From Bacteroidota bacterium (GTDB taxonomy: Bacteria; Bacteroidota; Bacteroidia; Bacteroidales; VadinHA17), in contig JAKPDL010000056.1 of NCBI GenBank assembly GCA_029552825.1, positions 1 through 39,231 of the forward strand: a stretch of DNA of 39,231 nucleotides, given 5' to 3'. The notes beneath the pieces were generated by a model. That model saw only the letters and a list, made by a program, of their open reading frames with translations. It was not told the origin of the DNA and made no database searches. Every line of letters begins with the position of its first letter. The first letter of the stretch is position 1. Of this stretch, positions 1 to 39,231 are shown one piece after another. The position numbers and the translations under genes were made by a program.

Positions 1-539
1 AAGCATCATACTATCGAACCCTCAGTCTTATCAGAACTACCCAGGACGTCTACGCCTGGTTAAGATATGGGACAAGGAAATGAATTGCGAAATGACATTT
101 ATGACCAACAACTTTTTTTGGACAGCAAAAACCGTCGCAGAAATTTATAAGGAACGCTGGAACATCGAGATTTTCTTCAAGAGTCTTAAACAACACCTTC
201 GGATAAAAACCTTTGTCGGAACTTCTCCTAATGCGGTAATGATTCAGATATGGACCGCACTCATTGCTATTCTTATCCTCACATTTCTTAAAGCAAAAGC
301 GGAGTATCAGTGGCATTTGTCCAATCTGATAACATTTGTAAGATTAAACCTCTTTGTGAAAATTGACCTCTTCGCCTGGTTAAACAATCCTTTTTTAAAA
401 AAACCAACTCCAACCGAATATCAATTGTCGTTATTTTCCGGATAATGGGGGCTTGATTTTAAAATCCGTCCAAAATCAATGATAATTTATTGTATATCAG
501 TTGCGATTTTCGTTAGAAAAATTTATTTTGGACAGCAGT
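1..539 (+). mobile_element. Right end of an IS4-family insertion sequence
   Basis: The window opens inside an insertion sequence. A transposase reading frame runs in from the left edge to 445 and is followed by about 90 non-coding bases. TCCAAAAT (469-476) and ATTTTGGA (525-532) form an 8-bp inverted pair in this tail, and an outer-membrane protein fragment begins in frame directly after it at 540. I place the IS end near 530-539 because of that fragment. The left end and any target duplication are outside the window, so the exact boundary is not proven. Confidence 0.5.
2..445 (+). CDS. IS4-family DDE transposase, C-terminal part
   Basis: Cut-and-paste transposase. The frame is open from the left edge, so the N-terminus and the two catalytic Asp residues are missing; the first ATG at 80 is internal, since upstream in-frame codons (YPGRLRLVKIWDKE) continue the family pattern. 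The IS4 signature Y-(2)-R-(3)-E-(6)-K is intact in YKERWNIEIFFKSLK, which supplies the catalytic Glu of the DDE triad. It is followed by the usual QHLRIKTFVGTSPNAVMIQIW stretch and a hydrophobic segment (ALIAILILTFL). No stop or frameshift is seen in the visible part, so the element could be active. IS4 family is clear; the subgroup is not. Confidence 0.9.
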   Translation, partial: SIILSNPQSYQNYPGRLRLVKIWDKEMNCEMTFMTNNFFWTAKTVAEIYKERWNIEIFFKSLKQHLRIKTFVGTSPNAVMIQIWTALIAILILTFLKAKAEYQWHLSNLITFVRLNLFVKIDLFAWLNNPFLKKPTPTEYQLSLFSG

Positions 540-662
540 GATGCTAAAATAAGACTTAATATAGGAACTCAATTTGCTTTAGTAAAAACCAAGATGGATG
601 ATCCGATAATAACCACTAATGGTTTTGGATTTCAGGCTGGTTTTTCTATTTATCTCTTATAA
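540..662 (+). pseudogene. C-terminal fragment of an outer-membrane beta-barrel protein
   Basis: Forty codons in frame from 540 to a TAA at 660-662 read as alternating polar and hydrophobic residues (RLNIGTQFALVKTKMDD, then GFGFQAGFSIYLL). The end in aromatic and hydrophobic residues fits the last strands of an outer-membrane barrel. No start codon or upstream part is present because the insertion sequence abuts it on the left. I read it as the 3' remnant of a gene disrupted by the IS. The specific family cannot be told from 40 residues. Confidence 0.5.
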
Positions 663-1092
663 AGCAGCTTCTGACAGCCGAAAAAGTTATTTTTTTATTT
701 AGAATTCCAGACTTTCTGGCAAACTTAAGCATTAATTAACTCAATATTTTTGATTATATAATACCTGATGCCATAAGGCTCCCTAGAAAAAGCAATTGTT
801 AAGAAATGCTATCAATTAAATAACATTCTTAATATCATTATATTAACCTTCGTCATACCTAGAATAAAATTAAGTAAATATTTATTCAGTTTTTCTTTTT
901 AATTTCAAAAATTTTAAGTAAATTAGAAGGGGAATTTTTTCAAAAATAACATTTATGTCTAACCTTAAAATCTTATACCTATGATGAACACCTAACTATT
1001 TCTTAATTAGTGAGTTAATTGTTTCCGGCTCACATCAAACATGTTTAAATCTTTTTAACTTTTTTATTAACCTAAAAACTAATCCATAAAAT
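663..1092. other. AT-rich intergenic region upstream of susC
   Basis: About 430 bases with no credible ORF. It is very AT-rich with several A/T runs and presumably holds the promoter and leader of the susC-susD operon. I found no clean TTTG-N20-TAnnTTTG pair, no clear hairpin terminator and no riboswitch. A tiny ATGATGAACACCTAA reading frame near 980 is not meaningful. No regulator gene (hybrid two-component, SusR or ECF-sigma/anti-sigma) is present beside the operon. Confidence 0.5.
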
Positions 1093-4000
1093 ATGAAAAA
1101 GAAATCTTACCTTTCAGAATTATTAAAAAAGTTCTGCAAGAATTTTTTGCAGAAATTTAAAGCCGGAATTTCATTACTCCTGATTGGAGTAATAACATTT
1201 TTTTCATATGCCTACGGCCAGGACTCAAGTCATAGGCATATTAATACTAAATTTTCCGGCGATTTGCTCTCCCTGGTTACAAAAGATGCCAGAATCTCTT
1301 ACCACCTTAAATATGGTAAACAAACTGCTGAAATAAAAAATGACCAGCAGCAGGTGATTACGGGAAAGGTCACAGATAGCCAGACAGGTGAACCTATGCC
1401 AGGTGTAAACGTCGTCATAAAAGGAACGACTGTTGGAACAACAACAGATGTTGAGGGTAACTTTTCGATTTCAGTCTCCGACAAAAATGCAACTCTTGTA
1501 TTCTCATTCATTGGTTATACTCCACAAGAAATTGCGCTCGCAGGAAGAACCACTCTTAATGTATCACTCGTCAGTGAAACTGTTGGTCTCGAAGAAATTG
1601 TAGTAGTTGGTTACGGAACCCAGCAGAAAAGGACAATATCAGGTGCTATTACAAACATAACGGAAAAGAACTTCAATGTTGGTGTTAACAGAACTGCTGT
1701 CGACATGATACAGGGCAAAGTTGCCGGACTTGTAATAACAAAGTCATCTGGTGATGTTACCGCACAGCAGAGCATGAGGTTGAGAGGAACCTCATCCCTT
1801 ACTGGAAGCAGTGAACCTTTTGTTGTGATTGACGGCGTACCCGGACTGAACCTTAACTCAGTTGCAGCACAGGATATTGAATCCATAAGCATTCTAAAAG
1901 ATGCCTCAGCTGCAGCAATTTACGGATCCCGTTCTGCTAGCGGTGTTATCCTGATCACTACTAAAAAAGGTAAATCAGGTCAATTTACTACTGATTATAA
2001 CGGGTACATTGCCATGGATGTTGTATCAAACAAACCCGACGTTCTAACCGCTGAAGAATGGCGTACCTACTGTCAGCAAAACAATCTATCGTACCAGACC
2101 TTCGACAAAGGTGCAAATACCGACTGGTTTGGCGAGATTATGAGAACAGGGATAACACAGAATCATGATCTCTCATTCTCAGGTGGCGGAACAAACAATA
2201 ATTACAGAGTATCAGTCTCATATCTCGACCAGGAAGGTGTTGTAAAGGATAATTACCAGACAAGGCTCAATATGCGTTTTTCAGTGACGCAAAAAACCCT
2301 TAAGGACAGATTATCCCTTACTCTTATTGGGGCAATTACACAAAGAGATTATCAGCCTTCCGACACAAGGAACTTCGTTCTTGCATATAACATGGTTCCA
2401 GCGTACCCTGTGAAAAATGATGATGGTACCTGGTTCGAAAGCACAGATTACGATCAGGGTAACCCTGTTCATAATATAGAGCTTAATTATGACAGGCGCA
2501 AAAACAATATAAGTTATTTCAACCTGAAAGGCGAACTTCAGATAATCAAAAACCTCTTTTTATCGGTAAACGCATATTTCCAGAGACAAACAAATGACAG
2601 GAGCCGTTACTGGAATTCAGAAACTGAAAGAGGAAGAAACGAATATGGTGTTGCACTTCGTTCATTCAACAACGACAATACCAAACTTCTTGAGTCAACA
2701 ATTAACTACACAATTAGAACAGGAGGCCATAATATAAACCTCCTTGCCGGTACATCATTTGAGGACAATTATTATCAATTTGCACAGGCACAGAATCGCA
2801 AATTTGTGACGAACCTCTTTGGTGCAAATAATTTATCGGCTGGAGAAAATATGCAGGTTGGCGATGTATCATCAAGCGCAAGTATGAACAGGCTCCTTTC
2901 ATATTTTGGTAGAGTTAATTACACATTGAACGACCGTTATATAGTTTCTGCCACATTACGTCGTGACGGCTCCTCAAAATTCGGGGAGAATCATAAATGG
3001 GGCACCTTCCCGTCAATATCTGCTGCATGGAGAATAGGAGAAGAATCATTCATGCAGGGATTAAGCAATATTTTTGATGAACTAAAACTCCGTGCAGGTT
3101 ATGGGCTCTCAGGAAACCAGGATGGCCTCGCCCCATATCAGTCTATGCAGTTATACGGAGCTTCAGGTACCTATTACGATAACGGAGCATGGCACACTGC
3201 TTATGTGGTAAGCCAGAATGCAAATCCCAACCTGCAATGGGAACAGACGGCAATGGCAAATGCAGGTATTGATTTCAGTATTCTCAATGCAAGACTTAAC
3301 GGCACAATCGAATATTACAACAAAATAACTTCGAAATTGCTTTATACATATTCAGTGCCTGTACCGCCATTCCTTTATGGTTCAATGGTTGCCAACGTGG
3401 GTTCAATGGAAAATAAGGGAATAGAGTTTTCACTAACTGGAGACATTATCAGAAGCCGTGATATAAGATGGACTGTTTCATTGAATGCCGCCCACAATAA
3501 GAATAAGATTACAAAACTCTCAGATGAAGAGTACACAACACAGTCAATAAGAACAGGAAGTGCGTGGGTCAGAGGAGGATCTGCAAACACCACACATATT
3601 GTCGAAGAAGGGAAACCTGTCGGACAATTCTTTGGACTGGAATGCTTTGGACTTGATGAGAATGGCCTTTATAAAATCAACGACATGGTTGATGGACAAC
3701 CAGGTGTGACTGTTTCTGATTATACATATATTGGTAATGCACAGCCAAAATTAACATACGGGATTGATAACTCTTTCAGCTACAAGAATTTTGAACTAAC
3801 CTTTTTCTGGCGTGGTGTCTATGGAAATGATGTACTCAATTTCTCAAAAATGTCGTACGCAACAACACAATGGCTCCCTGGTGCAAACGTCCTAAAGGAT
3901 GCTCTAACTTTAGGTCTTAAACAGAGTCCCTTTTACAACAGTTTCTATATTGAAAAAGGTTCTTTTTTAAGACTCGAAAATATTAACCTTGCCTATTCAT

Positions 4001-4188
4001 TTAATCCCAGACTTCTAGGAATAAAGTCCTTCAGGGTGTATTTCACTGGAAATAACCTGGTTCTTTTAACAAAATATAAAGGCGTGGATCCTGAAGTACC
4101 AATGAGTGGGCTCGATCCAGGAGTTGAAGGAAGGGAATATTACCCGAAATCCAGGACATACCTGTTTGGTATAAATGTAAGTTTTTAA
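1093..4188 (+). CDS. SusC-family TonB-dependent outer-membrane transporter
   Basis: Imports oligosaccharides or other large ligands across the outer membrane, energised by TonB, with SusD as a lid. Length is 1031 aa, usual for the family. Order: basic N-region and hydrophobic signal core (residues about 24-42), a 44-residue stretch of unknown role (about 44-87), a carboxypeptidase-regulatory-like domain (about 88-163, with GKVTDSQTGEPMPGVNV), a TonB-box-like EEIVVVGYGTQ (167-177), a plug with GKVAGLVI, VIDGVPG and DASAAAIYGSRSASGVILIT, then the barrel, ending YLFGINVSF. susD follows after 20 bp, so the two form an operon. The substrate cannot be read from sequence. The ATG at 1093 is followed by a Lys-rich signal peptide, which supports this start. 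Confidence 0.95.
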   Translation: MKKKSYLSELLKKFCKNFLQKFKAGISLLLIGVITFFSYAYGQDSSHRHINTKFSGDLLSLVTKDARISYHLKYGKQTAEIKNDQQQVITGKVTDSQTGEPMPGVNVVIKGTTVGTTTDVEGNFSISVSDKNATLVFSFIGYTPQEIALAGRTTLNVSLVSETVGLEEIVVVGYGTQQKRTISGAITNITEKNFNVGVNRTAVDMIQGKVAGLVITKSSGDVTAQQSMRLRGTSSLTGSSEPFVVIDGVPGLNLNSVAAQDIESISILKDASAAAIYGSRSASGVILITTKKGKSGQFTTDYNGYIAMDVVSNKPDVLTAEEWRTYCQQNNLSYQTFDKGANTDWFGEIMRTGITQNHDLSFSGGGTNNNYRVSVSYLDQEGVVKDNYQTRLNMRFSVTQKTLKDRLSLTLIGAITQRDYQPSDTRNFVLAYNMVPAYPVKNDDGTWFESTDYDQGNPVHNIELNYDRRKNNISYFNLKGELQIIKNLFLSVNAYFQRQTNDRSRYWNSETERGRNEYGVALRSFNNDNTKLLESTINYTIRTGGHNINLLAGTSFEDNYYQFAQAQNRKFVTNLFGANNLSAGENMQVGDVSSSASMNRLLSYFGRVNYTLNDRYIVSATLRRDGSSKFGENHKWGTFPSISAAWRIGEESFMQGLSNIFDELKLRAGYGLSGNQDGLAPYQSMQLYGASGTYYDNGAWHTAYVVSQNANPNLQWEQTAMANAGIDFSILNARLNGTIEYYNKITSKLLYTYSVPVPPFLYGSMVANVGSMENKGIEFSLTGDIIRSRDIRWTVSLNAAHNKNKITKLSDEEYTTQSIRTGSAWVRGGSANTTHIVEEGKPVGQFFGLECFGLDENGLYKINDMVDGQPGVTVSDYTYIGNAQPKLTYGIDNSFSYKNFELTFFWRGVYGNDVLNFSKMSYATTQWLPGANVLKDALTLGLKQSPFYNSFYIEKGSFLRLENINLAYSFNPRLLGIKSFRVYFTGNNLVLLTKYKGVDPEVPMSGLDPGVEGREYYPKSRTYLFGINVSF

Positions 4189-4208
4189 TCCATAAAATTT
4201 TTAAGTAT

Positions 4209-5750
4209 ATGAAAAAGAATACATTATATATTACTGTGATATCGCTTCTGATGATGCTTTCAACAAGTTGTACTGATTGGCTGGATGAAAAAGTATATAC
4301 CCAGTTGCCTGTTGCAAGCTACGGAAAAACAGAAGCTGAGGTAAATTCCCTGATTGCACCGATTTATACCGGACTCAGAACAGTTAATAACCCTATTACA
4401 ATAGCCGTAAACTCTTCCGATATGGCAATTACTCCCACAAGAAAAGGTGGTGACTGGTGGGATGGCGGAGTTTTTAAGGAATTGAGACTCGGTACCTGGA
4501 CTCCGATTACAAGTCATATCAGAAGTTTCTATAACTCGGTTATGCAACGTATTTCACAATGTAATCAAATTCTTTATCTTATTGAGAATTCAGAAGGAAT
4601 ATCCGACAAAGAACCTTATATCTGTCAGGTAAGGGCAGCACGGGCATTCTGGTATTACATTCTATGCGATTATTTCGGAAACGTTCCTATAGTCACTGAT
4701 TTCACAGACCTTTCAAAACCTGCAACAAAAACACGAGCAGAGGTTTTCAACTTCGTGGTTTCCGAACTTAATGATATTAAGGATAAAATCAGGTCAGATG
4801 TAGGACCAGCCAGTTACGGAAAATTCACAAAAGGTGCCGTATATACAATACTGGCAAAAATGTACCTCAACGCTCTTGAATGGAATCCTGACGGAGGACC
4901 TAAATGGCAGGAATGTATCGACGCATGCGATGTTGTTATGAGTCTTCCATATAAACTTGTAAGTAACTGGTACGATAATTTCAAGGTTTTTAACGAAAAT
5001 TGTCCTGAACATATCCTTACTGCAATAAACAGTCCCTCAGCAGGGATGGGAGTTCTGGCCTATACACTGCATTATCTGGATTATAAAGCCCTTGGTACTA
5101 CAAGACGTGGGAACAACGGACTTTCTGCCATGCCAGATTATGTAAGACAATTTGATCTTGATGACAAAAGAAGAGGTGATGATCTCGATCACAAACCCGG
5201 CAGCTTTCTTATAGGCCCAATGAAAGATTTAAGCACCGGACAAATAATTATGACTGCACATGGACGGCCTTTAATCCATACTATTGACATAACAATGAAG
5301 TATGGAATTGATGCTGATGGATGGGGTCAGGTTGAACAGGAAGATGGTGCCAGATGCTTCAAATGGGAAATAGAGAAAGGCGTTAATTACATGCAGAATG
5401 ACTGCGCAATCTTCAGACTGGCTGATGTGTACCTGATGAAAGCTGAATGCCTTGTAAGATTAGGACAGAACAACGAAGAAGCTACAAGGCTTGTGAATGA
5501 GATAAGAAAGAGGGCTTTCGACGATCCTGCCAAACTCAAAACCAGCGTTACTCTTGATGATATTTATCTTGAACGCAGACTTGAGCTAGCATGGGAGTCA
5601 TATTGCCGCCAAGATATGATACGTTTCGGAAAATTCTGCGATCCGATACCAGGATGGAGGGGCGCAATTCCTGAATACCGGAAACTTTTCCCCATACCAC
5701 AAACTGCAATCGATGCCAATCCCCTGCTAAAACAAAACCCGGGTTATTAA
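4209..5750 (+). CDS. SusD/RagB-family nutrient-binding outer-membrane lipoprotein
   Basis: Surface lipoprotein that caps the SusC channel and binds the ligand. It has 513 aa. A lipoprotein signal peptide ends in LSTSC with the lipidated Cys at residue 21. The TPR-like SusD fold is supported by RAARAFWYYILCDYFGNVPIVT and TRAEVFNFVVSEL in the N-terminal half and by FRLADVYLMKAECLVRLG plus LDDIYLERRLELAWES near the C-terminus, which ends PLLKQNPGY as is typical. It is cotranscribed with susC and followed by a strong terminator, so the operon probably ends here. The ligand is unknown; the nearby DUF1080 protein hints at a sugar derivative but this is inference. Confidence 0.94.
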   Translation: MKKNTLYITVISLLMMLSTSCTDWLDEKVYTQLPVASYGKTEAEVNSLIAPIYTGLRTVNNPITIAVNSSDMAITPTRKGGDWWDGGVFKELRLGTWTPITSHIRSFYNSVMQRISQCNQILYLIENSEGISDKEPYICQVRAARAFWYYILCDYFGNVPIVTDFTDLSKPATKTRAEVFNFVVSELNDIKDKIRSDVGPASYGKFTKGAVYTILAKMYLNALEWNPDGGPKWQECIDACDVVMSLPYKLVSNWYDNFKVFNENCPEHILTAINSPSAGMGVLAYTLHYLDYKALGTTRRGNNGLSAMPDYVRQFDLDDKRRGDDLDHKPGSFLIGPMKDLSTGQIIMTAHGRPLIHTIDITMKYGIDADGWGQVEQEDGARCFKWEIEKGVNYMQNDCAIFRLADVYLMKAECLVRLGQNNEEATRLVNEIRKRAFDDPAKLKTSVTLDDIYLERRLELAWESYCRQDMIRFGKFCDPIPGWRGAIPEYRKLFPIPQTAIDANPLLKQNPGY

Positions 5751-5795
5751 TAAAGTTTTTTATAGCATAAGCTACAGAAACTCTTAAAAATGATT

Positions 5796-5845
5796 AAAAA
5801 GTGCGTCTTCTTTCACATTTTTAAAAATTATAAGACGCACTTTTT
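5796..5845 (+). terminator. Strong terminator after susD
   Basis: A perfect 14-bp inverted repeat, AAAAAGTGCGTCTT (5796-5809) against AAGACGCACTTTTT (5832-5845), with a 22-base loop and a T tract running on to 5850. The A tract on the left arm would let it work in both directions, but the only gene ending nearby is susD. Confidence 0.9.
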
Positions 5846-5910
5846 TATTTTTGTAATGAATGAAATCAATAATTAAAAACTGTTAATTAAATTCTTAAAA
5901 ACCCCTGGAT

Positions 5911-6714
5911 ATGAAAAAACTTTTCACAATCAGTTTAATGCTGTTAGCCATTGGTGTTGTAACAGCACAGCAACAGACAAGGCCTGCACAGCAAGGTCAG
6001 CCTGGACAGCTGCCTCAGCCGGCAAGGATGACACCCGAGATGACAGAAATCTGGGAGCCTGAAGTTCCGATTGTTGAACCCGGTGCCCAACCTGGAATGC
6101 CACCTTCCGATGCAATAATCCTGTTCGACGGCTCAGAAGCTCTTCTTAACAAGGAATGGGAAGACGCCAGAGGTAACCCAACCAAATGGATTGTTAAAAA
6201 TGGTGAACTAGTATGCGTTAAAGGCTCAGGTCCAATCAAGACAAAAAGGAAATTTACAGACTTCCAGCTCCATATCGAATGGAAAACCCCTTCGGAGGTT
6301 ACCGGCGAAGGTCAGGGCAGAGGCAACAGCGGAGTCTACCTCCAGGAACTATACGAGGTGCAGATACTCGATAGCTATAATAACCGTACATACAGAAACG
6401 GACAGGCAGGCAGTATCTACAAGCAATACGCACCTCTGGTTAATGCAAGCAGAAAACCCGGTGAATGGCAGACCTACGACATTATTTACACTGCACCCCG
6501 GTTTGGCAACGACAGCACTTCATATTTTACCCCTCCACGAGTGACAGTCCTGCATAACGGAGTTCTGATTCAAAATAATGTAAGTCTGAGAGGACCAACA
6601 CTCTATATAGGCATACCTGAATATTCTATCAAAAAACACGGACCGGGCTCCATACTGCTGCAGGACCACGGTAACCCGGTTGCCTTCAGAAATATCTGGG
6701 TAAGGGAATTGTAA
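5911..6714 (+). CDS. Secreted DUF1080 protein (3-keto-disaccharide hydrolase-type domain)
   Basis: The 267-aa product has a signal peptide with predicted cleavage after VVTA (about residue 19), then a Gln/Pro-rich linker (about 20-60) that would hold the domain away from the membrane. The rest (about 65-267) is a concanavalin/LamG-like DUF1080 domain: AIILFDGSEAL, WIVKNGELVCVKGSGPIKT, FTDFQLHIEWKTP, GNSGVYLQELYEVQILDSY, GEWQTYDIIYTAPRF and a C-terminal PVAFRNIWVREL. Members of this family are annotated as 3-keto-disaccharide hydrolases and are often found near SusCD or oxidoreductases. Here it is separated from susD by a terminator, so it is probably transcribed on its own. The domain is certain; the substrate is inferred from the family. 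Confidence 0.88.
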   Translation: MKKLFTISLMLLAIGVVTAQQQTRPAQQGQPGQLPQPARMTPEMTEIWEPEVPIVEPGAQPGMPPSDAIILFDGSEALLNKEWEDARGNPTKWIVKNGELVCVKGSGPIKTKRKFTDFQLHIEWKTPSEVTGEGQGRGNSGVYLQELYEVQILDSYNNRTYRNGQAGSIYKQYAPLVNASRKPGEWQTYDIIYTAPRFGNDSTSYFTPPRVTVLHNGVLIQNNVSLRGPTLYIGIPEYSIKKHGPGSILLQDHGNPVAFRNIWVREL

Positions 6715-6729
6715 TATTATCTGGAAATA

Positions 6730-6816
6730 TTCACCACAGAGAACACAGAGGTACACAGAGAATCATACAATATTACTTTGTACCTCTCTGTGCCTTCTCC
6801 GTGCTCTCTGTGGTAA
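6730..6816. repeat. CACAGAG-rich palindromic repeat between convergent genes
   Basis: An imperfect inverted repeat. The left arm (6730-6760) carries CCACAGAGAACACAGAGG and the right arm (6783-6816), read on the other strand, carries CCACAGAGAGCACGGAG. Each arm is itself built from repeated CACAGAG words, with about 22 bases between the arms. It lies between the stops of the DUF1080 gene and the DUF5916 gene and could fold in transcripts from either side as a terminator. It resembles REP-like intergenic palindromes, which is recognition from memory and not a database match. Confidence 0.75.
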
Positions 6817-6833
6817 AAAATGATTTTTTGTAA

Positions 6834-9005
6834 TCAATTAAACCAGTACGTCAGCTTAATGACAATCCCGTTATTCTTACTTTTGAAATCATTCGTAAAT
6901 GAATTGTTTGTATATACAATGAAGAGATCCGATACAGGTGCAAAACGCCATTGAAACCTGATATTGGTATTAATATTATCAATCTGATTATTGTACTGAA
7001 CAAACGTTGTAAGAAATATTTTATCAGTAAAGGTTATATCGAGGCGCGGACTTATCAGAATAAGTTCTGCACTACTGTATGGCTGCGGCAATGTAATATT
7101 GTTATAATCAGCCGATACCGAGATGCTGCCATATGGCTGGAACCTGTATCCCACCGAACCATTCACACTAAACCTTCTGCCATTGAAATACGTCCCGTAA
7201 CCGGTTGAAAGAGAATATGTAAAAAGTCTCCTTGAATCCGAAGAGAATCCTGCTTCGCCACTAACCCAGTTGTATGCCTCCCCTGCCTTGAGAGTTTCTC
7301 CTCCAGTATTCGTTGGATCATAATCACGGTCGAGCAAAATATACTCTTCTGCTATTTCAAAATCAAGCTGGCTCCTGTCCCTGAAACCAATTGAATATCC
7401 AAAATTTGTCTCCCTGTCAGTTACCCCGAAAGCGGGGTCAGTTATCATGTCAAATTTTACACTCGGCCCATGACTTAGAATTCTGGTTTGTGATGGATAA
7501 AAAGTATATCGTAGTGACGGAGACACTTCAAAATAGCCTTTTCTTCTGATATATCCAACCTCTGCCACATAATCATCTCCCACCCATGCAGTAACAAGGC
7601 CTGCTTTTAGATATCTTGACGAATAATTTAGTTCACCTGCAGCGGCAGCATCATCACCAGAAGCACCGGGATAAAACGATTGATGGTAAAAAGCTTTACC
7701 TGACCATATATTATCCGGACTTGCCAGATTATATTCCAGACCAGCCACACGGTTATAATCGTAACCCCTGTAGAGCGAATCGTTGTAACTTCCTGTGACC
7801 TCTTTGTTAATAAAAAATCCTGTTATACTCGACCTGCTGAACACCTGACGTTGTAGTGCCACAACTGCAAAATTACTTGCGGGTATAATATCCTTTTCAC
7901 CGGTCTGAATGTCCATCAGTCCAACCCTCCATCTGTCGCCTATTTTACCGCTTAATCTCAAACCTGCATTCACAGGAACGTTAAGGCCTATCCTCCTTGA
8001 GAAAAAAGGCCTGGCATTGCTGTTTCCAAGATTTGCAAAGAGGTCGCTGTTTTCAAGAAAATATTGCCTGCGCTCAGGAAAAAAAAGCTCAAACCGTTGA
8101 AGATTAGTAACCTGGCGGTCTTCTTCAACCTGTGAATAATCAGGATTAACCGTTACATCCAGATTGAGCGATGTTGAAAGCATCACCTTTGCATCAAAAC
8201 CTGCACCCCAGTCTTTTACAGTATTTTCTTCGGGAATATTTTCCTTAATGATCTTTCCAGTTACATAAGGAATTACCGAATAATTAAATCCTGATTTTTC
8301 AAGTGGCTTATCCCATATCAGTGTTCCGGTATAGGTAAGGTCGCAATGGCTGAACTGTCTTGGCATTGGTGCCCATGCCGATTTTTCGTTTGTTTTCAGA
8401 TCAAGCCTGCCAAAATTTACTCCCCATTCGTTGTATCCTTTTATATATCTCAGGCTACGGAAAGGTATCGCCATCTCAACAACCCAGCGGTCGTCATAAT
8501 TCTTAACTGCCGACCTCCATTTCGCATCCCAGTAAATATTGAATCTGTTTCTTTCATATCCCAGATGATCATATTGTGCACCCGCAGGAGAAACATAAAA
8601 ACCGAAACCGTTTGTCTGGTCATTGAACGGATCGAAAAATACTGCAAAACTATCATTCCCCATAAAAGTAAAATCCCTGCGTAATGATTGAACTGGTCTT
8701 TTCCCCGGAGTAGGATCATAACAGATTGCACCCACATAAATATTATTCTTATCATATGCGATCATTGCAACAGTCTGAGCTATTGCATACCCGGTGTCCG
8801 TTGGTGTAACACGTTGAAAATTAACTGCTTTTTCGACAATCTGCCAGATATTCTCATCAAGTAACCCGTCAATTGTAATTTTTTCTTCGGTATATGTAAT
8901 GTGTATCCTGTACTTATCGCGATTAACAGCTTTATTCTGAGCCGATAGCATTAAATTACATAACAGAAAATAAAATAATGCAATAACAGGTTTATATAAA
9001 TTCAT
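6834..9005 (-). CDS. Outer-membrane protein with CBM9-like domain and DUF5916 barrel
   Basis: A 723-aa surface protein. The signal peptide ends near LMLSAQ (about residue 22). Residues about 33-240 form a family 9 carbohydrate-binding-like domain: ITIDGLLDENIWQ, VAMIAYDKNNIYVGAICYD, DSFAVFFDPFNDQTNGFGFY and WVVEMAIPFRSLRY are all typical. The rest is a DUF5916 beta-barrel: LDVTVNPDYSQVEEDRQVTN, FELFFPERRQYFLENSDLF, then alternating strands ending VIKLTYWFN. The family is widespread in Bacteroidota, and its function has not been firmly set; glycan or metal-linked surface binding is often proposed. It is transcribed alone, convergent with the DUF1080 gene. Domain assignment is strong, role is open. 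Confidence 0.9.
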   Translation of the reverse strand: MNLYKPVIALFYFLLCNLMLSAQNKAVNRDKYRIHITYTEEKITIDGLLDENIWQIVEKAVNFQRVTPTDTGYAIAQTVAMIAYDKNNIYVGAICYDPTPGKRPVQSLRRDFTFMGNDSFAVFFDPFNDQTNGFGFYVSPAGAQYDHLGYERNRFNIYWDAKWRSAVKNYDDRWVVEMAIPFRSLRYIKGYNEWGVNFGRLDLKTNEKSAWAPMPRQFSHCDLTYTGTLIWDKPLEKSGFNYSVIPYVTGKIIKENIPEENTVKDWGAGFDAKVMLSTSLNLDVTVNPDYSQVEEDRQVTNLQRFELFFPERRQYFLENSDLFANLGNSNARPFFSRRIGLNVPVNAGLRLSGKIGDRWRVGLMDIQTGEKDIIPASNFAVVALQRQVFSRSSITGFFINKEVTGSYNDSLYRGYDYNRVAGLEYNLASPDNIWSGKAFYHQSFYPGASGDDAAAAGELNYSSRYLKAGLVTAWVGDDYVAEVGYIRRKGYFEVSPSLRYTFYPSQTRILSHGPSVKFDMITDPAFGVTDRETNFGYSIGFRDRSQLDFEIAEEYILLDRDYDPTNTGGETLKAGEAYNWVSGEAGFSSDSRRLFTYSLSTGYGTYFNGRRFSVNGSVGYRFQPYGSISVSADYNNITLPQPYSSAELILISPRLDITFTDKIFLTTFVQYNNQIDNINTNIRFQWRFAPVSDLFIVYTNNSFTNDFKSKNNGIVIKLTYWFN

Positions 9006-9200
9006 GTTAATATTTTAAAATTGGCTTCCTCATTGTAAACGTTTCTGGAAATCTTCTCCAGGCTGAATTAAATTCAGACTCCATAAAACAATTACAAGAA
9101 TTCTTAAAATAACGAAATAAAATTGCTATTCTTCAAAAGGAAAATGTTAAAAAATATAAATCAAACCAAAATTGTATCGTCCTGAAGAAACATGTACTTA

Positions 9201-9250
9201 CCCCCCCGCCCCAAGCAGGGTGGCACCCCCCACCCCCCCGGCAGGGGGGC
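9201..9250. repeat. C-run/G-run palindromic block
   Basis: Runs of five to seven C and six G (CCCCCCCGCC, CACCCCCCCGGCAGGGGGGC) sit in an otherwise AT-rich spacer. The right half, 9232-9250, folds as a short C-run/G-run hairpin with a tiny loop. Such blocks are typical of dispersed intergenic repeats; only one copy is visible here. Confidence 0.6.
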
Positions 9251-9323
9251 AAAATGTCATTTGATATAAGTTTCCAAATTTTTTCTTTTCCTGTTATACT
9301 ATTTCAGTGCAAGTAATACATAA

Positions 9324-9378
9324 GTCCCCCTCTCAAGGGGATTAGGGGGTGAATTCAAACCAGGGGTATCAGGGGGTG
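9324..9378. repeat. TCCCC/GGGGG interspersed repeat
   Basis: TCCCCCTCTCAAGGGGATTA followed by GGGGGTGAA, then CAGGGGTATCAGGGGGTG. CCCC and GGGG blocks can pair with each other in several ways. It looks like a Bacteroidota intergenic repeat of the AGGGGATTAGGGGGTG type, an impression that was not tested by search. Confidence 0.55.
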
Positions 9379-9423
9379 TATCCTTCCAATGAATTAAAAC
9401 TTCATTATTATACAGAGCTATGA

Positions 9424-10230
9424 CTAAAATATTAGTCGCAACAAATATGTAAACAATCCAACAGGTGTTGTCGAAATCATTGGATGGAATCCTCTTTTGT
9501 ATCCGTTTAACCTGTATTTTTTAACTAAAGGATAATTTTTAGAATGAAAGAATTTCGATTTTACTTTATTCAGATGGTAAATTGACATTGTAACAATTCC
9601 GCCTGCAATTAAAATCGAAATTGAAACTAATAATTTAGTTGCTAATGTATAATACGTTAGTAAATCAGAACGATAAATGACGACTGCCAGAATAAAGAAA
9701 ATTCCTTTAATGGATAATCCGATTTGATGAAAAAAATATGCCTTTTTACTTCTTGGTATCAGAATATCGGTCACTTTTGATTTTATACTCCCCATTGGTC
9801 CTACCCCACCTGAAATTCCAACATTCCTGTGCATACTATAGACATATGGTTTTCCATCAGCTTTTAATCCGGGAATAAAAAAGCAGTCGAGGTCTTTAAT
9901 GAAATCCCTGTATCTGGTTTTTGCCTTTTGCCTGGCCTTTTCTCTTGCTGAATTTGAAACATTCTGAATATCAGTCTTTATATATTCTTCATCCGGAATT
10001 TGAATTCTGGCATTATTGAAGTATTTGTCATAAAGCAAATCATATTTGATTTTTTTATCAGGCTGACTTAAGATGTGATATGCCTCATAGATTTCAATGA
10101 AAACTTCATTAGCGTTTTTATTATCACTTATATCTGGATGATTTTCAAATGCGAGTTCCCTGAATCTTTGCTTAATTACTTCCAGAGAAGCAGTCCTGTC
10201 TAAACCGAGAATTTTATAATAATCTTTCAT
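9424..10230 (-). CDS. Membrane-anchored J-domain (DnaJ-like) protein
   Basis: The 268-aa product begins with a J domain (residues 1-70: KDYYKILGLDRTAS, FRELAFENHPDIS with HPD at 31-33, YEAYHILSQPDKKIKYDLLY), which stimulates the ATPase of an Hsp70. It lacks the Gly/Phe region, zinc fingers and C-terminal domains of true DnaJ. A charged linker (about 80-115) leads to two hydrophobic segments (about 166-185 and 193-218) and a hydrophobic C-terminus. It is therefore probably a membrane J-protein that recruits DnaK to one site or client. It follows the flavodoxin gene on the same strand by about 97 bp; dnaK itself lies 14 kb away. The client is unknown. Confidence 0.85.
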   Translation of the reverse strand: MKDYYKILGLDRTASLEVIKQRFRELAFENHPDISDNKNANEVFIEIYEAYHILSQPDKKIKYDLLYDKYFNNARIQIPDEEYIKTDIQNVSNSAREKARQKAKTRYRDFIKDLDCFFIPGLKADGKPYVYSMHRNVGISGGVGPMGSIKSKVTDILIPRSKKAYFFHQIGLSIKGIFFILAVVIYRSDLLTYYTLATKLLVSISILIAGGIVTMSIYHLNKVKSKFFHSKNYPLVKKYRLNGYKRGFHPMISTTPVGLFTYLLRLIF

Positions 10231-10327
10231 TAGTTAGAAATTTCATTAACTGAAGCTGTTTATATTGCCTTCCGATTGCCCCCATAAGCAATAAGTGATT
10301 TATTAACAATTTCAACCAGCTTTTTTA

Positions 10328-10861
10328 TTACAATAAATTATGCTCTTTCAACCATGCCATCAGGTCATCATCAGCTGAAGCAACCATGCTTCCGTAAACA
10401 GCTAAACCGGGGAGCACTGTGGCATCCGGACAAAGTTTTTTAATATCACTCTCGCTTCTGCCCATACCACTACCCTCGTGAGTGCAAAATGGAATTATAG
10501 TTTTCCCTGAAAAATTGTATGATTCTAGAAACGTAAAAACCGCCATTGGAAAGGTGTTCCACCAGTTGGGATAACCAAGATAAATGACATTATAATCGTC
10601 CATGTTTCTGACAGTCTCGCTTAATTCGGGCCGGGCATTCTGGCGTAATTCAACCCTGGCAATTTTTGTTGCTTCATTATAATCTGATGGATAAGGCTTT
10701 ACAGTTTTGATTTCAAATAAATCCCCTCCTGTTAAGCTTTGTATTTTCTTTGCTAAAACTTCAGTATTGCCGATTGTCAGGTTTTTAATTTTTCCGTTGA
10801 AATAATTTTCGCCTTTACGTGAAAAATATGCGATCAATATTTTTCTATTATCATTTGCCAT
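10328..10861 (-). CDS. Flavodoxin family protein
   Basis: A 177-aa flavodoxin-fold protein that probably binds FMN and carries electrons. The N-terminal phosphate-binding region is ILIAYFSRKGENY, then NTEVLAKKIQSLTGGDLFEI, YNVIYLGYPNWWNTFPMAVF for the ring-binding loop, and TIIPFCTHEGSGMGRSE. I choose the ATG at 10861 (MANDNRKI); a longer reading from a TTG at 10882 adds seven poorly conserved residues. It lies 46 bp downstream of the aldo/keto reductase gene on the same strand, a pairing that suggests a shared redox or stress role. It is longer than electron-transfer flavodoxins of the short-chain type and closer to the flavodoxin_4-like group. Confidence 0.85.
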   Translation of the reverse strand: MANDNRKILIAYFSRKGENYFNGKIKNLTIGNTEVLAKKIQSLTGGDLFEIKTVKPYPSDYNEATKIARVELRQNARPELSETVRNMDDYNVIYLGYPNWWNTFPMAVFTFLESYNFSGKTIIPFCTHEGSGMGRSESDIKKLCPDATVLPGLAVYGSMVASADDDLMAWLKEHNLL

Positions 10862-10907
10862 ATTTAAAATTTTGTATTTCAAACATACAGGCCTTCATCT
10901 TTGTTTT

Positions 10908-11915
<1,008 letters not shown>

Positions 11916-12004
11916 TCAACTTCTTATATTCAATATCGACTGTAAAATTGCATAATTTCCTGTTTATCCTGTAAAATTCTATACAGAGTATTCGTATTTT
12001 TTAT

Positions 12005-12151
12005 TTCCATTACGACGGAGGTGTTCAATATGCTTGCAATGACTTTGCAAATCTGCTTTCTTCATGCAAACTAGTGGAAAGAAGCATGAGTCGGAAAGGT
12101 GACTGTTGGGATAACCCGGGAGCGGTAAACTTTTTTAAAACACTCAAATAA
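12005..12151 (+). pseudogene. Remnant of an IS3-family transposase (OrfB C-terminal part)
   Basis: Forty-eight codons in one frame read FHYDGGVQYACNDFANLL, then SMSRKGDCWDNPGAVNFFKT, then LK and a TAA. This is the rve integrase-core segment around the second catalytic Asp (HSDRGxQY in intact proteins) and the SMSRKGxCWDNAxxESFF box leading to the catalytic Glu. Here HSDRG has become HYDGG and the Glu-containing ESFF is VNFF, so it could not be active. A stop cuts it off before the usual C-terminus and there is no start. The match to the IS3/IS150 type is by motif only. Confidence 0.8.
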
Positions 12152-12180
12152 AGACGATTATGCTCTTTACATTTTTCTAT

Positions 12181-12258
12181 TTAAACAGCCGTGCCCTGGC
12201 TAATACAATCAACGTTATAGAAAATCCAACAGATCAAAATAAGAATAACAACTTTCAT
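12181..12258 (-). pseudogene. 25-codon ORF, truncated product of a broken cassette
   Basis: Starts with ATG at 12258, 20 bases past core site A on the same strand as the other cassette genes, and stops at 12181. The peptide (MKVVILILICWIFYNVDC, then ISQGTAV) looks like a signal peptide with nothing behind it. I read it as the 5' stub of a third cassette gene whose body and own attC were lost near the IS3 remnant. It could be a genuine tiny membrane peptide, which I think less likely. Confidence 0.4.
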
Positions 12259-12277
12259 TGTGCTGTTTTTTTTTAAT

Positions 12278-12342
12278 GTGCCTGACGGTCCGGCGTAAAG
12301 ATTAGTAAGTGTTCCCCGACGAGGCACCGGCCATGTTATGCG
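12278..12342 (-). repeat. attC-like site A
   Basis: A 65-base imperfect palindrome with end boxes CGCATAAC (minus strand, starting at 12342) and GTCAGGCAC (ending at 12278). Inside, GGCCGG near one end faces CCGGACC near the other, and GTGCCTCGTCGG partly pairs with the end box. The size fits attC sites (usually about 57-141 bases). The last box has GTCAGGC where GTTAGGC would be expected. It lies 16 bases past the stop of the 106-aa ORF. Confidence 0.6.
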
Positions 12343-12358
12343 TTCGTGTTTTAATTTT

Positions 12359-12679
12359 TTAATTACTTGTTAGTCTTGGTATTAAAAATCCAAGCAGACC
12401 CCCTAGAATCAAGGTCATTACAAAAATGGGAATTAAGGATTTGGGTTCTTTCCATCCAATAAGTACTGCACAGGGAGTTAAAACAAGGAAAGCAATCAGG
12501 ATGCCTTTTAAAATGGGATTCATGTTTAAGTTAATAGTGGCAATAAAAAAGCCAACGATTACCCACATCAAAAATGCTGAGATATTTGCATCCCGAGTCA
12601 ACTTTTTAATGATCATTGGTGTCACGTCTATAACTCCGGCAGCAATACCTGGAATTATTCCGATAATGATTGTTTTCAT
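12359..12679 (-). CDS. Small integral membrane protein, cassette-borne
   Basis: A 106-aa, very hydrophobic protein with about four membrane segments (roughly residues 3-20, 32-51, 57-75 and 81-101) and short charged loops (KKLTRDANIS, GWKEPKS). I recognise no family and no catalytic motif. The ATG at 12679 starts MKTIIIGIIPG and is 51 bases past the end of site B; the stop is 16 bases before site A. This tight fit makes it the sole gene of a cassette. Cassette genes are commonly orphan membrane proteins, so no function is offered. On the opposite strand a longer ORF overlaps but it runs through the palindrome and looks like a shadow. Confidence 0.75.
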   Translation of the reverse strand: MKTIIIGIIPGIAAGVIDVTPMIIKKLTRDANISAFLMWVIVGFFIATINLNMNPILKGILIAFLVLTPCAVLIGWKEPKSLIPIFVMTLILGGLLGFLIPRLTSN

Positions 12680-12729
12680 GTTTGGGTTTTTATGTGGCTA
12701 TTATCATTGTGCAGGAATGTTTTACATGA

Positions 12730-12899
12730 CGCATAACGGCCCGGCAATATGGGGAGGTTGTGTTGGTTTGAGAATGGAGGCTGTGACCACAAAAGCTTCT
12801 TTGAGGCAGGGTACTGGCACACAACCGTAATGAACAAACCATGACAATTTGTCCCGAGACTTCGGGAAACAACTTACCCATATTGTCCGCGTTAGTGGC
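12730..12899 (-). repeat. attC-like site B
   Basis: A 170-base imperfect palindrome with end boxes GCCACTAAC (minus strand, starting at 12899) and GTTATGCG (ending at 12730). The outer arms pair over about 25 bases: GGCAATATGGGGAGGTTGT against GACAATATGGGTAAGTTGT, with bulged bases near the core boxes as in attC structures. Further in, GGTTGTG (about 12757) can pair with CACAACC (about 12820), and GTCCCGAGACTTCGGGA is a hairpin of its own. It is longer than most attC sites, which is the main reason for caution. Confidence 0.6.
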
Positions 12900-12928
12900 T
12901 GTTATATTTTCATAGGATCAATTTTTAT

Positions 12929-13528
12929 TCATAGAGATGGGTAGAATCTGGGGGGAATTACATTATGAAATAATAACCCTGCAAATCCCACACTTAATGA
13001 AAAGATGTTACCAGAGATAGAATTGTCATTGTGATTGTCTTTTAAATTTAGCGTATGATAACCTCCCTCAAAGACTAATCCGATGTGTGATTTGACAGGG
13101 ATAATCATACCAAAGCCAAAAAATATATCATATCCTGAAGCATTAGCATAATCAAGACTGATTTCATAACGACGTATTCCTAAGTCAAGAAAAGGGTAAG
13201 CTATACTTTGAGCGTTTCCAAACACATAACCCATTTGGGGACCAAAGCCAGTGGAATTAGATTTATAATTTTTTGTTGACTCATTTGAAAATTCAATTCC
13301 ACCTCCAATAAAGAAATTCTTAAAGATAAAATAATTGATATTTGCTGCTAAGTTTATGATTTTTGCATTATTACCACCGGGATCCACGAAAAGATCACCT
13401 CCCTGACTCAAATAACTGCCTAATCCAGAAATGATTTTTGCATTCTTATCGATAGCATACGTTTGTGCTGAAACGGAAATGCAAAGTCCAAAAAAATAGA
13501 AGATTAAAAGTAAAGCTTTGTTTCTCAT
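12929..13528 (-). CDS. Putative outer-membrane beta-barrel protein, cassette-borne
   Basis: A 199-aa protein with a signal peptide (MRNKALLLIFYFFGL, cleavage after SVSA, about residue 21). The rest alternates short hydrophobic strands and polar turns with many Gly and aromatic residues (FIGGGIEFSNES, GFGPQMGYVFGNA, YDIFFGFGMIIPV, IGLVFEGGYHTLNL, FSLSVGFAGLLF), as in small porin-like or PorT-like barrels of Bacteroidota. No specific family is recognised. The start follows core site C by 63 bases and the stop precedes site B by 30 bases, so it is the gene of one cassette. More AT-rich than the housekeeping genes to the right, which fits acquisition. Function unknown. Confidence 0.75.
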   Translation of the reverse strand: MRNKALLLIFYFFGLCISVSAQTYAIDKNAKIISGLGSYLSQGGDLFVDPGGNNAKIINLAANINYFIFKNFFIGGGIEFSNESTKNYKSNSTGFGPQMGYVFGNAQSIAYPFLDLGIRRYEISLDYANASGYDIFFGFGMIIPVKSHIGLVFEGGYHTLNLKDNHNDNSISGNIFSLSVGFAGLLFHNVIPPRFYPSL

Positions 13529-13590
13529 GATATTATAATTTATATAGAATGTTTTTATATTTAAGTTTATGTTTGGTGTACGTATAAATG

Positions 13591-13599
13591 GCCACTAAC
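13591..13599 (-). other. Cassette core site C (GTTAGTGGC)
   Basis: GTTAGTGGC on the minus strand is the exact complement of the first box of site B, so it would be the 5' boundary of the cassette carrying the 199-aa gene. Directly beyond it, CACTAA (plus strand 13594-13599 region) and TTAGTG form a short hairpin, but no full attC palindrome is visible, so the preceding site seems truncated or decayed. Confidence 0.5.
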
Positions 13600-13957
13600 T
13601 TGTTTTTAGTGATATCAAAAATAATTAAAAAGGTTGAATCAGAGTAGAAAGCGTCATGTATTATCCTTTTCCTTGCTCCTTTTACCTTTTACCTTTTACC
13701 TTTTCACTTTCCCCTTCCCCCGGGTATGCTTCCGCCCAGTCAGTCACAGTGAAAAACCCTGCTATCGAAATCTGAAAATTCCAATATTACTGCATCTGAC
13801 AAAACCACTACCTGAGATTTTCTAAAATAGAAAATAATTAAAAAAACAAATCAATTAATAACATTTATTAAATATAACCATTTCATTATAAAAAAATTAT
13901 TGAACCTGGCGTAAGCCGCCTCCTGAGTTAAAAAAATCTCCTGAACCATACAAAAAC
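13600..13957. other. Gene-free spacer at the outer edge of the cassette array
   Basis: About 360 bases with no credible gene. It holds a 7-bp tandem repeat (13678-13704) and AT-rich sequence. A 63-codon ORF across it reads low-complexity Leu/Phe/Thr from the tandem repeat and is rejected. Confidence 0.6.
13678..13704 (+). repeat. Tandem repeat of CCTTTTA, 3.9 units
   Basis: Units of CCTTTTA begin at 13678, 13685, 13692 and 13699, the last one interrupted after six bases. The flanks (TCCTTTTCCTTGCT, and C/T runs after) are decayed versions, so a longer pyrimidine repeat has eroded here. Confidence 0.85.
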
Positions 13958-13991
13958 AATAAAGCCCGGCATTTCCTGCCAGGACTTTATT
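13958..13991 (-). terminator. Terminator-like hairpin past the tRNA/GIY-YIG unit
   Basis: AATAAAG-CCCGGCA faces TGCCAGGA-CTTTATT with a five-base loop; the stem has one mismatch and one bulge. On the minus strand it is followed by GTTTTTG. It would end minus-strand transcripts coming through tRNA-Met and the GIY-YIG gene. Confidence 0.65.
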
Positions 13992-14082
13992 GTAGCGAGA
14001 GAGGGGCTTGAACCCTCGCGCTCTAACCACCTGTATGGAAAATACAAAAAAATCCTGCGCTCTATCCACATAGACCTGAGAA
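13992..14082 (-). pseudogene. Decayed tRNA-like sequence, anticodon arm missing
   Basis: The 27 bases 13992-14018 are identical to 14391-14417, the T arm and acceptor 3' strand of the tRNA-Met gene. The next 15 bases (14019-14033) equal 14439-14453, part of its D arm. The 21 bases between, which hold the anticodon arm, are absent. Beyond, 14053-14082 resembles another D arm (GATAGAGCGCAGGA on the minus strand). No functional tRNA can fold from this. It is either a deleted tRNA duplicate or the scar of an insertion at the tRNA 3' end. Confidence 0.65.
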
Positions 14083-14086
14083 ACAT

Positions 14087-14353
14087 TCAACTATTTAAGG
14101 CCTTACCTTTTCCCGCAATAAGCGATTCAATATATTTCCTGCTTTTCATCCGCTTGATCTGATTCTCCCTTAAAATAGCTTCTGCCCTGCTTGAAAATTC
14201 CTCAACATAAACAAGCTCCCATGGCTTCCCCCTCCTGGTATAATTCGTAGCCCCCAAATTGTGCTTAACCAACCTCTCCTGTGGATTCCTGGTATACCCA
14301 ACATAATACCTGTCAAGTATTGAACTGTAAATTATGTAAACAAAAAAACGCAC
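14087..14353 (-). CDS. Small GIY-YIG nuclease-domain protein (UPF0213/YhbQ type)
   Basis: An 88-aa stand-alone GIY-YIG domain. VYIIYS and YYVGYT take the places of the GIY and YIG motifs; the conserved Arg is in NPQERLVKHN, then TRRGKPWELVYVEEF and the Glu-bearing SSRAEAILRENQIKRMKSR complete the fold. Stand-alone members of this family are nucleases of unclear cell role. The start is a GTG at 14353, 38 bases past the tRNA-Met 3' end on the same strand. It lies between tRNA-Met and a partial copy of that tRNA, a layout that suggests arrival by insertion at the tRNA. Domain certain, role uncertain. Confidence 0.88.
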   Translation of the reverse strand: MRFFVYIIYSSILDRYYVGYTRNPQERLVKHNLGATNYTRRGKPWELVYVEEFSSRAEAILRENQIKRMKSRKYIESLIAGKGKALNS

Positions 14354-14391
14354 GAAAAAAGCAGCTAATTACTCTTTATACTTAAATCTCG

Positions 14392-14465
14392 TAGCGAGAG
14401 AGGGGCTTGAACCCTCGACCTTATGATTATGAATCATACGCTCTAACCACCTGAGCTATCTCGCC
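14392..14465 (-). tRNA. tRNA-Met (anticodon CAT)
   Basis: A complete cloverleaf can be folded on the minus strand. The acceptor 5' strand GGCGAGA (14465-14459) pairs with TCTCGCT, with one G-T pair at the first position and discriminator A at 14392. The D arm includes AGCTCAGGTGGTTAGAGC, the anticodon arm TATGA-TTCATAA-TCATA gives CAT, and the T arm is GAGGGTTCAAGCCCCTC. CCA is not encoded, so it depends on the CCA-adding enzyme, whose gene is in this window at 31396. Acceptor sequence argues for elongator Met and not initiator; a tRNA-Ile2 with modified C34 cannot be excluded. Confidence 0.93.
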
Positions 14466-14487
14466 ATAAATATTTCTTCTTATTTCA

Positions 14488-14513
14488 TTGAACCCTCGCG
14501 CTTTAACCTCCTG
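14488..14513 (-). repeat. Second tRNA-derived fragment with the same anticodon-arm deletion
   Basis: This 26-base stretch matches 14008-14033 with two mismatches, and, like it, joins the T-arm sequence (TTGAACCCTCG) straight to D-arm sequence (CGCTTTAACC) with the anticodon arm left out. It lies 22 bases upstream of the tRNA-Met gene, so related fragments sit on both sides of the tRNA and the GIY-YIG gene. Confidence 0.6.
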
Positions 14514-14668
14514 CCCCTTCAATCCTTATACCACCGCAATGTTCAAAACCAGAGTCGTTCAAAACGGGTGCAAATATAACTGTTTTGGTGGATTTAATCA
14601 ACAAGATTTTTTGTTTTGATAATTTTTTCTATATTGCAATTTGATGAGCCTTTAGACAAGAAAATAAC

Positions 14669-15049
14669 ATGAGAGTCAAATTCGAGCTTGAATATATCCT
14701 GAATACCTCGCCAAAAATTCTCTTTCCGAGGCTAAGCACCCCCGAAGGACTCTCAGAATGGTTTGCAGATGAAGTTACCGTTGAAGGCGATATTTTTACT
14801 TTCAAGTGGCATAAGTCAGAATCCAGAGCACGTCTTGTAGCACTGAAGGAAAATAAATTCGTCAGATTTGAATGGCTCGAAAACGAAGGAGAAGAGATGA
14901 ATTACTTCGAATTCAGTATAAACATCCAGGAACTTACTAATGAACTTGCCCTAATTATAACCGACTTTGCTGAACCTGAAGAAAAAGAAGACGCTATTTA
15001 CCTGTGGGATACACAGATCACAGAACTTAAAAGAATACTTGGCATCTGA
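14669..15049 (+). CDS. START-like (AHSA1-type) domain protein
   Basis: A 126-aa protein of the Bet v1/START-like fold, a small hydrophobic-cavity domain. Features are FELEYILNTSPKILFPRLST, GLSEWFADEVTVEGDIFTFKW, a WLENEGEEMNYFEFSI strand pair and a C-terminal helix EEKEDAIYLWDTQITELKRI. Such single-domain proteins are common in Bacteroidota and have no assigned ligand. The lptF-like gene follows after about 60 bases on the same strand, but a -7 box lies between them, so they may be separate units. Confidence 0.8.
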   Translation: MRVKFELEYILNTSPKILFPRLSTPEGLSEWFADEVTVEGDIFTFKWHKSESRARLVALKENKFVRFEWLENEGEEMNYFEFSINIQELTNELALIITDFAEPEEKEDAIYLWDTQITELKRILGI

Positions 15050-15088
15050 TTCTTCTTCGATATAAACATTACAGGTCGCAAAATCAAT

Positions 15089-15096
15089 TAAATTTG
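15089..15096 (+). promoter_or_regulatory. -7 box of a Bacteroidota-type promoter
   Basis: TAAATTTG fits the TAnnTTTG consensus exactly and lies 13 bases before the ATG of the permease gene, so any leader would be very short. No TTTG is seen at the -33 position, so this rests on one box. Confidence 0.4.
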
Positions 15097-15108
15097 CACA
15101 TTATTCGC

Positions 15109-16614
15109 ATGGCAATGAAAAAACTTGACCTGTTTGTTTTCAGATCTTTTATAGGACCGCTGGTCTTCACCTTTTTCATTGTCCTGATAGTTCTAATTCT
15201 CCAGTTCCTTTTCATGTATATCGACGAACTGATAGGCAAAGGTCTGGAATTCAAAATCATGGCCGAACTGCTCTATCATTTCTCACTTACTTTCGTTCCA
15301 ATGGCACTCCCTCTTTCAATACTGCTTGCCTCACTAATGACTTTCGGCAACATGGGAGAATTTAACGAACTTACAGCACTCAAATCATCAGGTATTCCCC
15401 TGAGAAGAATCATGCAACCGGTAATAATTATTGTATCGGTACTCTCAATAATTTCATTTTTCTTTTCAAATAATGTTCAACCATACTCCTACGGTAAGGC
15501 GCGAACTCTCCTTTATGACATCCGCCGCAAAAGACCTGAACTCAACATACAGGCAGGAACTTTCAATAACGATGTCGACGGTTTTAGCATCAAGGTAACA
15601 ACAAAGAACCCTGAAACAAACAAACTGGAAAAAATACTTATCTATGATCACCGCGACAGGCGCGGTAATGTAGCTGTAACATACGCTGATTCAGGCTATA
15701 TGAAAATAACCCCCGATGAATCGGGCATGATTTTGACCCTCTTTAATGGTTACTCTTATTATGATATTGAAGAAAAAGGCGTTCCCCCTTCCCAGCAGAA
15801 ATATCCCTTCCGCAGAGACCGCTTTAAAGAACAAACCATCGTAATTTCACTGAGCGGCTTCGACTTCGAACGAAGTAAAGAAGACCTTCTGAAATTCAGT
15901 TCGGCGACAAAGAATATCCGCCAGCTGCAATATTATATCGATTCACTATCAAAATTGAATATTGAAAGAAAAAAGAGTTATTTCACTGAGTTTAATACCG
16001 CATTTATTTACCAGAAAAGAAATTTCTATGTCCCGGGTGTTACTGTAAACGACTCCGCCGAATTAAAAAATGCACCGGTATTTGAACCATGGAAACTACT
16101 GGATACCATGAACCTTGACGCAAAAAAATATGCTCTCGACAGAGCTCTGGAATATGCTCGCTACAGCGCCAATTACGTAACCGAGAAAAGAGAACAGATT
16201 CAGAACAATACAAAATCTCTGCGCAACTACCAGATTGATTACCACAAAAAATTCACACTCTCCCTGGCCTGCATCGTGTTCCTCCTCATCGGTGCTCCCC
16301 TTGGTTCAATTATAAGGAAAGGAGGACTTGGAACACCGGCTGTCATCTCGGTTTTCTTCTTCGTTATTTATTACATAATCTCCGTTTCAACCGAAAAACT
16401 TGCACGCGAGAGCCATTTAAACATCTTTATAGGAATGTGGGCTGCATTCATAATCCTTCTGCCTGTAGGAATATTCCTTACATATAAGGCAACAACCGAT
16501 TCGTCAATCTTCAATATCGAAACGTATACCAGATTCTTCAAAAAGATAAAAGACAAACTCTACAAAATTATCTTCAACATTAAATATGAAGATAACTATA
16601 ATGAAAATGTTTGA
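15109..16614 (+). CDS. LptF/LptG (YjgP/YjgQ) family LPS-export permease
   Basis: Inner-membrane permease subunit that, with the LptB ATPase, extracts LPS and passes it to the periplasmic bridge. The start at ATG 15109 (MAMKKLDLFVF) gives 501 aa; a TTG at 15094 only lengthens it. Three N-terminal membrane segments (about 17-36, 58-80, 100-120) with FNELTALKSSGIPLRRIM are diagnostic, followed by a periplasmic beta-jellyroll region (about 125-375) and three C-terminal segments (about 380-400, 415-432, 440-460) with LIGAPLGSIIRKGGLG. It is longer than the roughly 360-aa enterobacterial proteins because the periplasmic part is expanded, which is normal in Bacteroidota. F versus G cannot be decided. 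Confidence 0.92.
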   Translation: MAMKKLDLFVFRSFIGPLVFTFFIVLIVLILQFLFMYIDELIGKGLEFKIMAELLYHFSLTFVPMALPLSILLASLMTFGNMGEFNELTALKSSGIPLRRIMQPVIIIVSVLSIISFFFSNNVQPYSYGKARTLLYDIRRKRPELNIQAGTFNNDVDGFSIKVTTKNPETNKLEKILIYDHRDRRGNVAVTYADSGYMKITPDESGMILTLFNGYSYYDIEEKGVPPSQQKYPFRRDRFKEQTIVISLSGFDFERSKEDLLKFSSATKNIRQLQYYIDSLSKLNIERKKSYFTEFNTAFIYQKRNFYVPGVTVNDSAELKNAPVFEPWKLLDTMNLDAKKYALDRALEYARYSANYVTEKREQIQNNTKSLRNYQIDYHKKFTLSLACIVFLLIGAPLGSIIRKGGLGTPAVISVFFFVIYYIISVSTEKLARESHLNIFIGMWAAFIILLPVGIFLTYKATTDSSIFNIETYTRFFKKIKDKLYKIIFNIKYEDNYNENV

Positions 16615-16997
16615 CATGATGTTCTGACCACTAATTTTATTAAAGAACAAGAAGAATCCGGCAGCCTGCCAGAATACAATATAAATTTTACTATAATGTT
16701 TTGCCGCAAGGGACAACATATACTCTGCCCAGAACCCTGAGAGGGAGCGATGTATAGTTCACCCCCCAACAACCATGGCAGGTGGCTTGATGTGTGTACC
16801 GTACTTAAAAAAGTTGGTCAATATTTAAAAGTTAACAGGGGTATGGCATAAATATTTTGTAGACCAGAAGTTAATTTTCTAATTTTGCGTGGAAAAATTG
16901 ACAGTAAATTTTTCCCTTTAAATCAGTTTTTCAGGTTGTGGCAGGGTTTTTGAATATTACCGGTCCCGGGAGCAGTTATTAAGCCCGGTTAACAGAG
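16615..16997. other. Intergenic region upstream of ribBA
   Basis: About 380 bases without a gene. I looked for an FMN riboswitch (GGGGCGGGG / CCGGCGGTA type helices) because a riboflavin gene follows, and saw none. A promoter is visible near its right end (16856-16887). The middle (about 16700-16800) is less AT-rich but contains no recognised element. Confidence 0.6.
16856..16887 (+). promoter_or_regulatory. Promoter of ribBA (TTTG-N20-TAATTTTG)
   Basis: TTTG at 16856-16859 is followed 20 bases later by TAATTTTG at 16880-16887. This matches the -33 TTTG and -7 TAnnTTTG consensus of the Bacteroidota primary sigma factor with ideal spacing (19-21). Transcription would start near 16894, leaving a leader of about 100 bases before ribBA. 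Confidence 0.75.
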
Positions 16998-18251
16998 ATG
17001 AGCATGACAGAAAAGTTTCAGTTGAACACTATCGAGGAAGCCATTGAAGATATAAGGCAGGGGAAGCTTCTGATAGTTGTGGATGATGAAGACAGGGAGA
17101 ACGAGGGTGATTTTATTTGTGCTGCAGAACTAATCACTCCCGAGATAGTTAATTTCATGACTAAGTATGGACGTGGGCTTCTATGCTGTGCACTTCCCGA
17201 AGAGCGATGCGAAGAGCTCGAACTTGATCCGATGGTAGGTATAAACACATCCATCCACGAAACCCAGTTTACTGTTTCAGTAGATCTTCGTAGCGAAGAG
17301 ACTACCACTGGTGTATCAGCCAAAGACAGGGCTCTTACAATAAAAGCTCTTGTAGATCCCAAAACAAAACCTTCCGACCTTGCCCGTCCCGGACACATAT
17401 TTCCATTGAAAGCAAGATCAAAAGGAGTATTGCGTCGGGCAGGACACACCGAAGCAGTCGTTGATCTGACACGTCTGGCAGGACTTCGTCCGGGTGGAGC
17501 ACTCGTGGAAATAATGAACGACGACGGCTCAATGGCACGCCTGCCGGAACTGATGGAAATGAGTAAGAGATTTGGAATAAAAATAATCGCTATCAGAGAC
17601 CTTATTGCGTACCGCCTCGAAAGGGAATCAATAGTGGAAATGGGTGTGAAGGTAAAACTGCCCACAACAATTGGTGAGTTTGAGTTTATTCCTTTCCGCC
17701 AGGTAAGCAACGGACTCGAACATGCTGCCCTTATTAAGGGAACCTGGACCAAAGATGAACCAGTTCTTGTAAGAGTTCACTCCTCATGCTTTACTGGCGA
17801 TGTGTTTCATTCGCTTAGATGTGATTGTGGTCAACAGCTCGACAAGGCAATGGAAATGGTCGAGAAGGAAGGGAAAGGCGTCATAATATATCTTAACCAG
17901 GAAGGCAGAGGGATAGGACTTTTCAACAAAATAAAAGCTTACAAGCTTCAGGAAGGGGGACTCGACACTGTACAGGCAAACCTTAAACTGGGATTCGGAG
18001 AAGATGAAAGAGATTATGGTGTGGGGGCAAGTATAATGAGAGAACTAGGACTGGGTAAAATAAGGCTGATATCGAATAACCCCGTCAAACGTGCAGGACT
18101 TGAGGGCTACGGAATCACCATTGTCGAAACAATCCCTCTGGTTATTCCTCCAAACCCTTACAACGAGTTTTATCTGATGACAAAGGCGAACAAAATGGGT
18201 CACAATATCACCTGTTACAAACACGGATTTAAAGACGACACCTCAAAATGA
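16998..18251 (+). CDS. ribBA: Bifunctional riboflavin enzyme RibBA
   Basis: Catalyses two entry steps of riboflavin synthesis: ribulose 5-phosphate to 3,4-dihydroxy-2-butanone 4-phosphate, and GTP ring opening by GTP cyclohydrolase II. It has 417 aa. The N-terminal DHBP synthase half (to about 205) shows [13 protein letters not shown] for metal and substrate binding, [10 protein letters not shown] and [14 protein letters not shown]. The C-terminal half shows the zinc site in [32 protein letters not shown], and [17 protein letters not shown]. All key residues are present in both halves. fmt overlaps its end by 4 bp (ATGA), so the two are translationally coupled. It has its own promoter upstream. 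Confidence 0.97.
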
Positions 18252-19222
18252 AAAATCTGAGAATAGTGTTTATGGGTACTCCGGAATTTGCTGTGGCAAC
18301 TCTGGGGTCTCTGCTTATGAACGGATTTAATGTAGTTGGTGTCGTCACAACACCTGATAAACCTGCAGGAAGGGGAAGAAAATTAAAAAAGTCTCCCGTA
18401 AAAGAATTTGCCGAATTCAGTTACCTGCCTGTTCTTCAGCCTGAAAACCTTGAAGATCCATCTTTTATTGATGAACTCAAAAAATTAAACCCCGATGTCA
18501 TAATTGTTGTGGCATTCAGAAAATTACCTGAAGCCGTGTGGAAAATTCCACCAATGGGTACCATAAATCTTCATGCCTCCCTCCTGCCTCATTACCGTGG
18601 AGCCGCACCTATAAATCATGCTATAATTAACGGTGAAACAAGAACTGGACTTACAACATTTCTTATTAACGACAAAATAGATACCGGAGAAATTCTGCTC
18701 AGGGAGGAAGTTCAGATATTCCCTTACGAAAATGCAGGTGATCTGAAGGCCAGAATGATGAAACTGGGTGCACGGCTTGTAATAAAGACACTTGAAGGAC
18801 TGGTAAACAAGACAATTATTCCTGTGCCGCAATCACAGTTTCTTAAGCCGGGAGAAAAACCAAAACCTGCTCCCAAAATTACTCCTGCCGACTGTATTAT
18901 CGACTGGCAAAAAGATGCTGTTTCTATTCACAATCTGATACGCGGGCTGGCACCTGATCCATGTGCCAGGTCTTTCTTCAAAGGTAAAGACGGGGTGCTG
19001 CTGTTTAAAATTTATGAAAGCAAACCTGAAGAAGAGAATCATTCATATATTCCTGGTGAAATAATATCCGACGGCAAAGAATATCTCAGGATTGCATGCG
19101 GAAAGGGCATCCTGTCAGTATGCACCATTCAGCTCGAAGGCAAGAAAAAGATGAGTGTCACTGACTTCTTGCGTGGATTTAAAATAAAGGATTACAGAAT
19201 ATTACCTAATCCACCGGCATAA
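18248..19222 (+). CDS. fmt: Methionyl-tRNA formyltransferase
   Basis: Formylates Met on initiator tRNA with 10-formyltetrahydrofolate. It has 324 aa, normal length. The N-terminal catalytic domain has [23 protein letters not shown], the catalytic [16 protein letters not shown] (Asn107, His109, with SLLPxYRG at 111-118) and DKIDTGEIL (Asp145). The C-terminal OB-like domain for tRNA binding starts near 210 ([20 protein letters not shown]). It overlaps ribBA by 4 bp in an ATGA junction. Its 3' end overlaps the convergent LysM gene by 17 bp, so there is no terminator between them. Confidence 0.97.
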
Positions 19223-20237
19223 GCCTCCGGAGCCACAGCTTCCTGCCAGGCTCTGGCTCACTGCCTTCTTCCATCCTGTTATAATAATAAAGGTATCTCA
19301 GTTTAATGCCATATTTCTGAGAGACCGAATACATCGTTTCTCCTTCCCCAACAGTGTGTATCTCTTTTCCTGGCTCTGCTTTTTTCCTTTTCGGCTGAAT
19401 GTACAGAATCTGACCCGGTTCGGGTGTAAAATCTTCAGGAAGCTCATTGTACTTGCTCAGTTCCCATCTCAGCAACTTTAACTCTTTCTCAAGGCTCTCA
19501 CGTGTATCTCCCTCTCTTACTACAATATACTTTATCCTGTTATTTTCCATTATGCGCCCGGCTGAACTTTCAGGTGGTGCTACCGAAGCTCCCTGCCGAT
19601 AACTTCTGGAATATTTGTCTGTGATACTACTGACATTATTCTCTGCAATCTTACCATTGGATATATTTTTTGCCCCATTACCCGGATTTCCGGCAAGAGC
19701 AACACGGTCATACTCATAAAGTCCGTACTCTTCAATCTTTCTGATCAACATATTATCATAATCGGGATTTGTGGCATACCCTGCCTTTTTCAATCCCTTT
19801 GCCCATGCTTTGTAATCAGTTGGCTCAAGGCTGAAAAGAAAGCTATAACGAGTTGTTGTACGGAGGAAATCTGAATGGTCGCGGAATGACTCTTCCGCAT
19901 TTCTGTATTTCCTGAAACATTCATTCCTTCTGTCGTCGTGATGTTTTATTGTGGGACCGGTCCATCCGTTATGGCATTTTATTCCGAAGTGATTATTTGC
20001 CTCAATTGCCAGCCTGCTGCGTCCGTAACCCGATTCAATCATCCCCTGGGCAAGTGTGATACTTGCCGGAACACCAGTCCTTCTCATTTCATTAATGGCA
20101 ACATCTTTCCACCTTTCAATATAATCATACGCCGATGCCGGCGTTCCTCCGGTAGAAATATTCATCCGCGATACCCTGCAGGAAAAAAGAGAAACAATAA
20201 CTGTAAAAGCAGACAATATCAAAAATACTTTCCTCAT
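19206..20237 (-). CDS. Glucosaminidase-domain lipoprotein with two LysM domains
   Basis: Probable peptidoglycan N-acetylglucosaminidase (343 aa) acting in the periplasm or at the outer membrane. The signal peptide ends in LFSC with the lipidated Cys at residue 20. The glucosaminidase domain (about 38-175) has the catalytic Glu68 in LAQGMIESGYGRSRLA, then NHFGIKCHNGWTG and KKAGYATNPDYDNMLI. After a low-complexity linker come two LysM repeats: YIVVREGDTRESLEKEL to about 285, and IHTVGEGETMYSVSQKYGI to the end. This architecture is a common Bacteroidota cell-wall hydrolase. It overlaps fmt tail to tail. Confidence 0.92.
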   Translation of the reverse strand: MRKVFLILSAFTVIVSLFSCRVSRMNISTGGTPASAYDYIERWKDVAINEMRRTGVPASITLAQGMIESGYGRSRLAIEANNHFGIKCHNGWTGPTIKHHDDRRNECFRKYRNAEESFRDHSDFLRTTTRYSFLFSLEPTDYKAWAKGLKKAGYATNPDYDNMLIRKIEEYGLYEYDRVALAGNPGNGAKNISNGKIAENNVSSITDKYSRSYRQGASVAPPESSAGRIMENNRIKYIVVREGDTRESLEKELKLLRWELSKYNELPEDFTPEPGQILYIQPKRKKAEPGKEIHTVGEGETMYSVSQKYGIKLRYLYYYNRMEEGSEPEPGRKLWLRRLMPVD

Positions 20238-20253
20238 CCCTCAGTCTTTTTCG

Positions 20254-20261
20254 CAAAAATA
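20254..20261 (-). promoter_or_regulatory. -7 box upstream of the LysM glucosaminidase gene
   Basis: On the minus strand TATTTTTG matches TAnnTTTG and lies 16 bases before the ATG at 20237. No good -33 TTTG is seen at 19-21 bases, so confidence is modest. Confidence 0.4.
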
Positions 20262-20400
20262 TTTAATCAATACAACGAAAAGGGAGAGCTTAATTCACAA
20301 ATGCAAAATAGTTTTCAACTATTTTCAATAAAAAATAATATTCTGAACCAGGAGAAGAATTTTAAGGTTATACCGGGAATTAATTTATTCACTTGAAAAA

Positions 20401-21108
20401 TCACACCTGGGGTGGATTCTCTTTGATTATCAACTGAAAGCCTGCACCATGGATATTTTTTATTACAAGGTCGGGATCGGCTGAAAGATATTTTCTGAGT
20501 TTTGTAACATAAACATCCATACTGCGGGCAGTAAAGTAATCGTCAGACCCCCATATTTTTTTCAAAGCCATCTCCCTTGGTATCAATGAATTAGGATTAT
20601 TTGCAAGAAGCTCAAGCAGTTGCGCTTCCTTGGGAGAGAGCTTCATCTCCTGATCCCCAATTTTCAGAATACGTAATTTTGAATTAAATGTAAATTTTCC
20701 GATTTCATAGAGATCCCTGCTTTTATCACCTGTATCACGGCGCGCAATAATTGCCTTTATTTTTGCCAGAAGAATATCTGTATCAAAAGGTTTGGTAATA
20801 TAATCATCGCCTCCCACACCATAACCTTTAAGTACATCTTCTTTTAGTTTTTTTGCCGTAAGGAATACTATCGGAATTGTTGTATTTATTTTTCTTATTT
20901 CACCGGCAATTGTAAAGCCATCAACATTAGGTAGCATGACATCGAGTATGCAAATATCGTACGAGCCCCTGCGGAAAGCATCCATGGCATATTTACCGTC
21001 GTCGACCCACTCAACCACATAATCATTCAGCTCGAGGTATGATTTCAGCACCGACCCGAAGCTAAGATCGTCTTCAACCAAAAATATTCTGGCGGGTTTT
21101 ATAGCCAT
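20401..21108 (-). CDS. OmpR-family response regulator (RprY-like)
   Basis: DNA-binding response regulator of 235 aa. The receiver domain has the acidic pair Asp13/Asp14 (VEDD), the phosphoacceptor Asp56 in ICILDVMLPN, Thr84 in FLTAK and Lys106 in DYITKPFD. The winged-helix domain (about 130-230) shows LSPKEAQLLELLANNPNSL and the RSMDVYVTKLRKYL recognition region. It follows the kinase gene after 5 bases, so the pair is one operon. Overall it resembles RprY of Bacteroides and Porphyromonas. Target genes cannot be predicted from the window. Confidence 0.93.
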   Translation of the reverse strand: MAIKPARIFLVEDDLSFGSVLKSYLELNDYVVEWVDDGKYAMDAFRRGSYDICILDVMLPNVDGFTIAGEIRKINTTIPIVFLTAKKLKEDVLKGYGVGGDDYITKPFDTDILLAKIKAIIARRDTGDKSRDLYEIGKFTFNSKLRILKIGDQEMKLSPKEAQLLELLANNPNSLIPREMALKKIWGSDDYFTARSMDVYVTKLRKYLSADPDLVIKNIHGAGFQLIIKENPPQV

Positions 21109-21113
21109 CTTTC

Positions 21114-22745
21114 TCAGTTTTCAAATTTATAAGGCAAAAATACATAAAAACAACTTCCCTTACCAGGTTCACTTTCCACTTTAATACTACCACGGTGAGC
21201 ATCGACAATAGCCTTCACGTAATTGAGCCCCAGTCCAAATCCTTTTACATTATGAACATCACCGGTACTCTGACGGTAAAATCTTTCAAATATTTTAGAC
21301 TGAACGCTTTTTGACATACCGATACCTTTGTCGGCTACTGAAATTTCGATACCACCGTCAACATTTTTGGTAACCACAGTTATATCAGGCTTTTCGGGAG
21401 AATATTTTATGGCATTATCGAGCAGATTGTGAACAAGGTTGGTGAGATGTTCTTCATCGCCATAAATAATGTCGTTTGCAGCTGCCAGGCAAATATTAAT
21501 TTTTCCGTGTTTCTGCTGAATGAAAAGCTCAACTGTATCAATAGCCTTTTGAATTATGCGATGAACTGAGACATTATCGAACATGAACTCGATCTCTTTT
21601 TTATCGAGTGATGCAATCTGCAATATTGTCTCAACCTGTTTATTCATCCTCTCATTCTCTTTTTTGATCATCGAAGCAAAATGCTTGATGCTGTTTTCAT
21701 CTTTTATGACCCTCGGATTTGTTATTGCATCGGCTGCAAGAGATATTGTGGCTATAGGAGTTTTGAACTCATGGGTCATGTTGTTAATAAAGTCAGATTT
21801 AATTTCTGAAATCTTCTTCTGCCGCAGGATGAAATAAATGCTGAGGGCGAATGTTGCAAGGATAAAAAGGGAGAAGAGAAGCGAGCCTATAAGCATCCAC
21901 GAAATGGAGCCCAGAACATAATTTGTTCTGCCAGGAAATACAACCGAAAGAATCAGTCCCGGCCGGAGTAAGTTATCTTCAAAAAGCCTCACTTTGTAGA
22001 TGCTTTTAAGGAATTCGTTTTTACTCACCTTCTTTGATGAAACTATCAATGGTTCACCGTTTTCTATAACAGAGAATTCGTAAGGTATATTGACTCCAAA
22101 GTAAGGAAATATCTGGTCAAGAACTTTCCTTATAAGTTCTGGATCGGGACGATAGCTGGTTTCCGACTCGAAGATTTCCCTGATCATTCTGTCGCTCAGT
22201 TGCTGGAACTCGTTTGTTCTTTTCCGGAGCCACTGAAGAAAATCAGACTGCGTCATTATGACTGAATTCCCCGGGGCTCCTGTGAGATCATTTTTCCTCT
22301 CAATTCTGACATTCCCGGGCCTGTCACCCCGGGTAATTATATATATTGAATCCTGATTTTGCCGTGAAGCTATTCTGGCATTATCATTAGTTTTATTTAT
22401 TCTTTCCGGATTAATGCTTCCGCTGGCCTGACGGCTGTTGAAATTGATAGTAACACTACCTTTATTATCCGAGAAGAAGCCGTTAAAGCTGAAAAATTCA
22501 GATAATCCCGTTACCGTGTCCCTGAATGAAAAAGGATCCCGGAATATATAATTATTGAAAAAATTCATCCTGTGGTATGACTCAATCTCGCTGGCAGCAT
22601 TGTTCAGGCCGATAAAAACAGCATTATTGAAATTCTCATTGCTCGTCCTGATGGCATTTCTCATCCATGTAATCTGCACATAAAATATTCCAATGACGGA
22701 GAGAGCCATCATCACCACGAGGCTGATGAAGATTTTGTTTTTCAT
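21114..22745 (-). CDS. Membrane sensor histidine kinase (RprX-like)
   Basis: A 543-aa partner of the downstream regulator. The first membrane helix is about 5-24, a large periplasmic sensor region spans about 25-278, the second helix is about 280-306, then HisKA with phosphoacceptor His325 in NNMTHEFKTPIATIS. The ATPase domain has the N box with Asn444 (NLLDNAIKYSP), G1 VADKGIGM, F box FERFYR and G2 GFGLGLNYV. The periplasmic region shows no known sensor motif but resembles RprX kinases in layout. The ATG at 22745 lies only five bases past a -7 box, so the mRNA may be almost leaderless. Confidence 0.94.
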   Translation of the reverse strand: MKNKIFISLVVMMALSVIGIFYVQITWMRNAIRTSNENFNNAVFIGLNNAASEIESYHRMNFFNNYIFRDPFSFRDTVTGLSEFFSFNGFFSDNKGSVTINFNSRQASGSINPERINKTNDNARIASRQNQDSIYIITRGDRPGNVRIERKNDLTGAPGNSVIMTQSDFLQWLRKRTNEFQQLSDRMIREIFESETSYRPDPELIRKVLDQIFPYFGVNIPYEFSVIENGEPLIVSSKKVSKNEFLKSIYKVRLFEDNLLRPGLILSVVFPGRTNYVLGSISWMLIGSLLFSLFILATFALSIYFILRQKKISEIKSDFINNMTHEFKTPIATISLAADAITNPRVIKDENSIKHFASMIKKENERMNKQVETILQIASLDKKEIEFMFDNVSVHRIIQKAIDTVELFIQQKHGKINICLAAANDIIYGDEEHLTNLVHNLLDNAIKYSPEKPDITVVTKNVDGGIEISVADKGIGMSKSVQSKIFERFYRQSTGDVHNVKGFGLGLNYVKAIVDAHRGSIKVESEPGKGSCFYVFLPYKFEN

Positions 22746-22749
22746 ATTG

Positions 22750-22757
22750 CAAAATTA
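22750..22757 (-). promoter_or_regulatory. -7 box just upstream of the kinase gene
   Basis: TAATTTTG on the minus strand fits TAnnTTTG exactly. It ends five bases before the ATG at 22745, so transcription from it would begin at or beside the start codon. No convincing -33 box. Confidence 0.45.
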
Positions 22758-22857
22758 ACTCAATTGATACTCAGAGTGTAAAAACTTTAACTTTTCCTTA
22801 ACTTCATTTAACCTGATTTTAACTGAATTACCCGGGTTGCTGCTTAATTTTGCAACA

Positions 22858-22944
22858 AACCACTTACAGATTACTTTTTTTGGCTTTCATTGACAACCCC
22901 AGAATAAGCCGGAACAAACGAAACAAGTTCCGGCTTATTTTTTT
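22858..22944 (+). ncRNA. Candidate small RNA with its own terminator
   Basis: A -7-type box TAATTTTG lies at 22845-22852 on the plus strand, and a strong hairpin (AATAAGCCGGAAC 22903-22915 against GTTCCGGCTTATT 22927-22939) followed by a T tract to 22944 points in the same direction. No plus-strand protein gene lies before it; both neighbours read leftward. A transcript of roughly 85 bases would result, antisense to the last bases of the pseudouridine synthase gene. No -33 box is visible. The hairpin could instead serve the minus-strand gene. No known RNA family was recognised. Confidence 0.35.
22903..22944 (+). terminator. Intrinsic terminator hairpin with T tract on the plus strand
   Basis: A perfect 13-bp stem with an 11-base loop and TTTTTTT just past it on the plus strand. 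The stop codon of the minus-strand pseudouridine synthase gene (22935-22937) lies inside the stem. On the minus side the stem is followed by CTGGGG and not by T, so it is oriented for a plus-strand transcript. Confidence 0.8.
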
Positions 22945-23642
22945 GAATCAAAGTTTTTGAATATTTTCCAGATACCGTTTTCCGGAAGAGGTGCTATGAT
23001 TCTGATTTCTTCCTTTGTGACCGGATGTTTGAAAGCGAGGCTGCGGGCATGAAGGCTTATACTTCCGTCTTCATTTGATCTTTTCGCACCATATTTGAGA
23101 TCCCCTTTAATCGGGCATCCAATTGCAGCCAGTTGTGCACGTATCTGATGGTGTCTGCCTGTATGGAGCTGAACTTCAATAAGATAATACCTTTGTGACC
23201 TGCCAATAAGTCTATATGTAAGGGAGGCTTTTCTGGAGCCTTTTACTTCATGGTCGTAAACGTATGATTTATTTTGTTTTTCGTTTTTTTTAATAAAGTG
23301 TTCGATGGTTGCCTCATCTGCAGGGGGCCGATCACCGGTTACAGCCCAGTAAATTTTTTGCACCTCCCTTTCCTGAAACATTCTGTTTAATCGTTTCAGT
23401 GCCTTGGAGGTACGGGCATAAAGCATTACTCCACTCACAGGCCTGTCGAGTCTGTGAACAATACCCAGAAAAACATCGCCCGGCTTATTGTACTTTTTGG
23501 CTATGTATCTTTTGACCTTTTCATCCAGGGTTATATCTCCGGTGCGATCCCCCTGTGAGAGCTCCGATGCTTCCTTGTAAACAGCAATCAGATGGTTGTC
23601 TTCGTAAAGAATCTTGAGTTTGTCTGAATCGTGTTCTGCCAT
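22935..23642 (-). CDS. RluA-family 23S rRNA/tRNA pseudouridine synthase
   Basis: Isomerises specific uridines in structured RNA to pseudouridine. It has 235 aa without an N-terminal S4 domain, so it is closer to the RluA/TruC type than to RluC or RluD. The catalytic Asp66 lies in the HRLDRPVSGVMLYART motif (HRLD 63-66). Other family parts are ILYEDNHLIAVYKEA, YWAVTGDRP, YLIEVQLHTGRHHQIRAQLA, CPIKGDLKYGA and LHARSLAFKHP. The target base cannot be assigned. It starts 8 bases after the panB stop on the same strand, so they form an operon. Its stop codon lies in the stem of a hairpin. Confidence 0.93.
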   Translation of the reverse strand: MAEHDSDKLKILYEDNHLIAVYKEASELSQGDRTGDITLDEKVKRYIAKKYNKPGDVFLGIVHRLDRPVSGVMLYARTSKALKRLNRMFQEREVQKIYWAVTGDRPPADEATIEHFIKKNEKQNKSYVYDHEVKGSRKASLTYRLIGRSQRYYLIEVQLHTGRHHQIRAQLAAIGCPIKGDLKYGAKRSNEDGSISLHARSLAFKHPVTKEEIRIIAPLPENGIWKIFKNFDSKK

Positions 23643-23650
23643 CTTTACTG

Positions 23651-24466
23651 TTAGTACTGCTCTTTTTCGTTCGGGAATTTAAGTGTTTTCACATCATTGA
23701 TATAATTCTGCACTGCACCTTTTATTTCAGCGTTGAGGTTATGATACCTCCTGAGAAAGCGTGGCGAAAATTCCTGGGTTATTCCGAGCATATCGTGGAG
23801 CACAAGTACCTGGCCGTCGGTATTAGGGCCAGCACCAATGCCGATAACAGGTATTTTTAATGATGAGGTCACTTCACCGGCAAGTTTAGCCGGGATTTTC
23901 TCAAGCACAAGGGAAAATATGCCAAGGTTCTGTAGCAGTTTGGCATCTTCAAGCAGCTTTCTGGCTTCTTCTTCCTCCCTTGCCCTCACAACATAGGTTC
24001 CGAATTTATGTATCGACTGCGGTGTCAGTCCGAGATGTCCCATAACGGGTATCCCTGCTGAAATTATTCTTTCAACCGATTCAGCCACTTCGGCTCCTCC
24101 CTCAAGTTTAACGGCATGGGCTCCTGTCTCCTTCATTATACGTATAGCCGAAGCAAGAGCCTCCCTCGAATTGCCCTGGTACGTACCAAAAGGCATGTCA
24201 ACCACTACCAGCGCCCTTTTAACACCTCGTACCACCGATGATGCATGATATATCATATTATCGAGGGTAATAGGTAATGTAGTTTCGTAACCGGCCATCA
24301 CATTCGAAGCTGAGTCGCCAACAAGAATAATATCTATACCAGCTTCATCCAGAATCCTTGCAAAAGAATAGTCATATGCCGTCAGCATGGCAATCTTCTC
24401 GCCCCTGAGCTTCATCTCAAAGAGAACATGGGTAGTTACCCTTTTAACAGCTTTAAATTCTGACAT
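23651..24466 (-). CDS. panB: 3-methyl-2-oxobutanoate hydroxymethyltransferase
   Basis: First committed step to pantothenate and coenzyme A: adds a hydroxymethyl group from methylene-tetrahydrofolate to 3-methyl-2-oxobutanoate. I choose ATG 24466 ([10 protein letters not shown]), giving 271 aa, the normal length; an ATG at 24529 would add 21 residues unlike the family. Visible motifs are [19 protein letters not shown] with ILVGDS for metal binding, [18 protein letters not shown] (Lys120), [17 protein letters not shown] with the catalytic-position Glu189, and [18 protein letters not shown]. All key residues are in place. No panC or panD is nearby. It precedes the pseudouridine synthase gene by 8 bases and is divergent from dnaK. 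Confidence 0.96.
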
Positions 24467-24662
24467 ACTTTCCTGAGTGTTAAATTTTATGACAAAGCTA
24501 CAAATTTTAATGCAGCCAAACCTGTTCATGTTAAAATAATAGTGTCATTTGCCGATTTTCTCTGACTTTTTGTCATAAAAACCGTGTTACAGGGCATTGG
24601 CATAAACATTGTTAATGAGTAAGAGACAATAAAAAAGTATAACCATCAAAAAGAAAGATATT

Positions 24663-26573
24663 ATGGGCAAAATAATTGGAATAGATCTCGGCACGACTAA
24701 CTCCTGTGTTGCTGTTATGGAAGGCAACGAACCGGTTGTTATTCCCAACAGTGAAGGCAAAAGGACGACGCCTTCCGTAGTTTCATTTGCTGAGAATGGA
24801 GAAAGGAAGGTTGGGGATCCAGCCAAGCGACAGGCTATTATTAACGCGAAAAGAACTGTTTACTCCATAAAAAGGTTTATGGGGGAAACATATGATAAAG
24901 TTCAGAAAGAGATTGAAAGGGTTACATATCCTGTTGTAAGGGGTGAAAACAATACTCCGCGCGTTAAAATTGATGACAGGCTCTATTCACCTCAGGAAAT
25001 TTCAGCCATGATACTTCAGAAGATGAAAAAGACTGCTGAAGATTATCTTGGTTATGAGGTGACTGATGCTGTCATCACTGTACCAGCCTATTTCAGCGAC
25101 TCACAGAGGCAGGCAACCAAGGAGGCTGGTGAGATAGCCGGACTTAACGTGCGCCGAATCATTAACGAACCTACAGCTGCTTCGCTGGCTTATGGCCTCG
25201 ACAAAAAGGCTCAGGATATGAAGATTGCCGTCTTCGACCTTGGAGGCGGAACATTCGATATTTCAATCCTCGAGCTTGGCGATGGAGTATTCGAAGTTAA
25301 ATCAACAAATGGTGACACCCACCTCGGCGGTGACGACTTCGACCACCTTATAATCGACTGGCTTGCAGAGGAATTCCTGAAAGAAAACGGTGTGGATCTG
25401 AGAAAAGACCCCATGGCAATGCAGCGTCTGAAAGAAGCTGCAGAGAAAGCCAAGATAGAGCTTTCAAGCTCAACGACCACAGAAATAAATCTTCCGTATA
25501 TCATGCCGGTTAACGGAATTCCAAAGCATCTTGTAAAGACACTTACAAGAGCCCAGTTTGAAAAGATTTGCGACAAACTGATACAGGCAGTCATTCCGCC
25601 ATGTGAAAAGGCTCTTGAAGCTGCCGGTCTGAAGCCTTCCGATATAGACGAAGTAATTCTGGTAGGAGGTTTGACACGTATACCTGCCATTCAGCAGGTT
25701 GTCGAAAAATTCTTCGGAAGGACTCCATCTAAAGGTGTTAACCCCGACGAGGTTGTTGCCATAGGTGCTGCTATTCAGGGTGGAGTTCTGGCAGGCGAGG
25801 TAAAAGATGTCCTCCTTCTCGACGTCACCCCGCTGTCGCTCGGTATTGAAACCCTTGGCGGCGTAATGACAAAGCTTATCGAAGCCAACACCACTATACC
25901 GACCAGAAAGACAGAGGTATTCACCACTGCCGCCGATAACCAGTCATCGGTTGAAATCCATGTGCTTCAGGGAGAACGTCCGATGGCTGCAGGCAACAAA
26001 ACAATAGGTCGCTTCTATCTCGATGGCATACCACCCGCCCCGAGAGGTGTACCACAGATAGAAGTAACATTCGACATTGATGCCAACGGTATCCTTCATG
26101 TGTCGGCTAAAGACAGAGGCACAGGTAAAGAACAGAAAATAAGAATTGAGGCTTCATCCGGTCTTACTGAAGAAGAAATAAGAAGGATGAAGGAAGAAGC
26201 CAAAGCCAACGAAGAAGCCGACAGAAGGGCACGTGAAAGAGTCGACAAGCTTAATGCTGCCGACAGTATGATTTTCCAGACGGAAAAACAGCTGCGCGAA
26301 TTCGGTGATAAACTGAGTCCGGATAAAAGGCACGAAATTGAGCAGGCTCTTTCAAAACTCAAGGATGCTCACAAATCGCAGGACATACCTGCAGTTGACA
26401 AAGCTCTCGCCGACCTGAACAATGCATGGCAGAAAGCCTCTGAAGAAATGTACAGAGCTGCCCAGGCTTCAGGTGCCGGCGCTGCAGGACCAGGTCCGGG
26501 TGCATCAACCGGAAGCAGCGGTAAATCAGGAAACGAAGAAGTTACTGATGTCGACTTCGAGGAAGTGAAATAA
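24663..26573 (+). CDS. dnaK: Molecular chaperone DnaK (Hsp70)
   Basis: ATP-driven chaperone for folding and stress recovery, 636 aa. The ATPase domain (to about 380) shows [41 protein letters not shown] and [15 protein letters not shown]. The interdomain linker and substrate domain follow ([15 protein letters not shown], then [18 protein letters not shown]), then a helical lid and a Gly/Ala/Ser-rich tail ending DVDFEEVK, the co-chaperone docking end. grpE and dnaJ are not adjacent, which is normal in Bacteroidota. I saw no CIRCE inverted repeat in front of it. It is followed by its own terminator, so it is probably monocistronic. Confidence 0.98.
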
Positions 26574-26597
26574 TAAACTCTTCAGCTATACGTTCTC

Positions 26598-26628
26598 ATC
26601 CCGCACAGGTATGTGCGGGATTTTTTTT
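26598..26628 (+). terminator. Terminator of dnaK
   Basis: ATCCCGCACA (26598-26607) and TGTGCGGGAT (26612-26621) form a perfect 10-bp stem with a GGTA loop, followed by eight T. It also shows that an ATG at 26611, which would lengthen the next gene, lies inside the terminator and is not a start. Confidence 0.93.
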
Positions 26629-26643
26629 ATCTTTATGGCTCTG

Positions 26644-27444
26644 ATGAAAACCAAAATGAGAATACTTTCCCTGATTGTTATTCTCCTAATAACCGGTTCA
26701 ACAGTTGCCCTGTCCCAGCCAAACGACACCATAAACCGTTTTGATAAAACGGGGAAAAGGCAGGGTTACTGGATGAAAAGATACCCTAATGGCCATATCC
26801 AGTACGAAGGCTATTTCAAGGACGACCGTCCGGTTAAAGTATTCAAAAGATATTACGATAACGACACCCTGCAATCAATACTTTTTTACAGCGATGACAG
26901 CCGCACAGCAGATGCAATTTTTTTCCATCCAAACGGTTTTATAGCAGCTTCAGGGAAATATGTAAACCAGAAGAAAGAAGGAAAATGGGAGTTCTTTTCA
27001 TCTGCAATCAAAGGCTATAAAATAACGGATGAAGAGTACAGCAATAACATGAAAAACGGACTCTCGGTAAAATATTACCCCGATAAAACGGTGGCTGAAA
27101 AAATATGGTACAAAAATGAAGTTAAAGACGGTGAATGGGTTCAATTCCATGAAAGCGGAAAAATATTCCTCAAAGCCCAATATGTGAACGGCGTGCTCGA
27201 AGGTCCCTTTGAAGTATGGGATGCCGACGGGAACCTTAAATACAAGGGGCAATATAAGAACGACAGACGTGAAGGAATATGGTACGTATATAACCCCGAC
27301 GGAACTGTTAAAAACGAAATAAAGTATATAAATGGGATGGCTACCAACCCGGAGCTTTACAAAAGAGAAAATGCTATTCTCGACTCACTTGAAGTTACAG
27401 GCAAAAACCTCTCCGACCCGGAGAAAACCGGAACTATATGGTAA
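26644..27444 (+). CDS. Secreted MORN-type repeat protein (YwqK-like)
   Basis: About 266 aa from ATG 26644 (MKTKMRILSL); ATG 26635 or 26656 are also possible, while 26611 lies in the dnaK terminator. A signal peptide (LIVILLITGSTVALSQ) precedes a chain of about six MORN-like units with a YPNGxxxYEGYFKDDR pattern: GYWMKRYPNGHIQYEGYF, ASGKYVNQKKEGKWEFF, EYSNNMKNGLSVKYYPD, GEWVQFHESGKIFLKAQYVN, FEVWDADGNLKYKGQYKN and GIWYVYNPDGTVKNEIKYIN. The fold is a row of beta-hairpins; the YwqK label antitoxin has no support here since no toxin is adjacent. It overlaps the subtilase gene by 7 bp, so the two are coupled. Role unknown. Confidence 0.85.
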   Translation: MKTKMRILSLIVILLITGSTVALSQPNDTINRFDKTGKRQGYWMKRYPNGHIQYEGYFKDDRPVKVFKRYYDNDTLQSILFYSDDSRTADAIFFHPNGFIAASGKYVNQKKEGKWEFFSSAIKGYKITDEEYSNNMKNGLSVKYYPDKTVAEKIWYKNEVKDGEWVQFHESGKIFLKAQYVNGVLEGPFEVWDADGNLKYKGQYKNDRREGIWYVYNPDGTVKNEIKYINGMATNPELYKRENAILDSLEVTGKNLSDPEKTGTIW

Positions 27445-29108
27445 TTAAGCCGGTAAAAAAGATTGGATATTATCTCGCAGTTGCGTTTCTGATTCTTTAC
27501 TTTTCTTCATGGCATACATCAATAGCACAGGAGCCAGATTACAGATATTTCTACAGGGTATATTTCACTGATAAAGGCGATTATAAACCTGAAAATTTTT
27601 CCCCTTCACGACTGCTCAGTCCAAAAGCAATTGCCCGACGTATAAAATACGGCATAAAATTTCCGGATTATACTGACCTTCCCGTTTACCCGCCGTACAT
27701 CAATCAGATAAGATCTCTTGGCCTGACACTTCACAACACTTCGAAGTGGATGAATACTGCTCTCTTTAAATCCATTACACCTGCACCGGTATCCGTTATA
27801 GAAAGCCTCCCCTTTGTTGAAGGAGTCAGGGTTGTCAAGGTACCTTCAGCTAAAAGCGTTAAGCCAGATAAACTGGAACTGATCCAGGGGGTAAACAATG
27901 AAGTTCCTTATGACAGACAGATTACAATGCTCGAGGGTAATTTTCTGCATGATTCCGGATTTGACGGAACCGGCGTGGTGATAGCTGTTCTCGACGGAGG
28001 CTTCTCCAGGGCAAATTTTTTACCCTGCCTTGATAAATTACGGGCACGTTATGGCATAAGAGGAACTTATGACTTTGTGCTGAACTCAAAAAATGTTTAC
28101 AGTTACCATTACCACGGCACTGCCGTATTGTCAGTACTGGCAGGTGATGTACCAGGGAAAATAGTGGGTTCGGCTCCCGGGGCTAATTACTGGCTCTTCA
28201 GAACTGAAGACGTTTATTCTGAGTTTCCAGTGGAAGAAGACTACTGGGCAGCAGCTGCAGAATATGCTGACAGCCTGGGTGTTGACATTATTTCAACTTC
28301 ACTTGGATACAATGTTTTCGATGACCCTTCCATGAATTACAAATTCGAAGACCTGAATGGAATGAACGCTTTCATTACCCGTGTAGCGGATATTGCCGTA
28401 TCGAAAGGTATTATTGTTGTTGCAAGCGCAGGGAACGAAAGGGATAATGAATGGTTGAGAATAATTGCTCCATCAGACGGGTTTAAAGTTATCTGTGCAG
28501 GGGCAGTAGATCAATACTGTACGATTTCCACCTTTTCGTCGGCTGGACCAAGTGCCGACGGCAGGATAAAGCCTGACAATGTGGCAATGGGAGTTGATGT
28601 AACTGCCCAGATAGATGAAAAAGGGTACATCAAGATCAGCGGTACATCTTTTTCGTGCCCGATTCTAAGTGGAATGTGTGCATGCTTACTTCAGGCAGTA
28701 CCTGAAGCTTCACCTTCAGATATAATAGATATTCTCCACCGGTGCAGCGACAGGGCAAATAATCCCGACTCCCTGTACGGTTTCGGTCTTCCCAGTATGA
28801 AGAAAGCAATCCAGATGCTCCAGGAAAAGATTATGCTGAAACCTGGCATAGACATTACTGCAGGACCTAATCCATTTACCGACCATATTGATATCTACTT
28901 CAGGGAACCACCATATTCACCTCTAAGCGTAGAAATCTATTCATCCACCGGTCATCTTCTTTATAAAAAAATAATAACCAGCAGAGACTATATCAGCAAA
29001 ACTCTTCGCCTGAACGATTTACAATTCAGGAACCAGGGAATTTACTTTTTAAAAATCATGACAGATAATGGGACATCTGTTATGAAAGTTGTAAAAATAA
29101 ATGATTGA
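27438..29108 (+). CDS. Subtilisin-like serine protease (S8) with T9SS type A sorting domain
   Basis: A 556-aa secreted protease. After a signal peptide (about 1-31) and an N-terminal region, the S8 catalytic triad is visible: Asp186 in VIAVLDGGFS, His226 in YHYHGTAVLSVLAG and Ser404 in SGTSFSCPILSGM; Asn333 of VASAGNERDN stabilises the oxyanion. The last about 85 residues form a type IX secretion sorting domain of type A: ITAGPNPFTDHIDIYF, LSVEIYSSTGHLLYKK, and GIYFLKIMTDNGTSVMKVVK. It should pass through Sec and T9SS and be anchored or released at the surface. It overlaps the MORN gene upstream and ends 2 bases before xseA, an unexpected partner for an exonuclease. Confidence 0.95.
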   Translation: MVIKPVKKIGYYLAVAFLILYFSSWHTSIAQEPDYRYFYRVYFTDKGDYKPENFSPSRLLSPKAIARRIKYGIKFPDYTDLPVYPPYINQIRSLGLTLHNTSKWMNTALFKSITPAPVSVIESLPFVEGVRVVKVPSAKSVKPDKLELIQGVNNEVPYDRQITMLEGNFLHDSGFDGTGVVIAVLDGGFSRANFLPCLDKLRARYGIRGTYDFVLNSKNVYSYHYHGTAVLSVLAGDVPGKIVGSAPGANYWLFRTEDVYSEFPVEEDYWAAAAEYADSLGVDIISTSLGYNVFDDPSMNYKFEDLNGMNAFITRVADIAVSKGIIVVASAGNERDNEWLRIIAPSDGFKVICAGAVDQYCTISTFSSAGPSADGRIKPDNVAMGVDVTAQIDEKGYIKISGTSFSCPILSGMCACLLQAVPEASPSDIIDILHRCSDRANNPDSLYGFGLPSMKKAIQMLQEKIMLKPGIDITAGPNPFTDHIDIYFREPPYSPLSVEIYSSTGHLLYKKIITSRDYISKTLRLNDLQFRNQGIYFLKIMTDNGTSVMKVVKIND

Positions 29109-29110
29109 TA

Positions 29111-30496
29111 ATGAACGAAAAACTGTCACTCACCGAACTTCAACAGGTTATCAGGGACTCACTATATGCGTCACTTCCAGGCTTTTACTGGGTTTTTGCA
29201 GAAATTTCCGAGGCAAAGGAAAACTATGCCGGACATTGCTATCTCGAACTAATTGAAAAACACCCCGACGAAATTAATATCAGGGCAAGAGTTAGGGCTG
29301 TAATCTGGAACACAAGGTACCGGTTTCTGAAATCATTTTTTGAAAGCACAACGGGAGAAACCCTTCGTCCGGGTATTAAAATTCTGGTAAGGGTCAAAAT
29401 AGAATATCATGAGGTTTACGGATTGAGTCTTGTAATAAACGATATCGATCCTGCTTTCACCCTCGGCGATATGGCAATTAAACGACAGCAGATTCTGAGA
29501 AGGCTTGAGGAAGAAGGGGTGATAACGATGAACAAAGAACTTGAACTTACGATTGCACCACAACGTATTGCAGTGGTTTCGTCAAAAACTGCTGCCGGAT
29601 ACCAGGATTTTGTGAGGCACCTGAAGGAAAATATTTACGGATACGGTTTCAGCATAACACTTTTTGAAGCAGTGATGCAGGGCGCCGAAACTGAGCAAAG
29701 CGTGATTTCAGCACTTGACCGTATATCTGAGCAGTACGAGAAATTTGATGTGGCTGTAATTATAAGGGGCGGCGGTGCCCAATCGGACCTAAGCTGGTTC
29801 GACAACTACAATATAGCCTACCATATCACACAGTTTCCACTGCCTGTTATAACAGGAATTGGCCACGAAAAAGATATCTCCGTAACAGATATTGTCGCAT
29901 ATCATGCACTTAAAACACCAACGGCTGTGGCTGACTACCTTATAGAAAAAATGGTCTCGGCCGAAAACCTGCTTATGCAGCTGGCCGATGAAATATCAGA
30001 AGCAGTAAACGAAATCATTGACAGTAAGAAAGAGCGTCTGACATCTTTCATGACAAGAATAATACCTGTTTCTAACAGGCTTATTTCTGCAGTAAGAACT
30101 GATTTATCAGTTAAACTTGTTGATCTTGTAACCAAAGTCAGGAACAGGCTTGGGAGAGAAGATATAGTTCTGGCAGATGTGAAAAAGAAAATTGAATTAA
30201 CATCGCAGAATTATATTTCCAGCAGGGAGAGGGACCTCAGCAGGGCAGGTGAACTTATAAGGATAAACACAATCAATCTGTTAAAAAGCATCGAAGTCAG
30301 AATAAAATCGATGTCTGAATCTCTTAACATATTAAGTCCGGATAATGTTCTAAAACGCGGATACACCATTACAGTACTTAACGGTATAATTGTCAGCAGT
30401 GTAGATAAAATAAAACCGGAAGATGAAATTGACACTTTCTTCCACGATGGAAAAATAAAGAGCAGGGTGCTGAAAAAATCAAAAGAAAAATTATAG
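29111..30496 (+). CDS. xseA: Exodeoxyribonuclease VII large subunit
   Basis: Large subunit of the single-strand-specific exonuclease VII, which cuts DNA to oligonucleotides and acts in repair. I choose ATG 29111 (MNEKLSLTELQQVIRD), 461 aa; the longer reading uses a TTG inside the preceding stop region. The N-terminal OB domain (about 1-115) has LPGFYWVFAEISEAKENYAGHCYLELIE. The catalytic domain has RIAVVSSKTAAGYQDF, IIRGGGAQSDLSWFDNYNIA, FPLPVITGIGHEKDISVTDI and LKTPTAVADYLI. A long coiled coil (about 270-420) follows, then LKRGYTITVLNG. The downstream gene encodes the small subunit 27 bases away. Confidence 0.96.
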   Translation: MNEKLSLTELQQVIRDSLYASLPGFYWVFAEISEAKENYAGHCYLELIEKHPDEINIRARVRAVIWNTRYRFLKSFFESTTGETLRPGIKILVRVKIEYHEVYGLSLVINDIDPAFTLGDMAIKRQQILRRLEEEGVITMNKELELTIAPQRIAVVSSKTAAGYQDFVRHLKENIYGYGFSITLFEAVMQGAETEQSVISALDRISEQYEKFDVAVIIRGGGAQSDLSWFDNYNIAYHITQFPLPVITGIGHEKDISVTDIVAYHALKTPTAVADYLIEKMVSAENLLMQLADEISEAVNEIIDSKKERLTSFMTRIIPVSNRLISAVRTDLSVKLVDLVTKVRNRLGREDIVLADVKKKIELTSQNYISSRERDLSRAGELIRINTINLLKSIEVRIKSMSESLNILSPDNVLKRGYTITVLNGIIVSSVDKIKPEDEIDTFFHDGKIKSRVLKKSKEKL

Positions 30497-30523
30497 ATTT
30501 GTAATTAAGTAAAATTCAGAGAA

Positions 30524-30721
30524 ATGGCTAAAAAAGAGCTGTCATTTAACGAAGCAATGAAAGAAATTGAGGCCATTCTTCGCAATATTGAAAGCGGTAA
30601 TCTTGATATTGACAGGTTATCAAAAGAAGTAAAGAGGGCTTCAGATCTTATAAGGCTGTGTCAGAAAAAGTTAAGGGCCACAGAAGAAGAGATAAACGGC
30701 ATATTCAAAGAGCTTTCATAA
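30524..30721 (+). CDS. xseB: Exodeoxyribonuclease VII small subunit
   Basis: A 65-aa helical hairpin that binds the coiled coil of XseA. The family pattern SFNEAMKEIEAILRNIESGN, LDIDRLSKEVKRASDLIRLC and QKKLRATEEEI is complete. It lies 27 bases after xseA in the same operon. Its length is near the lower edge for the family (about 70-80), but nothing appears missing. Confidence 0.95.
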   Translation: MAKKELSFNEAMKEIEAILRNIESGNLDIDRLSKEVKRASDLIRLCQKKLRATEEEINGIFKELS

Positions 30722-30730
30722 AAAAGAGAT

Positions 30731-30757
30731 CCCGCAGAACTTTCTCTCCTGCGGGAA
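30731..30757. terminator. Hairpin after xseB
   Basis: TCCCGCAG (30731-30738) pairs with CTGCGGGA (30750-30757) over an 11-base loop. The T tract lies on the minus strand (ATCTCTTTTTT), so it would stop read-through from the thioredoxin gene better than transcripts from xseB, which meet AAACCCTTT after the stem. Confidence 0.6.
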
Positions 30758-30844
30758 ACCCTTTAAATACCCTAACCTAAACCCTATGAAAAAACTTAAC
30801 CCTTGAGAGGTGTGTTGTTTCAATAATTATAACGGAAAAAACAG

Positions 30845-30865
30845 GTAAAAAGTTTCACTTTTTAC
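30845..30865 (-). terminator. Terminator of the thioredoxin gene
   Basis: GTAAAAAGT and ACTTTTTAC form a 9-bp stem with a three-base loop at the stop codon of the thioredoxin gene. On the minus strand it is followed by CTGTTTTTT; T runs also follow on the plus strand, so it can work for both convergent units. Confidence 0.7.
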
Positions 30866-31242
30866 TGATTTTTTTCATTTTTTTCCTTCTCTATGCCAAA
30901 TACTTCCTTGAAAGCCATTTCGAAAGTCTCTTTCGGAAGGAAACCTAATGCCATTTGAGGTTGTCCATCTTTGGGAACAAACAGAAGGCTGGGTATGCTC
31001 TGAATTCCAAAAACAGCAGCAAGTTCACCCTCCTTTTCAGTATCAACCTTGTAAAAATCAATCTTTCCGTCGTACTCCTTCGAAAGTTGCTCAAGTACAG
31101 GTGCTACCATTTTACAGGGTCCGCACCAATCGGCATAAAAATCAACCACACAAGGCCTCTCACCTTCAAATTTCCATTCTTTGTTTTTTTCGTAGTTAAA
31201 TACTTTCTTAAGAAAAGTCTCTTTTGTTAAATGTTCAATCAT
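30862..31242 (-). CDS. trxA: Thioredoxin
   Basis: A 126-aa cytosolic thioredoxin. The redox site WCGPCK is at residues 39-44, within VVDFYADWCGPCKMVAPVLE. The cis-proline loop is in FGIQSIPSLLFV, and a final helix PKETFEMAFKEVF closes the fold. It has an N-terminal extension of about 15 residues (LTKETFLKKVFNYEKNK) and a Lys/Glu-rich tail, as in other Bacteroidota thioredoxins. It reduces disulfides in cytoplasmic proteins with thioredoxin reductase, which is not encoded here. Divergent from the CCA-adding enzyme gene. No signal peptide, so it is not a periplasmic resA/tlpA-type protein. Confidence 0.94.
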   Translation of the reverse strand: MIEHLTKETFLKKVFNYEKNKEWKFEGERPCVVDFYADWCGPCKMVAPVLEQLSKEYDGKIDFYKVDTEKEGELAAVFGIQSIPSLLFVPKDGQPQMALGFLPKETFEMAFKEVFGIEKEKNEKNQ

Positions 31243-31358
31243 GTTAAAAACTTTTTATGGTTAACAGGTAATCTTATTATTTGTTCATTGATATGTCAAT
31301 TATCATGCCACAGACTTTAATAAATCACTATCCTGCCGTGAATAAAAAGATAAATTGG

Positions 31359-31366
31359 TAATTTTG
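31359..31366 (+). promoter_or_regulatory. -7 box upstream of the CCA-adding enzyme gene
   Basis: TAATTTTG fits TAnnTTTG exactly, 30 bases before the ATG at 31396. A -33 TTTG is not evident at the right spacing. Confidence 0.5.
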
Positions 31367-31395
31367 CCACGAAAGCATCACATTTTGAAGAAATA

Positions 31396-32859
31396 ATGAC
31401 AATCTGTCTGGAAGATAAAATCTTTGAAGTTATTTCAGAGGTACTTGAATCTGAAAATGTTGAAGGTTATGTTGTGGGGGGTTATGTAAGGGATTTTCTC
31501 CTCGGCCGTAAAAATCCAGAGCAGGATATTGATATTGTTGTGACGGGTGATGGGATTGACATAGCCAGGAAAACTGCTAAAAAACTGGGGAAAGGAATTA
31601 AAGTTGCTGTTTACAAGAATTTCGGAACAGCAATGTTCCGGTATGGGGATTACAATATTGAATTTGTAAGGGCACGAAAAGAATCGTACAGAAGGGATTC
31701 TCGAAAGCCTTTTGTTGAAAGCGGCACTATAGAAGACGACCAGAAACGCAGGGACTTTACGATTAATGCCCTCGCTGCAGGATTGAACCGTTCAACGTGG
31801 GGTATGCTTGTTGATCCTTTCGGAGGGCAGGAAGATTTGAAGAAAAGGTTGATAAGAACTCCTCTTGATCCTGACAGAACATTCGATGATGACCCTCTCA
31901 GGATGATGAGGGCGATAAGATTTGCCACCCAGCTCGATTTCAAAATTGAAGAGAAAACTTTTGAATCAATAAAAAAGAACAGGGAGCGTATTAAGATAGT
32001 TTCGACCGAAAGAATAACTACAGAGTTAAACAAGATAATTTCATCTCCAAAGCCATCAAAAGGGTTTATGCTGCTCGATATGTCGGGTCTGCTGGAAATT
32101 ATCTTTCCTGAACTTGCAAATCTGAAAGGGGTGGAAAAGAAAGAAGGAAGGGGACATAAAGACAATTTCCTGCATACCCTTAAAGTGCTCGATAATGTAA
32201 GCAGCAAATCGGATAATCTGTGGCTCAGGTGGGCAGCACTTCTTCACGACATTGCCAAACCCGTAACGAAGAAATATTCTGAAAAAACTGGCTGGACATT
32301 TCATAACCATGAATTTATAGGGGCAAAGATGGTGCCTGTCATTTTCAGAAAGTTGAAGCTTCCTCTGAACGAAAACATGAAATATGTACGGAAACTTGTT
32401 GACCTACACCTGCGTCCCATCGTGCTGTCACAGGATATTGTCACCGATTCTGCGGTAAGAAGACTTCTTTACGAAGCAGGTGATGATATAGATGATCTAA
32501 TGCTTTTGTGTGAAGCTGATATCACCTCCAAAAATGAGGAAAAGAAATCACGGCATCTTGCAAACTTCAGACTGGTAAGAAAGAAACTTGTTGAAATTGA
32601 AGAAAAAGACGCAATCAGAAATTTCCAGCCACCAGTTTCCGGGGATGAAATAATTGCAACGTTCGGTATAAAACCAGGCAAAGAGGTTGGCATTATTAAG
32701 AACTATATCAAAGATGCAATTCTTGATGGTATTATCCCAAATGAATATAGTGCTGCAAGGGAACTGATGATTAAGAAAGGTCGTGAGTTAGGACTTAAAC
32801 CTTTGGTCAGCGGCCGGGCTGCACAACCAGATCAAGAATTACGGGAAGATGGTCGCTGA
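31396..32859 (+). CDS. cca: CCA tRNA nucleotidyltransferase (with HD domain)
   Basis: Adds or repairs the CCA end of tRNAs from CTP and ATP without a template. It has 487 aa. The class II nucleotidyltransferase head has VVGGYVRDFLLGRKNPEQD with metal-binding Asp44 and Asp46 in DIDI, RRDFTINALA, and the nucleotide-specificity motif DDPLRMMRAIRFATQL. The neck has KIVSTERITTELNKII. An HD domain follows (HTLKVLDN, LLHDIAKP, FHNHEFIGAKM), which gives some family members phosphatase activity. The tRNA-Met gene in this window lacks an encoded CCA, consistent with need for this enzyme. It overlaps the convergent nuclease-like gene by 53 bp at the 3' end. Confidence 0.94.
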   Translation: MTICLEDKIFEVISEVLESENVEGYVVGGYVRDFLLGRKNPEQDIDIVVTGDGIDIARKTAKKLGKGIKVAVYKNFGTAMFRYGDYNIEFVRARKESYRRDSRKPFVESGTIEDDQKRRDFTINALAAGLNRSTWGMLVDPFGGQEDLKKRLIRTPLDPDRTFDDDPLRMMRAIRFATQLDFKIEEKTFESIKKNRERIKIVSTERITTELNKIISSPKPSKGFMLLDMSGLLEIIFPELANLKGVEKKEGRGHKDNFLHTLKVLDNVSSKSDNLWLRWAALLHDIAKPVTKKYSEKTGWTFHNHEFIGAKMVPVIFRKLKLPLNENMKYVRKLVDLHLRPIVLSQDIVTDSAVRRLLYEAGDDIDDLMLLCEADITSKNEEKKSRHLANFRLVRKKLVEIEEKDAIRNFQPPVSGDEIIATFGIKPGKEVGIIKNYIKDAILDGIIPNEYSAARELMIKKGRELGLKPLVSGRAAQPDQELREDGR

Positions 32860-33856
32860 ATCCTCCCTGATAAGAATAACCACTGTAGGTTGAAAATGGC
32901 TTCTGCCCGGAAAATTTCCTGTCCCTGAGAAGCAGAAAATCTGGAGAAAATATTTCAAAGAAATCTTCAGAAGTATAAATACCTCTGCATCTCTGAAAAT
33001 CAGGAAGCATGGTTTTCGAAACTATTATCTGATCGGGCATTTCCCATATTCCCTCATATTTATAAGTGCCTGTACCACGAAGAAAATGGCTCATGCCAAG
33101 ATTCAAAAAAGAGCCCTTTTCTCCAGAATCTGTGAGAACCTTAATTTCATCAGATGAAGGAAGAGAATTGAAATCACCGGCAAAAATAATTTTTGAACAT
33201 TCCCCTGATGATTTTCTAACCGAATCGGCCTGTTGAATGAGCAAATTTGCCAGAGCGATCCTGCTCTCCTCGCCTGCAAGCACCCCTCCCCTTCTCGATG
33301 GCCAGTGATTCAGAAAGAGGTGAAGCGTATCATTTTCAACTAAGAACTTAGAATATAATACCTTTCTGGTTCTTATATTCCGGGAATAAAATGAGAAAGG
33401 ATATATATATTTATAATACAACAACTTAACATAATCTTTCCTGTATATCAGGCATACGTCTATTCCCCTCGGGTCATCAGAATCTTCATGTACTATGTCA
33501 TAATCACCTGATTTACCGAGCGGGGTCAGCAAAAGCAGGTCGTCAATTGCTTTTTTATTCTCTGCCTCACAAATTCCGACAATTGCAGGAGGGTCCCACT
33601 CTCCGGCTGCTGTAATAACCTTATATATTGATTGCAACTTAAGTCTGTATCTGTTTATGTTCCATCGTCTTTCTCCCCCGGGCAAGAATTCATCATCCTC
33701 CGTAGCAGGATCATCTTCTGTATCAAAAAGATTTTCAACATTATAAAACATGAACCTGAATTTCTTTTGTATGTTCTCCTGGGATTTAACCAGCTGAATA
33801 TCAAACATTATGCAGATTAATGCCGGTAAAATTCCGAGGAGTATTCTCCGGTACAT
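32807..33856 (-). CDS. Endonuclease/exonuclease/phosphatase-fold protein, exported
   Basis: A 349-aa protein with the DNase I-like EEP fold. FRFMFYNVENLFDTEDDP holds the metal-binding Asn and Glu near the start, VGICEAENKKAIDDLL the catalytic Glu, LFLNHWPSRRGG, IIFAGDFNSLPSSDEI the Asp/Asn pair, and GGFSDHLPVILDLV the final Asp-His. The start is ATG 33856 (MYRRILLGILPALICIM), giving a signal peptide; the GTG at 33910 would overlap the upstream gene. Proteins of this type are annotated as nucleases or phosphodiesterases and the substrate is open. It follows the beta-helix lipoprotein gene by 13 bases. The C-terminus overlaps cca by 53 bp, convergent. Confidence 0.88.
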   Translation of the reverse strand: MYRRILLGILPALICIMFDIQLVKSQENIQKKFRFMFYNVENLFDTEDDPATEDDEFLPGGERRWNINRYRLKLQSIYKVITAAGEWDPPAIVGICEAENKKAIDDLLLLTPLGKSGDYDIVHEDSDDPRGIDVCLIYRKDYVKLLYYKYIYPFSFYSRNIRTRKVLYSKFLVENDTLHLFLNHWPSRRGGVLAGEESRIALANLLIQQADSVRKSSGECSKIIFAGDFNSLPSSDEIKVLTDSGEKGSFLNLGMSHFLRGTGTYKYEGIWEMPDQIIVSKTMLPDFQRCRGIYTSEDFFEIFSPDFLLLRDRKFSGQKPFSTYSGYSYQGGFSDHLPVILDLVVQPGR

Positions 33857-33869
33857 AAGTTTGAAATTA

Positions 33870-35285
33870 TCAGTTACGTTTCTTTTCGCCGGGAATACGT
33901 TCAAAAGCACCGATGTCAGGCAATCCGTCTTTCAGCCGGGTTGCTCCCCTGAAGTCATTTGGGTAAGTATTCACAACCTGTTCATTTCCGGCATTGATTA
34001 AAGGGGAGAGGGTATCGGGCCTGAAATCGTATGTTACTTCATCAATAAAACGTGGGTTCCTGTTTACGATGTTATCAATAAACCTGTCGCGTTTCCAGAA
34101 GGAAGAAGTGGCTGTATCAAGCCGTATCAGGCAATGGTCGAAACAATAATTTACAGGTTGAGAAGAAAAATCTGTAATAACCTGAATTTCTGATGAAAGG
34201 TCTCCATAAACAACACTGTTCAGGAAGTAAAGGTTCATTTCGCCAGCGTCATTTTTTGGAACAGATTGATGAGGTGATATAAGTAGAAGCGGTGTTAATC
34301 TTATTCCGTATTCCCATCTGTTGTAGAAAGTACAATGAATGAAACTGTAATTTCCGCCCGAAATCAGATAGGCACAGTATTTACCGGCATGGGAAAAAAC
34401 AGAATTTACGGCTTCAATGCTGCCTGAGTAAACTGCAAGATCAGTAATTGTTGAATGTGAAATATTTACGCAATTCAGCTTAATATCAGGAGTCTCTGAT
34501 ACAACAATCCTGTCAGGTTCACCGAGTCTGATGCCGAATGTGGAATTACGTATAATTGTATGATTCAATACATTACCCTTGCTTAAATAAGAAAAAAAGA
34601 TGCCTTTCCACTGGCCGGGTACATCTTCGTACATTTTTTCTAAGCGGTCGGAGGCAAAGAGGACGGGATTGGTTACTGTTCCGTTTACAATAATATTTCC
34701 GGCAACTGTTAATGAGCTGTTCTTATGAAATAAAATTCGCACACCTTCTTCTATTGTAAGGGTATTTAATGTATCTACAAGAATATCACCATAAATCAGA
34801 TACGGGCGTTGAAGATTCCAGGTTTCATTTCTTATAATATGGTTATTTTTCAGTAAAATCACATCCTGACCAAATGCATGAAGAATTACTCTAAATGTCT
34901 TTTCTGTTTCAAAGATTATTGAATCAGTAACCAGAACGGGTAGGTCTGAATTCAATGGGTCGATTATTACATCAACAAAGATAAAAATACTGTCGCCGGA
35001 ATATATTTCTATATTATTGCGCGATAGAGCCGGCTCACCGTCAATATTCAATCTGAAAGGAGATTTACTTCCGCCTGCAAGATATATTTTGTCAATGACA
35101 AGTCTGCTTTTACCGGTATTTTTAACCCTTAACTCCTTTGTTGCAGAACCTGTTGAAGTAAATACGGTATCAAAGAAAATTGTATCGTTTGAAAATTCCA
35201 GTTCACAGGGTCCGTCAATCCTTTTCTTTTCGCAGGAAGATATTACAAGTGCAAGTATTACCGTTATAATTAACAACCTTGACAT
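33870..35285 (-). CDS. Lipoprotein with right-handed beta-helix (choice-of-anchor Q type)
   Basis: A 471-aa envelope lipoprotein. The signal peptide ends VISSC with the lipidated Cys near residue 18. An N-terminal immunoglobulin-like part (about 30-140: IFFDTVFTSTGSATKELRVK, SGDSIFIFVDVIIDP) precedes a parallel beta-helix (about 150-430) with ladder strands such as GVRILFHKNSSLTVAGNIIV, NHTIIRNSTFGIRL, VNISHSTITDLAVYSGSIEA and VNSVFSHAGKYCAYL. It ends PLINAGNEQ, DFRGATRLKDGLPDIGAFE, the choice-of-anchor Q pattern. The role may be binding of a polysaccharide, but no catalytic residues are evident. First gene of an operon with the EEP-fold gene. Confidence 0.82.
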   Translation of the reverse strand: MSRLLIITVILALVISSCEKKRIDGPCELEFSNDTIFFDTVFTSTGSATKELRVKNTGKSRLVIDKIYLAGGSKSPFRLNIDGEPALSRNNIEIYSGDSIFIFVDVIIDPLNSDLPVLVTDSIIFETEKTFRVILHAFGQDVILLKNNHIIRNETWNLQRPYLIYGDILVDTLNTLTIEEGVRILFHKNSSLTVAGNIIVNGTVTNPVLFASDRLEKMYEDVPGQWKGIFFSYLSKGNVLNHTIIRNSTFGIRLGEPDRIVVSETPDIKLNCVNISHSTITDLAVYSGSIEAVNSVFSHAGKYCAYLISGGNYSFIHCTFYNRWEYGIRLTPLLLISPHQSVPKNDAGEMNLYFLNSVVYGDLSSEIQVITDFSSQPVNYCFDHCLIRLDTATSSFWKRDRFIDNIVNRNPRFIDEVTYDFRPDTLSPLINAGNEQVVNTYPNDFRGATRLKDGLPDIGAFERIPGEKKRN

Positions 35286-35335
35286 TTTCCAAATATAAAA
35301 AAATCCGGTGTCAAAATTTTACCGAAAGTTTTTCA

Positions 35336-35372
35336 AAAATTAAGGCTGTTACATCTGAACAGCCTTAATTTT
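35336..35372 (-). terminator. Terminator of the porP/sprF-type unit
   Basis: AAAATTAAGGCTGTT (35336-35350) and AACAGCCTTAATTTT (35358-35372) form a perfect 15-bp stem with a seven-base loop, 22 bases past the stop of the minus-strand gene. T tracts flank both sides. Confidence 0.88.
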
Positions 35373-35394
35373 TGAAGTATACGTCTGCAACATT

Positions 35395-36432
35395 TCAGTA
35401 AGCAACAATCCAGCGGTATCTTCTGGCGCTCTCACCGAATTTAACTGCAAGTGTAAGTTCGTGTGAACCAAAAGTATGTTTCCTCACTTCAGTAAGGGCA
35501 TAGTCGAAAGCGTAAGCAAAGTAGAACCTGTCGTATTTCAGTCCCAGCAGAATAATCAATGCATCATTGGTTCTATAGGATAATCCTGCCCAGTAATCAT
35601 TCCTGTAGAAGACTCTTGCTGTGATATCGGCCTGGAACGATTTGAAGAACATATCTGATGATTTCAGCAAAACTGATGGCTGAATCTCCCAGTCGCGGTT
35701 TCCCATAAAACGTATCTTTGCTCCGCCAGTCAGGTAATAGTGTCCAAGTTCTGAACGTTCATTATCTCCCTTATTTCCGAAGAGTATTGCTCCTCTTGAG
35801 AGCGAGCTCATTGCAAATCCAACATAATAAAGTTCAGATGTATAGGTAGCTCCGAAGTTAAAGTCAGGAATATACACCACTCTGTCATAATTATTCAGGA
35901 ATTCATCGTCTACATCTTTAAGCAGGAGGTTTCCGTTAAGGTCTACAGCATACTGGTATAGTGTTGCGGCCAGACCAAGAGAGAGGTAAGTAGGTAATCC
36001 CCCGCGAGATTGCCCGAGCTGGAGGTGATAGGCATATGCACCAAGAATTCCTGTACGGCTCATAATACCGTTCCTGTCGTTAAAAATATATCCTCCCAGC
36101 CCCACATTTCCGCCTTTTGTAGGTCTGACCATCTTTCTTCTTACTGAAGTAGCGCGTGAAATATAGCTATCTTTCAGCAAGCGGGTCTGAAAGCTGGCTG
36201 CATATGTTCCTGGGGAGTTCCCGAGGCCTACCCATTGCTCCCTTACGGTAACATTAACAGTAGTATAACCGTCTCTCCCGGCTATTGAGGGATTGATAAG
36301 AAATCCGTTCATGACGTACTGGCTGTACATAGGCACCTGCTGTGCCTGTGCAACAGCTGTAAAAATCAACACAGCAGCCGGCAGAAGTATAAACCTGTTA
36401 ATTTTCATATCAATTTTAAAAGCTTTTTTCAT
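35395..36432 (-). CDS. PorP/SprF family type IX secretion membrane protein
   Basis: An outer-membrane barrel of the PorP/SprF family, which pairs with type B (CHU_C) cargo and is needed for its secretion or anchoring. It has 345 aa with a signal peptide (AVAQAQQ). The N-terminal signature QVPMYSQYVMNGFLINPSIAG is nearly invariant in the family, followed by EQWVGLGNSPGTYAASFQT and GGNVGLGGYIFNDRNGIMSR. The C-terminal half alternates strands with GLKYDRFYFAYAFDYALTEV and HTFGSHELTLAV. Its ATG overlaps the stop of the adhesin gene by 4 bp (ATGA); an ATG at 36408 (MKINRF) is a second possible start. Coupling makes this the dedicated partner of that adhesin. Confidence 0.94.
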   Translation of the reverse strand: MKKAFKIDMKINRFILLPAAVLIFTAVAQAQQVPMYSQYVMNGFLINPSIAGRDGYTTVNVTVREQWVGLGNSPGTYAASFQTRLLKDSYISRATSVRRKMVRPTKGGNVGLGGYIFNDRNGIMSRTGILGAYAYHLQLGQSRGGLPTYLSLGLAATLYQYAVDLNGNLLLKDVDDEFLNNYDRVVYIPDFNFGATYTSELYYVGFAMSSLSRGAILFGNKGDNERSELGHYYLTGGAKIRFMGNRDWEIQPSVLLKSSDMFFKSFQADITARVFYRNDYWAGLSYRTNDALIILLGLKYDRFYFAYAFDYALTEVRKHTFGSHELTLAVKFGESARRYRWIVAY

Positions 36433-39231
36433 CTGATAACTGTTATAACGCCTTTTCTCGGTTTGGAACCATCATTAAGGTATAGTATATAATGGTACGA
36501 GTCGGTTGGTACCAGTTTGCCTTTATACTTGCCATCCCACGGATTGGCTGCAATATTCTTTGTATGGAATATCAGTCTGCCCCATCTGTTGTAGACAAAG
36601 ACTTCTGCATCGGGATACATCTCAATATTGCGGATAATCCACACATCATTCTTACCGTCACCATTGGGTGTAATAACCTCGTACACTTCAAGGCAATTTG
36701 TACCTGTAAATGTTACCTCAACATCCAGTGTTGCAGTACATCCGTTATTGTCGACAACAATTACAGTATATGTGCTGTCACCTGCTGATCTGGTGATACC
36801 GGTTACACCGTCAGACCACAATGCAGTATAAGGTGGTGTTCCTCCTGTTATTGTAAGGGTGATAGAACCATCTCTTGTATCAGGACATGTAGCATTTACA
36901 ACTGTTGCTTCGACCGATAAAGCAGGTGGCTCAGTTACCTGTGCATTCTGAACAATTGTGCAGCCAGTTGCATCAGTTATTGATAATGAATAACTTCCAG
37001 CTGTAACATTTGTAAGGTCTTCAGTTGTTGCGCCATTATTCCACAGGAATGTATATGGAGCGGTTCCGTCTGTGACAGTTAGGTCAACTGCTCCGTTGTT
37101 TCCACCATTGCAGAGTACGTCAGTTACCGTCACAGAAGCTGACATTCCTGTAGCTGGCTGACTTACCGTTCCACCTGTAAATGCTGTACAGCCGTGAGCA
37201 TCGGTTACTGTCACAGAATAATTCCCAGCCGGGATACCTGTGAGGTCTTCAGTTGTTGCACCATTATTCCACAGGAAGGTGTATGGAGCTGTTCCGCCGG
37301 TAACTGTAACATCAACTGCACCGGTAGATTCACCATAACAAAGCACATCGGTGACTACAGCTGTTGCAACAAGAGACTGGGCAGGTTCAGCAACATCTGC
37401 TTCAGCAGTTGCAACGCAACCGTTGGCATCTGTTACAGCAATGGTGTATTTTCCTCCTGAAAGTCCGCTTATATCTTCTGTGGTTTCACCGTTGCTCCAC
37501 AGGAAGGTGTAATTAGGTGTGCCACCGGTTACGGTTATATCAACAGCACCATTTGCTTCTCCAAAGCATCTTACATCAGTAACAGACATTCCTATAACTA
37601 TTGAATCAGGCTCTGATACAGTTCCTTCTGCTGTAGCTGAACACCCGGATACATCGGTAACAACTACTGAATATGTTCCAGCAGGTATCCCCGACAGATC
37701 TTCAGTTGTAGCACCATTGTTCCAGATAAATGAATATGGAGCTGTACCACCTGTCACAGTTATATCAACAACTCCAGTTGATTCACCGTGGCACAGGATG
37801 CCTGTAACATTTACGGTTACAGTTATTGGAGTTCCTGCACCGTCGTTCACATCTGCTGATACTATTGTTGAGCATCCGTTAACATCGGTTATTGTAACAC
37901 TGTATGAACCGGCTGTAAGGTTACTTACGTCTTCGGTTGTTGCTCCATTACTCCACAGGAACGAGTATGGTGCTGTGCCGCCAGATACAGTAAGGTCAAT
38001 TGCTCCGTCGTTTCCTCCCGGACATGTCACATGTGTAACAGTTGCCACACCATTGGGTGAATCATTTACCGTTACTGTGACAGGTTTGATATCGAAACAT
38101 CCTGAAGCATTTGTTCCTCTTATGTAGAATGTACCTGCTCCAGATGTTGCCGGTAACGGATGGGGAGTTGTTGCAGCGGCATCGAGCCAGTAGGTAAATG
38201 TGAGTCCGGCTTCGGAGCCTGCTGTTATAGCAGGATCGGTAAGATCAACTGTTGAAGGTGAGCATACCGGTGCGGGATCTGTAACAACAAGAACAGGTAT
38301 CTGGTTAACAGTTAAAACGCCTGTAGCTGAAACGGTACCACAGCCTCCCGTTAGCTCAACGGTGTAGTTGAATATCCCGCTTTCTGATGGTGTACCGCTT
38401 ATTGTTACGGCGTCTGCTGCCCACACTCCGGTTACTCCTGCAGGCAAACCTGTAAAGGTTGCACCTGTTGCTCCGGTAGTAGTATATGTAATGTCAGTTA
38501 TAGCTGTATTTATACATACTGCCTGGTTATCAGTACCTGCTGCTGAAGTGAGGGTTATTGTGTTATCAGGTACAACTGTAATAGTTCCTGATGCAGTCTC
38601 ACCGCCACAGCTGCCTGTAAGTGTAACTGTATAGTTGAATGTACCACTTGTAGTCGGCGTACCACTTATTGTAACTACATCAGCTGCCCAGTTACCTGTT
38701 ACTCCTGCAGGCAGTCCGCTGAAGGTTGCTCCTGTGGCTCCAGTCGTACTGTAGGTGATGTTGGTTATCGGTGTATTGATACATACTGACTGGTTGTCGG
38801 TACCGGCAGGTGAAATAAGTGTAATTGTACAACAGGTTGTAACTGTTATTGTGCCTGTAGCTGTAACAGTTCCGCAGCCACCTGTCAATGTGACGGTATA
38901 ATTGAATATACCGGTAACTGACGGGGTTCCGCTTATGGTAACAGCATCCGCAGCCCATATACCGGCTACACCTGCAGGCAGTCCGGTTACAGTAGCTCCT
39001 GTAGCACCAGTTGTCGAATATGTTATATCGGTTATAGCTGTATTGACACATACCGTCTGATTATCTGTACCAGCTGCAGAGGTAAGTGTAATTGTGTTAT
39101 CCGGCGTTACTGTTATCGTACCATTGGCTGTTACTGTGCCACATCCACCTGTAAGAGTTACTGTGTAATTAAATGTACCACTTGCAGTTGGCGTTCCACT
39201 GATAGTCACTACTCCAGCTGCCCAGTTGCCA
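36429..39231 (-). CDS. Giant SprB-repeat adhesin with T9SS type B sorting domain (N-terminus outside window)
   Basis: About 934 codons are visible; the frame is open to the right edge and the GTG at 39209 is internal. From the visible N-terminus: one partial and three full repeats of about 95 aa (SAAGTDNQTVCVNTAITDI, TTGATGATFTGLPAGVTG, VTISGTP, FNYTVTLTGGCGTV), an Ig-like segment (VVTDPAPVCSPSTVDLTDP), six SprB repeats of about 76 aa (VTDVLCYGESTGAVDVTVTG, GTAPYTFLWNNGATTEDL, YSVTVTDAHGC), and the type B sorting domain with YEVITPNGDGKNDVWIIRNI, VFVYNRWGRLIF and PWDGKYKGKLVPTDSYHYIL. It should be exported by T9SS and shown on the surface for adhesion or gliding. It is upstream of and coupled to the porP/sprF gene. 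Confidence 0.94.
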   Translation of the reverse strand, partial: GNWAAGVVTISGTPTASGTFNYTVTLTGGCGTVTANGTITVTPDNTITLTSAAGTDNQTVCVNTAITDITYSTTGATGATVTGLPAGVAGIWAADAVTISGTPSVTGIFNYTVTLTGGCGTVTATGTITVTTCCTITLISPAGTDNQSVCINTPITNITYSTTGATGATFSGLPAGVTGNWAADVVTISGTPTTSGTFNYTVTLTGSCGGETASGTITVVPDNTITLTSAAGTDNQAVCINTAITDITYTTTGATGATFTGLPAGVTGVWAADAVTISGTPSESGIFNYTVELTGGCGTVSATGVLTVNQIPVLVVTDPAPVCSPSTVDLTDPAITAGSEAGLTFTYWLDAAATTPHPLPATSGAGTFYIRGTNASGCFDIKPVTVTVNDSPNGVATVTHVTCPGGNDGAIDLTVSGGTAPYSFLWSNGATTEDVSNLTAGSYSVTITDVNGCSTIVSADVNDGAGTPITVTVNVTGILCHGESTGVVDITVTGGTAPYSFIWNNGATTEDLSGIPAGTYSVVVTDVSGCSATAEGTVSEPDSIVIGMSVTDVRCFGEANGAVDITVTGGTPNYTFLWSNGETTEDISGLSGGKYTIAVTDANGCVATAEADVAEPAQSLVATAVVTDVLCYGESTGAVDVTVTGGTAPYTFLWNNGATTEDLTGIPAGNYSVTVTDAHGCTAFTGGTVSQPATGMSASVTVTDVLCNGGNNGAVDLTVTDGTAPYTFLWNNGATTEDLTNVTAGSYSLSITDATGCTIVQNAQVTEPPALSVEATVVNATCPDTRDGSITLTITGGTPPYTALWSDGVTGITRSAGDSTYTVIVVDNNGCTATLDVEVTFTGTNCLEVYEVITPNGDGKNDVWIIRNIEMYPDAEVFVYNRWGRLIFHTKNIAANPWDGKYKGKLVPTDSYHYILYLNDGSKPRKGVITVIR
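36733..38050 (-). repeat. Six tandem SprB repeat units in DNA, about 228 bp each
   Basis: The tandem units keep clear DNA similarity, for example a shared CCATTATTCCACAGGAA word in the units near 37020 and 37260. Two units near 37260 and 37020 look closest to each other, which suggests recent unit duplication or gene conversion. The terminal unit near the sorting domain is the most diverged. Confidence 0.75.
38310..39231 (-). repeat. About 95-aa repeats, three full units plus one partial, near-identical in DNA
   Basis: Period is about 285-300 bp. Words such as CCTGCAGGCA, GTTGCTCC/GTAGCTCC and ACTGTATAATTGAA recur in the same order in each unit. The repeats continue past the right edge, so the full number is unknown and assembly collapse is possible here. 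Confidence 0.75.

Follow-up and report, generated by a model that had tools for sequence, protein, structure and literature searches.

A small two-cassette array in a Bacteroidota genome and its probable assignment to an integron variant with an I2-less integrase

The window analysed here, a stretch of 39,231 nucleotides from a draft Bacteroidota genome (237 contigs, 97.6% complete), most probably carries a small, outlying array of two cassettes at an attI-like sequence, part of an integron variant whose integrase lacks the I2 segment and whose recombination activity we infer. It is very likely that the cassettes belong to an integron-like system, and likely, given the linkage of arrays to such integrases and the absence of another candidate, that an I2-less integrase moves them. 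The initial annotation had read the locus as an array of integron-type cassettes with no integrase. The cassette type, the lack of an integrase gene at the locus and the correspondence of each 5′ box to the cassette's own R'' all stand. For the genome the reading was incomplete: contig C76 encodes a candidate tyrosine recombinase that is followed by an attI-like site and an array, this enzyme is non-canonical, decay has affected the second palindrome, and what lies in front of the first window cassette resembles an attI and not an attC.

Cassettes of the window and their copies in a second species

The features of the locus are the following, L178 being a locus of genome G016 from another species.

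13600-13613, minus strand: attI-like sequence ATCACTAAAAACAA, abutting the first GTT box (matrix from 23 integrase-adjacent attI sites)
13591-13599, minus strand: 5′ edge box of cassette A, GTTAGTGGC, the insertion boundary; complements 12891-12899, and identity with the L178 copy ends here
12738-13599, minus strand: cassette A (ORF and its own attC-like site); 12867-13599 is 98% identical to L178 4658-5390
12929-13528, minus strand: ORF of cassette A, 199 aa, OMP_b-brl outer-membrane beta-barrel family (Pfam PF13505, E 1.5e-7)
12735-12893, minus strand: attC-like site of cassette A, 159 nt from AAC to GTT; fold z -3.68, stem with bulge
12891-12899, minus strand: R'' box of cassette A, GCCACTAAC, pairing with 13591-13599
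12730-12737, minus strand: 5′ edge box of cassette B, GTTATGCG, pairing with 12335-12342
12359-12679, minus strand: ORF of cassette B, 106 aa, without Pfam match; 12346-12759 is 85% identical to L178 1404-1820
12335-12342, minus strand: R'' box of cassette B, CGCATAAC, pairing with 12730-12737
12278-12334, minus strand: decayed rest of the attC-like site of cassette B; fold at shuffle level, no second GTT box seen

The box positions of the initial annotation were confirmed on the minus strand, where GTTAGTGGC (13599-13591) is the exact complement of GCCACTAAC (12899-12891) and GTTATGCG (12737-12730) pairs with CGCATAAC (12342-12335). The ORFs, both on the minus strand, end 29 nt (ORF A) and 16 nt (ORF B) before their R'' boxes, as had been noted. 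Their description as orphans does not apply to ORF A, which matches the Pfam family OMP_b-brl; a Pfam search with ORF B gave no match.

It had also been argued that unrelated repeats would not pair twice. Paired boxes alone are near chance level: GTT-box pairs 300-900 nt apart numbered 34 in the window for boxes of 8 nt against a shuffle mean of 18.7 (30 shuffles, range 4-36), and 12 for boxes of 9 nt against a mean of 5.0 (range 0-14). The argument does hold for the whole chain of box, matching box, stem and next box, which occurs once in the window (visible from both strands) and was found in 3 of 60 shuffled windows (mean 0.05). Only the first of the two long palindromes was borne out. At 12735-12893 the fold had a z-score of -3.68, with none of 200 shuffles as good, and formed a stem with a bulge, in line with the folding check that had been proposed. 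The palindrome at 12278-12342 folded with a z-score of 0.43, and 129 of 200 shuffles were as good; by eye, no second GTT box was seen at the expected position and the R'' half alone was intact. The window thus holds one good attC-like site and one half site.

In cassette A, the attC-like site carries a one-base bulge (A) on the R''-L'' arm. Its halves match sites on C76 and in the integrase-linked arrays L092, L095 and L096, and about one-third of it matches C76 with 94% identity over 54 bases. The covariance model R1, which was built from short sites, misses the window's own sites, that of cassette A included. An Rfam scan of 11400-14600 reached the gathering score for a tRNA alone and left the attC-like sites unmatched. 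Near the array, partial copies of tRNA-Met at 13992-14018, 14391-14417 and 14488-14513 flank a GIY-YIG ORF (14087-14353, minus strand); 27 of their bases are identical to the gene and a stretch shows 92% similarity to a further 26, and they possibly represent an insertion scar. At the related locus L181, a GIY-YIG match likewise adjoins tRNA-Met.

Comparison with related genomes, which the initial annotation had proposed as a check, revealed the same cassettes in G016 in another order and context and with an exact box boundary. When 60 genomes of the genus were searched with the cassette A protein, identity was 96% in G016, 53% in G030 and 34% in G007. At the DNA level, window positions 12867-13599 and L178 positions 4658-5390 are 98% identical over 733 bases, and the identity ends at the AAC/GTT boundary, base 13599. 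At this GTT, 98 of 100 bases agree inside the cassette and 12 of 40 outside it (upstream), where, judged by sequence, G016 has the end of an attC and the window an attI-like stretch. Cassette B is also present in L178, with 85% identity over 417 bases (window 12346-12759, L178 1404-1820), and between the two cassettes L178 contains other box-bounded units, among them a MazF-like toxin gene. Core proteins encoded beside the window locus are 68% (START), 74% (LptF) and 91% (RibBA) identical to those of G016, the last value being not far under the 96% of the cassette A protein, which weighs against our preferred reading. An empty site could not be demonstrated in the relatives: the START-side tRNA-Met was found in 10 of 12 stretches, but none of the 12 showed the aldo/keto reductase gene that borders the locus on its other side.

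A further observation counts against it. On the 3′ side of cassette A, where window 12867-12899 was set against L178 4658-4690, the identity spans R''-L'' (~33 bases) and is gone in the hairpin tip, so that the tips of the two copies are wholly different despite 98% identity elsewhere. This is unlike a site that always travels whole; exchange or replacement of the hairpin tip may take place without the rest of the cassette.

The C76 integrase and its family

A PF00589 search of the window's contig gave no match, and three matches were found in the genome: the 534-aa tyrosine recombinase encoded on C76 and two Xer-like proteins, of which one scored over the cut-off for XerD and the other just under that for XerC. 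On C76, the recombinase gene, an attI-like site and a cassette array follow each other on the same strand, with the GTT of the attI-like site 90 nt past the end of the integrase gene. Cassettes whose box pairs extend 7 bases beyond GTT were found at 3945-6080, 6198-6807, 7018-7867, 10384-11628 and 11908-13732. Counted from attI, five of seven cassettes pair well and those starting at 7986 and 13808 pair poorly; the same stretch holds a few further pairs of 6-7 bases that are chance-like in appearance. An automatic site detector recovered part of the C76 sites, and a count of box pairs on the reverse strand is no control because such pairs are symmetric. The search for related palindromes elsewhere, proposed with the original reading, thus had a positive outcome. 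As in a CALIN, no integrase lies beside the cassettes of the window or of L178 in G016; unlike a CALIN, the window genome has a candidate integrase elsewhere and the window array begins at an attI-like sequence. The sole match to the integrase family in G016 is weak (E 2.8e-33) and is taken to be a Xer protein.

Compared with the Vibrio IntI4 integrase, the C76 enzyme has 43 residues fewer at the position of the IntI-specific segment (about 42 residues). The spacing between the conserved Lys and Arg residues is 67-71 residues in 91 proteins of the family, for part of which arrays were demonstrated, and 109 residues in 22 of 22 canonical IntI proteins. Because the IntI-specific segment is absent, the C76 enzyme is not a canonical IntI; its score against TIGR02249 was 186.6, with a cut-off of 265. 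In a phylogenetic tree, 12 canonical IntI proteins formed one clade (100/99) and the I2-less integrases in the tree fell outside it. Of 200 bootstrap trees, 26% recovered a single origin of the I2-less integrases, and the tree allows both one clade and several.

The C76 integrase has an N-terminal extension of ~230 residues, and its gene is transcribed towards its own attI and cassettes. The integrase of Treponema is reported as intI and hence presumably canonical. Transcription of the integrase gene towards attI is known from Treponema integrons, according to the accessible part of PMC3607928. For the N-terminal part of the enzyme family studied here, a structure model (mean pLDDT 71.4) showed a similar order of strands and helices at residues 3-70 and 160-229. 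The idea that these are HARP-like repeats was dropped: Pfam and PDB sequence searches gave nothing taken as relevant (best PDB E 0.0073), an internal-repeat comparison gave nothing, and the fold search scarcely covered that part. At G066:C96, the loci L060 and L035 are tandem tyrosine recombinases, one with paired attI and attC downstream. Several draft contigs (e.g., those of L093, L104, L118 and L160) end within ~150 bases past the integrase, and repeated attC-like sites could be the cause of such breaks.

The system resembles canonical integrons (class 1 IntI1, Vibrio IntI4) in its cassettes with one or a few ORFs (in one case none), its paired GTT/AAC boxes, its hairpin sites of variable length, the position of attI by the integrase and a catalytic domain alignable at ~30% identity. 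It differs from them in its integrase, which is about 42 residues shorter between Lys and Arg, carries an N-terminal extension in the C76 type and lies outside the IntI clade, and in that most short sites have a fixed A.C mismatch and no extrahelical base.

Linkage, mobility and architecture of the sites

One scan of named genomes found 68 loci of the integrase family, mostly in Bacteroidota MAGs; the isolates with the family are members of Lunatibacter, Pleomorphovibrio, Lunatimonas, Algoriphagus, Brumimicrobium, Dyadobacter, Spirosoma, Flectobacillus, Cyclobacterium and Siphonobacter. At 57 of these loci, the 258.8 kb lying downstream of the integrase contained 66 sites, compared with 11 in the 422.3 kb on its upstream side; downstream on the opposite strand there were 13. 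Among the 35 loci with at least 1.5 kb of downstream sequence, 25 had a site and 10 had none, and a GTT within 900 nt that pairs with an R'' was found in 22 and not in 13. Of 44 pairs of consecutive sites, 23 had an R'' that fitted the cassette's own 5′ edge at 5-6 of 6 positions, compared with at most 7 in 1000 shuffles and with 3 of 44 for the own R' of the same site. Arrays in which R'' corresponds to the cassette's own 5′ edge were thus found, though some cassettes are unpaired; in some of the 21 pairs that failed, an intervening site was probably missed. The detector listed 40 sites in 12 arrays and 0-2 in shuffled arrays; it also gave 10 on the reverse strand. The sites are near-palindromic.

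The attI motif derived from the 23 integrase-adjacent sites is roughly ATAAACNAGTT, with A at position -8 in all 23. On this matrix the GTT at window position 13599 ranked third of 1411 GTTs with a score of 7.7, which is lower than that of 19 of the 23 training sites; the sequences compared are CACTAAAAACAAGTTA in the window and CGCTAAAAACAAGTTA at the C76 attI. Traces of mobility were also found on the Chryseobacterium plasmid NZ_CP041688.1, which encodes an integrase of the I2-less family and carries a 172-bp unit in triplicate: one copy sits at attI and the other two each follow an attC end. No ORF is visible in this unit. In pairwise comparison, 172, 171 and 171 of 172 positions are identical, and in the flanks 8, 13 and 20 of 30 bases agree upstream and 14, 13 and 17 of 30 downstream.

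Short sites are 123-127 nt long, and 30 of 32 were aligned. Their stem comprises 17 base pairs, 16 of them with compensatory changes; a hairpin with R and L stems is supported by this covarying stem and by the fold of the first window site, and not by that of the second. One stem position is A.C in 29 of the 30 aligned sites. The top strand of the stem holds 50 A.C and 14 G.T pairs, so that most wobble pairs lie on the bottom strand, and the bottom strand folded more stably in 26 of 32 short sites (p 6e-4), 20 of 26 long sites and 64 of 87 overall. At the eighth base past GTT, 23 well-paired cassettes have A in R' in 23 cases and C in R'' in 20, again a top-strand A.C. A bulge was absent from 30 of 32 short sites, and a one-base bulge on the 5′ arm was present in 15 of 26 long sites. 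The window site, with its one-base bulge, is of the long type. We had considered that the whole site family lacks extrahelical bases, which is true for the short sites and refuted by the long sites and by that of the window. According to the available portion of PMC2727003, that arm bears extrahelical bases in canonical attC sites, whose central spacer is unpaired. Since a canonical-site detector listed at least three sites in only 1 of 12 canonical neighbourhoods (L210, three sites, each with a one-base bulge), our internal comparison with canonical attC has a slim basis.

Candidate enzymes and significance

According to the proposed mechanism, the 534-aa C76 integrase, made elsewhere in the genome, would act on the window cassettes. 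It would recognise the folded single strand of each cassette's attC-like hairpin, presumably the bottom strand, and join the hairpin at the GTT triplet to a double-stranded attI-like site, typically ending AAACNAGTT. The cassette would be cut inside the R' box and the remainder of the box would land at the 5′ edge, which would make this edge match the R'' of the same cassette. The window cassettes may have been inserted at the attI-like sequence in trans, as a secondary site, or left there after loss of an integrase. That the integrase catalyses cassette recombination is suggested by the traces such events would leave, namely the identity switch at cassette A and the 172-bp repeats.

A bolder proposal, which we consider a serious contender and put forward tentatively, is that of a separate, deep integron lineage of the Bacteroidota, whose XerA-like integrase, devoid of I2, captures cassettes as folded single strands. 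Strand choice at short sites would then operate through the fixed top-strand A.C, which becomes a G.T wobble on the bottom strand, and not through extrahelical bases. I2 would be either a later refinement of one branch, or the integron lifestyle would have had a second origin. The part of PMC4792948 available describes I2 as accommodating extrahelical bases and as having no known counterpart elsewhere; it also imagines that a Xer-like ancestor gained this domain. A search of the open PMC literature (subscription papers and preprints being outside its scope) found no description of I2-less integrons.

It is improbable that an ordinary IntI with I2, missed by the assembly or residing in neighbouring organisms, moves the cassettes. 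Of 296 genomes from the phylum, 84 do encode a canonical IntI over the NCBIfam cut-off, and CALIN cassettes are described as accessible to IntIs from outside (PMC9668308, as far as its accessible text goes). However, only one of the 84 genomes belongs to the window's class, 4 of 146 relatives encode such a protein and none was found in the window's own genome (97.6% complete), yet R1 matched short sites in 89 of the 146 relatives, the own genome included (E up to 0.01). In a sample of 292 genomes from the phylum, R1 also matched 147 (E up to 1e-5), with 54 of 69 in the window genome's class, among the matches listed. The 240 kb around 12 canonical IntI genes yielded only four weak R1 matches (E 1e-4 to 0.06), and the arrays begin downstream of I2-less integrases. 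Bacteroidota are counted among the integron-bearing phyla (PMC8618304, PMC9668308), a complete Bacteroidetes integron was reported with IntegronFinder 2 in Salinibacter ruber (PMC9024848), and IntegronFinder identifies IntI through PF00589 combined with a profile specific to IntI (PMC9668308), all according to the accessible portions of these articles. Our proportion of canonical IntI in the phylum exceeds what the part of the IntegronFinder 2 article available suggests; class and phylum limits may differ.

At the level of whole genomes, the association between short sites and the integrase family is weak. Both were present in 49 of the 146 relatives, the integrase only in 21, sites only in 40 and neither in 36 (odds ratio 2.1, p 0.04, non-significant at stricter thresholds), partly because R1 misses long sites, and we do not use this association as support. 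Among the matches listed, the sites of G197, G202 and G204 lie 2-27 kb downstream of the integrase on the same strand and those of G257 downstream of a fragmented integrase, and G331 has one site 4 kb from an integrase fragment and others at least 35 kb from a whole integrase. In G183 and G152, again among the matches listed, the sites are on the 5′ side of the integrase and on the other strand, and in G413 sites are present and the integrase search gave a Xer-like match alone.

Still less probable is an insertion of the cassettes by housekeeping XerC and XerD, in the manner of phages entering via folded single-stranded sites, with the C76 enzyme as a bystander. The Xer recombinases XerA, XerC and XerD act on dif-like double-stranded sites. 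To our knowledge, no cassette arrays occur beside XerA, XerC or XerD. XerC-like and XerD genes are present in the genome, and for CTXphi such an integration without I2 or extrahelical bases is described in the accessible part of PMC4792948; against this, the arrays and the attI motif lie downstream of I2-less integrases, in a scan that was centred on integrase loci. Finally, we see hardly any room for dispersed palindromic repeats (terminators or miniature elements) beside ordinary genes with boxes pairing by chance, an explanation that would fit the near-shuffled number of box pairs and the unfolded second palindrome but is contradicted by the exact identity switch at the box, the same 172-bp cassette at three places, an R'' pairing over 44 pairs that beats shuffles and compensatory changes in 16 of 17 stem pairs.

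A cassette system moved by an integrase without the I2 segment, as we favour, would evade integrase searches built on that segment. It would also offer a natural test of the purpose of I2, and the question is testable, because the integrase family occurs in bacteria that can be cultured (Algoriphagus, Lunatibacter, Spirosoma, Dyadobacter and others).
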